Assembly: GCF_009363255.1 (NCBI RefSeq)
Contig: NZ_CP045318.1
Coordinates: 410,001 to 474,000 of the forward strand
DNA: 64,000 bases
Reading direction: 5' to 3'
Source: Roseivivax sp. THAF197b
GTDB taxonomy: Bacteria; Pseudomonadota; Alphaproteobacteria; Rhodobacterales; Rhodobacteraceae
Below are positions 1 through 64,000 of the stretch, one piece after another; position 1 is the first letter of the stretch; each line of letters starts with the position of its first letter. Under the pieces are notes generated by a model. That model saw nothing but the letters and a program-made list of their open reading frames with translations, was not told the DNA's origin and searched no databases. The position numbers and the translations under genes are program-made.

Positions 1-15
1 GAGGGGGCATCCCCA

Positions 16-1200
16 ATGAAGCCCATCCTCTCCAAGCTCAATACCGGCCAGATCGTTTCTGGCCTCGGGCATGGCTTGCTCATTCTCTGGCTGCTCTTCG
101 GCGGCATTTTCCGGCCCGATCCCGATCCTGTCGCGATCCAGGACGTGCAGATTCTGTCATCGGAAGATTTCGCCGCCCTCTCGCAACCTTCCGCACCACC
201 CGAAGCCGCCTCGGAAGTCGACGCGCCGATAGCACCGGAAGCGCCAGAGGTTTCTCCGCAAGCCCCCGTTGTTACGCCTCCGCCGCAACCGCGCCCGGCG
301 CCGGAACCGACGCCCGAGCCGGAGGTGGAAGAGCCGCCCGTGCCCGTGCAGCCCACGCCCCCTGCTGAGGTGACGGATACCCCACCGGCCTTGCCCGAAC
401 CCGCGCCCGAAACACCCGCGCCCGAGATCGCCGAGACGCCGACGCCCGACGCCGCACCACGCGTGGCACCCGAGCCTGTCGCTCCGCCCGAGCCCGACGC
501 GCGCGTGGCCGAGGAGGTGCAGGATAACGTCTCGCCCGATGCGGCAACGGATGAGGTGGCCGAGGTGGACGAACAGGACGCAACCTCTCCCGAGGAGGCC
601 ACGACCGAGATCGTGACCGAAGCCGAGGAACCGGCGCGCGCGCCAACGGCGTCGGTGCGCCCGGCCGCGCGTCCGAACCGTCCCGCCCCGACACCGACGC
701 CAGAGCCCGCGCCCGAGCCAGAGCCCGCGACGGAGACCCAAACCGCCGAGGCGCCGGAAACGCCCCCTGCTGAAGAGGCGCCGAGCGAACCCGACGCACC
801 CTCCGGCGTGGAAGCGGCACTCGCCGAAGCGCTGGGCGGCGGCGGCACCCCCGATCCCGATCCGGCATTGCCGGTCGGCCCGCCGCTCACGGGCGGGGAG
901 CGCGATGCCCTGCGTGTGGCCGTGCAGCGCTGCTGGGTCGTCGATGTGGGCAGCCAGGCCGCAAACGTGACGGTCGTCGTCGGCATGCGCATGGAAGAGA
1001 ATGGCCGCGTGGTCACAGACAGCCTGCGCCAGATCGAGGCCTCTGGCGGTGATGCGGCAGCGACGCAGACCGCCTTTCAGGCCGCGCGCCGCGCGATCCT
1101 GCGCTGTCAGGGCGACGGCTTCCCGCTGCCGCCCGAGAAATATGCCCAATGGCGCGAAATCGAGATGGTCTTCGACCCCTCGGGCATGCGGTTGCGCTGA
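16..1200 (+). CDS. tolA: TolA-like Tol-Pal envelope protein
   Basis: TolA links the inner-membrane TolQR motor to TolB/Pal at the outer membrane and helps outer-membrane constriction during division. The 394-aa product has one N-terminal membrane segment (about residues 14-32), a long Pro/Glu/Ala-rich periplasmic spacer (about 55-290) and a compact C-terminal domain of about 95 aa with two Cys, in the position of the TolA/TonB C-terminal domain. A purine-rich site (gaggggg) precedes the ATG. It is followed by tolB, pal and cpoB; tolQ and tolR are presumably just upstream of the window. The spacer is low-complexity, so the identification rests on architecture and neighbours. Confidence 0.88.
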
Positions 1201-1292
1201 GGATGCGGTCTCGTGCGCAGAACCGTCATTTGTTTCCCGTCGCGGGCGTGCTTAAGCTCGCGCGCAACATTCCGTTCCGGAAAGGTTTGCCG

Positions 1293-2618
1293 ATGAAAAC
1301 GCTTGTTTCCTGCCTCCTGGCCCTCACGCTGGCCCTGTTGTCCCTTCCGGCGCAGGTTCACGCGCAGGGTCCGCTCAGGATCGAGATCACCGAGGGTGTG
1401 ATCGAACCCTTGCCCTTCGCCGCACCGACCTTCGTGGCCAGCAGCGCCGAGACGCAAAGCTACGCGCAGGAGATCACGCAGGTCGTCCGCGCGGATCTTA
1501 CCGGAACCGGCCTGTTCCGGCAGATTTCAGCCGATGCCTTCATCAGCCAGATCACCAGCTTCGAATCACCGGTGCAATTCGCCGATTGGCGCGCCATCAA
1601 CGCGCAGGCGCTGATCACCGGCGCGGTCAGCGTGGACGGTTCGGGCCGGGTGATCGTGAAGTTCCGCGTCTACGACGTCTTCGCGGGCACCGAGCTGGGG
1701 CAGGGCATGCAATTCGTGGGCACGCCGGATGGCTTGCGCCGGATGGGCCACAAGGTCGCCGATCAGGTCTACTCCCGGATCACCGGCGAGGGCGGCTATT
1801 TCGACAGCCGCGTCGTCTTCGTCTCCGAGCAGGGGCCGAAGGATGCGCGTCAGAAGCGGCTCGCGATCATGGATTACGACGGCGCGAACCTGCAATATCT
1901 CACCGACAGCTCCGCCATCGTGCTGGCGCCGCGCTTTTCGCCCAATGGCGACCGGGTGATCTACACGAGCTACGCAACGGGCGAGCCGCGTGTGCACATG
2001 CTCGATGTGGGCTCGGTGCAAAGCCGGATCCTGCCCACGCAACAGGGCCTGATGAGCTTCGCGCCCCGCTTCGCGCCTTCGGGGCAGAGCCTTCTCTATT
2101 CCGCGACCACGGGCTCCAACACCGACATTTTCTCCATGGATATCGCGACCGGGCAAACGCGGCAGCTGACGTCGGCGCCCTCGATCGAGACCGCGCCCAG
2201 CTTCTCGCCCGATGGCAATCGCGTGGTGTTCGAAAGCGACCGCTCCGGCAGCCAGCAGCTCTACATCATGCCCGCGGGCGGCGGCGAGGCCACGCGCATC
2301 AGCTTCGGCGAGGGGCGCTACGGCACGCCCGTCTGGTCTCCGCGCGGCGATCTCATCGCGTTCACAAAGCAGAATGCGGGCCGCTTCCATATCGGCGTGA
2401 TGCGCACGGACGGCTCCGAGGAGCGGTTGCTGACCGCCTCCTTCCTCGATGAGAGCCCGACCTGGGCACCCAATGGCCGCGTCATCATGTTCAGCCGCGA
2501 AACGCAGGGCGCCACCGGATCCTCGTCGCTTTACTCGGTGGACATCTCCGGTCGGAACCTGAAGCGGGTGGCCACGCCCGCGGGCGGATCGGACCCGAGC
2601 TGGGGCCCGCTGCAATAG
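1293..2618 (+). CDS. tolB: Tol-Pal system beta-propeller protein TolB
   Basis: Periplasmic TolB, 441 aa, the usual length. The chosen ATG at 1293 follows ggaaagg and opens a classic signal peptide ([16 protein letters not shown], cleavage near VHA-Q). An in-frame start further upstream would overlap tolA and hide the signal peptide. Residues about 27-160 form the N-terminal domain. The rest holds the repeating propeller blades with motifs such as [11 protein letters not shown] and [19 protein letters not shown]. It binds Pal and the TolA C-terminal domain. It lies in the tolA-tolB-pal-cpoB run. Confidence 0.96.
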
Positions 2619-2698
2619 AGCATGTGCCGCGCGAGCGGCGATTCACTTCACCGGCGCGATATGCTAGCGTGCCGCAAAACAAGAGCAGGACCACCAAG

Positions 2699-3226
2699 AT
2701 GGGCATTTCGACCAAAGCTATCCTGATCGTCGCGGCGCTGGCCGTGGCAGGCTGTCAGAACCCCGACCGCTTCGGCGCGGGCGGCGATCCCGGCATGGGC
2801 GCCGGGGCAGGTGCGGGCGCGGGCACCGGCATCGTGCCGGGAAGCGCCAATGACCCCAATTCCCCCGCCTATTTCAGTCAGACCATCGGGGACCGCGTCC
2901 TCTTTGCGGTGGATCAGTCCACGCTCTCGCCCGCCGCGCAAGCGACCCTGTCGGGCCAGGCGCAATGGCTGATGTCGAACCCGACCTACATGGCCCGGAT
3001 TGAAGGCCATGCGGATGAGCAGGGCACGCGGGAATACAACCTCGCCCTCGGCGCGCGCCGGGCCAATTCGGTGATGGAATACCTCGTGGCGCAGGGTGTG
3101 GCGCAAAACCGCCTGACCTTCGTCTCCTACGGCAAGGAGCGCCCGATCGAGATCTGCTCGACCGAGGAATGCTATTCCAAGAACCGCCGCGCCGTTACGG
3201 TCGTGGCCGCAGGCGGGCTCGGCTAA
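2699..3226 (+). CDS. pal: Peptidoglycan-associated lipoprotein Pal
   Basis: Outer-membrane lipoprotein of the Tol-Pal complex, 175 aa. The start at 2699, preceded by agagcagga, gives a lipoprotein signal with lipobox LAVAGC (Cys19). An upstream in-frame start would bury the signal. A short Gly/Ala-rich linker is followed by an OmpA-type peptidoglycan-binding domain (about 70-170) with the conserved ADEQGTREYNLALGARRA helix and the SYGKERP motif. It sits between tolB and cpoB. Confidence 0.96.
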   Translation: MGISTKAILIVAALAVAGCQNPDRFGAGGDPGMGAGAGAGAGTGIVPGSANDPNSPAYFSQTIGDRVLFAVDQSTLSPAAQATLSGQAQWLMSNPTYMARIEGHADEQGTREYNLALGARRANSVMEYLVAQGVAQNRLTFVSYGKERPIEICSTEECYSKNRRAVTVVAAGGLG

Positions 3227-3229
3227 GCC

Positions 3230-4102
3230 ATGCTGCGCGCCGCCCTCCTTGCGCTGAGCCTTGCCGCGACGCCGCTGGCCGCGCAGAACGCCGACACCTT
3301 GGCCGATATCCGGCAGGACCTGTCGGTGCTGACCTTCGAGTTGCAGAAACTGAAGCGTGAATTGTCGACCACGAGCGGCTCGGGCGTGCAGGTGGGCGGC
3401 GGCACGCTGGATCGCGTGAACGCCATCGAGGCGGAGTTGCAGCGCCTGACCGCCCAGACGGAACAGATGCAGTTCCGCATCGACCAGATCGTGCAGGATG
3501 GCAGCAACCGGATCGGCGATCTGAATTTCCGCATCTGCGAGCTGGAAGAGGGCTGCGATATCGGCGCGCTGGGGGATACCCCGCCGCTTGGCGGCACGCC
3601 GCCCGCACCCGTGGCGACACCGGCCCCCGCGCCTCAGCCCGCCACGCCGCCCGCCGACGCGACGGGCGCCGCGGGCTCAGGTGACAGTGGCTTGCCGATC
3701 GCGGGCGGCGCGCAGCTCGCCGCGGCCGAGGAGGCCGATTTCCGCGCCGCGCAATCCGCGCTGTCCGACGGCGAATATCAAAGTGCCGCCGACCGCTTCA
3801 CCGCCTTCCGCCAGACCTATCCCGGCAGTCCGCTCGATGCCGCAGCGCTTCTGGGCCGGGGCACGGCCCTTGAGGAACTGGGCAATACGCGCGAGGCCGC
3901 TCGCGCCTATCTCGAAGCCTGGAACACCTATCCGGACGCCCCCACCGCACCTGAGTCATTGTTTCGTCTCGGTCGGGGCTTGGGCAAGATCGGCTCCACC
4001 CAGGAGGCCTGCGTGACCCTTGCGGAAGTGGCCACGCGCTATCCCGGCTCCGATGCCGTGGCGCGGGCACAGACCGAACGCACGGCGCTCAACTGCCAGT
4101 GA
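3230..4102 (+). CDS. cpoB: Cell division coordinator CpoB (YbgF)
   Basis: Periplasmic partner of the Tol system that coordinates peptidoglycan synthesis with outer-membrane constriction. The 290-aa protein has a signal peptide (cleavage near LAA-Q, residue about 19), a coiled-coil segment (about 25-115), a Pro/Ala-rich linker, and C-terminal TPR repeats (about 165-285; ADRFTAFRQTYPGSP, AARAYLEAWNTYPDAP). It starts 3 nt after the pal stop, and its stop overlaps the tilS start, so these genes are translationally linked. Confidence 0.93.
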   Translation: MLRAALLALSLAATPLAAQNADTLADIRQDLSVLTFELQKLKRELSTTSGSGVQVGGGTLDRVNAIEAELQRLTAQTEQMQFRIDQIVQDGSNRIGDLNFRICELEEGCDIGALGDTPPLGGTPPAPVATPAPAPQPATPPADATGAAGSGDSGLPIAGGAQLAAAEEADFRAAQSALSDGEYQSAADRFTAFRQTYPGSPLDAAALLGRGTALEELGNTREAARAYLEAWNTYPDAPTAPESLFRLGRGLGKIGSTQEACVTLAEVATRYPGSDAVARAQTERTALNCQ

Positions 4103-5373
4103 CACCCGAGGTGCGCGAGGCTCCGTCGCTCGATGACCGGTTCGCCGCCGCCATGGGGCAATGCCTCGGTCCCGATTTCCCCGCCGAGATCGGCCTTGCC
4201 GTGTCGGGCGGGGGCGATTCCATGGCGATGCTCGCCCTTGCGCACAATTGGACCAAGCGCTGGGGCGTGCGGCTCCGCGTTGTCACGGTCGATCATGGTC
4301 TGAGGCCCGGATCTGCCGACGAGGCGCGGCTCGTGGCCGAGGAATGCCGCGTTCTGGGCTGGCCGCATGACACGCTGAAATGGACCGGCTGGGACGGGCA
4401 GGGCAATCTGCAGGATGCCGCCCGCCGCGCGCGGCTGTCGCTGATCGACGGCTGGCGGCAGGGCATGCGCGATGTGCTCTTCGCCCACACGGCGGACGAT
4501 CAGGCCGAGACGCTGCTGATGCGGCTCAGGCGCGGATCGGGCGTCGAAGGCCTGTCCGGCATGGCGCAGATTCGCGAGGCCGGTGCGATGCGCATCGTCC
4601 GCCCGCTTCTGGATGAGCGGCGCGATGCGCTGCGGTTCTATCTGCGGGTGATGCGCATTCCCTTCGCGGATGATCCCTCGAACGAGGATACGGGTTTCGA
4701 ACGGGTCCGCATGCGCAAGCTCCTGGCCGATCTCGACGAGGCGGGCCTTGGCGTCGAGGCCCTGACCGGCACGGCGCGGCGCATGGCCCGCGCGGGCGAG
4801 GCGCTGAAGGCTCGCGCGGCGGACATCGCGGCGCGTCTCACGCGGCTCGACTGGGGGCAGATCGTGATCGACCGCGACGGCTTTGCCGAAACCGAACGCG
4901 ACACGCAGATGCGGCTTCTGGCCGCAAGTCTGCGCTTCGTGGCGGGCGGCGCATATCGTCCCAGGGCCGACGCGCTGGAGGCGCTGCTCGACTCGGCACT
5001 TTCGGGAAAGGGCGGCACGCTGGGCGGCGCGGCCCTGCATGTGGAGGCGGGCGAAATGCGCATCGTGCGCGAGTTGAACGCGGTCGAGACGATGGAAATC
5101 ACGGCCGGGTCCGGCACGCTCTGGGACGGTCGCTGGCGCATAGAAGGCCCCGAGATCAATGGCTTGAGCGTTCGCGCGCTGGGAACACGCGGCTGGTCGC
5201 AGGTCACCCCGAAACCGCAGACGGGCCCGCGCTTTCGGCAAGCGCTGTCACTTCCGGCGGTGTTTCGCGGCGAGACCTTGGTCGCCTGCGCCGCGCTGGA
5301 GTTCGGCCCCCCGCATACCTGCCGCTTCGAGGCCCCGGCCCCGAGCCTTTCGGGCTTTGTCCTGTCGCATTGA
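4099..5373 (+). CDS. tilS: tRNA(Ile)-lysidine synthetase TilS
   Basis: TilS uses ATP and lysine to convert cytidine-34 of the CAU-anticodon tRNA-Ile to lysidine, which switches decoding from Met to Ile codons. The PP-loop motif SGGGDSMAML lies near residues 35-44, and the family motif HTADDQAETLLMRLRRGSG follows. Total length is 424 aa. The start is GTG and overlaps the cpoB stop by 4 nt. The tol-pal-tilS-ftsH order is common in Rhodobacterales. Confidence 0.95.
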   Translation: MTPEVREAPSLDDRFAAAMGQCLGPDFPAEIGLAVSGGGDSMAMLALAHNWTKRWGVRLRVVTVDHGLRPGSADEARLVAEECRVLGWPHDTLKWTGWDGQGNLQDAARRARLSLIDGWRQGMRDVLFAHTADDQAETLLMRLRRGSGVEGLSGMAQIREAGAMRIVRPLLDERRDALRFYLRVMRIPFADDPSNEDTGFERVRMRKLLADLDEAGLGVEALTGTARRMARAGEALKARAADIAARLTRLDWGQIVIDRDGFAETERDTQMRLLAASLRFVAGGAYRPRADALEALLDSALSGKGGTLGGAALHVEAGEMRIVRELNAVETMEITAGSGTLWDGRWRIEGPEINGLSVRALGTRGWSQVTPKPQTGPRFRQALSLPAVFRGETLVACAALEFGPPHTCRFEAPAPSLSGFVLSH

Positions 5374-5397
5374 ACGGACCCGTCTTATCCCTATGTT
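5370..5397 (+). promoter_or_regulatory. Possible ftsH promoter
   Basis: TTGAAC at 5370-5375, a 16-nt spacer, then TATGTT at 5392-5397. It overlaps the tilS stop codon and lies about 55 nt before the ftsH start. This is a match by eye only; ftsH could also be read through from tilS. Confidence 0.35.
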
Positions 5398-5451
5398 ACA
5401 TGGGGACCGGCCATGATATGAGCCGCTACAAGACTTCACAGGAGAATTTCC

Positions 5452-7361
<1,910 letters not shown>

Positions 7362-7365
<4 letters not shown>

Positions 7366-8141
7366 CGGCTGCGGCCGAGGCAATCGGCTGGGACCCCGGA
7401 ACCTATAACAGGTTCCGGGGTTTGCGCTTGCGCCCCGCACTCGATCTGTTGCGCTCCATCGGGCCGTTGCCGGAAGGCGATGTCATCGATCTGGGCTGCG
7501 GGGCAGGCGCCGTCGGTCCCGCGCTTGGACAATTGCGGCGCAGGCTCGTCGGGGTCGATTCCAGTCCCGAGATGCTCGATCATGCGGAGCGGTCCGGCTC
7601 CTACGACGTGGTCGAGGAAACGGATCTGGCCACCTGGCAAGCGGAAACGCCCCCCGCCATGATCTTCGCCAACGCGGCGCTGCACTGGCTCCACGATCAT
7701 CAGACATTGATGCCGCGCCTGGCGAAGATGCTGACGCCGGGCGGGGTTCTTGCGGTGCAATGCCCCAATCAGAACCGCGCGCCCTCGCACCGGCTCTGGT
7801 TGCAGATCGCGGATGAGCTGTTCCCGGGTCGGGTCGATCGCAAATCGCTCCCGGCGCTTCTGCTGCCAGCGGAATACCACCGGCTGCTCTCCCCGCTTGG
7901 CAAGGTCTCACTGTGGGAGACGGAGTATTATCAGGAGCTTGCGCCCGATGCCGAAGGGCACCCGGTGCGCCGCTTTACCGAAGCGACCTTTGCCCGTCCG
8001 ATCCTGTCCGCCCTCTCGGGCGAGGAGCGCAAGCGCCTGATCGGCGAGTACGAGAAGGTCATCGGCAAGGCCTATCCGGAGGGGGCCAACGGGACGGTTC
8101 TGTTCCCCTTCCGCAGGTTGTTTTTCACGGTGACGGTCTAG
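7362..8141 (+). CDS. tam: SAM-dependent methyltransferase, trans-aconitate methyltransferase-like
   Basis: Class I methyltransferase, 259 aa. SAM motif I reads [12 protein letters not shown] (about residues 40-51), followed by [12 protein letters not shown] and [13 protein letters not shown]. These match the Tam family, which methylates trans-aconitate formed spontaneously from cis-aconitate. The protein starts with [20 protein letters not shown], also a Tam-type N-terminus. It overlaps the ftsH stop by 4 nt (ATGA) and so is probably cotranscribed with it. Methyltransferase identity is firm; the trans-aconitate substrate is inferred from overall resemblance. Confidence 0.75.
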
Positions 8142-8145
8142 ACCC

Positions 8146-8745
8146 ATGCCAGCGCTGAAGCCCACGGATTTCACCGCGAAAATCGTCTGGCTCGGCCGGG
8201 TGACCGAGGTGACGAAAGACATCCGCTCCGCCCCGGTGGACGCGATCCCGCTCGATTGGGACGGCGTGCCGGGCGACACCCATGGCGGCATCAATCGCCC
8301 CTCCTGTTCGCGTCTTCTCAGCCAATACGCGCGCGGGACGGAGATCCGCAACGTGCGCCAGCTTTCCATCGTCTCGGCAGAGGAATTGTCCGACACCGCC
8401 GCGCGTATCGGTCTGACCGACCTGCCGCCCGAATGGCTGGGGGCGACGATGGTGATCGAAGGCTTGCCCGATTTCTCCCATGTGCCGCCCTCGTCGCGGC
8501 TTCAGCTCGACGATGGGGGCATGCTGGTCGTCGACATGGAGAACCGGCCCTGCCATCTGCCCGCCCGCGAGATCGCGGAGACTGAGGCCGAGGCCGCGAA
8601 ACGGTTCAAGGCTGCGGCCAAGGGCAAGCGCGGCGTCACCGCCTGGGTGGAGCGTCCGGGCACGTTACGCTTGGGCGGAACCTTGCGGCTGCATGTGCCC
8701 GACCAGCCGCTTTGGGCGCACCACGAGGCGCTGCGCGGGGCCTGA
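8146..8745 (+). CDS. MOSC domain protein
   Basis: 199-aa protein with the MOSC fold used by molybdenum-cofactor sulfurases and related MoCo-binding proteins. Visible features are DWDGVPGDTHGGINRPSC near the N-terminus and VRQLSIVSAEELSD, both typical of stand-alone MOSC proteins. The conserved Cys that could carry persulfide in the family is not obvious at the usual place; CHLPARE is the nearest candidate. It starts 4 nt after the methyltransferase stop and probably ends the ftsH transcript. The substrate is unknown. Confidence 0.8.
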   Translation: MPALKPTDFTAKIVWLGRVTEVTKDIRSAPVDAIPLDWDGVPGDTHGGINRPSCSRLLSQYARGTEIRNVRQLSIVSAEELSDTAARIGLTDLPPEWLGATMVIEGLPDFSHVPPSSRLQLDDGGMLVVDMENRPCHLPAREIAETEAEAAKRFKAAAKGKRGVTAWVERPGTLRLGGTLRLHVPDQPLWAHHEALRGA

Positions 8746-8761
8746 ATGCCCCATGCCGTCA

Positions 8762-8784
8762 GAAGAAATTGAATAAATTTCTTC
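8762..8784. terminator. AT-rich hairpin between convergent genes
   Basis: A perfect 9-bp stem, gaagaaatt (8762-8770) with aatttcttc (8776-8784), loop gaata. It lies between the MOSC gene (forward) and hbd (reverse), so it could end both transcripts. The stem is unusually AT-rich for this GC-rich DNA. Confidence 0.5.
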
Positions 8785-8800
8785 GCACAAACCGACGCGA

Positions 8801-9676
8801 TCAGCGCGTCGGAACCGGCGTCTCCCCGCGATAATCGTAAAAGCCGCGTTGTGTCTTGCGGCCAAGCCATCCGGCTTCGACATATTTCGAGAGCAGCGGG
8901 CAGGGGCGGTATTTAGTATCGCCCAGCCCGTCATGCAGCACGTTCATGATCGCAAGGCAGGTGTCGAGCCCGATGAAATCGGCCAGTTCGAGCGGGCCCA
9001 TCGGATGGTTCGCCCCGAGCTTCATCGCCTCGTCGATGGACGACACGTTGCCCACGCCTTCCAGAAGCGTATAGGCCGCTTCGTTGATCATCGGCATCAG
9101 GATGCGGTTGACGATGAAGGCGGGGAAATCTTCGGCCGAGGCTGCAGTCTTGCCGAGTTTGTTCACCACGCCAAGGCAGGCCTCGTAAGTCGCCTGATCG
9201 GTCTGGATGCCGCGGATCAGCTCCACCAGCGACATGATCGGCACGGGGTTCATGAAGTGGAACCCCATGAAGCGTTCGGGCCGGTCCGTGCGGCTCGCGA
9301 GCCTTGTGATCGAGATGGAGGACGTGTTGGAGGTCAGGATCGTGTCGGCCTTCAGCGCAGGCACGAGCGTCTCGAAGATCTTGTGCTTGACCTCTTCGCG
9401 TTCGGTCGCGGCTTCGATCACCAGATCGGATTGCCCCAGATCGGTCAGTTCCTGCGTGGTCTTGATCCGGGCAAGCGCCGCGTCGCGATCCTCCGCCGAG
9501 ATCTTCTCGCGCTTGACCTGCTTGTCGAGGTTCTTCCCGATCAGATCCGTCGCGGCCTTGAGCGCGTCGGCACTGATATCATTCAGCAAGACGTCATAGC
9601 CTGCCACGGCCATCACATGCGCGATGCCGTTGCCCATCTGTCCGGCGCCTACGACGCCCACCGTCTTGATCTCCAT
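8801..9676 (-). CDS. hbd: 3-hydroxybutyryl-CoA dehydrogenase
   Basis: NAD(P)-dependent oxidation of 3-hydroxybutyryl-CoA to acetoacetyl-CoA, in fatty-acid and PHB metabolism. The 291-aa product starts with a Rossmann motif GAGQMG (residues 10-15), continues with [13 protein letters not shown] and [11 protein letters not shown] carrying the catalytic His, and ends with the helical domain ([22 protein letters not shown]). The start at 9676 follows gaggggg; longer in-frame extensions lack family similarity. Its end lies 55 nt from the convergent MOSC gene. It is separated from etfBA only by one gene of opposite strand. Confidence 0.95.
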
Positions 9677-9826
9677 GCAATGCCCCCTCGATTGCCGCGT
9701 GTAAGTTGGCCCGGTGCTGCCCGGATCACAAGGGGCCTTCAAGGGGGTAACGGAAACCTGCGGCTTTAATAAAGGCTCAAAGCTTATCGTGCAGACAGGA
9801 GACACAAAAACTCCGGTGTGCAAACC

Positions 9827-10681
9827 ATGTATAGCAACGACATTCGCGGCGGCCTCGATTACGGGCTATGCCGCCACGGCAAGAGCCGGGTGCGATTCCG
9901 CGGCCCGATCCCCGACCTCGGGGGGGATTACCTCGCCTGTCTGGGCGGGTCGGAAACCTTCGGGCGATTCCATCCCGATCCGTGGCCACAGCTTCTTGGC
10001 GATCATCTGGGCGCGCCGATCGTAAATTTCGGGCAGGTGAATGCAGGCCTCGATCTCTTTCTGCAGGACCCCGAGGTGCTGCGCATCGCGTCCGCGGCGA
10101 AGCTCTGCGTGATGCAGGTGATCGGTGCGCAGAACATGTCGAACCGGTTCTACACCGTGCATCCAAGGCGCAATGACCGCTTCGTGAAGGCCTCCGATAC
10201 CTTGGTGATGCTGTATCCGGATGTGGATTTCAGCCAGATCGCCTTCACTGGCGCATTGATGAGCACGCTGTTCGACACCTCGCCGGAGCGGTTCGAAGTG
10301 GTGGTGCGCGAAGTGCAGGTGGCCTGGGTGTCACGGATGCGCCTGATCCTCGGGCACCTGCCGCCTCCGGTTCATCTGCTGTGGTTCGCGGAAAAACCCC
10401 CGCCGAAGACCGCGCGGGCGGCGCTGATCCCGCCGCTGCAGGACCCTACCTTCGTCACGCGCGAGATGCTGGGCAGCCTGGCGTCCCGGACGGGCGGCCT
10501 TGTGGAGGTGATAGAACCCGCGGCGGAGCATTGCACGAAGGGCATGGTCTACTCCGAATTCGATGCGATGATCGCTGCGGGCATGCTGAGCGCGAAAGCG
10601 CATGAGCAGGCGGCACAGGTCCTGTCTGACACGCTGCGCGACAGCTGGGCGGCGCCCCGCAAGGAACGTGGGGATTTGTGA
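9827..10681 (+). CDS. Conserved protein, DUF6473-like
   Basis: A 284-aa soluble protein with the N-terminal motifs [18 protein letters not shown] and [11 protein letters not shown], then [10 protein letters not shown] and [14 protein letters not shown]. The GGSETFG block followed by an alternating beta/alpha pattern resembles the DUF6473 family known from Roseobacters; the function of that family is unknown to me. There is no signal peptide or membrane segment. Start choice is uncertain: an in-frame GTG lies at 9818 and this ATG at 9827, and the nearest purine-rich site (ggaga, about 9798) favours neither. Diverges from hbd. Confidence 0.6.
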
Positions 10682-10755
10682 CGCGGCAATGGGCCATTCC
10701 TTCCGTGAGGAAGGCCTAGGACGAGATGGCCGTCTGCATCCTAACCGCAAACAAA

Positions 10756-10780
10756 AAGGCCCGCCGGAGGGGCGGGCCTT
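10756..10780 (-). terminator. Rho-independent terminator of etfBA
   Basis: Perfect 10-bp stem aaggcccgcc/ggcgggcctt with loop ggagg. On the minus strand it is followed by TTTTTGT. It lies 25 nt past the etfA stop. Confidence 0.9.
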
Positions 10781-10804
10781 CGTGATTTACCGTTATCGCT
10801 CTGA

Positions 10805-11731
10805 TCAGAGCTTTTCCGTCAGCTCGGGCACAACGTCGAAGAGATCGCCCACAAGGCCGTAATCCGCGACCTGGAAGATCGGCGCTTCTTCGTCCTTGTT
10901 GATCGCGACGATCACCTTCGAATCCTTCATGCCGGCGAGGTGCTGGATCGCACCGGAGATACCGCAGGCAATGTAGAGATCCGGTGCCACGACCTTGCCG
11001 GTCTGACCCACCTGCCAGTCGTTGGGCGCAAAGCCCGAATCGACCGCGGCGCGCGAGGCACCGACGGCGGCGCCAAGCTTGTCCGCGAGCTTTTCGATCA
11101 CCGCGAAGTTCTCTTCGGAGCCGACGCCGCGGCCACCCGAGACGACGATCCCGGCCGAGGTCAGCTCGGGACGGTCGCTTTCGGCAACCTTGTCTTCGAC
11201 CCATTCCGACACGCCCGGATTGTCCGCGGCTGCCACATCCTCGATCGCGCAGGCGCCTTGTTCGCCAGCGGCGTCGAAGGTCGAGGTCCGGATGGTCAGG
11301 ACCTTCTTGGGATCCGACGACTTGACCGTCTGCACCGCGTTGCCCGCATAGATCGGACGCTCGAACGTGTCGGCATCGACCACGCCGGTCACATCGGTCA
11401 GGATCATCACGTCGAGAAGCGCGGCGACGCGCGGCAGGATGTTCTTGGCATCCGTGGTCGCAGGTGCGGCGATGTGGTCGTAATCACCCGCAAGCGACAC
11501 GATCAGGGACGCGACCGGTTCTGCCAGACGATGACCGTAAAGCGCATCCTCGGCGACCAGCACCTTGGAGACGCCATCGATCTTCGCAGCCTCGGCGGCC
11601 GCATCCTTGGCGGAGGCGCCCACGGCCAGAAGGGTCACGTCACCCAGCGCCTTCGCGGCGGTCACGGCCTTCGCGGTCGCATCATGCGACAGCGCACCGT
11701 CGTTGATTTCAGCGATCAGAAGAACAGCCAT
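10805..11731 (-). CDS. etfA: Electron transfer flavoprotein alpha subunit
   Basis: Large subunit of the FAD-containing ETF heterodimer, which carries electrons from acyl-CoA dehydrogenases to ETF-ubiquinone oxidoreductase. 308 aa. The C-terminal FAD-binding signature is present: [20 protein letters not shown], then [20 protein letters not shown] and [14 protein letters not shown]. The start ATG overlaps the etfB stop (TAATG), so the subunits are translationally coupled. Neighbouring hbd fits a role in beta-oxidation. Confidence 0.97.
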
Positions 11732-12489
11732 TACACGACCCCCTTGTCTTTCAGCTTGGTCACGAGTTCGTCGACCGAACCCACCATTTCGCCTGCGGCG
11801 CGCTCTTCGGGCTCCGAGGTTTTCACGATCTCGAGGCGCGGCGCGACATCGACGCCGTAATCGGCGGGCGTCTTCTCATCGAGCGGCTTCTTCTTCGCCT
11901 TCATGATGTTCGGCAGCGATGCGTAGCGCGGCTCGTTCAGGCGCAGGTCGGTGGTGACGATGGCGGGCAGCTTGACCTTGATGGTCTGCAGGCCGCCATC
12001 CACCTCGCGCGCGACCACGGCGTGATCGCCATCAATCTCGAGCGTGTTGGCGTTCGTGGCCTGTGCCCAGCCCGTCAGTGCCGCCAGCATCTGGCCGGTC
12101 GCATTCAGGTCGTTGTCGATGGCCTGCTTGCCGCAGATCACGAGGCCCGGCTGCTCTTCCTCGATGACCTTGGCGAGGATCTTCGCGACCGAGAGAGGCT
12201 CGATGTCGTTGTGCACGTCATCCGCGGCATTCACGAGGATCGCGCGATCCGCGCCCATTGCGAGGCCGGTGCGCAGCGTTTCCTGCGCCTGCTTCACGCC
12301 GATGGAGACGACGATGACCTCGTCGGCCTTCCCGGCTTCCTTCAGGCGGATCGCCTCTTCGACGGCAATCTCGTCGAAGGGGTTCATCGACATTTTCACA
12401 TTGGCCAGATCGACGCCGGATCCGTCCGCTTTCACGCGAACCTTCACGTTGTAGTCGATCACCCGTTTGACAGGCACGAGTACCTTCAT
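11731..12489 (-). CDS. etfB: Electron transfer flavoprotein beta subunit
   Basis: Small, AMP-binding subunit of ETF, 252 aa. It starts [20 protein letters not shown]. It carries the conserved [18 protein letters not shown], the [20 protein letters not shown] recognition-loop region used to dock partner dehydrogenases, and a C-terminal tail with [15 protein letters not shown]. The SD is gggagagctgaccc before the ATG. It is first in the etfBA operon, with about 170 nt upstream that should hold the promoter. Confidence 0.97.
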
Positions 12490-12660
12490 GGGTCAGCTCT
12501 CCCTTGCTCGGGGCGACGCATCCCGCGACGCCGGAATGGATTTGTCCGATTGAATACCGTGACGCAGCGCAGGGCGACAGGGGGAAATCGACGCATGGGG
12601 CGCCACGAACGTCGCGTTTTTTCCACGCATCCCGCGAAAACCTTGCGTCAGATGCAAGTA

Positions 12661-13785
12661 TCAGTCGCAGATGCCTTTCAGCGCGCGGAATTGGGATTCG
12701 CTTAGCAGGGGTGCCGGATCGAAGCCTTCTGGCACGGCGGCCTCGGCGCCTTCGATGCGCTCCGACAGTTCGGGATGGCTCATGAAATGGGTCATGATCG
12801 CAGGCGGCTCGCCGCCCATGTCGCGGAATCGTTCGAACATCGCGCCCAATGCCGCGGGCGAGATGTCGGCGCGTTCAAGCATGCCATAGGCGAAAACGTC
12901 GGCTCCGGTCTCGGCGGCCTGGCTGTAGCGCGCCTCGATCAGTCGCTCGGTCAGGAACAGAACCGCCGCACCGCCCGCGAAATCGCCGAGGATCAATCCC
13001 AGAACCCCGATGGAGCCCGCAGAGCGCAGCGCATGGCGCGTCGGATCGCGGCTGACCACATGGCCGACCTCATGGGCGAAGACGGCGGCGATCTCCTCGG
13101 GCGTCTCGGCGGCGTCGATCAGACCGCGGAAGAACACGATGAAGCCGCCCGGAAGCGCGAAGGCGTTGACCATCTCGTGGTCGAGCACATGCACCGAAAG
13201 GTCCTGCGGCAGGGGTGTACCGCCTGCCAGCCGGTCACGGATAGTATCGAGGGCCGCCATGCCGTCGGGATCTTCGCAGAAGGCAACGGGTGCGACGCTG
13301 TCCGGGCCGAGCGCGTTGCGGATCTGGTTCAGCGTGACCTCGCCCAAGGCGCGCTCGCCCTCGGGCGGGATGAACCGGGCCAGTTGGTCGGCCATGATCG
13401 GCACCAGCACGAAGATGATCAGGGCGACAGAGCCAAGCGCCGCTGCGGCCCAACGGGCGATCCGGCCCCGATTCGCCGTGGGCGCGCGCCTTTTGCGGTT
13501 GGGCAGGCGCGGCGCGAGATCGCGGTCGCCCAGAACAAGCTGCGCCAGTGGATCGCCCTTGAGACGCAGCACGAAAAGATCGCCCCCCGCCTGATCGGGC
13601 ACTTCGCGCACGTCGTCCAAAGGCCAGCCATAGGCGTCGCCGCCCGCCTCGAACACGAGCGCGCCCGCGACCTCGTCGATACCGAGTGCCACGTCATGCG
13701 GCACGGGTGACATCCCGTCGAAGAATGTCGCGCGGCCCTGATAGATCGCGGGGCGCGGACCGACGCGGATGATCGTCTCGGTCAT
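12661..13785 (-). CDS. Membrane-anchored M48-family metallopeptidase
   Basis: 374-aa zinc metalloprotease. The catalytic motif is FAHEVGHVVSRD (HExxH), with downstream helix residues EAETGADVFAYGML giving the third ligand. One hydrophobic segment near residues 115-135 (AAAALGSVALIIFVLVPIM) anchors it to the membrane, and an N-terminal domain of about 100 aa precedes it. Related to the Oma1/BepA-type M48 proteins of envelope quality control. The ATG at 13785 overlaps the end of the DUF898 gene, so it is probably the last gene of the parC-DUF898-M48 unit. Confidence 0.87.
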   Translation of the reverse strand: MTETIIRVGPRPAIYQGRATFFDGMSPVPHDVALGIDEVAGALVFEAGGDAYGWPLDDVREVPDQAGGDLFVLRLKGDPLAQLVLGDRDLAPRLPNRKRRAPTANRGRIARWAAAALGSVALIIFVLVPIMADQLARFIPPEGERALGEVTLNQIRNALGPDSVAPVAFCEDPDGMAALDTIRDRLAGGTPLPQDLSVHVLDHEMVNAFALPGGFIVFFRGLIDAAETPEEIAAVFAHEVGHVVSRDPTRHALRSAGSIGVLGLILGDFAGGAAVLFLTERLIEARYSQAAETGADVFAYGMLERADISPAALGAMFERFRDMGGEPPAIMTHFMSHPELSERIEGAEAAVPEGFDPAPLLSESQFRALKGICD

Positions 13786-14957
13786 ATCGACGCCCCCACA
13801 TCCAGTGCTTCGGCAAAGCCCTCGGCCTGTTCCGCTTCGTCGCGCGGGCGCTGGCGCACCTTCGCAAGACCGTCCGGCGTGCCGATGGCAATCCGCAGCG
13901 CGTAATGTCGGATCAGGGGCATCGTCACGAAGATCTGCGTGAGTGCGGACCACATCAGGAAGATCGCGAAATAAAGCCCGGCGCTGAGCGCGATCAGCGT
14001 GTAGGGCGGCAGCGCCTCAAGCCAGGGCAGCGCATCGCCCGCACCCATGTCGGCCAGCATGTCCGCGGCCTGCAGGCCCAGGATTGCCACGCCCAGAAAG
14101 ATCGTGGGCAGCGCGAGGATGGCCAACGTGCCCAGATAGCCGAAGCCGAAGATCAGCAGCACCTTCATGGCGGAGGGGGTGAAATGCAGTCGCACATCGC
14201 CCATGCGTTTCGTCTCGGTCAGAAGGCGCAGCGTCTCGACGCGGTAATAAACCACGCCGTACAGCCCTGCGAGCGCGGCGGCCACACCGCTCGCCGCCGC
14301 GGCCCCCGGCTGCTCGGCAAAGCCGAGCCCCGTGCTCAGGAGGGCCAGCCCGATGGCGATCCCGATCCATTTCAGCGCGGGGTAGAGCATGGTCCAACGG
14401 CCCTCCTGCACGAGGCGCGCCGTGCCGAAATAGGTCCGGTCGGTTTTGTATTTCTCCAGCCAGAAGGTCATGCGCGGCCAGAGAAGGCCAAGGCTCAGGA
14501 TCGTCACGATCCAATGGCCGAGCGCGCGGAACGCGTAACCCCACGCCCCGGGCGCCAGGGCAAAGCGTACGCCGCGCCAGCGAGTCCGGGCGAGGATATA
14601 ACGGCGCGCGCGATATTGCGCATAGAACCACAGCGGGATGACGCCCAGAAAGCTCAGGCCATAGGCCGCGACATTGCCCTGAAACAGCGAGAAGCTGACG
14701 AACATCAGGATCAGGTTCACCACGCCGATATAGAAGGCGAGGATCACCACGGCGATCAGAAAGCCCAGAAGCTTCTCCCAGGGATCGCCTACGTATTCGA
14801 GCGGATGACCCCCGGGCCGGATCGCCGACCAGTACCAGCGGCGCAGGCGCGTCTTCATCCAGAAGCGGTAGATGCCGAGCGTGAGAACCGTCAGGAAGCC
14901 GGTCTTGAGCGCCAGCGCCAGAAGCGGGCCGCGCCGCCCGGCAAAGTCCGTCTCCAG
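13782..14957 (-). CDS. DUF898 (YjgN-like) multi-pass membrane protein, probable non-canonical start
   Basis: About 390-aa integral membrane protein with roughly six or more hydrophobic segments. The family signature LGIYRFWMKTRLRRWYWSAI near the N-terminus and two related halves are typical of DUF898/YjgN, whose function is unknown. The conserved N-terminal stretch (DFAGRRGPLLALALKTGF) has no ATG, GTG or TTG in frame before it except deep inside parC. A CTG at 14957 lies 4 nt after gaggg, immediately downstream of the parC stop, and is my best start. The alternative ATG at FWMKTR would delete the first helix. Overlaps the M48 gene by 4 nt. Confidence 0.75.
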   Translation of the reverse strand: METDFAGRRGPLLALALKTGFLTVLTLGIYRFWMKTRLRRWYWSAIRPGGHPLEYVGDPWEKLLGFLIAVVILAFYIGVVNLILMFVSFSLFQGNVAAYGLSFLGVIPLWFYAQYRARRYILARTRWRGVRFALAPGAWGYAFRALGHWIVTILSLGLLWPRMTFWLEKYKTDRTYFGTARLVQEGRWTMLYPALKWIGIAIGLALLSTGLGFAEQPGAAAASGVAAALAGLYGVVYYRVETLRLLTETKRMGDVRLHFTPSAMKVLLIFGFGYLGTLAILALPTIFLGVAILGLQAADMLADMGAGDALPWLEALPPYTLIALSAGLYFAIFLMWSALTQIFVTMPLIRHYALRIAIGTPDGLAKVRQRPRDEAEQAEGFAEALDVGASI

Positions 14958-14964
14958 CGCGCCC

Positions 14965-17286
14965 TCAGGTGAACGTGTTGTCGCGGGGGAAGCCGCGCGG
15001 CGCCATACGTCCCGAGGCGGCGCGTTTGGCGATCCACTCGTCGAGCTCGGGGCGTTCGACGGTGCGGGTCCGTCCGGCGGGGTCGCGCCAGGAGAGGCCT
15101 TCGTCCAGGGTGAACGTGGTGGCATCCGACAGGCCCCCGTCTTTGTATTTCTGCAGTCGCACGCCCTTGCCGCGACCCATCTCGGGCAGCTCGTCCAGCG
15201 GGAAGACCAGCACCTTGCGGTTCTCGCCCACGACGGCGACGGCATCGCCCGTGACAGGCTTGATCACGCGGGCCTTCACATCGCCGCGCACGTTCAGGAC
15301 CTGCTTGCCCGCGCGGGTCTGGGCCACGACCTCGTCTTCCGGCACGACGAATCCGTCGCCTGCCGAGGAGGCGACCAGCAGCTTGCGCCCGGGCTTGTGC
15401 ACGAGGATGTCGAGGATCTCCGCCTCGTTGGGCAGATCCACCTGAAGACGCAGGGGCTCGCCCATGCCACGCCCGCCCGGCAGGGTCGCCGCCGACATCG
15501 TGTAGAAGCGGCCGTTCGAGCCCGCGACCAACAGACGATCCGTGGTCTCGGCGTGGAAGATGAAGCGCGGCCCGTCGCCATCCTTGAACTTCAGCTCGCG
15601 ATTGAGGTCGATATGGCCGGTCATCGCGCGCACCCAGCCCATCTGCGAACAGACGACGGTGATTGGCTCGCGCTCGATCATGGCTTCGATCGGCACGTCC
15701 TCGATCGCGGTCGCCTCGGCGAAATCGGTGCGCCGTGTGCCGCCGGTATAATCCTTGCCGAAGCGCTTCTTGGTCTCGCGCAGCTCCGTGGCGATGCTGC
15801 CCCATTGCAGGTCTTCGCTGTCGAGCAGATCCTCGAGGCCCGCGCGTTCCTCCATCAGGCGGTCGCGTTCGGCGACGAGTTCCATCTCCTCCAAGCGGCG
15901 CAAGCTGCGCAGGCGCATGTTGAGAATCGCCTCGGCCTGCACTTCCGTCAGCCCCAGTGCATCATCGGAGGCGGCAGGCGGCGGGGAGGCATAGTCGCGC
16001 TCATCGGTTGCACGGACATGATCGCGGCCCCAATCCTCGCGGCAGAGCGCGGCCTTGGGATCGTCGTCGTAGCGGATGATGTCGATCACCCGGTCGAGGT
16101 TCAGGAAGGCCACGATCAGGCCTTCGAGCACTTCGAGCCGGTGGTCGATCTTCTCCATCCGATGCTGCGAGCGCCGGATCAGCACGTCGCGGCGGAAATC
16201 AAGAAAGGCGCGCAGCACCTCTTTCAGCGAACAGACCTGCGGCGTCACCCCGTCGATCAGCACGTTCATGTTGAGGCTGAACTTGACCTCCAGATCGGAG
16301 TTCTTGAACAGCATCCCCATCAGCACGTCCGGGTCCACGTTCTTCGAACGCGGCTCCAGCACCATGCGGATATCCTCGGCGCTTTCGTCGCGGATATCGG
16401 CGAGGATCGGCACTTTCTTGGTCTGTATGAGCTCGGCCAGCCGTTCGACCAGCTTGGACTTCTGGACCTGATACGGGATCTCCGTGACGATGACCTGCCA
16501 GGTGCCGCGATCCAGCTTCTCCACCTGCCACTTGGCGCGCAGGCGGAACGACCCCCGACCCGTGCGGTAGGCCTCGGCGATGTTCTCGCGCGGCTCGACA
16601 ATGGTTCCGCCGGTGGGAAAATCAGGTCCGGGAATGTAGTTCAGAAGCGTCTCGTCGCGGGCATCGGGCGTCTTGATCAGGTGCAGGCAGGCATCGATCA
16701 GCTCCGCGATGTTGTGCGGCGGAATATTCGTGGCCATGCCCACCGCGATGCCCGAGGCACCGTTGGCCAGAAGGTTCGGGTAGGAGGCGGGCAGAACGAC
16801 CGGCTCTTCGAGGCGGCCGTCGTAGTTCGGGCGGAAATCGACCGCGTTCTCGTCGAGCCCGTTCAGAAGCGCCTCGGCCATGACCGTCATGCGCGCTTCG
16901 GTGTAGCGCGAGGCGGCGGGGTTATCGCCGTCGATATTGCCGAAATTGCCCTGACCGTCGACCAGCGGGTAACGCACCGCGAAATCCTGCGCGAGGCGCG
17001 CCATCGCGTCATAGATCGCGGCATCGCCGTGAGGGTGGAAATCCCCCATCGTATCGCCAGAGATTTTGGCGGATTTCAGGAAGCCGCCCGTCGCGCTCAG
17101 CCGCAGCCGCCGCATCGCGTAGAGGATGCGCCGATGCACCGGCTTCAGCCCGTCCCGCGCATCCGGCAGCGCGCGGTGCATGATCGTCGAAAGCGCATAG
17201 GTCAGATAGCGGTCGCCGATGGCACGGCGCAGCGGTTCTGCCACGTTCCGAGGGTTTATATTGGGGTCGAGCGCGTCATCATCCAT
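14965..17286 (-). CDS. parC: DNA topoisomerase IV subunit A
   Basis: Breaks and rejoins DNA to unlink daughter chromosomes, with ParE. The 773-aa protein starts [20 protein letters not shown] and carries the catalytic Tyr at about residue 128 in [10 protein letters not shown]. The quinolone-pocket region reads [20 protein letters not shown]. The C-terminal part is a beta-pinwheel with shortened repeats ([29 protein letters not shown]). The latter resembles ParC more than GyrA: it lacks the GyrA box QRRGG(K/R)G. A TTG 36 nt upstream is an alternative start. Confidence 0.93.
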
Positions 17287-17446
17287 AAATGCAGTGATAT
17301 CCCCGCGACCCCGGCGCGGCAAGCAAGGAGAATCCTTGCAGCGGGACCTTTTCGCTTAGCCGCGCGTTGAGAATCGCGTATCTTATTGGGGCCGCGCTGC
17401 CAGCGGCTTCATTTTCAAATGTGATTTTTCTCCCATGGGGGTGGGT

Positions 17447-18046
17447 ATGTCTCGTTTTGTTTTGCTGAGCTTTGCCGTGCTCGGATGGTCCTATTACGAA
17501 TTGAGCGGCGGCGCTGATTTCGAACCGGGTTGGTACATCGAAAAGGACGCAGATGCGCTGGCCTCCGCTCCGGCCTCTGCGCCTGTCGCCGATTCGGCGC
17601 AAGCGCCGCGCGAGGTTGCGAACGTACCCACCGCACCGGCGCGCAACGCCCCGGCATCGCGCGACACTTCCGAAGACGTTACCCGCGGCGCGCAGGTTCA
17701 ACTGGCCTCGCTCCGCCCCGCAGCACCGAGCGACGTTGCGGCGCAGGGACGCGTTTCCGACATTCTGCTGACCCGTCGCGAAGACGTCGCAATGCCCGAG
17801 GTTGCGTCCGAGGCGTCCGCCCCCTCCGCCGCCGAAGAACGCGTCGCCGACATGCGCGAAGTGGCAGGCACGCGGGTCAATATGCGGCTCGGGCCCGGCA
17901 CCGGACATTCCGTCGTCACGCAGCTGTCGCAGGGCACCGAGGTCGAGGTTTTGCGCGCCGAAGGCGGCTGGCTGAAGCTGCGTGTCGTGGACAGCAAGCG
18001 GATCGGCTGGATGGCCGATTACCTGGTGACGGCGGCCGCGAACTGA
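17447..18046 (+). CDS. Membrane-anchored bacterial SH3-domain protein
   Basis: 199-aa protein with an N-terminal hydrophobic segment (SRFVLLSFAVLGWSYYEL), a long disordered Ala/Pro-rich linker (about 35-135), and a C-terminal SH3b domain (about 140-199). Its conserved elements are TRVNMRLGPGTGHSVV, QGTEVEVLRAEGGWLKLRV and GWMADYLV. SH3b domains of this type bind peptidoglycan or act as envelope adaptors. I chose ATG 17447 because a gggggtggg site precedes it; ATG 17435 lacks one. Diverges from parC with about 160 nt between. Confidence 0.82.
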   Translation: MSRFVLLSFAVLGWSYYELSGGADFEPGWYIEKDADALASAPASAPVADSAQAPREVANVPTAPARNAPASRDTSEDVTRGAQVQLASLRPAAPSDVAAQGRVSDILLTRREDVAMPEVASEASAPSAAEERVADMREVAGTRVNMRLGPGTGHSVVTQLSQGTEVEVLRAEGGWLKLRVVDSKRIGWMADYLVTAAAN

Positions 18047-18092
18047 ACCCCGGGCGATTGCCAATCTGACCGATGGCCGCCAAAAGGCGGGC

Positions 18093-18920
18093 ATGACCAA
18101 GAGCATTCTGATCACCGGTTGTTCCAGCGGGATCGGCCTTGATGCGGCCCGCACCTTGTCCGCACGTGGCTGGCAGGTTTTCGCGTCCTGTCGCGCGCCC
18201 GATGATTGCGCGCGCCTCGACGCCGAAGGCCTCAGCGCGCCGCAGCTCGACTACACCGATCGCGCCACCTTCGCCCCGGCGCTCGCGTCGATCCTGGAGG
18301 CGACGGGCGGCACGCTCGACGCGGTGTTCCACAATGGCGCCTATGCGATCCCGGCACCTCTCGAGGATGTTCCGGCCGAGGCAATGGATGCTGCCTTTCA
18401 GGCCAATTTCCTGGGCTGGCACGCGCTGACGCGAGAAATCCTGCCGATCATGCGCAAGCAGGGACATGGCCGGATCGTTCTGAACTCGTCGGTTCTGGGT
18501 TTCATCGGCATGAAATACCGCGGGGCCTATTGCGCGACGAAGTTCGCGCTTGAAGGCTGGGCGGATGTGCTGCGGCTGGAAATGGCGCCCGAGAACATCG
18601 AGGTGAGCCTGATCGAACCCGGCCCGATCGACACGGATTTCCGCAAGAACGCCATCCGCGCGTTCGAGCGCTGGATCGACTGGGAGGCGAGCCCGCGCGC
18701 TGACGAATATCGCGCGACGCTGCTCACCAAGCTCTACGAGGGGTCGGGCGGCAACCGCTTCGAATTGCCTGCCTCCGCCGTGACCGAAAAACTCATCCAT
18801 GCCATCGAGGCTGACAAGCCCCGCCCGCGCTATTTCGTCACCAAGCCCACCCATGCGATGGGCGTGCTGAAACGGCTTCTGCCGACCCGTGCGCTCGACC
18901 GGATCGTGTCGAAAGGGTAA
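18093..18920 (+). CDS. Short-chain dehydrogenase/reductase
   Basis: Classical SDR, 275 aa. The cofactor motif TGCSSGIG is at residues 8-15, the NAG-like motif reads HNGAY, Ser is in LNSSVLG, and the catalytic pair is in YCATK (Tyr146, Lys150). EPGPIDTDF follows. No acidic residue follows beta2 clearly, and SCRAPDD with Arg suggests NADPH preference. The substrate is not predictable. There is a 46-nt gap after the SH3 gene. Confidence 0.88.
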   Translation: MTKSILITGCSSGIGLDAARTLSARGWQVFASCRAPDDCARLDAEGLSAPQLDYTDRATFAPALASILEATGGTLDAVFHNGAYAIPAPLEDVPAEAMDAAFQANFLGWHALTREILPIMRKQGHGRIVLNSSVLGFIGMKYRGAYCATKFALEGWADVLRLEMAPENIEVSLIEPGPIDTDFRKNAIRAFERWIDWEASPRADEYRATLLTKLYEGSGGNRFELPASAVTEKLIHAIEADKPRPRYFVTKPTHAMGVLKRLLPTRALDRIVSKG

Positions 18921-19022
18921 GGGGCGCGGCGAGGTCGATGGCGAATTTGATCGATTTTCGCCGAAGCGCGGCTAGGTGTGGCCTCAACGCGCAATTCGAA
19001 GAAGGCTGATAGGATCCCGCTC

Positions 19023-19226
19023 ATGATGAACGATCCCCTTTTCATTCTGATGGCGGTGGTCATGTTGGCCGTCGTCGTCATCCTGCTCGTCGGTATCGGC
19101 GGCTTCGCCAAGGGTGGCGAATTCAATCGCAAACATGCCAACAAGGTCATGCGCTGGCGCATCGCGGCGCAATTCATCGCGGTGCTCTTGATCTTGTTGT
19201 TCGTCTGGGTCCGTCGGGGAGGCTGA
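19023..19226 (+). CDS. Twin transmembrane helix small protein
   Basis: 67-aa protein with two hydrophobic helices (about 4-28 and 43-63) separated by a basic loop GGEFNRKHANKVMRWRI. That loop resembles HIG1-type small proteins, which in alphaproteobacteria can associate with cytochrome oxidase; this is inference from similarity of pattern. Start 19023 (ATGATG) follows tagga; a GTG further upstream adds a non-conserved tail. The adenosyltransferase gene starts 4 nt later. Confidence 0.82.
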   Translation: MMNDPLFILMAVVMLAVVVILLVGIGGFAKGGEFNRKHANKVMRWRIAAQFIAVLLILLFVWVRRGG

Positions 19227-19230
19227 TATC

Positions 19231-19803
19231 ATGGTGGTTCTCAATCGCATCTATACACGCACCGGCGATGCCGGTGAGACGGCGCTAGGCGACGGCACGC
19301 GCGTGGCCAAGCATGCGCCCCGCGTCGCCGCCTACGGCACGGTGGATGAGCTGAATTCCGTGGTCGGCATCGCCCGGCTGCATGCGGAGGGCGATCTCGA
19401 CGCGCAATTGGCGCGCATTCAGAACGATCTTTTCGACACCGGCGCCGATCTTTGCCGTCCGGACATGCACAAGGATGGTGAGGCGGAATATCCCGTCCTG
19501 CGCATGGTTCCCGAGCAGGTGTCGCGTCTCGAGACGGAAATCGACGCGATGAACAAGCGGTTGGAGCCGCTGCGCAGCTTCATCCTGCCCGGTGGATCGG
19601 CCCTCGCGGCGCATCTGCACCATTGCCGGACGGTCGCGCGGCGCGCCGAGCGCAAGACGATAGAGCTGTCGGCAGTGGAATCGGTGAACGAGGCGGCGGT
19701 GAAATATCTCAACCGCCTGTCGGACTGGTTCTTCGTCGCCGCCCGTATCGCCAATGACGACGGCCGCGCGGACGTGTTGTGGGTTCCGGGCGCGAACCGG
19801 TGA
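19231..19803 (+). CDS. Cob(I)alamin adenosyltransferase, PduO type
   Basis: Transfers adenosyl from ATP to cob(I)alamin to make coenzyme B12. 190 aa. It has the N-terminal ATP motif YTRTGDAGETALGDGTRVAK and VAAYGTVDELNSVVG. The C-terminal helices carry HLHHCRTVARRAER with the conserved Arg pair and YLNRLSDWFFVAARI. Helical-bundle length and motifs match the PduO/MMAB family rather than CobA. It probably shares a transcript with the twin-TM gene. The B12 would serve methylmalonyl-CoA or ethylmalonyl-CoA mutases. Confidence 0.93.
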   Translation: MVVLNRIYTRTGDAGETALGDGTRVAKHAPRVAAYGTVDELNSVVGIARLHAEGDLDAQLARIQNDLFDTGADLCRPDMHKDGEAEYPVLRMVPEQVSRLETEIDAMNKRLEPLRSFILPGGSALAAHLHHCRTVARRAERKTIELSAVESVNEAAVKYLNRLSDWFFVAARIANDDGRADVLWVPGANR

Positions 19804-19809
19804 AACCGG

Positions 19810-19930
19810 CGCAGCGTCCAGTGGACGCTGCGGCCCCCGGAAGCGCGGAGCGCAGGCCCGGAGGGCAGGGGCAAACCGCTGACGAGCGGCGGGACGCCCA
19901 GTGGACGCTTTGGTCCCGGAAGGCGGAAGT
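19810..19930. repeat. Degenerate direct repeat with palindromic core
   Basis: Downstream of the adenosyltransferase gene, a perfect 10-bp stem (19810-19819/19823-19832, loop agt) contains gcgtccagtggacgc. A related copy with core cgcccagtggacg and a similar tail (gtcccggaaggcgga against cccccggaagcgcgga) lies about 80 nt further on. No T-run follows the first stem. Function unknown; it may be a mobile palindrome or a weak terminator. Confidence 0.5.
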
Positions 19931-20040
19931 CAGAACCACTTGAGGCGCGGCATCGCGGCTCAAGGAGCCGTCAATTGCACCCCGGCGTGCAAGCGGATAC
20001 ACCCCAAGGTCAGTTCAGCCCGACCCAAAGGTCCGATCCC

Positions 20041-20754
20041 ATGCGCCGCCTGTTTTCCCTTCTCGCCTGCCTCACATTCCTCGCCGCCTGTGCCGACGGC
20101 CAGCGCGAGCTGAAAAAGCCGGTGGAACCCATCGGTACGTTCAAGCTCGGCCATGCGGTCGTCATCGCGCCCAATATCGTCAAAGGCCCCGCCTCGCGCG
20201 ATGCCACCGACGAGGAGTGGATCGCCGCTGTCGACAGCGCCATCGAGGAGCGGTTCCGCCGTTACCAGGGCGATGAATTCTACCACCTGGGCGTCTCCAT
20301 CGAGGGCTATGTTCTGGCGCAGCCCGGCATCCCGCTTGTCTTCACGCCGAAATCGGCGCTCATCGTGAATGTCACGGTCTTCGAGGATGCGACGGGGCAA
20401 AAGCTCAACGAAGAGGCCATGCAGCTCAGCGTGATCGAAGCGCCGTCGACGGATACGTTCATCGTGGGCTCGGGTCTTGGCCAGACCAAGGAAGAGCAGA
20501 TGGAAGCGCTGTCGGCCAATATTGCGCTCTCCATCGAGACCTACATGCGCAAACAGCAGCGCGATGCCGGTTGGTTTGGCGGTCCGGGTGCGGGCGAACC
20601 CATCGTGCCCGAAGCCGCGGAAGACGCGGTCGATCCGGCCTCGGAGGACGCCGATAGCGACGCCACCGACGAGACCGCAGCGGCCCAGCCTGCCACCGGC
20701 AGCGGCGTGATGGCCGCGGTCGAGGAGCCGGAGCTGAGCGCGCCCGCCAACTGA
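20041..20754 (+). CDS. Lipoprotein of unknown function
   Basis: 237-aa predicted lipoprotein: signal MRRLFSLLACLTFLAAC with lipidated Cys at about residue 17. A folded domain (about 30-180) follows, with TFKLGHAVVIAPNIVKGPASRD, FYHLGVSIEGYVLAQPGIP and ALIVNVTVFEDATGQKLN. The last 50 residues are acidic and Ala-rich. I do not recognise a named domain. The ATG at 20041 begins the signal peptide; a longer frame upstream has no signal. Next comes tuf, with its own upstream region. Confidence 0.75.
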   Translation: MRRLFSLLACLTFLAACADGQRELKKPVEPIGTFKLGHAVVIAPNIVKGPASRDATDEEWIAAVDSAIEERFRRYQGDEFYHLGVSIEGYVLAQPGIPLVFTPKSALIVNVTVFEDATGQKLNEEAMQLSVIEAPSTDTFIVGSGLGQTKEEQMEALSANIALSIETYMRKQQRDAGWFGGPGAGEPIVPEAAEDAVDPASEDADSDATDETAAAQPATGSGVMAAVEEPELSAPAN

Positions 20755-20958
20755 CGCGACTTGCAAATCACTTGGGACACGGCGCACCATCCAACCCGTT
20801 GAAACGGCACGCCTCCGGGAAGGGTATGTGAGACGGGTTTTTGCATTTCCGCTTTCGGCTCAAGTGCCGCTTGATTTTCCCCGTGCCATTCAATATCCCG
20901 CCCGCGATGTGAACCGGGCCGCGTGCGGCCCCCCAAGCTACACGAGGCGTCTGACAAG

Positions 20959-22134
<1,176 letters not shown>

Positions 22135-22196
22135 TCGGCTCCTGGCGTCCCGTGCCTGCGCGTGGGACCGGCAAGCAGCAGGGTTCTTGCCCAACG

Positions 22197-22227
22197 AAGG
22201 CCCCGGACGTCGCGTCCGGGGCCTTTT
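22197..22227 (+). terminator. tuf terminator
   Basis: A 13-bp stem (aaggccccggacg/cgtccggggcctt) with a 3-nt loop, followed by TTTT. It lies 63 nt past the tuf stop and separates tuf from the genes that follow. Confidence 0.92.
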
Positions 22228-22441
22228 GCTATTCTGCTACGGGCGCCTGCTGAGGGAAGACGCGCTGCCCGCCATGCGTGATCTGTCCAGAGCCACATTC
22301 GGCAGAATTGTGCGGATCGCTTTGCATCTGCAGCAATCGAAAATCGGCTTTCCGCCCAAGAGGCTACCCGCCAAATGCTGCGGCTGCATCCGGTCTGCAT
22401 ACCGTTGTATTCCATTAACATACTGAAATTGCTTGCTTTTT

Positions 22442-22456
22442 GATAATATGACGTCA
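22442..22456 (+). promoter_or_regulatory. Possible -10 element and TGACGTCA palindrome
   Basis: gataatat at 22442-22449 resembles a -10 box. It runs directly into the perfect 8-nt palindrome tgacgtca (22449-22456), which could be an operator. It lies about 30 nt before the start of the FAS1-like hydratase gene. Seen by eye only. Confidence 0.3.
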
Positions 22457-22484
22457 TCTTTCCCGGGAACGGGTAGGGGGCCTC

Positions 22485-23336
22485 ATGGCAGAGCATCAGA
22501 TCACCGACTGGATCGGCCGCGAGGAAACCACTCAGGGACGCGTGGGCGAAACCATGGCGCGCATGATGACGGCGACGCTTGCCGATACCGGGCAAGGGCC
22601 GCTCGCACAGGGCGAGGTTCTGCCGCCGCTTTGGCACTGGACGGGGTTCCCGCCCGAAACACCCATTTCCGGGCTCGGAGACGACGGACACCCGAAGCTT
22701 GGCGGCTTTCTCCCGCCCGTCGAACTGCCCCGGCGCATGTGGGCAGGGGGCACGGTGGCCTTCGAGAAACCCCTGCATGTCGGCGAACGCCTGACCCGTC
22801 ATTCCGTCATCGAAAACGTGGTTCGCAAGGATGGGCGCGCGGGACCGATGGTCTTCGTGACAGTGCTGCACGAGGTCTCCGGCGAGGACGGTCTGGCGCT
22901 CCGGGAGCAGCACGACATCGTCTATCTCGAACTGCCGAAAACCTATGCGCCGCCGCCTCCGGTCGCCCCGCCCGAGGACATCATCGCTGAGCGCGAATTC
23001 GCCATGAGCAACACGCTGCTGTTCCGCTTCTCCGCCTGCACGTTCAATTCGCACCGGATCCATCTCGATCTCGATTATGTCCGTGAGGTGGAGAAATACC
23101 CCCATCTGGTCGTGCACGGCCCGCTTCAGGCGCTGCTCATGGCGCGTCTCGCAATGGAGATCCAAGGCCGACCCCCCCGCCATTTCCGCTATCGCGGCGT
23201 GCACCCGATGTTCCCGGATGCGCCGATGCGGGTGCTGGCACAGCAGGGCGAGGGCGGGAGCCTCAAGCTCTGTACCGCGCGGGGGGCGGAGCATCAGGGC
23301 ATGACAGCCGTCGCAGATTGGGAGGAGAGGACATGA
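22485..23336 (+). CDS. meh: FAS1-like/MaoC hydratase, probable mesaconyl-C4-CoA hydratase
   Basis: 283-aa double hot-dog protein of the MaoC/HTD2 type. Family landmarks are LPPLWHWTGFPPET, GGFLPPVELPRRMWAGG, and in the second half FSACTFNSHRIHLDLDY with VVHGPLQALLM. This matches the 3-methylfumaryl-CoA (mesaconyl-C4-CoA) hydratase family, which makes citramalyl-CoA in the 3-hydroxypropionate bi-cycle. Its stop overlaps the CoA-transferase start (ATGA), and that partner belongs to the same pathway, which strengthens the call. Substrate is inferred from family and pairing. Confidence 0.72.
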   Translation: MAEHQITDWIGREETTQGRVGETMARMMTATLADTGQGPLAQGEVLPPLWHWTGFPPETPISGLGDDGHPKLGGFLPPVELPRRMWAGGTVAFEKPLHVGERLTRHSVIENVVRKDGRAGPMVFVTVLHEVSGEDGLALREQHDIVYLELPKTYAPPPPVAPPEDIIAEREFAMSNTLLFRFSACTFNSHRIHLDLDYVREVEKYPHLVVHGPLQALLMARLAMEIQGRPPRHFRYRGVHPMFPDAPMRVLAQQGEGGSLKLCTARGAEHQGMTAVADWEERT

Positions 23337-24574
23337 GCGGTATTCTCAACGGGATGCGCGTGATCGAAGGATCGGCGTTCGTGGCGGTCCCCCTTGCGGG
23401 GCTGACGCTGGCGCAGATGGGGGCGGAGGTGATCCGCTTCGACCGGCTCGAGGGCGGGCTGGACGCCACACGCTGGCCCGTCGCCCCGTCCGGCAAGAGC
23501 CATTTCTGGGCCGGGCTCAATAAGGGCAAGAAGTCGGTCGCCATCGATATGCGCGCCCCCGAAGGACGCGAGCTGATCACGCGGCTCATCACCGCGCCGG
23601 GCGAGGATGCGGGGCTCTTCATCACCAATCTTGCGGTCAAGGGCTGGCTCGATCACCAAACGCTGTCCGCGATCCGCCCGGACCTCGTATCCGTCACGCT
23701 CATGGGCGACCGCCACGGCCGTCCGCAGGTCGACTACACGGTGAACCCCGCAATCGGCATCCCGGACATGACGGGCCCGGAAGGCTCCGACACGCCGGTG
23801 GCGCATGCGCTGCCCGCCTGGGACGTCGCGGCGGGCGGTCACGTGGTCAACGCGCTTCTGGCGGCGGAGCGGCACAGGCTGCGCCGCGGCGAAGGGCAGG
23901 GCGTCACGCTGGCCCTCAAGGATATCGCGGCGGCCACGATCGGGCATCTGGGCATGATCGGCGAGGCGGCCACGACAGGCCGGGCGCGGGAGAAATGCGG
24001 CAATGCGCTTTACGGCGCCTACGGGCAGGATTTCCTGTGTGCCGACGGCAAGCGCGTCATGGTCATCGGGCTGACGGCGCGGCAATGGAAAGGGCTCGTC
24101 AAGGTCACGGGCTGCAAGGAGGCGATGCAGCGCTTCGCGCAGCGCAGCGGGCAGAACCTTGGCGATGAGGGTGTGCGCTTCCGCCTGCGCCATGACCTGA
24201 CGGCGATCCTGGCGCCCTGGTTTGAGGCCCGTCCGCGGGCCGTGGTCGCCAAGGCGCTGGATGCGGCGGGGGTCACCTGGGCGCCTTTCCGAAATGTCTC
24301 GGAGGCGTTGAAGGAGGATCCCGACCTGGGGCCCGAGAACCCGATCTTCTCAGTGCTCGACCAGCCCGGGCTTGGCCGATTCCCGGTAGCGGGCAATCCT
24401 GCGCATTATACGGGCTTTGCGCGCGAAACACCGAAGATTGCGCCCGAGCTCGGCGCGCATACCGAAAGCGTTCTGTCGGAGGTTGGCGGGCTCGACGATA
24501 CCGAGATCCAGGGCCTCTTTGACCGCGGCATCGTTGGCGACACGACGCGGATGCATCGCCCTAACGCTGCCTGA
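23333..24574 (+). CDS. mct: Class III CoA-transferase, probable mesaconyl-CoA C1-C4 CoA transferase
   Basis: 413-aa CaiB/BaiF-type protein. It has the N-terminal motif MRVIEGSAFVAVPLAGLTLAQ, GAEVIRFD, NKGKKSVAIDMRAPEGR and the C-terminal small domain. In this subfamily (often annotated 2-methylfumaryl-CoA isomerase) CoA is moved within mesaconate from C1 to C4. Pairing with the meh-like hydratase by a 4-nt overlap supports the assignment over a generic CaiB function. ATG 23333 follows ggaggagagg. Confidence 0.75.
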   Translation: MSGILNGMRVIEGSAFVAVPLAGLTLAQMGAEVIRFDRLEGGLDATRWPVAPSGKSHFWAGLNKGKKSVAIDMRAPEGRELITRLITAPGEDAGLFITNLAVKGWLDHQTLSAIRPDLVSVTLMGDRHGRPQVDYTVNPAIGIPDMTGPEGSDTPVAHALPAWDVAAGGHVVNALLAAERHRLRRGEGQGVTLALKDIAAATIGHLGMIGEAATTGRAREKCGNALYGAYGQDFLCADGKRVMVIGLTARQWKGLVKVTGCKEAMQRFAQRSGQNLGDEGVRFRLRHDLTAILAPWFEARPRAVVAKALDAAGVTWAPFRNVSEALKEDPDLGPENPIFSVLDQPGLGRFPVAGNPAHYTGFARETPKIAPELGAHTESVLSEVGGLDDTEIQGLFDRGIVGDTTRMHRPNAA

Positions 24575-24584
24575 CCGAACGAAA

Positions 24585-24614
24585 AACGGCCGGTCCCGCA
24601 AAGGACCGGCCGTT
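24585..24614 (-). terminator. Terminator downstream of the 75-aa gene cluster
   Basis: 12-bp perfect stem aacggccggtcc/ggaccggccgtt, loop cgcaaa. On the minus strand it continues into TTTCG, which suits the reverse small-protein genes ending at 24636. It may also act for mct on the plus strand, although no T-run follows there. Confidence 0.85.
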
Positions 24615-24635
24615 ATAGGCGCGGGTGGATCGCGC

Positions 24636-24863
24636 TTACTGGTACTTGCCGACGAGGTTCTCGACGAGCGCGCGCTTCTCGGAAACGCTGTCACCCGAAT
24701 GGATGACGTTCAGCAGCGAGGCGACTTCGGCGTTGGACAGGCCCGATGCGTCGACATTTGCAAAGCGCTCGATCTCGGCGATCTGGCCTTCGGTCGCGGC
24801 GAATGCAGCGGAGCCGGTTGCGGTTGCGAGGATGAGAGCGGCGGCGGTTGCGAACTTGGTCAT
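24636..24863 (-). CDS. Small secreted helical protein, tandem copy (last in transcript)
   Basis: 75 aa. The signal peptide MTKFATAAALILATATGSAA is cleaved near FAA-T (residue about 22). The mature part of about 52 aa has three predicted helices: TEGQIAEIERFANV, SNAEVASLLNVIHSGDS and EKRALVENLVGKYQ. No Cys, no known family. The protein is identical to that of the middle copy, and the three genes repeat every 308 nt. The predicted order of transcription is 25479 towards 24636. Confidence 0.85.
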   Translation of the reverse strand: MTKFATAAALILATATGSAAFAATEGQIAEIERFANVDASGLSNAEVASLLNVIHSGDSVSEKRALVENLVGKYQ

Positions 24864-24943
24864 GGTGGAAATCCTTGGATTGAGGGGGTTTTGAGGGAGG
24901 GATGGGGCCGCCGAGGGAGAGGCGGCAGCCCCGTCAGATGCGC

Positions 24944-25171
24944 TTACTGGTACTTGCCGACGAGGTTCTCGACGAGCGCGCGCTTCTCGGAGACGCTGTC
25001 ACCCGAATGGATGACGTTCAGCAGCGAGGCGACTTCGGCGTTGGAGAGGCCCGATGCGTCGACATTTGCGAAGCGCTCGATCTCGGCGATCTGGCCTTCG
25101 GTCGCGGCAAAGGCAGCGGAGCCGGTTGCGGTTGCGAGGATGAGAGCGGCGGCGGTTGCGAACTTGGTCAT
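24944..25171 (-). CDS. Small secreted helical protein, tandem copy (middle)
   Basis: 75 aa with an amino-acid sequence identical to the copy at 24636-24863. DNA differences are few and silent. It is flanked by 80-nt spacers that are nearly identical to each other and contain an imperfect GC-rich hairpin (ggggc ... gccgcc/ggcggc ... cccc). A weak SD aagga precedes the start. Function unknown. Confidence 0.85.
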   Translation of the reverse strand: MTKFATAAALILATATGSAAFAATEGQIAEIERFANVDASGLSNAEVASLLNVIHSGDSVSEKRALVENLVGKYQ

Positions 25172-25251
25172 GGTGTAGATCCTTGATTTGAGGGGATTTT
25201 GAGGGAGGGATGGGGCCGCCGAGGGAGAGGCGGCAGCCCCGTCAGATGCGT

Positions 25252-25479
25252 TTACTGGTACTTGCCGACGAGGTTCTGGACGAGCGCGCGCTTCTCGGAA
25301 ACGCTGTCACCCGAGTGGATGACGTTCAGCAGCGAGGCGACTTCGGCGTTGGACAGGCCCGATGCGTCGACATTTGCAAAGCGCTCGATCTCGGCGATCT
25401 GGCCATCGGTCGCGGCGATTGCAGCGGAGCCGGTTGCGGTTGCGAGGATGAGAGCGGCGGCAGTTGCGAACTTGGTCAT
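25252..25479 (-). CDS. Small secreted helical protein, tandem copy (first)
   Basis: 75 aa, differing from the other two at only three positions (Ile for Phe before the signal cleavage site, Asp for Glu at the mature start, Gln for Glu in RALVQNLVGKYQ). It has the strongest ribosome site of the three, caaggagaaccatt, and is nearest to the presumed promoter, so it is likely the parent or leading copy. Upstream at 25495-25537 is a 22-nt-period direct repeat. Confidence 0.85.
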   Translation of the reverse strand: MTKFATAAALILATATGSAAIAATDGQIAEIERFANVDASGLSNAEVASLLNVIHSGDSVSEKRALVQNLVGKYQ

Positions 25480-25978
25480 AATGGTTCTCCTTGATGTGCC
25501 CCGGGGGGCGATTTGTTGTGCCCCGAGAGGCGTTTGCTAAGGGACGTTGCCGTCCGGTGATTGACAGATGGGAGGGCCCTGAACCTTCTGCCAATCACAG
25601 AATTCGTCACGGATGCTCACGGATTTTTGCCCTTGAAAACCCGGCAGGTATGCAGTTGAATGCAGTGGATAATTTACATTTATAATCAGCTATTTAGACA
25701 TCATTTCCGCGTCACGTGTTCGGGATTTTTGCTCGAATTTCGCAACAAATCCTGCAAACGGCCTCCCGTCACAATGTCTGCGCATTTGCGCACTGAAATA
25801 TGGGTAACGCGGTTGCGCGCGTGCGATCACGCAGGGCGGCGCATTAGGGCGCCGCGCGTGAGATTTAAGGCTGATTTTGAAACATCGCCGTGGCCGCCTG
25901 CGCTCGGGCGCGATGAACCGGAAGGCGAAAATCGCCTCTTGAAACCGCGCCAGCAGGACGGTATCGCACGTCAGCGAT
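25480..25978. other. Intergenic region before tRNA-Trp
   Basis: 499 nt without a supportable gene. It contains the 22-nt direct repeat next to the small-protein cluster, an AT-rich patch at about 25655-25760, and then a GC-rich stretch running up to tRNA-Trp. Promoters for both the minus-strand cluster and the plus-strand tRNA should lie here, but I could not fix them. Confidence 0.55.
25495..25537. repeat. Direct repeat upstream of small-protein cluster
   Basis: Two adjacent copies of tgtgccccg(g/a)g(g/a)ggcg followed by (a)tttg, at 25495-25515 and 25517-25537, 22 nt apart (two helical turns). This is the 5' region of the first small-protein gene on the minus strand, so a tandem operator or an mRNA leader structure is possible. 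Confidence 0.55.
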
Positions 25979-26054
25979 AGGGGTATAGCTCAGCTGGTAG
26001 AGCGACGGTCTCCAAAACCGTAGGTCGCGGGTTCGAACCCTGCTGCCCCTGCCA
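25979..26054 (+). tRNA. tRNA-Trp (CCA anticodon)
   Basis: 76 nt including encoded CCA. The acceptor stem aggggta/tgcccct pairs over 7 bp, the D-arm is gctcagctggtagagc, the anticodon loop ctccaaa contains CCA, and the T-arm is cgggttcgaaccctg. Its place upstream of secE-nusG matches the usual bacterial order. Confidence 0.97.
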
Positions 26055-26197
26055 CTTCACCACAGATCGATATAGGCAGAGCTGCGGCGCGAGTATCGCG
26101 TTCAGGGCGCATCGCTCGTTGACTGCCCGACATCCGGGCCTGTCGACAACGTCCGATCTGGGATGGACCGATCTCCCCGGTGCCGCGAACGCTGAAA

Positions 26198-26222
26198 AAG
26201 GGGCCCGCAATGCGGACCCCTT
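26198..26222 (-). terminator. Terminator of the 193-aa secreted protein gene
   Basis: Stem aaggggcccgc/gcggacccctt with one A-C mismatch and loop aat. On the minus strand it is followed by TTTTT. It lies 45 nt past the stop of the reverse gene. Confidence 0.8.
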
Positions 26223-26266
26223 GAATACTCGTCTCAAACTCCAGGCGGTATGCCCGCCGAGATATC

Positions 26267-26848
26267 TTAGTTGAACAGGGCGTTCAGCTTGCCGCTGATG
26301 TCGCCACGGCTGTCGTTCGAATAGATGATCGCCAGGGCGCTGTTCACTTCGGCGTCCGACAGCGTCATCACGTCGACTTCCGGTGCGTAGCTGCTGATCA
26401 GGGCAACTTCACCCGTCGTCGCGGTGTTCATCTCGCTGACCATTTCGCCATCGTCCTGCAGAAGGGCGCGGACGCGGTCGGCACGATCGGATTCGTCACC
26501 GCTTTGTGCGGCTGCGATCGCTGCGTCGACGGTCGGCTGCGGAAGCATCGTGTAGTCGACGCCGTCCACGTATTCGTCGAGGATCGCGATTTCCGCTTCG
26601 GTGATCGATGCGGTCATCGGCACGAACTCTTCGTCAGCATAGAGAGCGCTGAGCTTGCCGGTGATGTCGGCGCGGCTGTCGTTCGAGTAGATGATGTTCA
26701 GGGCGCTGGACACCTGTGCATCGCTCCAGCCCGAGATGTCGGCTTCCGGCAGGTAGGATTGGATCGTCGCGACTTCACCATCGGTTGCGGCATAGGCCGG
26801 TGCGGTCAGTGCGAGGGTCAGTGCGGTTGCAGTCATAAAGCGTTTCAT
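26267..26848 (-). CDS. Secreted protein with three diverged copies of the 75-aa-family helical repeat
   Basis: 193 aa. The signal peptide is MKRFMTATALTLALTAPAYA, cleaved before ATDG. Three units of about 52-55 aa follow: ATDGEVATIQSYLPEAD...SALNIIYSNDS, then SITEAEIAILDEYVDG...AAAQSGDES, then ATTGEVALISSYAPEVD...SALAIIYSNDS. Each matches the mature part of the 75-aa proteins (T-[DE]-G-[EQ]-[IV]-A-x-I, S-[DN]-A-[EQ]-V-x-S, S-x-D-S). The first and third units are close to each other, the middle one is diverged. Start 26848 follows aaaggacg. Function unknown; an exported extracytoplasmic location is likely. Confidence 0.82.
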   Translation of the reverse strand: MKRFMTATALTLALTAPAYAATDGEVATIQSYLPEADISGWSDAQVSSALNIIYSNDSRADITGKLSALYADEEFVPMTASITEAEIAILDEYVDGVDYTMLPQPTVDAAIAAAQSGDESDRADRVRALLQDDGEMVSEMNTATTGEVALISSYAPEVDVMTLSDAEVNSALAIIYSNDSRGDISGKLNALFN

Positions 26849-27204
26849 AATCGTACGTCCTTTTCGTCTCTTTTCCAAACCTTCGCGGGCATCGAGGCCG
26901 CTATGCGAAGGCGGCGGAGCGTTCCGCCTTGGTATGGGAAAAGAACACGCCAGCCCGGCCCGCGTTCCGGCGCAGGGGGCAGAAAATGCGTGAATTCTCA
27001 AGGACGTGATGTGCGCGTGAGCGCGGGAACCAAAGGCCTGGCTTCGGCGTTCGCGCGCCCCTGCGCGCCCGCGTTCATCTATAGATGGCGGGTGGCGGGG
27101 TTGCATCGCGGTCCGCTTTCGCAGGGCACGCGGCAACAGCGCTTGAAAGATGCGGGCCAAAGCCGTATCTGCCGCGGAACCAAACCCAAGCGAAGGTCCA
27201 AGCG
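26849..27204. other. Divergent intergenic region before secE
   Basis: 356 nt between the reverse secreted-protein gene and secE. A perfect 12-nt palindrome catctatagatg lies at 27076-27087. No convincing ORF. It should hold the promoter of the secE-nusG transcript unless that reads through from tRNA-Trp. Confidence 0.5.
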
Positions 27205-27405
27205 ATGGCCAAGACCAATCCGATCCAGTTCATCCAGCAGGTCCGTGCCGAAGTCAGCAAGGTCGTCTGGCCCACACGCCGCGAGGTGGTGCTGACGACG
27301 ATCATGGTCTTCATCATGGCAACGCTGACGGCGATCTTCTTCGCGCTTGTCGATCTGGCGATCCGCAGCGGCCTTCAGGGCGTGTTGGGCATCTTCGGCG
27401 GCTGA
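27205..27405 (+). CDS. secE: Preprotein translocase subunit SecE
   Basis: Small essential subunit of the SecYEG channel. The 66-aa product has the conserved amphipathic motif IQFIQQVRAEVSKVVWPTRR and a single membrane helix (about 30-54), which is the short, one-TM form. Start 27205 gives the usual MAKTNPIQ. It sits between tRNA-Trp and nusG as in most bacteria. Confidence 0.95.
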   Translation: MAKTNPIQFIQQVRAEVSKVVWPTRREVVLTTIMVFIMATLTAIFFALVDLAIRSGLQGVLGIFGG

Positions 27406-27477
27406 GGCCTTCGGGCCTGCGCGCGGGGCTTGAATTCGCGCCGCGGGACTAGTAATGCGGCGCAACTAACGAGATCA

Positions 27478-27510
27478 GGCGTGCACCGCCAAGGGTGGCA
27501 CGCCGTTTTC
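27478..27510 (+). terminator. Hairpin between secE and nusG
   Basis: Stem ggcgtgcacc/ggtggcacgcc with one bulged G and loop gccaag, followed by gttttc. Terminator-like; it may attenuate secE readthrough into nusG. Confidence 0.55.
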
Positions 27511-27560
27511 TATTGAGACTGGGCGCATTCGGGCCCGACAGAATGTAAGGACACAGCCAG

Positions 27561-28094
27561 ATGGCGAAGCGGTGGTATTCGGTGAGCGTTCTCTCGAATT
27601 TCGAGAAGAAGGTGGCTGAACAGATCCGGACATCGGTGGCCGAGCAGGGGCTGGAGGACCAGATCGAAGAGGTTCTCGTCCCGACCGAAGAGGTGATCGA
27701 GGTCCGTCGCGGCAAGAAGGTCAACACCGAGCGCCGGTTCATGCCGGGTTACGTTCTGGTGCGGATGGAAATGTCGGATCAGGGCTACCACCTGATCAAC
27801 TCGATCAACCGCGTTACCGGCTTCCTGGGCCCCCAAGGCCGTCCGATGCCGATGCGGGACGCCGAGGTGCAGGCCATCCTGGGCCGCGTGCAGGAAGGCG
27901 AAGAAGCCCCGCGCACGCTCATCCATTTCGAGGTGGGCGAGAAGGTCAAGGTCAACGACGGTCCGTTCGAGGATTTCGACGGCATGGTCGAGGGTGTGGA
28001 CGAGGACAACCAGCGCTTGCGCGTGTCGGTGTCGATCTTCGGCCGCGAAACGCCCGTCGAGCTGGAATTCACCCAGGTCACCAAGCAAGGGTGA
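27561..28094 (+). CDS. nusG: Transcription termination/antitermination factor NusG
   Basis: 177 aa. The N-terminal NGN domain starts [21 protein letters not shown] and contains [14 protein letters not shown] and VTGFLG. The C-terminal KOW domain has [19 protein letters not shown] and [14 protein letters not shown]. NusG couples RNA polymerase to Rho or the ribosome. It lies upstream of rplK with a structured spacer. Confidence 0.97.
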
Positions 28095-28105
28095 CCCGGG
28101 GCGCA

Positions 28106-28186
28106 GCGGTGGGGTTTCACCCGCCCTGCGGAATGCGCCTCAGGGCGTAGGATGGGCAAACACCCATCCACCCGGTCAAGCCGGGT
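28106..28186. repeat. REP-like palindromic element between nusG and rplK
   Basis: A cluster of inverted repeats: ggtg/cacc at 28108-28121, gccctg/cagggc (28123-28128/28141-28146), ggatggg/cccatcc (28150-28156/28163-28169) and acccgg/ccgggt (28170-28175/28181-28186). The gtaggatgggcaaacaccca core resembles palindromes scattered in proteobacterial intergenic DNA. No SD or coding role. Confidence 0.55.
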
Positions 28187-28287
28187 TCATTGTGGGAGGC
28201 GAGCGCGACGCGTCGTGCGGACCTGACCACACAACGAAAGACGGACCGGGACGCGCCCGGGACGTGTTGGACAAAGGAGATAGCCAG

Positions 28288-28737
28288 ATGGCTAAGAAAC
28301 TTGCTGGCAAGATGAAGCTGCAGATCCCTGCAGGTCAAGCCAACCCCTCGCCGCCGGTGGGCCCCGCCCTCGGTCAGCGTGGCATCAACATCATGGAATT
28401 CTGCAAGGCGTTCAACGCCAAGACGCAGGAGATGGAGCAGGGCGCGCCTTGCCCCACCGAGATCACCTATTACCAGGACAAGTCCTTCACCATGGATATC
28501 AAGACGCCGCCCGCGTCTTACTATCTGAAGAAGGCCGCTGGTCTGAAGCCCGTGGGCAAGCGCAACCGCCCGCGCGGTGCGGAAACGCCCGGCCGTGAGG
28601 TCGTCGCGACCGTCACCCGCAAGCAGGTGCGCGAAATCGCGGAGGCCAAGATGAAGGACCTGTCGGCGAATGATGTCGAATCGGCGATGAAGATCGTCCT
28701 CGGCTCGGCGAAATCCATGGGCATCGAGGTGAAGTAA
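28288..28737 (+). CDS. rplK: 50S ribosomal protein L11
   Basis: 149 aa. It contains [20 protein letters not shown] with [19 protein letters not shown], and [20 protein letters not shown]11 forms the GTPase-associated centre with 23S rRNA and L10. Start 28288 follows aaaggag. rplA starts 1 nt after its stop. Confidence 0.98.
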
Positions 28738-28738
28738 G

Positions 28739-29437
28739 ATGGCAAAACTCGGAAAACGCACCCGCGCCGCCCGCGAAGCATTCGCCGGCAAGGAAGAGAT
28801 CACCGTCGAAGAGGCCGTGTCCCTCATTAAGTCGAACGCCAACACCAAGTTTGACGAGACCGTCGAGATCTCGATGAACCTCGGTGTCGATCCCCGTCAC
28901 GCCGACCAGATGGTCCGCGGCGTCGTCGGCCTGCCCAACGGCACCGGCAAGACCGTGCGAGTCGCTGTCTTCGCACGCGGCGCCAAGGCCGAAGAGGCCC
29001 AGGCCGCAGGCGCGGACATCGTCGGCGCGGAAGACCTGATGGAAACCGTCCAGTCCGGCAAGATCGAGTTCGATCGCTGCATCGCGACCCCGGACATGAT
29101 GCCCATCGTCGGTCGTCTCGGTAAGGTCCTGGGCCCCCGGAACCTGATGCCGAACCCCAAGGTCGGCACCGTGACCATGGACGTCAAGGAAGCCGTCGAG
29201 GCAGCCAAGGGCGGTCAGGTTCAGTTCAAGGCCGAGAAGGCAGGCGTCGTGCATGCGGGCGTGGGCAAGGTGTCCTTCGACGAGGCAAAGCTCGTCGAGA
29301 ACATCCGCGCCTTCGTCGATGCGGTCTCCAAGGCGAAGCCCGCGGGCGCGAAGGGCACCTACATGAAGAAGGTGTCGCTCTCCTCGACCATGGGTCCGGG
29401 CGTCACCGTCGACGTGACCAACGCCACCGGCAACTGA
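28739..29437 (+). CDS. rplA: 50S ribosomal protein L1
   Basis: 232 aa, the usual length. It starts [20 protein letters not shown] and includes [20 protein letters not shown], the [15 protein letters not shown] signature, and [13 protein letters not shown] C-terminal [13 protein letters not shown]1 binds the 23S stalk and in many bacteria represses rplKA translation. Cotranscribed with rplK. Confidence 0.98.
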
Positions 29438-29494
29438 TCGGGCGAACCGGTGCGGGCCGCTGAGTCCGCGCTGCATCACCTGAGCGATTTCAAG

Positions 29495-29524
29495 ACGGGC
29501 GGTCCTGCGGGACCGCCCGTTTTT
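29495..29524 (+). terminator. rplKA terminator
   Basis: 11-bp perfect stem acgggcggtcc/ggaccgcccgt with loop tgcg, followed by a TTTTC run. It separates rplA from the glycosyltransferase gene, so rplKA and rplJL are separate units here. Confidence 0.93.
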
Positions 29525-29626
29525 CTTCTCATGGCGGCACGGGTCCTTTAGGTTTTCCCGCGTACGTAAGAGAAGGCGCGGCCGTATCGCGCCCGGGCAC
29601 GAGGCAGAGACGAAGGCAGGAACCAC

Positions 29627-30541
29627 GTGGCGCAAAACCTGACCATGGCCGCCATCCTCAAGGAGCCGCTCGACGCGGTTCGGGGCTTTGTCGCCTATCA
29701 CCGGGCGCAGGGCGTCACGCGCTTCCATCTGTGTTTCGACGACCCGGACGATCCCGCTGCCGATGCGCTGAGCCAGGAGCCGGATATCCTTGTCGAGCGG
29801 GGCAACGCCGCGTTCTGGGAACGTGTCGGCATCGGCGCGGACAAGGCCTTCCCGATGCGGCAGAACCATTTCCTGACCTATGCCTATCACGCGGCGCCGG
29901 TCGGCTGGTTTGCAGCGCTGGACGGAGACGAGTTCTTTCATCTCGATGGCCGCACACTGGCCGAGGAGCTGGATGCGCAGGAGCCGGAAACCGTGGCCGT
30001 CACCATCCGCAGCGCGGAGCATGTCCAGACGCCGCAGGATACCGGACAGTATCATTTCCGGCTGCCCCAACCGCGCTGGCTGCGGCAATTGCTTTATCCC
30101 AATTTCGCGGGGCATCTGCGCACGCGGGAGGGGTTTGTGGGCCATATCGCCGGCAAATCCTGCACGCGGACCGGGTTGGGCTCGCGCGTGCGCATCCGCC
30201 AGCATTGGGCGGCGGTCGAGGGGCGTGACCTGATCGCCGCACGGATCATGGATCATGCGGACGGCGCGCATCTCCTGCATTTCGTGGATCGCGGTTTCAT
30301 GAACTGGCGCGCAAAGCTCGATTGGCGGCTGTCCTCGCGCGGTTATGTGGACCGGATGAAGAACACGCTGCTTGCGGCGATGGAGGCCGACGCGCCCGAA
30401 GCGGAGCTGTGGAAAATCTACGCCGAGCTGCACGTGTTCGGACCGGAGCGGCTGCAGGTGCTGGCGGATTCGGGGCGGCTCCTGTCGCTGCCGGTCGCAC
30501 ACATCGGGCGCGAGGCGTCGGGCCTGGCTGTGGCAGCCTAG
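29627..30541 (+). CDS. Glycosyltransferase family 2-like protein
   Basis: 304 aa. The N-terminal strand-helix pattern MAAILKEPLDAVRGFVAYHRAQGVTRFHLCFDD, with WFAALDGDEFFHLDG (a DxD-type motif), matches the GT2-like family that includes Glyco_tranf_2_4. No signal peptide or membrane segment. The start is GTG 29627, with ggcagga nearby; ATG 29645 is the alternative. It sits between rplA and rplJ, an unusual place, bounded by the rplA terminator and a long rplJ leader. Donor and acceptor unknown. A distantly similar protein is encoded at 62752-63621. Confidence 0.7.
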   Translation: MAQNLTMAAILKEPLDAVRGFVAYHRAQGVTRFHLCFDDPDDPAADALSQEPDILVERGNAAFWERVGIGADKAFPMRQNHFLTYAYHAAPVGWFAALDGDEFFHLDGRTLAEELDAQEPETVAVTIRSAEHVQTPQDTGQYHFRLPQPRWLRQLLYPNFAGHLRTREGFVGHIAGKSCTRTGLGSRVRIRQHWAAVEGRDLIAARIMDHADGAHLLHFVDRGFMNWRAKLDWRLSSRGYVDRMKNTLLAAMEADAPEAELWKIYAELHVFGPERLQVLADSGRLLSLPVAHIGREASGLAVAA

Positions 30542-30952
30542 GCCACGGGCGGGTTCGTCGCGTGGCCGCAGGCTGAGACTGCCCAATACGGATGCATCTT
30601 GACCGGCCCGCGCGGGCAAGGCATGCTGATGCCCAGCCTTGTGACAGATGTCGGTGCATTTTGCGCCCACTGCCCCTTGGCAAAATTTCTTAAATTCTTT
30701 AGACGCAACCCTTGAGGGCATTCGTGTGATTCGCGACTGCCCTCGTTTCGTCCGAGACGGTGGGTGGTGCTGCCCCTGATGTAGCCCCGTAATTCCTGCC
30801 TGAGACGGGAAGAGCATTTTCAGTCCTTCGCTTCGCAAGAAGTGCCGGATCCGCGATTGCGACACCCCGTTCGGACCTGATCGCCGGGCTTTCCTCGGAG
30901 GGCCCAGCAAAAAGAGCCGGAGGGGAAACCCTCCAATACTTGGAGTAGAACT
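30542..30952 (+). promoter_or_regulatory. rplJL leader region
   Basis: 411 nt without a gene. The 3' part (about 30750-30950) contains paired segments including gagacggtgggtggt..., gagacggga and a 6-bp stem ggaggg/ccctcc closed by a GAAA tetraloop (30919-30934) just before the rplJ start. This is the place and style of an L10(L12) autoregulatory leader. Assignment is by position and structure; I did not verify a consensus. Confidence 0.5.
30677..30705 (+). promoter_or_regulatory. Possible rplJ promoter
   Basis: TTGGCA (30677-30682), a 17-nt AT-rich spacer, then tagacg (30700-30705). This would give a leader of about 240 nt. The -10 is weak but the setting is distinctly AT-rich. Confidence 0.4.
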
Positions 30953-31471
30953 GTGGATAGAGCCCAGAAAGAGAAAGTGGTCGAGGAACTCGGCCAGATC
31001 TTCGAAAGCTCTGGCGTCGTGGTGGTGTCTCACTACGAAGGTCTCACGGTTGCCGAGATGCAGGATCTTCGGGGTCGCGCACGCGATGCCGGGGCGTCCG
31101 TACGCGTCGCCAAGAACAGGCTCGCCAAGATCGCCCTCGACGGGAAGCCTTGCGCAAGCATCGCGACCTATCTCGAGGGCATGACCGTTCTGACCTATTC
31201 CGAAGACCCCGTGGCAGCTGCCAAGGTGGTCGAGGACTTCGCCAAGGATAACAAGAAGCTTGAGATTCTTGGCGGCGCAATGGGTGAGAGCGCTCTCGAC
31301 CGGGCCGGTGTGGAAGCCGTGTCGAAGATGCCCTCGCGCGACGAGCTTATCGCTCAGATCGCAAGCTGCATCGGCGCACCCGCATCCAACATCGCCGGCG
31401 CGATTGGCGCACCTGCTTCGAACATCGCCTCGATCCTGTCGACCATCGAAGAAAAGGCCGAGGCGGCCTAA
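30953..31471 (+). CDS. rplJ: 50S ribosomal protein L10
   Basis: 172 aa. GTG start ([19 protein letters not shown]), with [28 protein letters not shown] and KNRLAKIAL, the standard L10 N-terminal domain. The C-terminal helix that binds L7/L12 dimers carries Ala-rich repeats ([20 protein letters not shown]). The leader upstream probably gives autoregulation. rplL follows after 72 nt. Confidence 0.97.
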
Positions 31472-31543
31472 GGCACCCAATGGGATCCTCGTGGGGTTGC
31501 ATCCCGCACGTTGGAACACATCTAGATACGGAAAGAAGTCACA

Positions 31544-31924
31544 ATGGCTGATCTGAAGAAACTCGCAGAAGACATCGTCAACCTGACGCTTCTCGAAGCC
31601 CAGGAACTCAAGACCATCCTCAAGGACGAATACGGCATCGAGCCCGCCGCTGGCGGCGCGGTCATGATGGCCGGTCCCGCAGGCGGCGACGCCGGCGCGG
31701 CTGCTGAAGAGCAGACCGAATTCGACGTCATCCTGAAGTCGGCAGGCGCCTCCAAGATCAACGTGATCAAGGAAGTCCGCGGCATCACCGGCCTTGGCCT
31801 CAAGGAAGCCAAGGAACTCGTGGAAGCGGGTGGCAAGGCCGTCAAGGAGCAGGTCTCCAAGGACGAAGCCGAAGAGATCAAGAAGAAGCTCGAAGAGGCA
31901 GGCGCCGAAGTCGAGCTCAAGTAA
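31544..31924 (+). CDS. rplL: 50S ribosomal protein L7/L12
   Basis: 126 aa acidic stalk protein. It has the N-terminal dimerisation segment ([20 protein letters not shown]), a short Ala/Gly hinge, and a C-terminal factor-binding domain [19 protein letters not shown] with [14 protein letters not shown] is gaaagaag. It precedes rpoBC as in most bacteria. Confidence 0.98.
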
Positions 31925-31965
31925 TCGTTCGGTCGGGGTTTCCCGGCCAGGTTACGCAAAATTCT

Positions 31966-31996
31966 GGCTGGATCCGGGGCCATCCCGGGTCCAGCC
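31966..31996 (+). other. Stable hairpin between rplL and rpoB
   Basis: A 13-bp stem ggctggatccggg/cccgggtccagcc with one G-T pair and loop gccat, without a T-run. In enterics this gap holds an attenuator and an RNase III site; this hairpin could have the same role. Confidence 0.6.
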
Positions 31997-32013
31997 GAAC
32001 CTGTCTAAGCGAG

Positions 32014-32060
32014 GCCCCTTCGCCACGGATAACAATCCGGGCAACGGGAAAGGGGCTTTT
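32014..32060 (+). terminator. Weak terminator/attenuator candidate before rpoB
   Basis: gcccctt (32014-32020) pairs with aaggggc (32050-32056) across a long loop, followed by TTTT. Being partial, it would let part of the transcription pass into rpoB. Confidence 0.4.
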
Positions 32061-32202
32061 CTCAGGCAAGGTTCCTTCGATCGGGAGGCCTCTGGTGGGA
32101 CAGGGGCCATGAATGGATCGGAGCCTTCCTTCTCGGTTGAGCGCGTGCCCGATGCCCGACGGGCGCGTCCTCGGAAGAGACACTGAAAGGTGACAAGCGA
32201 CC

Positions 32203-36342
<4,140 letters not shown>

Positions 36343-36367
36343 GGCGCGTCGCCGCCACCCCGCGTAA

Positions 36368-36397
36368 CCCACAGATTTTTATTTAAAAATCTGTGGG
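36368..36397. other. AT-rich perfect hairpin between rpoB and rpoC
   Basis: 13-bp perfect stem cccacagattttt/aaaaatctgtggg with loop attt, inside the 101-nt rpoB-rpoC gap. It is read through, since rpoC has to be made, so it may be a partial terminator, an mRNA processing site or a palindromic insertion. It is symmetric, so it would form on either strand. Confidence 0.85.
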
Positions 36398-36443
36398 CCG
36401 CGGTGCTCTTCCCCCCGCACCCTCTGAACTCTGAGGAAAAAGT

Positions 36444-40691
<4,248 letters not shown>

Positions 40692-40717
40692 GCTCCTCTT
40701 CGGTTCGGAAACAGAAA

Positions 40718-40745
40718 AGGCCCCGCAGCGATGCGGGGCCTCTTT
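40718..40745 (+). terminator. rpoBC terminator
   Basis: 10-bp stem aggccccgca/tgcggggcct with loop gcga, followed by CTTTC. It lies 26 nt past the rpoC stop. Confidence 0.9.
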
Positions 40746-40874
40746 CATTGGGGGTGGTGCGTCGGGCGCGCCGTCCTGTTTCGGGCTTGTAGACGGGACG
40801 GGCGGATCAGATCCGCGTCACCGGCTCCGGCACCTTTCTAAGATCAAAGCGTGGGCAAAATCCCACCGCCCCGA

Positions 40875-41270
40875 TCACCCCAATCGATCCGCCTTCTTGC
40901 GTACCAGTACCGTGCGTAGATCGTGCATCGCCAGAAGCAGCGCATCGGTAACCTCTTCAAGCTGGTCAGGCGTGGCCTTGGATTGCGCCCATTGGGTCGT
41001 CAGGTTCATGTGATCGATGGCACGGTGAATGTCGTCCATGTCCCGCGCCGCGACGAGGGCGCGGCGCCCATCCATCCAGGCCTCGATCTCGGCCATGTCT
41101 TCCGCGCTCAGAACGCGGTCGCCCTGCGGCTTGATCTCGCCATTGCGGATATTGACCACCGCGATGGGCTCCATTTCGATCCGCCTCTGACGGTTCTCGG
41201 TATCGAGACGGAAAACCAGCGCGCCATTCTCGCGCACGCGGAAGTAATAATCTGGCAGGTCACTGGACAT
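40875..41270 (-). CDS. Conserved hypothetical protein
   Basis: 131-aa soluble protein. The first half reads as beta strands (DYYFRVRENGALVFRLDTENR, IEMEPIAVVNIRNGEIKPQG), the second as helices (SAEDMAEIEAWMDGRRALVA, LTTQWAQSKATPDQLEEVTD). I recognise the pattern from alphaproteobacterial hypothetical proteins but no named domain. It starts 12 nt after aatA on the same strand, so it is probably cotranscribed. Confidence 0.72.
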   Translation of the reverse strand: MSSDLPDYYFRVRENGALVFRLDTENRQRRIEMEPIAVVNIRNGEIKPQGDRVLSAEDMAEIEAWMDGRRALVAARDMDDIHRAIDHMNLTTQWAQSKATPDQLEEVTDALLLAMHDLRTVLVRKKADRLG

Positions 41271-41282
41271 CTTTCAGGCTCC

Positions 41283-42518
<1,236 letters not shown>

Positions 42519-42587
42519 TCAAAGGGTTTATGGGGCGCGTTCTTGCCACGCAAGCATGCGCACGCCGAAGCAAGGGAGATTGACGAG

Positions 42588-42983
42588 ATGATGAGCGATG
42601 TTGACTGGTACGGCCCCGATGCCGCGACCTTCGGCGACCGCGTGGCCGCCGCGCGGGAGGCCGCTGGCATGAGCCCGGAGCAGCTGGCCCGGCGCATTGG
42701 GGTCAAGGCGCGTACCCTGCAGAACTGGGAGAATGACCTGTCGGAGCCGCGCGCGAACAAGCTGTCGATGCTGTCGGGGCTCTTGAACGTGTCGATGATC
42801 TGGCTCCTGACCGGCGAGGGGGAAGGCGTGGTCGGCCCGGGCGAGGCCGAGACCAGCTCCGGCGATCTGCGCGACGCGATCACGGAATTGCGCGCGATCC
42901 GCACGGATATGAAAGCCCTTGCAGAGCGGGCCGGACATCTTGAAAAGCGGCTGCGCAACGCCCTGGCAACGGAGCCCACATGA
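42588..42983 (+). CDS. XRE-family helix-turn-helix regulator
   Basis: 131 aa. A typical Cro/CI helix-turn-helix spans FGDRVAAAREAAGMSPEQLA to IGVKARTLQNWENDLSEPRA, about residues 15-60. A short C-terminal helical region (DLRDAITELRAIRTDMKALA) may mediate dimer formation. The start at 42588 lies 8 nt after gggaga. It overlaps sdhE by 4 nt, so the two are cotranscribed. Target genes unknown. Confidence 0.85.
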   Translation: MMSDVDWYGPDAATFGDRVAAAREAAGMSPEQLARRIGVKARTLQNWENDLSEPRANKLSMLSGLLNVSMIWLLTGEGEGVVGPGEAETSSGDLRDAITELRAIRTDMKALAERAGHLEKRLRNALATEPT

Positions 42984-43276
42984 TTTCGGAACAGCCACGC
43001 GACGGAGAGCCCCGCGACATCCGCATCAAGCGTCTGAAAATGCGCTCCATGCGGCGCGGCATCAAGGAAATGGATCTGATTCTGATCCATTTCTCCCAAG
43101 CGCGCCTCGATGCGATGGATGATGCGGGGCTGGGCCTTTATGACGCTCTGCTGTCGGAGAACGATCAGGACCTCTACCAATGGGTGACGGGCCAGGTGGC
43201 GCCTCCCGCGCGCTTTTCGGGCCTTGTTGCGGAGATCGCGGCCACGTCGGAAGGGGTCGTGGCTGATATCCGCTAA
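42980..43276 (+). CDS. sdhE: FAD assembly factor SdhE
   Basis: Helps attach FAD covalently to the succinate dehydrogenase flavoprotein. 98 aa with the family signature KRLKMRSMRRGIKEMDLIL (RGxxE motif) and DNDQDLYQWVTG-like ENDQDLYQWVTGQ. The C-terminal tail of about 20 aa is Ala-rich. Overlaps the regulator gene (ATGA). Confidence 0.92.
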   Translation: MISEQPRDGEPRDIRIKRLKMRSMRRGIKEMDLILIHFSQARLDAMDDAGLGLYDALLSENDQDLYQWVTGQVAPPARFSGLVAEIAATSEGVVADIR

Positions 43277-43354
43277 ACCCCGGCGCCACTTAACCTAATC
43301 TTCGGTTTTTTCGCCAATGCTGCACGCCGATCAAGGGATCAGCGGAGACAGCGA

Positions 43355-43852
43355 ATGAGCATCCATTCCCCTCTGGGGCAGGCTGGGCAAGCCAGCTTCA
43401 TGATAACCTATCTCGATGCGCTGTCGCTGGTGGAGCGACTGCATCGGCTGTTGCTCGACGTCATAAAGGACGAATTCGAGCGGGTCGGCATCTTGCAGAT
43501 CAATGCCGTGCAGGCGTTGTTGCTGTTCAATATCGGCGACAATGAAGTCACCGCCGGGGAGCTGAAGACGCGCGGCTATTACCAGGGCTCGAATGTCAGC
43601 TACAATCTCAAGAAGTTGGTCGAGGCGGGGTATATGCACCACCAGCGCTGCGAAATCGACCGCCGCGCCGTGCGCGTGAAGCTGACCGACAAGGGCCAGG
43701 AGATCCGCGCTTTGGTGGAGCAGCTATTCGCCCGGCATGCGGAAGGACTGGAAGGGAAGGGCGTTCTGGGCCCCGACGGTCTGGAAGACATCACCCATGC
43801 GCTTCGCCGGGTGGAGCGGTATTGGACCGATCAGATCCGCTATATCTACTAG
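43355..43852 (+). CDS. MarR-family winged-helix regulator, LdtR-like
   Basis: 165 aa. Winged-helix core from ILQINAVQALLLFNIGDNEVTAGEL through RGYYQGSNVSYNLKKLVEAGYMHHQRCEIDRRAVRVKLTDKG. The GYYQGSNVSYN recognition helix and overall length match LdtR, a MarR-type regulator of alphaproteobacterial envelope and stress genes. Which genes it controls cannot be told from the window. The SD is agcggagacagcg. Confidence 0.82.
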   Translation: MSIHSPLGQAGQASFMITYLDALSLVERLHRLLLDVIKDEFERVGILQINAVQALLLFNIGDNEVTAGELKTRGYYQGSNVSYNLKKLVEAGYMHHQRCEIDRRAVRVKLTDKGQEIRALVEQLFARHAEGLEGKGVLGPDGLEDITHALRRVERYWTDQIRYIY

Positions 43853-43917
43853 GCACCACACAGGCGGAGGCGGGCAGAGCGCTGTTTCCGTGCGCCGCGC
43901 ATGTTTTGCGCCGGCGT

Positions 43918-44658
43918 TTAGCCCGGCGGAGTGTCGACGGACGTGCCGCGCGGTGCGGGTTCGGCTTCACCCACGACGAGGTTGCTGATCTCGCGGAACA
44001 GCTTGCGCGTCATCGCGCGGCGATAGCCCTCATAGCCCTCTGACAATTCCACGAAGGCATTGGGCCCGTGCATGACGTTGAACTCGTAGTAATCGGCGAC
44101 CATCGGATCGGCGCCCAGTATGGCGAGCCCGTTCACCGTCACCCCTTGGAAGGGGAAATGTTTGTAAGCAAGATCAGGGCCGAAGCCGTCATTGGTGATC
44201 CCGTCGCCCGAGACATCGATCACCCGGCGCGCACAGTCTGGTCCGCGCGTCAGCAATGTCGCCCCATATCCCAGCGCGTAGCCCATCGCCGTCGGGAAAC
44301 GGGTCTGCGACCGCGGGAAGGCGCGCAGCTGGGCGATGGCCCGGTCGATGTCGGCATCATCACGCAGCGCGGTCCAATCCAGCACCAAGGCATTCTGACG
44401 CCGCCCGCTCCATTCATAGACCGCCAGCGCCACGTGACCTGGGCCGGAGAGGATCGCCCGGCGGATATCTGGATCGCCCAGGGCCGCGGCCGCCCCGTCG
44501 CGCTGGAGGATGTATTCCCGGTCATCGACCGAGCTCGAGACATCGAGCGCCAGGACAAGGGCGAGACGGCACGCGGCCGCCTGCGCTGCAGCGCCTTGCG
44601 CTAAACCTGCCGACAGCACGAGAGCCGTCAGCAGGGATGTCAGCACGGATCTTACCAA
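43918..44658 (-). CDS. DUF1194 von Willebrand factor A-like secreted protein
   Basis: About 246 aa. Signal peptide (LLTALVLSAGLAQGAAAQA), then a VWA-type domain with a MIDAS-like motif ALDVSSSVDD, GPGHVALAVYEWSG, and RRVIDVSGDGITNDG. These are typical of DUF1194. The start codon is TTG 44658 or GTG 44646; ATG exists only inside the upstream glyoxalase gene. It lies just after the glyoxalase stop on the same strand and is likely cotranscribed. Function unknown, probably periplasmic. Confidence 0.8.
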   Translation of the reverse strand: MVRSVLTSLLTALVLSAGLAQGAAAQAAACRLALVLALDVSSSVDDREYILQRDGAAAALGDPDIRRAILSGPGHVALAVYEWSGRRQNALVLDWTALRDDADIDRAIAQLRAFPRSQTRFPTAMGYALGYGATLLTRGPDCARRVIDVSGDGITNDGFGPDLAYKHFPFQGVTVNGLAILGADPMVADYYEFNVMHGPNAFVELSEGYEGYRRAMTRKLFREISNLVVGEAEPAPRGTSVDTPPG

Positions 44659-44662
44659 GGTC

Positions 44663-45097
44663 TTACCAATGGCCCGTGTTTTCCATGGACGCCCAGGGCT
44701 CCTGCGGCTCTTTCGCATCGCCCTTCTGCAACAGCTCCACCGAGACGTTGTCGGGCGAGCGCACGAAGGCCATGTGCCCGTCGCGGGGCGGACGATTGAT
44801 GGTCACACCCGCATCCATCAGGGTCTGGCACATCTCGTAGATGTCATCCACGCGGTAGGCCAGATGCCCGAAATGGCGGCTGTCCGAGGGCAGGCCGTCA
44901 TCGCCGTCCCAGTTATAGGTCAGCTCCACATCGGCGCGTCCATCGTCCTGATCGGGCGGGCACAGGAAGACGAGCGTGAAGCGGCCCGCTTCCACATCCT
45001 TGCGCATCCGCTCCTTCAGGCCGAGGAGCTTGTAAAATTCGATGGATTTTTCGAGGTCCTTCACGCGGACCATCGTGTGCAGATATTCGATGGACAT
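44663..45097 (-). CDS. gloA: Lactoylglutathione lyase (glyoxalase I)
   Basis: Isomerises the methylglyoxal-glutathione hemithioacetal to S-lactoylglutathione. 144-aa VOC-fold protein. The metal ligands are visible in order: His in LHTMVRVKDLEKSIEFYK, Glu in ADVELTYNW, His in RHFGHLAYRVDD, Glu in SVELLQKG. Length is close to the usual 130-140 aa. It is followed on the same strand by the DUF1194 gene. Confidence 0.93.
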   Translation of the reverse strand: MSIEYLHTMVRVKDLEKSIEFYKLLGLKERMRKDVEAGRFTLVFLCPPDQDDGRADVELTYNWDGDDGLPSDSRHFGHLAYRVDDIYEMCQTLMDAGVTINRPPRDGHMAFVRSPDNVSVELLQKGDAKEPQEPWASMENTGHW

Positions 45098-45183
45098 CTG
45101 TGTCCTTCCTTCCTTTCGGTTGCTGCCGATAGGGTAGGGGGATGGGCGCTGCTGTCTAGGCGTCGTGTTGCGCCGTGATCGGA

Positions 45184-46578
45184 TCAGAAGGCGGATTTGA
45201 TACCGAAACTGACGCTCACTTCCTCGGTATCGAAGCGGCTGACATTGCTGTCTCGGTTCTGAGCGGTCACGCTGACCTCCGGCACGAAGCCCGCATAGTC
45301 GAGCGCGCCGAATTCCATGTTCAGCCCCACCGCCCAGGCGCGGTCCTGCCGTCCGCCCGGCACATCGAGCACGCCGACGATGTAATCGGGGTAATCTTCC
45401 TCGCGCAGTGAGACCTGCCCGGTCAGCCCGATGCCCAGGACCGGGCGACCATGCGCATAGCTCACGCTGATGCCCTGCGCGGTGCCGTCCTGAAAGGTGT
45501 TGCGCGGATCGCTGGTCTGGCCGCTGATCGTGCCGTCGATGCGGCTGCCGCCGGGCAGCGCGAAGCTGAGGCCGAGCTGGAGCGTGCGGTAGGTTTCCAC
45601 GTCATCCGGATAGGCCTCCGGCGTGCGGTCTTCCTGCGAGAAGGCGGTTGAGAGACGCAGCTTGTCGGTCAGCAGGACCCAGCCCTCGACCTGGCCCTTG
45701 CGGAAATCATGCAACTCCGCGCCGCCATACCAGGTCCGCCCGCCGGTCACGGTCAGTCGTCCGCCCGCGCGGCCTCCGGGCAGGATCGCATCCTGCTGCA
45801 GACCGGCCGTCATGGTGGTCTGGTCGAAATCCGAATCGCTGAGGTCAGGGGCCTGGTCCTCGGCATCCGCACTCAGATCGACCCGTCGCTCGAACTGGGA
45901 ATACAGCAGACGGGTCCGCCATAGATCGCCTTGGGCGATCCGGTAGGACAAATCGACCGAGGCGCGCGCCTCGACCCCGTCCAACGCCTGTGCCGAGCCC
46001 GACAGGATGCCCACCGCGTCCTGGCCCGCAATGGTGTTGTACTCGTCCGAGGAGCCGTCATTTACGTTGGACGAGGGCGTGATCGAGGCAGCGATGTTGA
46101 AGCGGAACGGGTTGATGGCCCGCACCCGGCGATAATCGCGCGCGACGACGGCTTCGGCCTGGGCATTCGGGGCGGTCTGATATGCGCGGCGAAGCCAGTA
46201 TTGCGACAGCGTGTAATGCTCTTCGGCCAATGCGGCCCGCGCGGCAATCGACGAGGCAGCAAAGCGGGCGTCCGGCTCATCTGCGAGGCGGAACATGCGC
46301 CGAGCGGCCTGCCGCGCCTTGGTCGGTGACTTTCGGGCCTCGGCGGCCTTGGCGGTCAGGTAATGCGCCTCGACATCGTCTGGATCGGCCTTCAAAAGCC
46401 CCGCGATGATCGCCTCGGCTCCGTCGATATGCCCGAAACGTATGAGCTCGAGCGCCATCTGCCGCGCTTCGGGGCGCGACATGGCCAAAGCCTGTTTCGG
46501 ATCATCGGACGCGGAGACGGCGCCCCCGATCGGGGCGCCGCAAGTCAGCAGGATCGCAAGGGATGCGGCAAGGCGCAT
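45184..46578 (-). CDS. Slam-like outer-membrane translocon (surface lipoprotein assembly modifier)
   Basis: 464 aa. Signal peptide (MRLAASLAILLTCGAPIGG) then TPR-like helices (about 38-145: ALELIRFGHIDGAEAIIAGL, DDVEAHYLTAKAAEA). The DUF560 barrel starts with INPFRFNIAASITPSSNVND, a Slam-type junction, and continues with alternating strands to a terminal Phe (SVSFGIKSAF), the outer-membrane barrel signal. Slam proteins move lipoproteins to the cell surface (type XI secretion). The neighbouring lipoprotein gene, 3 nt upstream in the same operon, is the likely substrate. Identified by pattern, not by alignment. Confidence 0.8.
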   Translation of the reverse strand: MRLAASLAILLTCGAPIGGAVSASDDPKQALAMSRPEARQMALELIRFGHIDGAEAIIAGLLKADPDDVEAHYLTAKAAEARKSPTKARQAARRMFRLADEPDARFAASSIAARAALAEEHYTLSQYWLRRAYQTAPNAQAEAVVARDYRRVRAINPFRFNIAASITPSSNVNDGSSDEYNTIAGQDAVGILSGSAQALDGVEARASVDLSYRIAQGDLWRTRLLYSQFERRVDLSADAEDQAPDLSDSDFDQTTMTAGLQQDAILPGGRAGGRLTVTGGRTWYGGAELHDFRKGQVEGWVLLTDKLRLSTAFSQEDRTPEAYPDDVETYRTLQLGLSFALPGGSRIDGTISGQTSDPRNTFQDGTAQGISVSYAHGRPVLGIGLTGQVSLREEDYPDYIVGVLDVPGGRQDRAWAVGLNMEFGALDYAGFVPEVSVTAQNRDSNVSRFDTEEVSVSFGIKSAF

Positions 46579-46581
46579 GGA

Positions 46582-47589
46582 TTACGGGTTGACCTGATTG
46601 CACAGCGCGTCGTTTGCCGCGGCGGTGCCGCATTGCTCGAGCGTGAAGACGCCCCATTCCAGTTCGTTCTCAAGACCGAGCTGATTGCTCGTGCCATCGA
46701 TCTGGTCCAGCTGGATGCCCCCGACGATGGATTGCGCATTGTCGCCATCGAATTCGCCCGCGTAGCTGCCGACTGCAATGTCGTCGATGCCCTGCCAGTC
46801 AGGATCGCTTTGTTGCAGCGAGTATTCCACGGTCCCCGTGAAGGCACCGGCGTCGGTGATCTCGGTATTGACGAGGACGACGGAAGGCAGGCTGTTGCCG
46901 GTATCGGTGATCTCGCGGTCGTAGATGTTCCCCTCGACGCGATTGTCGGCGAAATCCGCGTTCATGAAGACGGTGCCGGTGACCTCGGCCGCCTGGCTCG
47001 GGATAAGCTCTGCGGGGGTCGTGGGATCGACCGGGAGCAGGTCTTCACCCGATCCGCCGCCATTGAGCAGACCCACATACCGCCCGACATAGGAGACAAG
47101 ACCCGTCGTGTTGCTGACCTGAGGTGCGGAATAGGTGCCCGACGTCTCGTAGTAATCGCCGGTGAAATACTCGTTGTAGGGTCCGCCTGTCGCAACGACC
47201 GTCGCGCGCGCGCCGGTCGAGGTCGTATTGGTGTAGGCCGTGGCGTGCCGGTCCAGCGCGTCGTCCTGCTTGGTATAGGCTTCGAACCCGTTGCGATCGA
47301 GCGCGGGTGCTCGCGTATAAACCGCCTCATAGGGCGTATCGTCGAGATAGATGCCTTCGACGAGAAGGGTATCCGAGGCCGAGTCGTAGCTGACATTGCT
47401 GACGTTGCGCGCGATGTTTTGCGGGATGCGTGCCGCGTCCTCGTCATCCGTGCCGCCATTGCCGCCGCCCGTATCGTCGTCCTCTTCTTCCTCGGCGCCG
47501 CGGGAGATCGGGTTGTCGCCGCTGCCTCCACCGGAGTCGCACGCGGAAAGTATCGCCAGCGCGATGAGCATTGCAAGAATGCGCGTCAT
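46582..47589 (-). CDS. TbpB-like barrel lipoprotein, likely Slam substrate
   Basis: 335 aa. The lipobox is ALAILSAC with Cys at about residue 17, followed by a Gly/Ser and acidic linker (SGGGSGDN ... EEEEDDDTGGG), typical of surface lipoproteins. The folded part is beta-rich. The C-terminal half (about 215-325) resembles the TbpB-type eight-stranded barrel: TGTVFMNADFADNRVEGNIYD, TGTVEYSLQQ, GSYAGEFDGDNAQSIVGGI. Two Cys near the C-terminus (EQCG, DALCNQ) may pair. First gene of the operon with the Slam homologue; ligand unknown. Diverges from thyX with 198 nt between. Confidence 0.78.
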   Translation of the reverse strand: MTRILAMLIALAILSACDSGGGSGDNPISRGAEEEEDDDTGGGNGGTDDEDAARIPQNIARNVSNVSYDSASDTLLVEGIYLDDTPYEAVYTRAPALDRNGFEAYTKQDDALDRHATAYTNTTSTGARATVVATGGPYNEYFTGDYYETSGTYSAPQVSNTTGLVSYVGRYVGLLNGGGSGEDLLPVDPTTPAELIPSQAAEVTGTVFMNADFADNRVEGNIYDREITDTGNSLPSVVLVNTEITDAGAFTGTVEYSLQQSDPDWQGIDDIAVGSYAGEFDGDNAQSIVGGIQLDQIDGTSNQLGLENELEWGVFTLEQCGTAAANDALCNQVNP

Positions 47590-47787
47590 GTGTCCTGCCT
47601 CGAACTATGTTTATCGTTTTGCCGCAAAGGGTTCCGGGAATGCCCTGCCAAGTCAACCATGGGGTGCGGCGCCCGGGCAGAACAGATGCCAAGTGCGGCG
47701 GATTTGCATGACTGTATGTGGTGGTTTTTGCCCCAGCTTTCTGCAAGATATTGTCTCGACTGATTCATTTAGCGGCGAGGCGGCCCC

Positions 47788-48696
47788 ATGACCCTGACCC
47801 CCGAGCAACAATCCGAAATCGACGCGCAGCGCGCGCAGACCAGCACCACGCTGCGCGCCACCGCCGCGGGGATGGAGCAGCATCTCTACACCGCGATCCC
47901 CGTGCTCGATCACGGATTTGTCCGGGTCATCGACTATATGGGCGACGACGCGGCCATCACGCAGGCCGCGCGGGTTTCCTACGGGAAAGGCACCAAGGCC
48001 GTGTCGAACGATGAGGGGCTCATCCGCTACCTCATGCGCCACTGGCACTCGACGCCCTTCGAAATGTGCGAGATCAAGCTGCACGTCAAACTGCCAGTCT
48101 TCGTGGCACGCCAGTGGATTCGGCACCGGACGGCGAACGTGAACGAGTATTCGGCGCGCTACTCGATCCTCGATCGCGAATTCTACATCCCGGCACCCGA
48201 GCATCTGGCGGCGCAATCGGTGGTCAACAACCAGGGCCGGGGCGAGGCGCTCTCGGGCGAGGAAGCCGACCGCGTGCTCCGCTACCTGCGCGACGACGCG
48301 ATGCGCGCCTATGACCACTACGAGGAGATGATCTCGGACGAGGACCAGCAGGGCCTCGCCCGCGAATTGGCGCGGATGAACCTGCCCGCCAACATCTATA
48401 CGCAATGGTACTGGAAGGTGGATCTGCACAATCTGTTGCACTTCCTGCGCTTGCGCGCGGATTCCCATGCGCAATACGAAATCCGCGTCTATGCCGAGGC
48501 GCTTTGCGAGGTCGTGCGCGATTGGGTGCCCTTTGCTTACAAGGCCTTCGAGGATTACCGCATGGGCGGCGCGACCCTGTCGTCGGGCGCCCTGGACTGC
48601 GTGCGCCGGATGCTGAAGGGCGAGGAAGTCACGCAGGAAAACTCCGGCATGTCCAAGGGCGAATGGCGGGAGTTCATGGGGGTTATTGAGGGCTAA
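47788..48696 (+). CDS. thyX: FAD-dependent thymidylate synthase ThyX
   Basis: Makes dTMP from dUMP using methylene-THF and NADPH via FAD. 302 aa. The diagnostic motif [15 protein letters not shown] (RHRxxxxNxxSxRYS) is intact, and the FAD/dUMP-binding region [17 protein letters not shown] precedes it. The C-terminus has the [19 protein letters not shown] helix. No thyA is seen nearby. Confidence 0.96.
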
Positions 48697-49067
48697 GCCG
48701 TCAAGCGAACCGCACGCCCTTCGACCCATATCAGAGATTGCTCAGAAACGCCTGCCCGTGGGATGGCGCTGCGACATGTGAGCGGATGCGCTTTATCCCA
48801 GCCAAGTCGCTGCACAGAACGAACGCCGCGCCTGCGTCACCAAAGCGCCAGCCCGTCGGGGCGGGCAGGCGCTGGGCGCGGCGGCAGCAAACTGCCTTGA
48901 TTCCGCGCCAAGGGGATATGAATGCTCCCGATATGGGCTCTGTCCGAGATCCCCGATCGCTGCATTCCTCACCTCCGAGCGCCCTTTGCCGCATGAGGCG
49001 GCGCGGTCACCTTCACCCGACGGGCGCTTGCGCTATCTCTGCGTGACAACAGCCAGAAAGCGCGCCC
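48697..49067. other. Intergenic region thyX - DUF2177
   Basis: 371 nt. It contains GC-rich imperfect inverted repeats (around 48843-48875: cgccagcccg, cgggcaggcgctgg). An 87-codon reverse reading frame exists but has no ribosome site, no signal and an atypical Arg/Cys-rich composition, so I do not call a gene. Otherwise nothing seen. Confidence 0.5.
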
Positions 49068-49460
49068 ATGACCCTCTACCTCATCACCGCCGCCCTCTTC
49101 CTCGTGATCGATGCGATCATGCTCACCTTCGTGATGAAGCCGCTCTTCACGCGGCATCTGGGCGATCTCATGCGCGACAGCCCGATGCTCGGGGCGGCGG
49201 CGGGGTTTTACCTCCTTTACGTGGCGGGGCTCGTCTTTCTGGTCTCGATGCCCGCGCTCCGCGACGGTGATCCGGGGCGCGCGGCGCTGCATGGCGCGAT
49301 CATCGGCGCGATGGCCTATGGCACCTACGAGTTCACCTGCATGGCGATCATGAAGGATTGGTCCTGGCAGATGGTCGCGGCCGATACGACCTGGGGCGCT
49401 GTCCTCACGGGGTTTTCGGCCTGGGCGGGCGTGCAGATCGTAATGCGTTTTCAGGGCTGA
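49068..49460 (+). CDS. DUF2177 membrane protein
   Basis: 130-aa protein with four hydrophobic segments (about 4-22, 43-63, 74-98, 107-127). Motifs include MTLYLITAALFLVIDAIMLT, GAIIGAMAYGTYEFTCMAIM and DTTWGAVLTG, which match DUF2177 (YnjB-type small membrane proteins) of unknown function. It is probably monocistronic. Confidence 0.83.
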   Translation: MTLYLITAALFLVIDAIMLTFVMKPLFTRHLGDLMRDSPMLGAAAGFYLLYVAGLVFLVSMPALRDGDPGRAALHGAIIGAMAYGTYEFTCMAIMKDWSWQMVAADTTWGAVLTGFSAWAGVQIVMRFQG

Positions 49461-49678
49461 GGCTGACGCGGCGGAAGGTTCCAGACCCGCCGATTTCTCT
49501 GCGAAAATCCGCCGCAAGCCCCGAAAAACATAAGCAAAACCCAGCCGGTGTTGCTTGCGTGCGACGGGCAAGTTTTCGTGACCGCCCCGTGACGGAACTT
49601 CCCGCCCCGCGCACCCATTTCTGCCCCGTCGCCCTCATCGGGACGGCACGAGATCCGAGACAAAAACGGAGCAGAGAT

Positions 49679-50287
49679 ATGATGACCAAGACCATGACCG
49701 CCGCCGCGGCGCTGATCGCCGCAAGTGCAACCGCAGGCCTCGCAGGCAGCCCGGCCGCCACCCCCGCAGACCCCGCGCCCATGGCCGCAGTGCCGCCGGC
49801 ACCCGCCGCGCCGATCTACGACTTCGCGGGCCCCTCGGTCGGTGTTCAGCTCGGCTATAACGGCATCGACGTGGAAGACGGCGATATCGAGGAAGAAGGC
49901 GGCACGCTCGGTGTGCGCGGCAACTACGATTTCCGCCTCGGCAACAACGTGATCGGCGGTGTCGGTCTGCAATATGACGAAGGCGAGATCGACCTCGACG
50001 ACGCAGCGACGCTCGACAACATCGTGCGGCTCGGCGGCCGCCTCGGCGTCGATTCCGGCCGGAATTTCTTCTACGGCACCGGCGGCTACGCGTATGCCAC
50101 GACCGAAGATGACGACCTCGATATCGGCGATTCCGGCGGCTACTTCGCAGGCGTCGGCTACGAAGTCTTCCTGCAGGAGAACGTGACCGTCGGCACCGAA
50201 GTGCTGTACCACGAGTTCAACGAGTTCGATAACGACGTGGACGTGGAAGCCACGACCGCGAACGTGTCGCTGAACTACCGTTTCTGA
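49679..50287 (+). CDS. Outer-membrane beta-barrel protein
   Basis: 202 aa. Signal peptide (MTKTMTAAAALIAASATAGLAG), a short Ala/Pro linker, then an eight-stranded OmpX/OmpA-type barrel with alternating hydrophobic strands (GPSVGVQLGYNGIDV, GGTLGVRGNYDFRLG, YGTGGYAYATTEDDD) and the C-terminal ...VSLNYRF with terminal Phe. Acidic surface loops. Start 49679 follows ggagcagag. Function may be structural or adhesive; no substrate can be assigned. Confidence 0.88.
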   Translation: MMTKTMTAAAALIAASATAGLAGSPAATPADPAPMAAVPPAPAAPIYDFAGPSVGVQLGYNGIDVEDGDIEEEGGTLGVRGNYDFRLGNNVIGGVGLQYDEGEIDLDDAATLDNIVRLGGRLGVDSGRNFFYGTGGYAYATTEDDDLDIGDSGGYFAGVGYEVFLQENVTVGTEVLYHEFNEFDNDVDVEATTANVSLNYRF

Positions 50288-50308
50288 TCGCGCCGTCGCG
50301 TGCGAAAG

Positions 50309-50336
50309 ACGCCCGGCCCCAGCGGCCGGGCGTTTT
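50309..50336 (+). terminator. Terminator of the outer-membrane protein gene
   Basis: 10-bp stem acgcccggcc/ggccgggcgt with loop ccagc, followed by TTTG. It lies 22 nt past the stop. Confidence 0.92.
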
Positions 50337-50467
50337 GTTTCGAAAAGCGCGCAGGATTGTCTGCGTTGCGGAAACACCCCGTTTCAGGCGATAAAAATTG
50401 ACTAAGACCCCGTCGGACGTCACTATTTTTGCAGATGTTTGTTTTTCGATCCGAGGGGCTGGATATC

Positions 50468-50803
50468 ATGTTGAAGAAGACCGCCGCGCTGGGCCTTGCC
50501 GCGCTTTTGATGACAAGCGGGGCCGCGGTCGCGAGTGACGCCTATACCGGCACCTATAACGATCCGAACTCGAATTTCCTCTATCACGAGGTGCGCGGCG
50601 TCGCGAATTACTGCCCCGCGGGCCTGCAGCCGGTGCAGATCGGCGGCGAGATCTGCTGTGGCAAGCCCAATGCCGCACCTTACGTGGATCGCGCGGGTGG
50701 CACCCGCAAGGCACGCTCCCACGCACCGCGCCAGGTGTTCCAGGCAGGCGTGAAGGGCGGGTATTTCTCCACCGAAGGCATAAAGGGAATGGGCGGGCAA
50801 TAA
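50468..50803 (+). CDS. Small secreted protein, unknown function
   Basis: 111 aa. Signal peptide MLKKTAALGLAALLMTSGAAVA, mature start SDAYTGTYNDPNSNFLYH. Three Cys are present: one in NYCPAGLQPVQ and a CC pair in GGEICCGKPN, so at least one disulfide is possible. The C-terminal half is basic and disordered. Not a family I recognise. Start 50468 follows gaggggctgg. Probably monocistronic. Confidence 0.72.
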   Translation: MLKKTAALGLAALLMTSGAAVASDAYTGTYNDPNSNFLYHEVRGVANYCPAGLQPVQIGGEICCGKPNAAPYVDRAGGTRKARSHAPRQVFQAGVKGGYFSTEGIKGMGGQ

Positions 50804-50875
50804 AGCAGCCCTTCACATCCCGGCATCGCCCGCGTATAGCCCCGGCCTGATCCACCATCGAAGGCCGGGTGTTCC

Positions 50876-51667
50876 ATGCAGGGCAGTGCGAATATCAACA
50901 TCATGATCAAGGCGGCGCGCAAGGCGGGCCGTTCCCTTGTGAAGGATTTCCGCGAAATCGAGAACCTGCAGAGCTCCATGAGAGGGGCTGCGGATTTCGT
51001 CAGCCGCGCGGATCTCGCTGCGGGCAAGATCCTCCGCGAGGAGCTGACCACCGCGCGCGGCACCTACGGGTATCTTGCAAAGGGCCAGGACGAGATCGAG
51101 GGCGAGGATCCGACGCGCCGCTGGATCGTCGATCCGCTGGATGGTGCGAGCAACTTCCAGCACGCCCTGCCGCATTTCGCCATCTCGATTGCGCTTGAGC
51201 ACAAGGGCAAGATCGTCGCCGCCGTGGTCTTCGATCCCGCCAAGGACGAGCTGTTCTATTCCGAGAAAGGTGCCGGCGCCTGGCTCAACGACAACAAGCG
51301 CATGCGCGTCTCGTCGCGGTCGCGTCTGCATGAGGCGCTTTTCGCCACGGGTGTGCCGTCGGGCGCGAAGCACACGCTGCCTGCGACCCTCAAGGATCTG
51401 GCCAAGCTGATGCCCGCCACGGGCGGCATGCGGCAATGGGGCTGTGCGGCGCTTGATCTCGCCTATGTCGCGGCCGGTCGCATCGATGGCTACTGGGAGC
51501 GGGAGCTTCAGATCGGCGCCATTGCGGCAGGCTCGCTCATCGCGCTGGAAGCGGGCGCGCTGGTCGGTGCGATCCGCGAAGGGCAGGACCCGCTCGAAGT
51601 GGGCGCGATCCTGTGTGCCAACAGCAACGTCTACGACCAGTTCGCGCGCATCATCCGCGAAGTCTGA
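50876..51667 (+). CDS. Inositol monophosphatase-family protein with degenerate active site
   Basis: 263 aa and clearly IMPase-fold: RRWIVDPLDGASNFQHALPH, FAISIALEHKGKIVAAVVFD, and a C-terminal EAGALVGAI segment. Three catalytic features of the family differ. The Glu-Glu-Ser motif before the DPLDG is YLAKGQDE, the metal/nucleophile-water Thr of DG(T)TN is Ala, and the WD(I/V)AAG motif reads IGAIAAG, so the second-site Asp is absent. Hence a regulatory or structural role is likelier than phosphatase activity. Upstream is a secreted-protein gene on the same strand. Confidence 0.85.
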   Translation: MQGSANINIMIKAARKAGRSLVKDFREIENLQSSMRGAADFVSRADLAAGKILREELTTARGTYGYLAKGQDEIEGEDPTRRWIVDPLDGASNFQHALPHFAISIALEHKGKIVAAVVFDPAKDELFYSEKGAGAWLNDNKRMRVSSRSRLHEALFATGVPSGAKHTLPATLKDLAKLMPATGGMRQWGCAALDLAYVAAGRIDGYWERELQIGAIAAGSLIALEAGALVGAIREGQDPLEVGAILCANSNVYDQFARIIREV

Positions 51668-51679
51668 CCGCTCCGGACC

Positions 51680-52048
51680 TTACCTGTCCGAAGGGTGATT
51701 CACCCCGTCGTTCCACGCGATGGGTTCGAACTCTGCCGGGTTCACCCCGTCGATGGCCCCCATGTTGATCCCGTATTCGCGCGGGTCCGACCGGCGTCGG
51801 TGATACATGTAGATGCCGCAGGTGCCGCAGAAATAATGCTCGGCCGTGCCCGTCCCGAACTGGTAGAGCGTCAGGGCCTCCGCGCCGCGCAGCACGTCGA
51901 GATCCTCGCGGCGGGCGGAGACCATGGGCGCGCCCCTCCGGCGGCAATAGGAACAGTCGCAGCGCCGCGCGGTCTCAAGCCCCGCAGACAGCGTCGCGCG
52001 CAGCGAAACGGCGCCGCAATGGCAGGTTGCGGTGATGGTCTGGGTCAT
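51680..52048 (-). CDS. GFA (glutathione-dependent formaldehyde-activating)-family protein
   Basis: 122-aa zinc protein. The Cys motifs are CHCGAVS near the N-terminus, CDCSYCRRRG, and CGTCGIYMY, as in GFA/CENP-V-type proteins. These bind zinc; the glutathione-formaldehyde function is proven only for a few members. The ATG at 52048 follows ggagacgccg and overlaps the rhomboid stop by 4 nt, so the pair is cotranscribed. Confidence 0.87.
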   Translation of the reverse strand: MTQTITATCHCGAVSLRATLSAGLETARRCDCSYCRRRGAPMVSARREDLDVLRGAEALTLYQFGTGTAEHYFCGTCGIYMYHRRRSDPREYGINMGAIDGVNPAEFEPIAWNDGVNHPSDR

Positions 52049-52791
52049 CGGCGTCTCCGAACTCGGGGCACGTTGGTGCGCTTGAAGTCGTAGCGTGCCT
52101 CGGGATGCGGGGGATGGCCATGGGTGCGGTTCCAGAAACGCGGCCCGCCCCGGCGCAGCCATAGCGGAAGCGCCATCAGCATCCCGATCACGAAGCCGCC
52201 CGCATGGGCCCAATAGGCCACGCCGCCGCCATCCGCCGCCGTGCCGAATCCGCCCAGGAACTGCATCCCGAGCCAGAGCGCCAGCATGATCCAGGCGGGG
52301 ATGGTGATGATCTTGAAGATGATGATCAGGATCACGAGGATATCGACCTGCGCCTTCGGGAACAGCAGCAAGTAGGCCCCCATCACGCCCGCGATCGCCC
52401 CTGAGGCACCGACCATCGGCACCGGGCTGAAGGGCGCGGTGATGTATTGCGCCAGGCCCGCGGCAAAGCCCGAGGCCAGGTAGAAGCCAAGATAGCCCAG
52501 ATGCCCCATCTCGTCTTCGACATTGTCCCCGAAGATGAACAGAAACAGCATGTTGCCCAGAAGGTGCATGATCCCGCCATGCAGGAACATCGAGGTCGCA
52601 AAGCCGCCGAGCCCGTCGCCCTGGCTTATCCGCGCGGGGATAAGAGCCCAGTCCCAGAAGAACATGTTCAGCATCTGCGGATTGGAGAACAGACCGAAAT
52701 ACCCGACGAAGACAGCCACGTTGACCGCGATCAGCCCGTAGGTGACGAAGGGGATGCGGCCGGAGGGGTTGTGATCGCGGATCGGAAACAT
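52045..52791 (-). CDS. Rhomboid-family intramembrane serine protease
   Basis: 248 aa with six membrane segments. The catalytic Ser is in GASGAIAGVMGAYL and the His in AYWAHAGGFVIG, the expected TM4/TM6 pair. The conserved HGGIMHLLGNMLFLFIFGDN motif (TM2) is present. Start MFPIRDHNPSGRIPF at 52791; longer frames upstream lack membrane sequence. It is followed by the GFA gene. Diverges from the Lrp regulator. Confidence 0.92.
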   Translation of the reverse strand: MFPIRDHNPSGRIPFVTYGLIAVNVAVFVGYFGLFSNPQMLNMFFWDWALIPARISQGDGLGGFATSMFLHGGIMHLLGNMLFLFIFGDNVEDEMGHLGYLGFYLASGFAAGLAQYITAPFSPVPMVGASGAIAGVMGAYLLLFPKAQVDILVILIIIFKIITIPAWIMLALWLGMQFLGGFGTAADGGGVAYWAHAGGFVIGMLMALPLWLRRGGPRFWNRTHGHPPHPEARYDFKRTNVPRVRRRR

Positions 52792-53053
52792 GCAGCAGAG
52801 CTTGGCGCTGCGCAGCGATTGGTCAAGCTTGGTTGAGGGCGCCGGGCGACAAACCTGTGGGGGCGCCATGTTGGGTCGGCGGTTGCGCATGTTGCGCGTG
52901 CGATGTTCCGACAAAACTGAGAGGCGGGCATTCGGTTCGGTGACGCCTCTCTCATGCCTATGCGCCATCGGCGAATATGCTACGCTTGGCGCAGATTTCG
53001 GGCGCCTGACCCGCAATGGCGTCGGAATGCAGGCCAGATGGATGGAATGAGCA

Positions 53054-53539
53054 ATGACAGACATGACAAATGGCCTTTTAGATCTCGACCGGTTCGATCA
53101 GGCGATCCTGACGACGCTGGCCGCCGAGGGGCGCCTTTCGGTGACCGAGCTTGCGCGGCGGATCGGCCTGTCGAAATCGCCGACCCAGGCCCGGCTCAAA
53201 CGGCTGGAGGCCAGCGGCGCGATCCTGGGATACCGCGCGATCCTCGATCCGATCCAGCTCGGACTCGATCATGTGGCCTTTGTCGAGGTGCGGCTGCGCG
53301 ACACGTCGGAAACCGCGCTGGCGGAGTTCAACGAGGCCGTCGCCTTCATTCCCGAGATCGAGCAGGCGCATCTGATCGCGGGCAATTTCGACTACCTCTT
53401 GAAAGTGCGGACGTCGGATATGCGCGCCTATCGCCGGGTGCTCGCCGATCAGATCTCGAAGCTGCCGCACATGGCGTCGACCTCGACCTACGTGGCGATG
53501 GAGGCGGTGAAGGAGGCCGGTCTCGCCGACGTGACTTGA
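53054..53539 (+). CDS. Lrp/AsnC-family transcriptional regulator
   Basis: 161 aa. N-terminal HTH (FDQAILTTLAAEGRLSVTEL with RRIGLSKSPTQARLKRLEA) and a C-terminal RAM ligand domain (VAFVEVRLRDTSETALAEF, IAGNFDYLLKVRTSDMRAYR). Typical of feast/famine regulators that sense amino acids. No adjacent catabolic gene shows its target; the rhomboid gene is divergent. The start lies close to gaatgagca. Confidence 0.9.
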   Translation: MTDMTNGLLDLDRFDQAILTTLAAEGRLSVTELARRIGLSKSPTQARLKRLEASGAILGYRAILDPIQLGLDHVAFVEVRLRDTSETALAEFNEAVAFIPEIEQAHLIAGNFDYLLKVRTSDMRAYRRVLADQISKLPHMASTSTYVAMEAVKEAGLADVT

Positions 53540-53569
53540 CCGGAGGGCAGGGCTCGGGATGCTGAGGGG

Positions 53570-54115
53570 ATGAAGTCCTTTGCGCTCGCCACGGCCCTTC
53601 TTGCCGTCCCGACCCTTCTGCTCGCAGATTGTCCCGCTGCGCCGGATCACTCTGCGGCCATTGCAGAGACGCTCGATCGCATACAGGCGGCAGAGCGCGA
53701 GATGGATGCGCGCCTCCTGTCGAACCAGCTTTGGGAATACTGGACCGATGCCCCGGACGAGGCCGCGCAGGAGCTTCTGGATAGCGCGATGCGCGCGCGG
53801 GAAAGCTACGATTACCTGCGGGCCCGCGACGCGCTGGATCGGCTCGTGGCCTATTGCCCGGACTATGCCGAAGGCTACAACCAGCGCGCCTTCGTGTCCT
53901 TCCTGACCCAGAACTTCGAGGCGGCGCTGCCCGATCTCGACCGCGTGCTGGCGCTCAGCCCGAACCACGTGGCTGCGATGTCCGGCAAGGCGCTGACCCT
54001 GATGGGGCTGGGCCGCGATGCCGACGCGCAGGAGGTGCTGCGCGCGGCGGTCGCGCTCAACCCGTGGCTGTCCGAACGCCACCTTCTGACAGAGCCGCCC
54101 GGCGAGGACATCTGA
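53570..54115 (+). CDS. Secreted TPR-repeat protein
   Basis: 181 aa. Signal peptide (MKSFALATALLAVPTLLLA, cleavage before DCPAAP) and two to three TPR motifs in the second half (ARDALDRLVAYCPDYAEGYN, FEAALPDLDRVLALSPNHVA, AQEVLRAAVALNPWLSERH). Probably periplasmic, a protein-interaction scaffold. It starts 30 nt after the Lrp gene, so it may share its transcript. tRNA-Leu follows. Confidence 0.82.
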   Translation: MKSFALATALLAVPTLLLADCPAAPDHSAAIAETLDRIQAAEREMDARLLSNQLWEYWTDAPDEAAQELLDSAMRARESYDYLRARDALDRLVAYCPDYAEGYNQRAFVSFLTQNFEAALPDLDRVLALSPNHVAAMSGKALTLMGLGRDADAQEVLRAAVALNPWLSERHLLTEPPGEDI

Positions 54116-54155
54116 CGCTTTTCCTTCGCGCGCGATACCGCTAGGACGGAGCCGG

Positions 54156-54241
54156 GCCCGCGTGGTGGAATGGTAGACACAGGGGACTTAAAATCCCTAG
54201 GCGTAAAAGCCGTGCCGGTTCGAGTCCGGCCGCGGGTACCA
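54156..54241 (+). tRNA. tRNA-Leu (UAA anticodon)
   Basis: 86 nt with encoded CCA. The acceptor stem gcccgcg/cgcgggt pairs over 7 bp (one G-T). The anticodon loop is cttaaaa, which gives UAA. A long variable arm (taggcgtaaaagccgtg) marks class II. The T-arm is ccggttcgagtccgg. Confidence 0.97.
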
Positions 54242-54284
54242 CCTCAACCTCCCCGAATGATCGACAGCCGTGGTCCGGCGCTTG

Positions 54285-56204
54285 TCAGCTTTCCAGGTAG
54301 CTGCGCGCCTGTTCTTCGGTCTCGAAGATATGCTTGCGTGCCTCGGGGAAGGCCTCGCCCAGTTTCACCCGCATGAAGGCAGAGCCGGAATACCGCGTGA
54401 CGGTGCCGTAATACTGCTCTTCCAGGGCGCTGACCATGCGCGCCCATTCGGGCAGGACTTCCTCGTCGATGCGGCTGCCATCGTAGTTCACGATGACGTC
54501 GACGCGGTGATCGAGCGGTGCGCAGACCGCCTCCACCGCGGCGCGCACGGTTTCGACCTCGTCGAGATTGCGCACGCGCAACTTCTCGAAATTGAGGAAC
54601 AATCGCTGGCCACCCGCCTCGAGCGCCACACGGTTTTCGATCCCGATATCGAACAATTCGTCGCGTAGCCCCATTTCGCGGTCGCGGAAGAGGCGCAGGT
54701 CCATCTTCGCCACGTCCTCGATGATCGGGCGGGTCTCCATATGGGCCAGGATATCGCGGTCGAGATCGACGCCGGGTGCGATCTCGATCAATTGCAGGCC
54801 CCGTGGGGTCAGCTGGAAGACGCAGCGCTCGGTCACGTAGAGGACGGGCTGGTTCAACCGCGCCGCCCGTGCGCCCGAAAAGGTGATCTGCTCGACGTTA
54901 TCGAGGAACTTGCGCGCGCGGCCTTCCTTGCGGATCTCGATCCCGTCCTCGGTGACAGCCACGTCGAGGCCGCCCGCCGTGAAGGTCCCTGCAAAGACCA
55001 CGGTCTGGGCGTTCTGCGAGATGTTGATGAATCCGCCCGCCCCCGCGAGCCGTGTTCCGAACCGCGAGACATTGACGTTGCCCGTGGCATCGGCCTGCGC
55101 AAGGCCCAGGCAGGCCATGTCCAGCCCGCCGCCATCGTAGAAGTCGAATTGCGCGTTCTGGGTGATGATCCCGTCGACCCCCGTGGCCGCCCCGAAATCG
55201 AGGCCGGAGGCAGGCTGGCCGCCCACCACGCCCGGCTCCGCGGTCAGGGTCACATGGTCGAGCACGTTCTCCTCCGCCGCGATGGAGGCCACGCCTTCGG
55301 GCATCCCGATGCCCAGATTGACGATGCCGTTGATGGGCAATTCGAACGCACAGCGGCGCGCGATTACCTTGCGTGCATCCAGCGGGATCGACGCCACCTC
55401 GCCCTCGGGCGGGCGCACGCGGTTGGTGAAGGCGTGGCTGAAGGCGGTCTTGTAGGTCTGCATGTGGTGCTCGGGTTCGGCCACCACGACCGCGTCGACC
55501 AGCGCGCCCGGCAGGATCACCTCGCGCGCAGGCAGCGACCCGCGCTTGGCCACCCGTTCGACCTGCACGATCACGATTCCGCCCGCATTCTTGACCGCCA
55601 TCGCCTGGGCGAGGTTGTCGAGGATCAGCGCCTCGCGCTCCATCGTGACATTGCCCGCCTCGTCGGCAGTCGTGCCGCGCAGCAGCGCCACGGAGATCTT
55701 CGGTGCGTGATAGAAAAGCATCTCCTCGCCCGCGATCTCCATCAGTTCCACGAGCGTGTCGGTGCTGATATCGTTGAGCCGTCCACCCATCTGGCGCGGA
55801 TCCACGAAAGTCTCGAGGCCGACGCGGCTCAGAAGGCCCGGCTTGCCCGCTGCGATCTCGCGGTAGAGGTGGCTGACCACGCCCTGCGGCAGGTTCCAGC
55901 CCTCGATCTTGCCGTCGGTGCAGAGGGCCGCCACCTTCGGAATGAGGCCCCAATGCCCGCCGATGACGCGGCTCAGAAGGCCGTCATGGCCGAGCCGGTT
56001 CAGACCTCGCGTCTGGCCATCGCCCTGACCGGCCGCAAAGACCAGCGACAATTCGCGCGGGCTGCCCGTCTCCAGAAAGCGGGTTTCGATCGCGGCGAGA
56101 AGCGCATCCGGAACCCCGATGCCCACGAAACCCGATGTGGTCAGGGCGTCGCCATCCGTGACCAGCTTGGCCGCATCGGCGGCAGCGACGATTTTCTTCG
56201 GCAT
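54285..56204 (-). CDS. Acetate/3-ketoacid CoA-transferase family protein, long form
   Basis: 639 aa. The first about 520 residues match the single-chain CoA-transferase (YdiF-like) family: the alpha-like half with [16 protein letters not shown] and [13 protein letters not shown], and the beta-like half with [17 protein letters not shown] and [10 protein letters not shown] holding the predicted active Glu, then [10 protein letters not shown]. The last about 115 residues (from [12 protein letters not shown]) are an added alpha/beta domain, [19 protein letters not shown]. Acyl substrate unknown. Diverges from the RTX gene. Confidence 0.85.
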
Positions 56205-56377
56205 GGGATCCCCTCCTTTGGCGGCGCGGTCCTGAGCACTGATCCGGCGGCCCTTGCGTTATCCCTCAAAGGCGCGATCTTCTCAAGGAAAGGGCCCAAG
56301 CCCCGCCACGCACGGTTTTGATTGACAGATCGCATCCGGCTGCGGACCCTCTTCGCGATTGTCTCAGAGGTATCGCC

Positions 56378-57940
56378 ATGGCCATTGCTCCGGTTTCCAC
56401 ACCCGATCCGATTTCGCAGGGGGCGGCGACAGAGGCCGCCATGTTCCTCAATGCTTGGATCTATGGCGATGGCACATTGCCCCCGGAATTCCAGGGCGCA
56501 TCGTCCCTCGATAATGGCTATGACGACGATTACGCCGGGTTCATCACCGCCGCCACGGATGGCAGCTGGGAGCTTCTGGGCGCGTCCGACCTGACGGATG
56601 AATATTTCGACGCGACGCACGACTTCACCGATGGCGGGCTCTATATCGGCGGGTTGCCGGGCAATCCCGACAGCGGCGCCGAAGCGCTTGTCGCGGTCAC
56701 GGAAATCGAGGGCGATACCACGCTCGTCATCGCGATTCGCGGCGCGGATGATGACAGTGCCGCCTTCGGCCCGCCCTTCTTCGCACCCCTCACATTGCAA
56801 TTCTACGCGCAACTGCGCCCGGTCATTCAGGCCGCGGCCGATTATGCGGCCGATCCGGCCAACGGCATCGACGCGGTCGTCTTCTCCGGCCATTCGCTGG
56901 GCGGGACCATGGCGGATGTCTTTTCACTGATCGATGCGGGTCTCTTTACCGCGCATGATGTGCCGCTGACGGTGGTCTCGCTGGCCTCCGCAGGCGTGTC
57001 TGAAGGAGTGGTCGCGGTGGCCGAGTTCCTTCAGGGCGACACTTTGACGGAGCCGGGGCCGGGCTTGACCGGGGAGCCGATCCTTCTCGATCCCGACGAT
57101 TTCGAGCATATCTCCGTCGCGCAGACCTCCGACCCGGTCCGCTTCCCCGAGGATTTCTCCCTGCCGGTGGTGCAGCCCTTGGTGGACAACCTCAACTTCG
57201 CCGCCGATCTGGTGATCGAGACCCCGAATGTGGGCGTCGACACTGCCGATGGCAGCTTCGGGGCCGGGCATTCGATCTTCCTCTACTGGCCCAACATCTC
57301 GGCGCTCGTGAACGACGGCTGGTATCCCGATTATACCGACCAGACCGTCATCATGGGCGTGTCGAATTACGACAGCCAGCCGACCTTCACGGATGCGCCC
57401 GTGGTGAACGGGTATGTGCCGCAATACGAGGGCTTCACGATCGACGACCGGGGCTTTGGCGCGTTGCGGGGCACGAACGAGGCGGATTTCATCCTTGGCC
57501 TCGATGGCGCGGACCAGCTTCTTGGTCGGGACGGCGACGACCTGATGTCGGGCGGCGCGGATAATGACCTGCTGCTCGGAGGGGACGGCGACGACAAGCT
57601 CGATGGCGGCACGGGGATCGACACGGTGGTCGGCGGCGACGGCGAGGATCTTCTAACATCGCTGGCGGATGGCGATCTGCTGATCGGCGGGGACGATGCG
57701 GATGTCTTCCAGTTCACCGCGCAAGGCAGTGGCGCCACGATTGCCGATTTCGAGGCGGGCATCGACACGATTGACCTCAGCCTTCTGGGGTTGAGCGAAA
57801 GCGATGTGAGCTGGAGTGACACGTCAGGCGGCGTGGCGGTCGATGCCGCAGGAACGACGATCATCCTTTCCGGGCTGTCCGCCGACGATCTGGATTACGG
57901 CGACTTCATCCTGTCGCCCGAGCTGGACACGCTGGTCTAG
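56378..57940 (+). CDS. RTX lipase-like secreted protein
   Basis: 520 aa. The N-terminal part (about 1-355) is an alpha/beta hydrolase with the lipase motif VVFSGHSLGGTMADVF. His may be in GAGHSIFLYWPN. The C-terminal part (about 385-520) carries RTX nonapeptides (GADQLLGRDGDDLMSGGAD, GGDGDDKLDGG, GGDGEDLLTS), which bind calcium, and an ending suited to type I secretion. No N-terminal signal peptide is seen, as expected. No type I transporter genes are beside it. The chosen start ATG 56378 follows cagagg. Confidence 0.83.
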   Translation: MAIAPVSTPDPISQGAATEAAMFLNAWIYGDGTLPPEFQGASSLDNGYDDDYAGFITAATDGSWELLGASDLTDEYFDATHDFTDGGLYIGGLPGNPDSGAEALVAVTEIEGDTTLVIAIRGADDDSAAFGPPFFAPLTLQFYAQLRPVIQAAADYAADPANGIDAVVFSGHSLGGTMADVFSLIDAGLFTAHDVPLTVVSLASAGVSEGVVAVAEFLQGDTLTEPGPGLTGEPILLDPDDFEHISVAQTSDPVRFPEDFSLPVVQPLVDNLNFAADLVIETPNVGVDTADGSFGAGHSIFLYWPNISALVNDGWYPDYTDQTVIMGVSNYDSQPTFTDAPVVNGYVPQYEGFTIDDRGFGALRGTNEADFILGLDGADQLLGRDGDDLMSGGADNDLLLGGDGDDKLDGGTGIDTVVGGDGEDLLTSLADGDLLIGGDDADVFQFTAQGSGATIADFEAGIDTIDLSLLGLSESDVSWSDTSGGVAVDAAGTTIILSGLSADDLDYGDFILSPELDTLV

Positions 57941-57955
57941 CCGCGCAAGGGGCGC

Positions 57956-58378
57956 TCAGTCGCCCCGACGACGCAGACGGATGATGACATCGACGGACGC
58001 GATCTCCGCACCCTCGGGGGCATTGGGGAGCTTCGCGATTTCCAGGTCCTCGGCGGGCGCATCGGTGAGGCGCGCCTCGTCTTCCCAGAAGAAATGCGGA
58101 TGGTCGTGCACGTTCGTGTCGAAATAGCTTTTGGAGCCATCGACCATCACTTCCTGCACCAGACCCGCGTCGCAGAAGGCCCGCAGCGTGTTGTAGACCG
58201 TGGCGAGGGAGACTTTCTGCCCCTGCCGTTCCACATCGGCGAACAGGCTTTCGGCGGTGACATGGCGGTGATTGCCGTCACCGATCAGGAGGGCTGCCAG
58301 CGCCACGCGCTGCCGCGTCGGACGCAGACCCGCCTGGCTCAGCCATTCCGTGCTGCGATCGATTGCCGTGGGCTGCAT
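57956..58378 (-). CDS. irr: Fur-family regulator Irr
   Basis: Haem-dependent iron response regulator of alphaproteobacteria. 140 aa. Fur-like winged helix ([54 protein letters not shown]) with the His-rich motif [12 protein letters not shown]. The N-terminal Cys-Pro haem motif known from Bradyrhizobium is absent. Start 58378 is favoured by aagggacacgga; ATG 58408 lacks a site and sits on the promoter. Next to fabA in divergent orientation. Confidence 0.92.
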
Positions 58379-58412
58379 TTGCGGTCCGTGTCCCTTGCTG
58401 CGTTCCATCGTA

Positions 58413-58442
58413 TATATAGGGCCGATACCCCCGAAATTTCAA
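58413..58442 (-). promoter_or_regulatory. Possible irr promoter
   Basis: On the minus strand TTGAAA (58442-58437), an 18-nt spacer, then TATATA (58418-58413). It leaves about 35 nt to the irr start. The fabA promoter must lie close by on the other strand. Confidence 0.45.
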
Positions 58443-58555
58443 ATGGATTCGCGGAATTCGCTCGGCTGATGCGATGCCGCTGCAGGCTTGCACCGGTCAA
58501 GGGGCGAGTGTTAGACGCGAACGGATCATGCACGCCACAGGGGGGCAAAGCGCGA

Positions 58556-59065
58556 ATGGCCGAGTATCCGACGAGTTTCGACCGGGATGACCTTCTGAAA
58601 TGCGCACGCGGCGAATTGTTCGGGGAGGGCAATGCCCAGCTGCCCGAGCCGCCGATGCTGATGATGGACCGGATCACGGACATCTCGGGCGATGGCGGGC
58701 CGAACGGCAAGGGCCACGTGCGGGCCGAATTCGATATCACCCCCGATCTGTGGTTCTTCGAGTGCCATTTCCCCGGAAACCCGATCATGCCCGGCTGTCT
58801 TGGCCTCGACGGGCTGTGGCAGCTCACCGGCTTCAATCTGGGCTGGCGCGGCTGGAAGGGCAGGGGCTATGCGCTGGGCGTGGGTGAGGTGAAGCTCACG
58901 GGCATGGTGCGGCCCAACCGCAAGATGCTCACCTATTTCGTCGATTTCACCAAGGCCGTGCAGACCCGCCGCCTGACCATGGGCGTGGCCGATGGCCGGG
59001 TCGAGGCCGATGGCGAGACGATATACCAGGTCAAGGACATGAAGGTCGCGCTCAGCGAAAGCTGA
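58556..59065 (+). CDS. fabA: 3-hydroxydecanoyl-ACP dehydratase/isomerase FabA
   Basis: Introduces the cis double bond of unsaturated fatty acids. 169 aa. The active-site His is in [20 protein letters not shown], with Asp in the same stretch. [20 protein letters not shown] and MLMMDRI are family landmarks. The start at 58556 follows a ggggggcaaag site. Followed by fabB and fabI. Confidence 0.97.
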
Positions 59066-59111
59066 GTGTCGGCGATCGGGCGCCCGCGGGCGCGCCGGGT
59101 CTCGAAAACCG

Positions 59112-59140
59112 GCCGCCGGGGCGATGCCCGGCGGCTGTTT
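59112..59140 (+). terminator. Terminator-like hairpin after fabA
   Basis: 9-bp stem gccgccggg/cccggcggc, loop gcgatg, followed by tgtttg. It lies about 50 nt past the fabA stop and may uncouple fabA from fabB. Confidence 0.5.
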
Positions 59141-59236
59141 GCAGCGCGGTCGCGCGCAGCCTCCGCCGCACAGGCTGCTTGCACCTGCCGAGCCCCCTGT
59201 CCTACACAACCTCGGACACTTGATTAGGAGAGCGCC

Positions 59237-60466
59237 ATGCGCCGCGTCGTCGTCACCGGACTGGGGATTGTCTCGTCCATCGGAAACAACGCAGACGAAG
59301 TTCTCGCCGCTCTGAAGGCGGGCAAATCCGGGATCACCGCGAACGAGGACATGAAGGAGCACGGCTTCCGGTCCCAGATCGCGGGCAATGTGAAGCTCGA
59401 CGTGACCGAGCATGTCGACAAGCGCACGCTGCGCTTCATGGGGCCAGGGGCGGCCTATGCGCATATCGCCATGGGTCAGGCCATCGCCGATGCGGGCCTC
59501 GATGAGAGCGATATCTCGAACCCGCGAACGGGGCTCGTCGCAGGCTCCGGCGGGCCGTCGACCTCGGCGATGCTGGCCGCGCATCAGACGGTTCTGGAAA
59601 AGGGCAGCCCGAAGCGGATCGGGCCCTTCGCGGTGCCGAAATGCATGTCCTCCACGATCTCGGCGAACCTCTCGACGGCCTACAAAATCAAGGGCATCAA
59701 CTACTCGATCACCTCGGCCTGCTCGACCTCGCTGCATTGCATCGGCAATGCGGCCGAGCAGATCATGTTGGGCAAGCAGGACCTGATGTTCGCGGGCGGC
59801 GGCGAGGAGCTGGACTGGACGCTGTCCTGCCTCTTCGACGCGATGGGCGCGATGTCGTCGAAGTATAACGACACGCCGGAGCGGGCCTCGCGCGCCTTCG
59901 ACGCGGATCGCGACGGGTTTGTCATCGGCGGCGGTGGCGGCATCCTCGTTCTGGAGGAGCTGGAGCACGCCAAGGCGCGCGGCGCCAAGATCTACGCGGA
60001 AGTCACGGGCTACGGCGCCACGTCGGACGGGCACGACATGGTGGCGCCTTCTGGCGAGGGCGGCGAGCGCGCGATGCGTATCGCGCTCGAGACGCTGGGG
60101 GCGGATCGCCGCGTGGGCTACATCAACGCACACGGCACCTCGACGCCCGTGGGCGACGTGGGAGAGATCGAGGCCGTGCGCCGCGTCTTTGGCGACGGGC
60201 AGACGCCGCCCGTTTCCTCCACGAAGTCGATGACCGGCCACAGTCAGGGCGCTACCGGCGCGCAGGAGGCGGTCTATTGCCTTCTGATGCTGCAGCACGA
60301 TTTCATCACGCCGTCGATCAATGTCGAGACGCTGGACCCGGCGCTGAAACCCGCGGAGATCGCGACCAGCCTTGTGGAGAATGCCGGGCTGGACACGGTG
60401 ATGACGAATTCCTTCGGATTCGGCGGGACGAACGGGTCCATGCTGCTATCCAAATATCTGGATTGA
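59237..60466 (+). CDS. fabB: 3-oxoacyl-ACP synthase I FabB
   Basis: Condensing enzyme that elongates unsaturated acyl chains. 409 aa. Starts [20 protein letters not shown]. The catalytic Cys is in [10 protein letters not shown]. The two His are in [11 protein letters not shown] and [11 protein letters not shown]. The C-terminus has [16 protein letters not shown] is taggaga. fabA-fabB pairing is typical. Confidence 0.97.
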
Positions 60467-60492
60467 TGCGGTAAATTTGCGAGGACGAGACG

Positions 60493-61284
60493 ATGGGCGG
60501 ACTTCTTGAGGGCAAACGCGGCCTGATCATGGGGGTCGCCAACGAGCGCTCCATCGCGTGGGGGATCGCCAAGGCGATGGCGGAGGCCGGGGCGGAGCTG
60601 GCCTTCACCCATCAGGGCGAGGCCTTCGGCGCGCGTCTGAAGCCGCTGGCGGAGAGCGTCGGGTCGGATTTCATGGTCGATGTGGACGTGACTGACGAGG
60701 CCTCGCTCGATGCGGCGTTCGATGAGCTGTCTTCACGCTGGGACAGCCTCGATTTCCTGGTCCATGCGATCGCGTTTTCGGACAAGTCCGAGCTGCAGGG
60801 CCGGTTCATGAATACGAGCCGGGCCAACTTCAAGAACTCGCTCGATATCTCGTGCTATTCCTTCATCGACGTCGCGCGCCGTGCCCATCCGCTGATGGCG
60901 GAAAAGGGCGGCACGCTGCTGACCCTGACCTATCAGGGTTCGAACAAGGTCGTGCCGAATTACAACGTGATGGGCGTGGCCAAGGCCGCACTTGAATCGT
61001 CGGTGCGGTACCTCGCCAACGATCTAGGCCGCGAGGGCATCCGCGTGAACGCGCTCTCGCCGGGGCCCATGAAGACGCTGGCAGGGGCGGCCATCGGCGG
61101 CGCACGCAAGACCTTCAAGCATACCGATCAGAACGCGCCCTTGGGCTCGAACGCGACGCTGGAAGCCGTGGGCGGCACGGCCGTGTGGCTCGCCTCTGAT
61201 GCGGGGGCCTGCACCACGGGCGAGGTCGTGCATATCGATGGCGGGTTCCACGTGCTGGGCATGCCGCAATACGACAACCTTTGA
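60493..61284 (+). CDS. fabI: Enoyl-ACP reductase FabI
   Basis: Last reduction step of each fatty-acid elongation cycle, and the target of triclosan. 263 aa, SDR fold. The cofactor motif is KRGLIMGVANERSIAWGIA, and the catalytic Tyr/Lys are in NYNVMGVAKAALE with TYQGSNKVVP. It starts 26 nt after fabB, probably cotranscribed. Confidence 0.95.
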   Translation: MGGLLEGKRGLIMGVANERSIAWGIAKAMAEAGAELAFTHQGEAFGARLKPLAESVGSDFMVDVDVTDEASLDAAFDELSSRWDSLDFLVHAIAFSDKSELQGRFMNTSRANFKNSLDISCYSFIDVARRAHPLMAEKGGTLLTLTYQGSNKVVPNYNVMGVAKAALESSVRYLANDLGREGIRVNALSPGPMKTLAGAAIGGARKTFKHTDQNAPLGSNATLEAVGGTAVWLASDAGACTTGEVVHIDGGFHVLGMPQYDNL

Positions 61285-61327
61285 GCCCGTGATCTGGCGG
61301 GGCGGGCGTGCCGCCCGCGCATCTCTG

Positions 61328-61354
61328 GCCCGCTGATCGTGCCGATCATCGGGC
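61328..61354. other. Intergenic hairpin after fabI
   Basis: gcccgctgatcg pairs with cgatcatcgggc over 12 bp with one mismatch, loop tgc. A TTTTTT run follows about 50 nt later (61405-61410), so it could form part of a terminator region for the fab genes. Confidence 0.45.
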
Positions 61355-61466
61355 GGGTGGGGGCGTTGCCCCCGTCGGCCGCAAGCGGCAGCCTCCGCCG
61401 GGCGTTTTTTGGACAGGGTGAGGGCAGGGTCATCTTCCCGCCCCAATGCCATGCGACAGCCAGGGC

Positions 61467-61973
61467 ATGGCCAGGATCATCGATCTCAAACACGCGCGGC
61501 GACGGCGGTATTTCCGGCGCAATCAGCGCAGACGCCGCGGCCTGTTGCGCGGGCTCGGTCGGGCCATGTCGCCGGTCTTTGCGCTTGCCCTGATCCTGAT
61601 GGGCTGGGCGGTCTGGGAGGAGATCCGCGCGGGCGGCGATCTCCGGGACGTCGCAACCGTCGTCGTGAATCGCGGTCTTCCGCAAAGCACCCAAGGGGGC
61701 ACGCTGTCGGGCCATGTCACCCATGTGCGCGACGGCGATACGATCGAGGTCGCGGGCACGCCCGTGCGCTTTCGCTACCTCAACTGCGCGGAACTTGGCA
61801 CGCGGGCGGGCGAGGAGGCCAAGCGTGTGATGCGTGATCTCGCGGCGGGCGCAGAGGTCACCTGTTCGCTGATCGGACGGATGTCCTACGACCGCCGGAT
61901 CGGGACATGTCGGCTGAAGGACGGGCCCGACCTTCGCCATGCGATGTATGCGCGCGGTCAGTGCGGCGGCTGA
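61467..61973 (+). CDS. Membrane-anchored thermonuclease-like protein
   Basis: 168 aa. A basic N-terminus (HARRRRYFRRNQRRRR) precedes one membrane segment (MSPVFALALILMGWAVW). The C-terminal half is staphylococcal-nuclease-like: VRDGDTIEVAGTPVRFRYLN, then AELGTRAGEEAKRVM and YDRRIGTCRL. In SNase the loop after the first Arg reads DxPE; here it is NCAE, so one metal-coordinating Asp is Asn. Catalysis is therefore doubtful. Start 61467 follows agccaggg. Confidence 0.7.
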   Translation: MARIIDLKHARRRRYFRRNQRRRRGLLRGLGRAMSPVFALALILMGWAVWEEIRAGGDLRDVATVVVNRGLPQSTQGGTLSGHVTHVRDGDTIEVAGTPVRFRYLNCAELGTRAGEEAKRVMRDLAAGAEVTCSLIGRMSYDRRIGTCRLKDGPDLRHAMYARGQCGG

Positions 61974-62033
61974 GACGCGCGGAACAAGTGCGCGCGGGCG
62001 TCGTTATCCCTCCAACACCAAGGAGGTATTCCG

Positions 62034-62708
62034 ATGTCCCACACATTAACGCTCAAATCCATCGAGCCCGTCACCCACGATACCCATCACCTCGTCTTCG
62101 ACCGTCCCGAAGGCTTCGAGTTCGAGCCCGGACAGGCTGTTGATCTGGCACTCGACCGCGACGGCTGGCGCGAGGAAAAGCGGCCCTTCACCTTCACCTC
62201 GCTGCCGCAGGACGACACGCTCGAATTCGTCATCAAGTCCTATCCCGACCATGACGGCGTGACCGAGCAGATCGGCCAGCTCAAGGCCGGGGACCGCGTC
62301 ATCATCGACGATCCCTGGGGCGCCATCTCCGACAAGGGGGCAGGCTGGTTCATCGCCGGTGGCGCGGGCGTTACGCCCTTCATCGCGATCCTCAAGAAGC
62401 GTCTGAAGGAGAACGGCACGCTAGAGGGCTCGACGCTGATTTTCTCCAACAAGACCGAGGCGGATATCATCCTGCGCGACACGTTCGAAAGCATGTCCGG
62501 TCTGAAATGCGTCTTCACCGTCACCGACGAGCCGGACAGCCCGCTCTGCATGGGGATGATCGGCAAGGAAATGTTGGCCGAACATGTGAGCCCCGGCGAA
62601 GGCCCCTGCTATATCTGCGGGCCGGATCCGATGATCGACGCCGTTGCGGATGCGCTGAAAGAGATCGGCGTGGCCGAAGAGCACATCATCACCGAGGAAT
62701 TCGACTGA
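62034..62708 (+). CDS. Ferredoxin/flavodoxin reductase-type FAD-NAD(P) oxidoreductase
   Basis: 224 aa. FAD-binding barrel with FEPGQAVDLALDRDGWREEK and the RPFTFTSLP motif (RxxT/S-type), and an NAD(P)-binding domain starting WFIAGGAGVTPFIAILK and ending CYICGPDPMIDAVADAL. The reaction is electron transfer between NAD(P)H and an unknown partner. No ferredoxin-like [2Fe-2S] motif is seen within the protein. SD aaggaggtattcc is strong. Confidence 0.88.
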   Translation: MSHTLTLKSIEPVTHDTHHLVFDRPEGFEFEPGQAVDLALDRDGWREEKRPFTFTSLPQDDTLEFVIKSYPDHDGVTEQIGQLKAGDRVIIDDPWGAISDKGAGWFIAGGAGVTPFIAILKKRLKENGTLEGSTLIFSNKTEADIILRDTFESMSGLKCVFTVTDEPDSPLCMGMIGKEMLAEHVSPGEGPCYICGPDPMIDAVADALKEIGVAEEHIITEEFD

Positions 62709-62744
62709 GGCGCGATGCCTGCCGCATTAAGTGAAAGCTATGAG

Positions 62745-62771
62745 AGCCCGGTCAGAACCACTGGCCGGGCT
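62745..62771. other. Convergent hairpin
   Basis: agcccggtcag pairs with ctggccgggct (11 bp, one G-T), loop aacca. It overlaps the end of the reverse glycosyltransferase-like gene and lies 37 nt after the forward reductase gene. No T-run; a possible bidirectional terminator. Confidence 0.4.
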
Positions 62772-63621
62772 CCATCAATCCCAGATCCAGAAGCTGCCGG
62801 GAATGCCATTCGAACGCGGTGGAATTGTGCCAGGTGAAGCCGTGGATATCGAAGGTGGAGCCGGGATTCTTTTTCAGCGCCTTGGCCGTGCGGAAAGACA
62901 CGATCGCCGCCGTCAGATTGTTATGCCAGGGGCAGGCATAGGTGTTGTATTCCTCATCCGAAAACGTGTGATCGTCCCGTAAGGTCAGCCCCGGCTTGGC
63001 GCGGAACAGGGCGATCCGGTCGATCTTGCGCCGCTTCTGGGGGATATGCTCCTCGTAGCGCCAGCGCAGGCCGCCGTAGAAGTCGAGCTGCCGTTCCTTG
63101 GGGTGATTGTGGTTCTCGGCGTCGTTCCGCGCGAGGGCGTAATAGCCCGACTTGTCGAGGCAGGCATCGTCGAGCGACACGGCATCGGGCGCATTGTGCA
63201 GATCGCGGGCATAAAGATCGACCACGTAGGTCAGCATCGCGTCGCGCCGTTCCTCGGTATGGAAGGCCAGCATCTCCGAGACGCTGCGTGTCTCGCAGAA
63301 GGGATAGAACAGGTATTCCGCGTTGTAGCAGTAATACATCCAGAGGCCGGGCGCGGCCGCGATCACCGCATTCACGGCCTTCTGTGCCGCGCCTTCTTCC
63401 GTCAGCGCGTCGTCGATGCGGATCACCTCTCCCCGCAGATCCGGCGGCAGATCGAAAATCGGCGACATGAAGACGATCACGGTGCGAAAGCCCAGATGCT
63501 GATGATGCCGGATCGTGGTGTCGAGTTCGACCGTGTCCTCGGCGAAGATCATCGCGACCGGCCCCTTTTTCAGGGCCGGGCCGGGGTCGGACAGGAAGTT
63601 GGCAAGGGATTTGAAATGCAT
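62752..63621 (-). CDS. Glycosyltransferase-like protein
   Basis: 289 aa. It opens with strands and helices (VAMIFAEDTVELDTTIRHHQ, GFRTVIVFMSPIFDLP) and has MYYCYNAEYLFYPFCETRSV, a DxD-like acidic region (SLDDACLDKSGYY) and a Trp/His-rich end (FDIHGFTWHNSTAFEWHSRQ). Family assignment to GT2-like proteins is by pattern only. No signal peptide. The start at 63621 is the first Met of the reading frame. Upstream is divergent miaB. Confidence 0.6.
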   Translation of the reverse strand: MHFKSLANFLSDPGPALKKGPVAMIFAEDTVELDTTIRHHQHLGFRTVIVFMSPIFDLPPDLRGEVIRIDDALTEEGAAQKAVNAVIAAAPGLWMYYCYNAEYLFYPFCETRSVSEMLAFHTEERRDAMLTYVVDLYARDLHNAPDAVSLDDACLDKSGYYALARNDAENHNHPKERQLDFYGGLRWRYEEHIPQKRRKIDRIALFRAKPGLTLRDDHTFSDEEYNTYACPWHNNLTAAIVSFRTAKALKKNPGSTFDIHGFTWHNSTAFEWHSRQLLDLGLMEPGQWF

Positions 63622-63726
63622 CTGCTCTCTTCTTTAGTCGAAGAATCCTGAAATTCGGTGTGCATTGCAAGAGGTCCTGCATCTGCGTTATGTGCGCGGC
63701 TGATCCTGACCCCGGAGAGCCGTGCC

Positions 63727-64000
63727 ATGACTGCGCCGAAGAAGCTGTTTATCAAGACCTATGGCTGTCAGATGAACGTCTATGACAGCGAACGCATGGC
63801 CGAGGCGCTGGGCGGCGAGGGCTATGTCGAGACGTCGACGCCCGATGACGCCGACATGATCCTGCTGAACACCTGCCATATCCGGGAAAAGGCCGCCGAG
63901 AAGGTCTATTCCGAACTGGGCCGCTACAAGGGCCTGAAAGCCGAAAAGCCCGACCTGAAGATCGGCGTGGCGGGTTGCGTCGCGCAGGCCGAGGGCGCGG
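63727..64000 (+). CDS. miaB: tRNA methylthiotransferase MiaB (5' part)
   Basis: Truncated by the window end. The visible 91 codons begin [20 protein letters not shown] and include CxxxNxxDSE-like [13 protein letters not shown], then [20 protein letters not shown] and [11 protein letters not shown]. These cover the UPF0004 domain with three cluster Cys (GCQMN, NTCHIRE, GCVAQ). The protein adds a methylthio group to i6A-37 in tRNA. The radical-SAM domain lies outside the window. Confidence 0.93.

Follow-up and report, generated by a model that had tools for sequence, protein, structure and literature searches.

The locus

Within the window, the whole 64,000-nucleotide stretch analysed here, a lipoprotein gene and the gene for a TPR/barrel outer-membrane protein (OMP) lie in tandem, the first 3 nt upstream of the second, placed and oriented as the preliminary description had it (Table 1). 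Both are single-copy in the genome as judged with profiles A1 and A2; profile A4 found one further weak, TPR-only match. thyX, on the right of the pair, is divergent from it and is not co-transcribed with it. Since the order thyX / lipoprotein / OMP / glyoxalase was found repeatedly across the family when loci were compared, the pair is more than a chance arrangement.

Table 1. The gene pair, its predicted parts and its neighbours, in window coordinates
Feature	Position	Strand	Basis
Aminotransferase gene (working label aspC), neighbour	41283..42503	-	Assigned by eye from sequence
MarR-type regulator close to LdtR, neighbour	43355..43852	+	232.8 bits, NCBIfam cut-off 250
DUF1194 gene, neighbour	43918..44718	-	Profile match
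Glyoxalase I-like gene (glo), neighbour, left border of the slot	44663..45097	-	Profile matches
Approximate block apparently replaced relative to congener L159	45142..47520	.	DNA homology breaks (megablast/blastn)
Putative T11SS/Slam outer-membrane translocon (OMP), 464 aa	45184..46578	-	ORF; SlipAM matches of relatives; AlphaFold2 model
Predicted 14-strand outer-membrane barrel, terminal Phe464	45193..46107	-	AlphaFold2 model, fold matches
TPR/barrel junction motif SITPSSNVND, N171 and N173 invariant	46057..46086	-	Alignment
Predicted periplasmic TPR domain, 7 helices	46114..46476	-	AlphaFold2 model
Putative T11SS cargo lipoprotein, 335 aa	46582..47589	-	ORF; weak slam_lipo and TbpB_B_D scores; fHbp/HphA/TbpB fold
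C-terminal beta barrel, residues 161-322, predicted translocon-recognition domain	46624..47109	-	Weak profile scores, model, fold matches
Beta handle domain, residues 53-160, type I motif ALDRxGYxAYTxQDDxLDRHxTAY	47110..47433	-	Alignment, AlphaFold2
Gly/acid-rich tether, residues 18-52, low pLDDT, least conserved part	47434..47538	-	Sequence, AlphaFold2, alignment
Signal peptide and lipobox up to Cys17 (Asp at +2), common to the otherwise different cargo of L159	47539..47589	-	Sequence
thyX, neighbour outside the pair, right border of the slot	47788..48696	+	Profile matches

A handle-barrel lipoprotein

The lipoprotein begins with MTRILAMLIALAILSAC, after which comes a region rich in Gly, Asp and Glu. 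A signal peptidase II lipobox, LSAC, can be read at residues 14-17, and the Gly/acid-rich tether proposed earlier is visible directly after it. The lipobox pattern is present in 73 of the 76 cargos of the surveyed loci, 12 of these 73 having, like the window lipoprotein, an Asp at +2, which in E. coli keeps lipoproteins in the inner membrane.

Profile scores of this protein are low: 18.8 bits on TbpB_B_D (Pfam; E 0.0024, cut-off 26) and 18.5 bits on slam_lipo (NCBIfam; E 0.0019, cut-off 80). An AlphaFold2 model built from a 62-row homologue alignment (pLDDT 87.6) consists of a beta handle and a C-terminal region that has 8 long strands, strand numbers here and in the OMP model being counted from DSSP lines. 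Its leading fold matches in the PDB were factor H binding protein (fHbp), hemophilin/HphA, NHBA, HpuA, LbpB and TbpB, in agreement with the TbpB-like C-terminal barrel that had been suggested from the letters. NHBA is a Slam substrate. TbpB, LbpB, HpuA and fHbp are likewise given as Slam substrates in the relevant sections of PMC5449769 and PMC8406197, the latter also describing hemophilin as a T11SS-type secreted protein. A cargo profile search against PDB sequences gave weak matches only (best E 0.24), and single-sequence searches of the lipoprotein and of the OMP against the same sequences returned nothing useful.

Conservation is uneven along the protein. At residues 85-122 of the type I handle the commonest residue has a mean share of 0.67, as compared with 0.57 in the barrel and 0.29 in the tether (62 rows), and the conserved handle motif is a candidate ligand site.

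A Slam-type outer-membrane protein

The SITPSSNVND motif and the terminal Phe, on which the preliminary description had based its Slam proposal, are both present in the OMP. The two junction asparagines are invariant across a 78-row OMP alignment, and the terminal Phe is found in 78 of 81 homologous OMPs from the surveyed loci. The AlphaFold2 model (58-row homologue alignment, pLDDT 92.8) has 7 TPR helices and 14 long strands, the strand number anticipated for such a barrel.

The TPR_16 profile scores 31 bits on the window OMP (E 3.5e-7, cut-off 32.7), the TPR part of the model matches TPR folds in the PDB, and an OMP profile search against PDB sequences gave TPR-type matches among the 60 of 132 matches listed. 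SlipAM (DUF560, Pfam) reaches only 11 bits on the window OMP, for a cut-off of 22. Its relatives score better: 37 of the 58 aligned OMPs match SlipAM with E<=0.1, and 69 of the 78 syntenic ones do so with E<=1, the best value being 4.2e-11. The proposal of a Slam homologue with a TbpB-like partner was to be checked with Slam and TbpBBD profiles; for the two window proteins themselves these scores fall below the cut-offs, and the assignment is carried by the SlipAM matches of relatives together with the predicted folds. A Pfam PF04575 search without a match in this genome is uninformative, because the control genomes gave none either.

The leading PDB matches listed for the OMP model were cellulose-secretion (BcsC) and porin barrels, CymA and OmpG. 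No Slam was found among the listed fold matches, which is no evidence against Slam. In a large protein set, 59 homologues of the OMP and 109 of the lipoprotein were found, the window's own counted in each, and some of the OMP homologues are named "surface lipoprotein assembly modifier". The nearest named source of the homologous proteins is Roseivivax sp. CAU 1753.

Taken by architecture, predicted fold and family, the evidence supports assignment of the pair to the type XI (T11SS, Slam-type) systems. Its syntenic gene set places it in the already published T11SS locus type of marine "cluster 3" (PMC12282271).

Cargo frequency across the family

We surveyed the family with a single genome per genus, 160 in total. 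OMP profile matches, some weak or partial, were found in at least 95 of them and cargo profile matches in at least 72; only the best 10 OMP and the best 13 cargo candidates per genome were scored, so that a distant OMP or a cargo elsewhere may be missed. All 72 cargo-positive genomes fall within the 95 OMP-positive ones when the lists are compared by eye.

For strong OMP matches, 80 loci were fetched besides the window, six genomes being omitted because the gene was fragmented or lay at a contig end. The ORF directly upstream of the OMP matches cargo profile A2 in 72 of the 77 loci that keep thyX or glo, window included. Three of the others (L041, L065, L069) have a lipobox ORF at that place, and two (L043, L073) have no cargo ORF beside the OMP and cargo-like matches on other contigs of their genomes. 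In-frame stops were reported for three cargos of this survey. They were also reported in six congeners, where we considered broken cargo genes and rejected the idea, each match lying inside one open reading frame.

Profile recognition of these cargos is poor. At E<=1, TbpB_B_D matches 21 of 76 slot cargos, FHBP_C 28 and slam_lipo 35. Since an adjacent cargo is found in 72/77 loci and TbpB_B_D in only 21/76, the published count of TbpBBD at 8 of 145 cluster 3 loci, called exceptionally rare in the part of PMC12282271 concerned, plausibly expresses a limit of the profile, the 145-locus set including loci outside the thyX-glo slot, so that the counts are not like for like. A barrel cargo lipoprotein of 282-375 aa is given for 10 of 11 published cluster 3 loci, and in the same sections it was left open whether barrel cargo predominates in that cluster (PMC12282271). 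Our counts offer a sequence-based answer: cargo is almost always present at the slot, mostly below profile thresholds.

Joint switching of cargo and OMP type

Eight of nine genomes within the genus carry the pair, with thyX seen beside it in seven of the eight; the ninth (G167) has a distant OMP match only. Compared with congener L159, the window has neighbour proteins that are 88-97% identical (thyX 97%, glo 95%, regulator 95%, aminotransferase 92%, DUF1194 88%), whereas the OMP is 31% and the cargo 35% identical. With congener L156 the neighbours are less similar (75-92%), yet the OMP reaches 56% and the cargo 50%. In this best-resolved case, the window and L159 share DNA homology (84-90%) as far as 45141, a point 44 bp beyond the start of glo. 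Homology returns within the cargo gene, immediately after the lipobox (47521 by megablast, 47440 by blastn), and the leader and the region upstream of it are visibly the same in both. Homology breaks at the pair also in the other loci compared. The simplest reading of these patterns is an exchange through the conserved flanks.

In 58 loci, OMP and cargo tree distances were correlated (r 0.52; partial 0.52 after host), with none of 2000 permutations as high. For the same loci the correlation with host was 0.19 for the OMP and 0.07 for the cargo. The host signal is itself weak: in a set of 33 loci the OMP-host and cargo-host values range from -0.02 to 0.14, but these low values are partly noise, because the four neighbour proteins correlate with each other there at only r 0.13-0.30. 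The window's cargo type, defined by an A2 score above 150 bits (23/58 loci), changes 18 times on the host tree, as against 18.3 by shuffling, and 4 times on the OMP tree, where none of 500 shuffles was as low. When only well-supported branches are counted, at least 6 changes remain on the host tree, a quick one with 9 of 55 branches well supported, and at least 3 on the OMP tree. L023 and L057, whose hosts are close, are discordant, with cargos 54% and OMPs 31% identical. In these trees, each cargo type tends to be found together with its own type of OMP, whatever the ancestry of the host.

The same types could instead have arisen without exchange, cargo and OMP diverging very fast in place, as old fast-evolving lineages or sorted duplicates. 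Mean p-distances over 33 loci (OMP 0.70, cargo 0.68, neighbours 0.18-0.24) speak for such a history, as does the poor resolution of the host trees. We nevertheless regard it as unlikely: the closer relative by neighbours, L159, has the more distant pair, a contrast with L156 that both fast divergence and the sorting of old duplicates fit poorly, the homology breaks are sharp, and the cargo types cluster on the OMP tree but are scattered at random over the host tree. The weakness of the host signal leaves untouched the within-genus contrast, on which our weighing of the readings mainly rests.

A fixed slot whose neighbours persist without the pair

All 52 genomes that have thyX and lack an OMP match were read at thyX. 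In 50 of them glo lies upstream of thyX, divergent, at a distance of at most 450 bp in 40 of the 50 (median 182 bp). The 66 syntenic loci with OMP and thyX have glo in 63, and here the gap is 2.0-3.5 kb in 61 (median 2,676 bp). Ten longer gaps occur without an OMP, one holding an orphan cargo (L134) and four an ORF without assigned identity.

Among 137 loci, the slot holds both genes in 75, neither in 58, the OMP only in three (L043, L073, L154) and the cargo only in one, L134. Presence changes at least 27 times on a quick flanking-protein tree of 120 loci, 9 changes being forced by well-supported branches (25 of 117); the tree is unrooted, so that gain and loss are not distinguishable. In 10 independent pairs of loci, OMP and cargo usually change together in 9 (range 7-9), and in none in opposite directions. 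This suggests that the pair occupies one fixed chromosomal slot and is present, absent or replaced largely as a unit.

These loci also bear on whether the pair works together with thyX, glyoxalase and DUF1194 as one operon or pathway, in one-carbon or metal metabolism or with DUF1194 being the true cargo. The relevant parts of PMC12282271 give the frequency with which these genes co-occur at 145 cluster 3 loci (DUF1194 102, glyoxalase 89, thymidylate synthase 77) and discuss ties to one-carbon metabolism, metals and DUF1194; the same neighbours are found here. They are, however, about as frequent without the system, in counts uncorrected for contig ends: glo is beside thyX in 63/66 loci with the OMP and 50/52 without (Fisher p 1.0), DUF1194 is near thyX in 45/66 loci with the pair and 30/52 without (p 0.25), and the orientation of thyX also speaks against an operon. 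We consider this functional link improbable, and DUF1194 in particular an unlikely cargo or partner, its frequency showing no detectable dependence on the pair. As the same neighbours stand in 52 genomes without an OMP match, the slot being mostly closed, the published association looks positional. Because loci that lack the system keep these genes, thyX, glyoxalase and DUF1194 say little about function.

A probable surface-display cassette

We conclude that the two genes very probably form a T11SS (Slam-type) surface-display cassette that switches largely as a unit in its slot, with export predicted from sequence, models and analogy. From what is known of the family, the lipoprotein would be exported by Sec, lipidated at Cys17 and carried to the outer membrane by Lol. 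On the way it would be held unfolded, perhaps by a Skp-like protein; one Skp/OmpH-like protein is encoded in the genome. In the Slam1 system, as set out in the pertinent part of PMC9090332, Slam1 is the translocon and Skp acts as holdase. The C-terminal barrel would then be recognised by the TPR/14-strand translocon, which would move the lipoprotein to the cell surface. There the handle and the barrel would fold on the end of the flexible tether and bind a ligand.

That we have instead an ordinary periplasm-facing small-barrel lipoprotein beside a TPR-bearing porin, with no translocation, as the barrel matches of the OMP (CymA, OmpG, BcsC) and the Asp at +2 might suggest, is very improbable in view of the SlipAM matches in 69/78 OMPs at E<=1, the invariant NxN junction, the known Slam substrates that lead the lipoprotein's matches and the near-obligate pairing.

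For the surface-display cassette, switching would proceed by recombination through the conserved flanks, under selection on the exposed protein. A more specific form of this model, to which we give about even chances, makes the thyX-glo interval a chromosomal exchange site, at which the exposed domain and its dedicated translocon would be replaced as a matched, mutually exclusive allele. Recombination could use the conserved flanks together with the conserved upstream region, leader and lipobox, and turnover would be driven by surface selection, through phage, grazers, hosts or a niche ligand. Matched cargo/OMP alleles of natural origin, exchanged for one another among closely related strains, would provide a ready set for testing what lets a T11SS accept its own cargo.

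The earlier remark that no TonB receptor is adjacent held: no such gene was found among the genes read around the pair, and of the only two Plug-domain matches in the genome one is about 2.1 Mb distant and the other is on a different contig. A TonB receptor encoded with the lipoprotein, the mark of TbpB/TbpA-type iron piracy, is therefore not found here. With none near, nothing points to uptake through a dedicated receptor encoded beside the pair, and the ligand may be something other than an iron-binding host protein. We also weighed a hemophore or transferrin-type role and did not adopt it, given that the genome has just two TonB receptors, neither of them close by.

Relation to known systems

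The closest known systems are the cluster 3 T11SS of Rhodobacteraceae/Roseobacteraceae, which in the parts of PMC12282271 that describe them have the same syntenic set: flavin-dependent thymidylate synthase, cargo, OMP, glyoxalase and DUF1194. The locus type, with T11SS OMP, thymidylate synthase, glyoxalase and DUF1194, is drawn there for 11 strains (Grossman et al. 2025, PMC12282271, Fig. 8). The experimentally verified T11SS are, according to the same sections, all of cluster 1 and none of marine cluster 3. Among the listed results of our text searches of open-licence literature no other paper dealt with the marine thyX-glo T11SS locus, and joint cargo/OMP switching was not found in the examined parts of PMC12282271. 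New here are the cargo frequency at the slot, the correction concerning the neighbours, and the joint switching. Compared with the published description of cluster 3, as far as those parts give it, cargo is near-universal at the slot (72/77) and the neighbours persist without the system.

Neisseria Slam1/Slam2 with TbpB, LbpB, fHbp and HpuA (TXISS-1A) share with the present pair a TPR and 14-strand translocon and lipidated handle-barrel substrates, some encoded beside the translocon, as described in the sections of PMC5449769 and PMC8406197 devoted to them. Unlike the Neisseria systems, the pair has very low sequence similarity to them, with Pfam scores below cut-off, a single handle-barrel lobe, and no TonB receptor near the window pair. 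The hemophilin HphA subfamily (TXISS-1B) differs in another way: its cargo is mostly soluble, with an SPI signal, in the relevant part of PMC8406197, whereas 73 of the 76 cargos studied here carry a lipobox.

Incomplete or absent pairs in the thyX-glo slot

The interval between the divergent thyX and glo genes, the slot for the lipoprotein (cargo) and its translocon (OMP), has only one partner at some loci of the Rhodobacteraceae survey. At L154 (genome G062), the OMP reading frame is open and consists of a signal-peptide-like start and the barrel, the TPR part being absent; a cargo was looked for next to it in the slot and was not found. Cargo and TPR domain may thus have been lost jointly. 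In the slot of L134 (G156), the cargo gene has a lipobox-like start and is an orphan, no OMP being present. The slot of L043 (G055) has an OMP but lacks a cargo gene; two cargo-like matches lie elsewhere in the genome, on contigs C52 and C31. At four further loci (L098, L122, L125 and L133), the position of the pair is taken by an ORF that is 289-320 codons long and has hydrophobic stretches.

In the database, many proteins homologous to the window lipoprotein (among them P0061, P0070, P0078, P0091 and P0095) are labelled "thymidylate synthase", despite being barrel lipoproteins. This label was probably transferred from the adjoining thyX.

Distant T11SS-like OMPs

More distant T11SS-like OMPs were found outside the slot at 11 loci (L083-L093). 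A lipobox ORF, in some cases of only about 230 aa, lies upstream of the OMP in eight of them, and L083 has two cargo-like ORFs. When eight ORFs from these loci were scanned for TbpB_B_D, one scored above the cut-off (L083) and one gave a weak match (L087).

The cargo leader

Features of the window pair
Feature	Position	Strand
OMP	45184-46578	-
Cargo lipoprotein	46582-47589	-
Leader	47539-47589	-
Asp18 (+2)	47536-47538	

Among the cargos of the window and its relatives, 59 of 72 have a motif, [NQES]P and then a hydrophobic residue, no more than 16 residues past the lipobox Cys. The pattern was widened post hoc, once the misses of the narrower NP version (47/72) were known. It occurred in none of 13 other lipobox ORFs from the same loci, these controls having been picked by a stricter lipobox pattern than the cargos. 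The motif is possibly a sorting or export signal.

In the window lipoprotein, Asp18 directly follows Cys17, whose lipidation is predicted from the lipobox. In E. coli, Asp at this position is an inner-membrane retention signal. Because 12 of 73 cargos have Asp at +2, the E. coli rule may not be valid in these bacteria.
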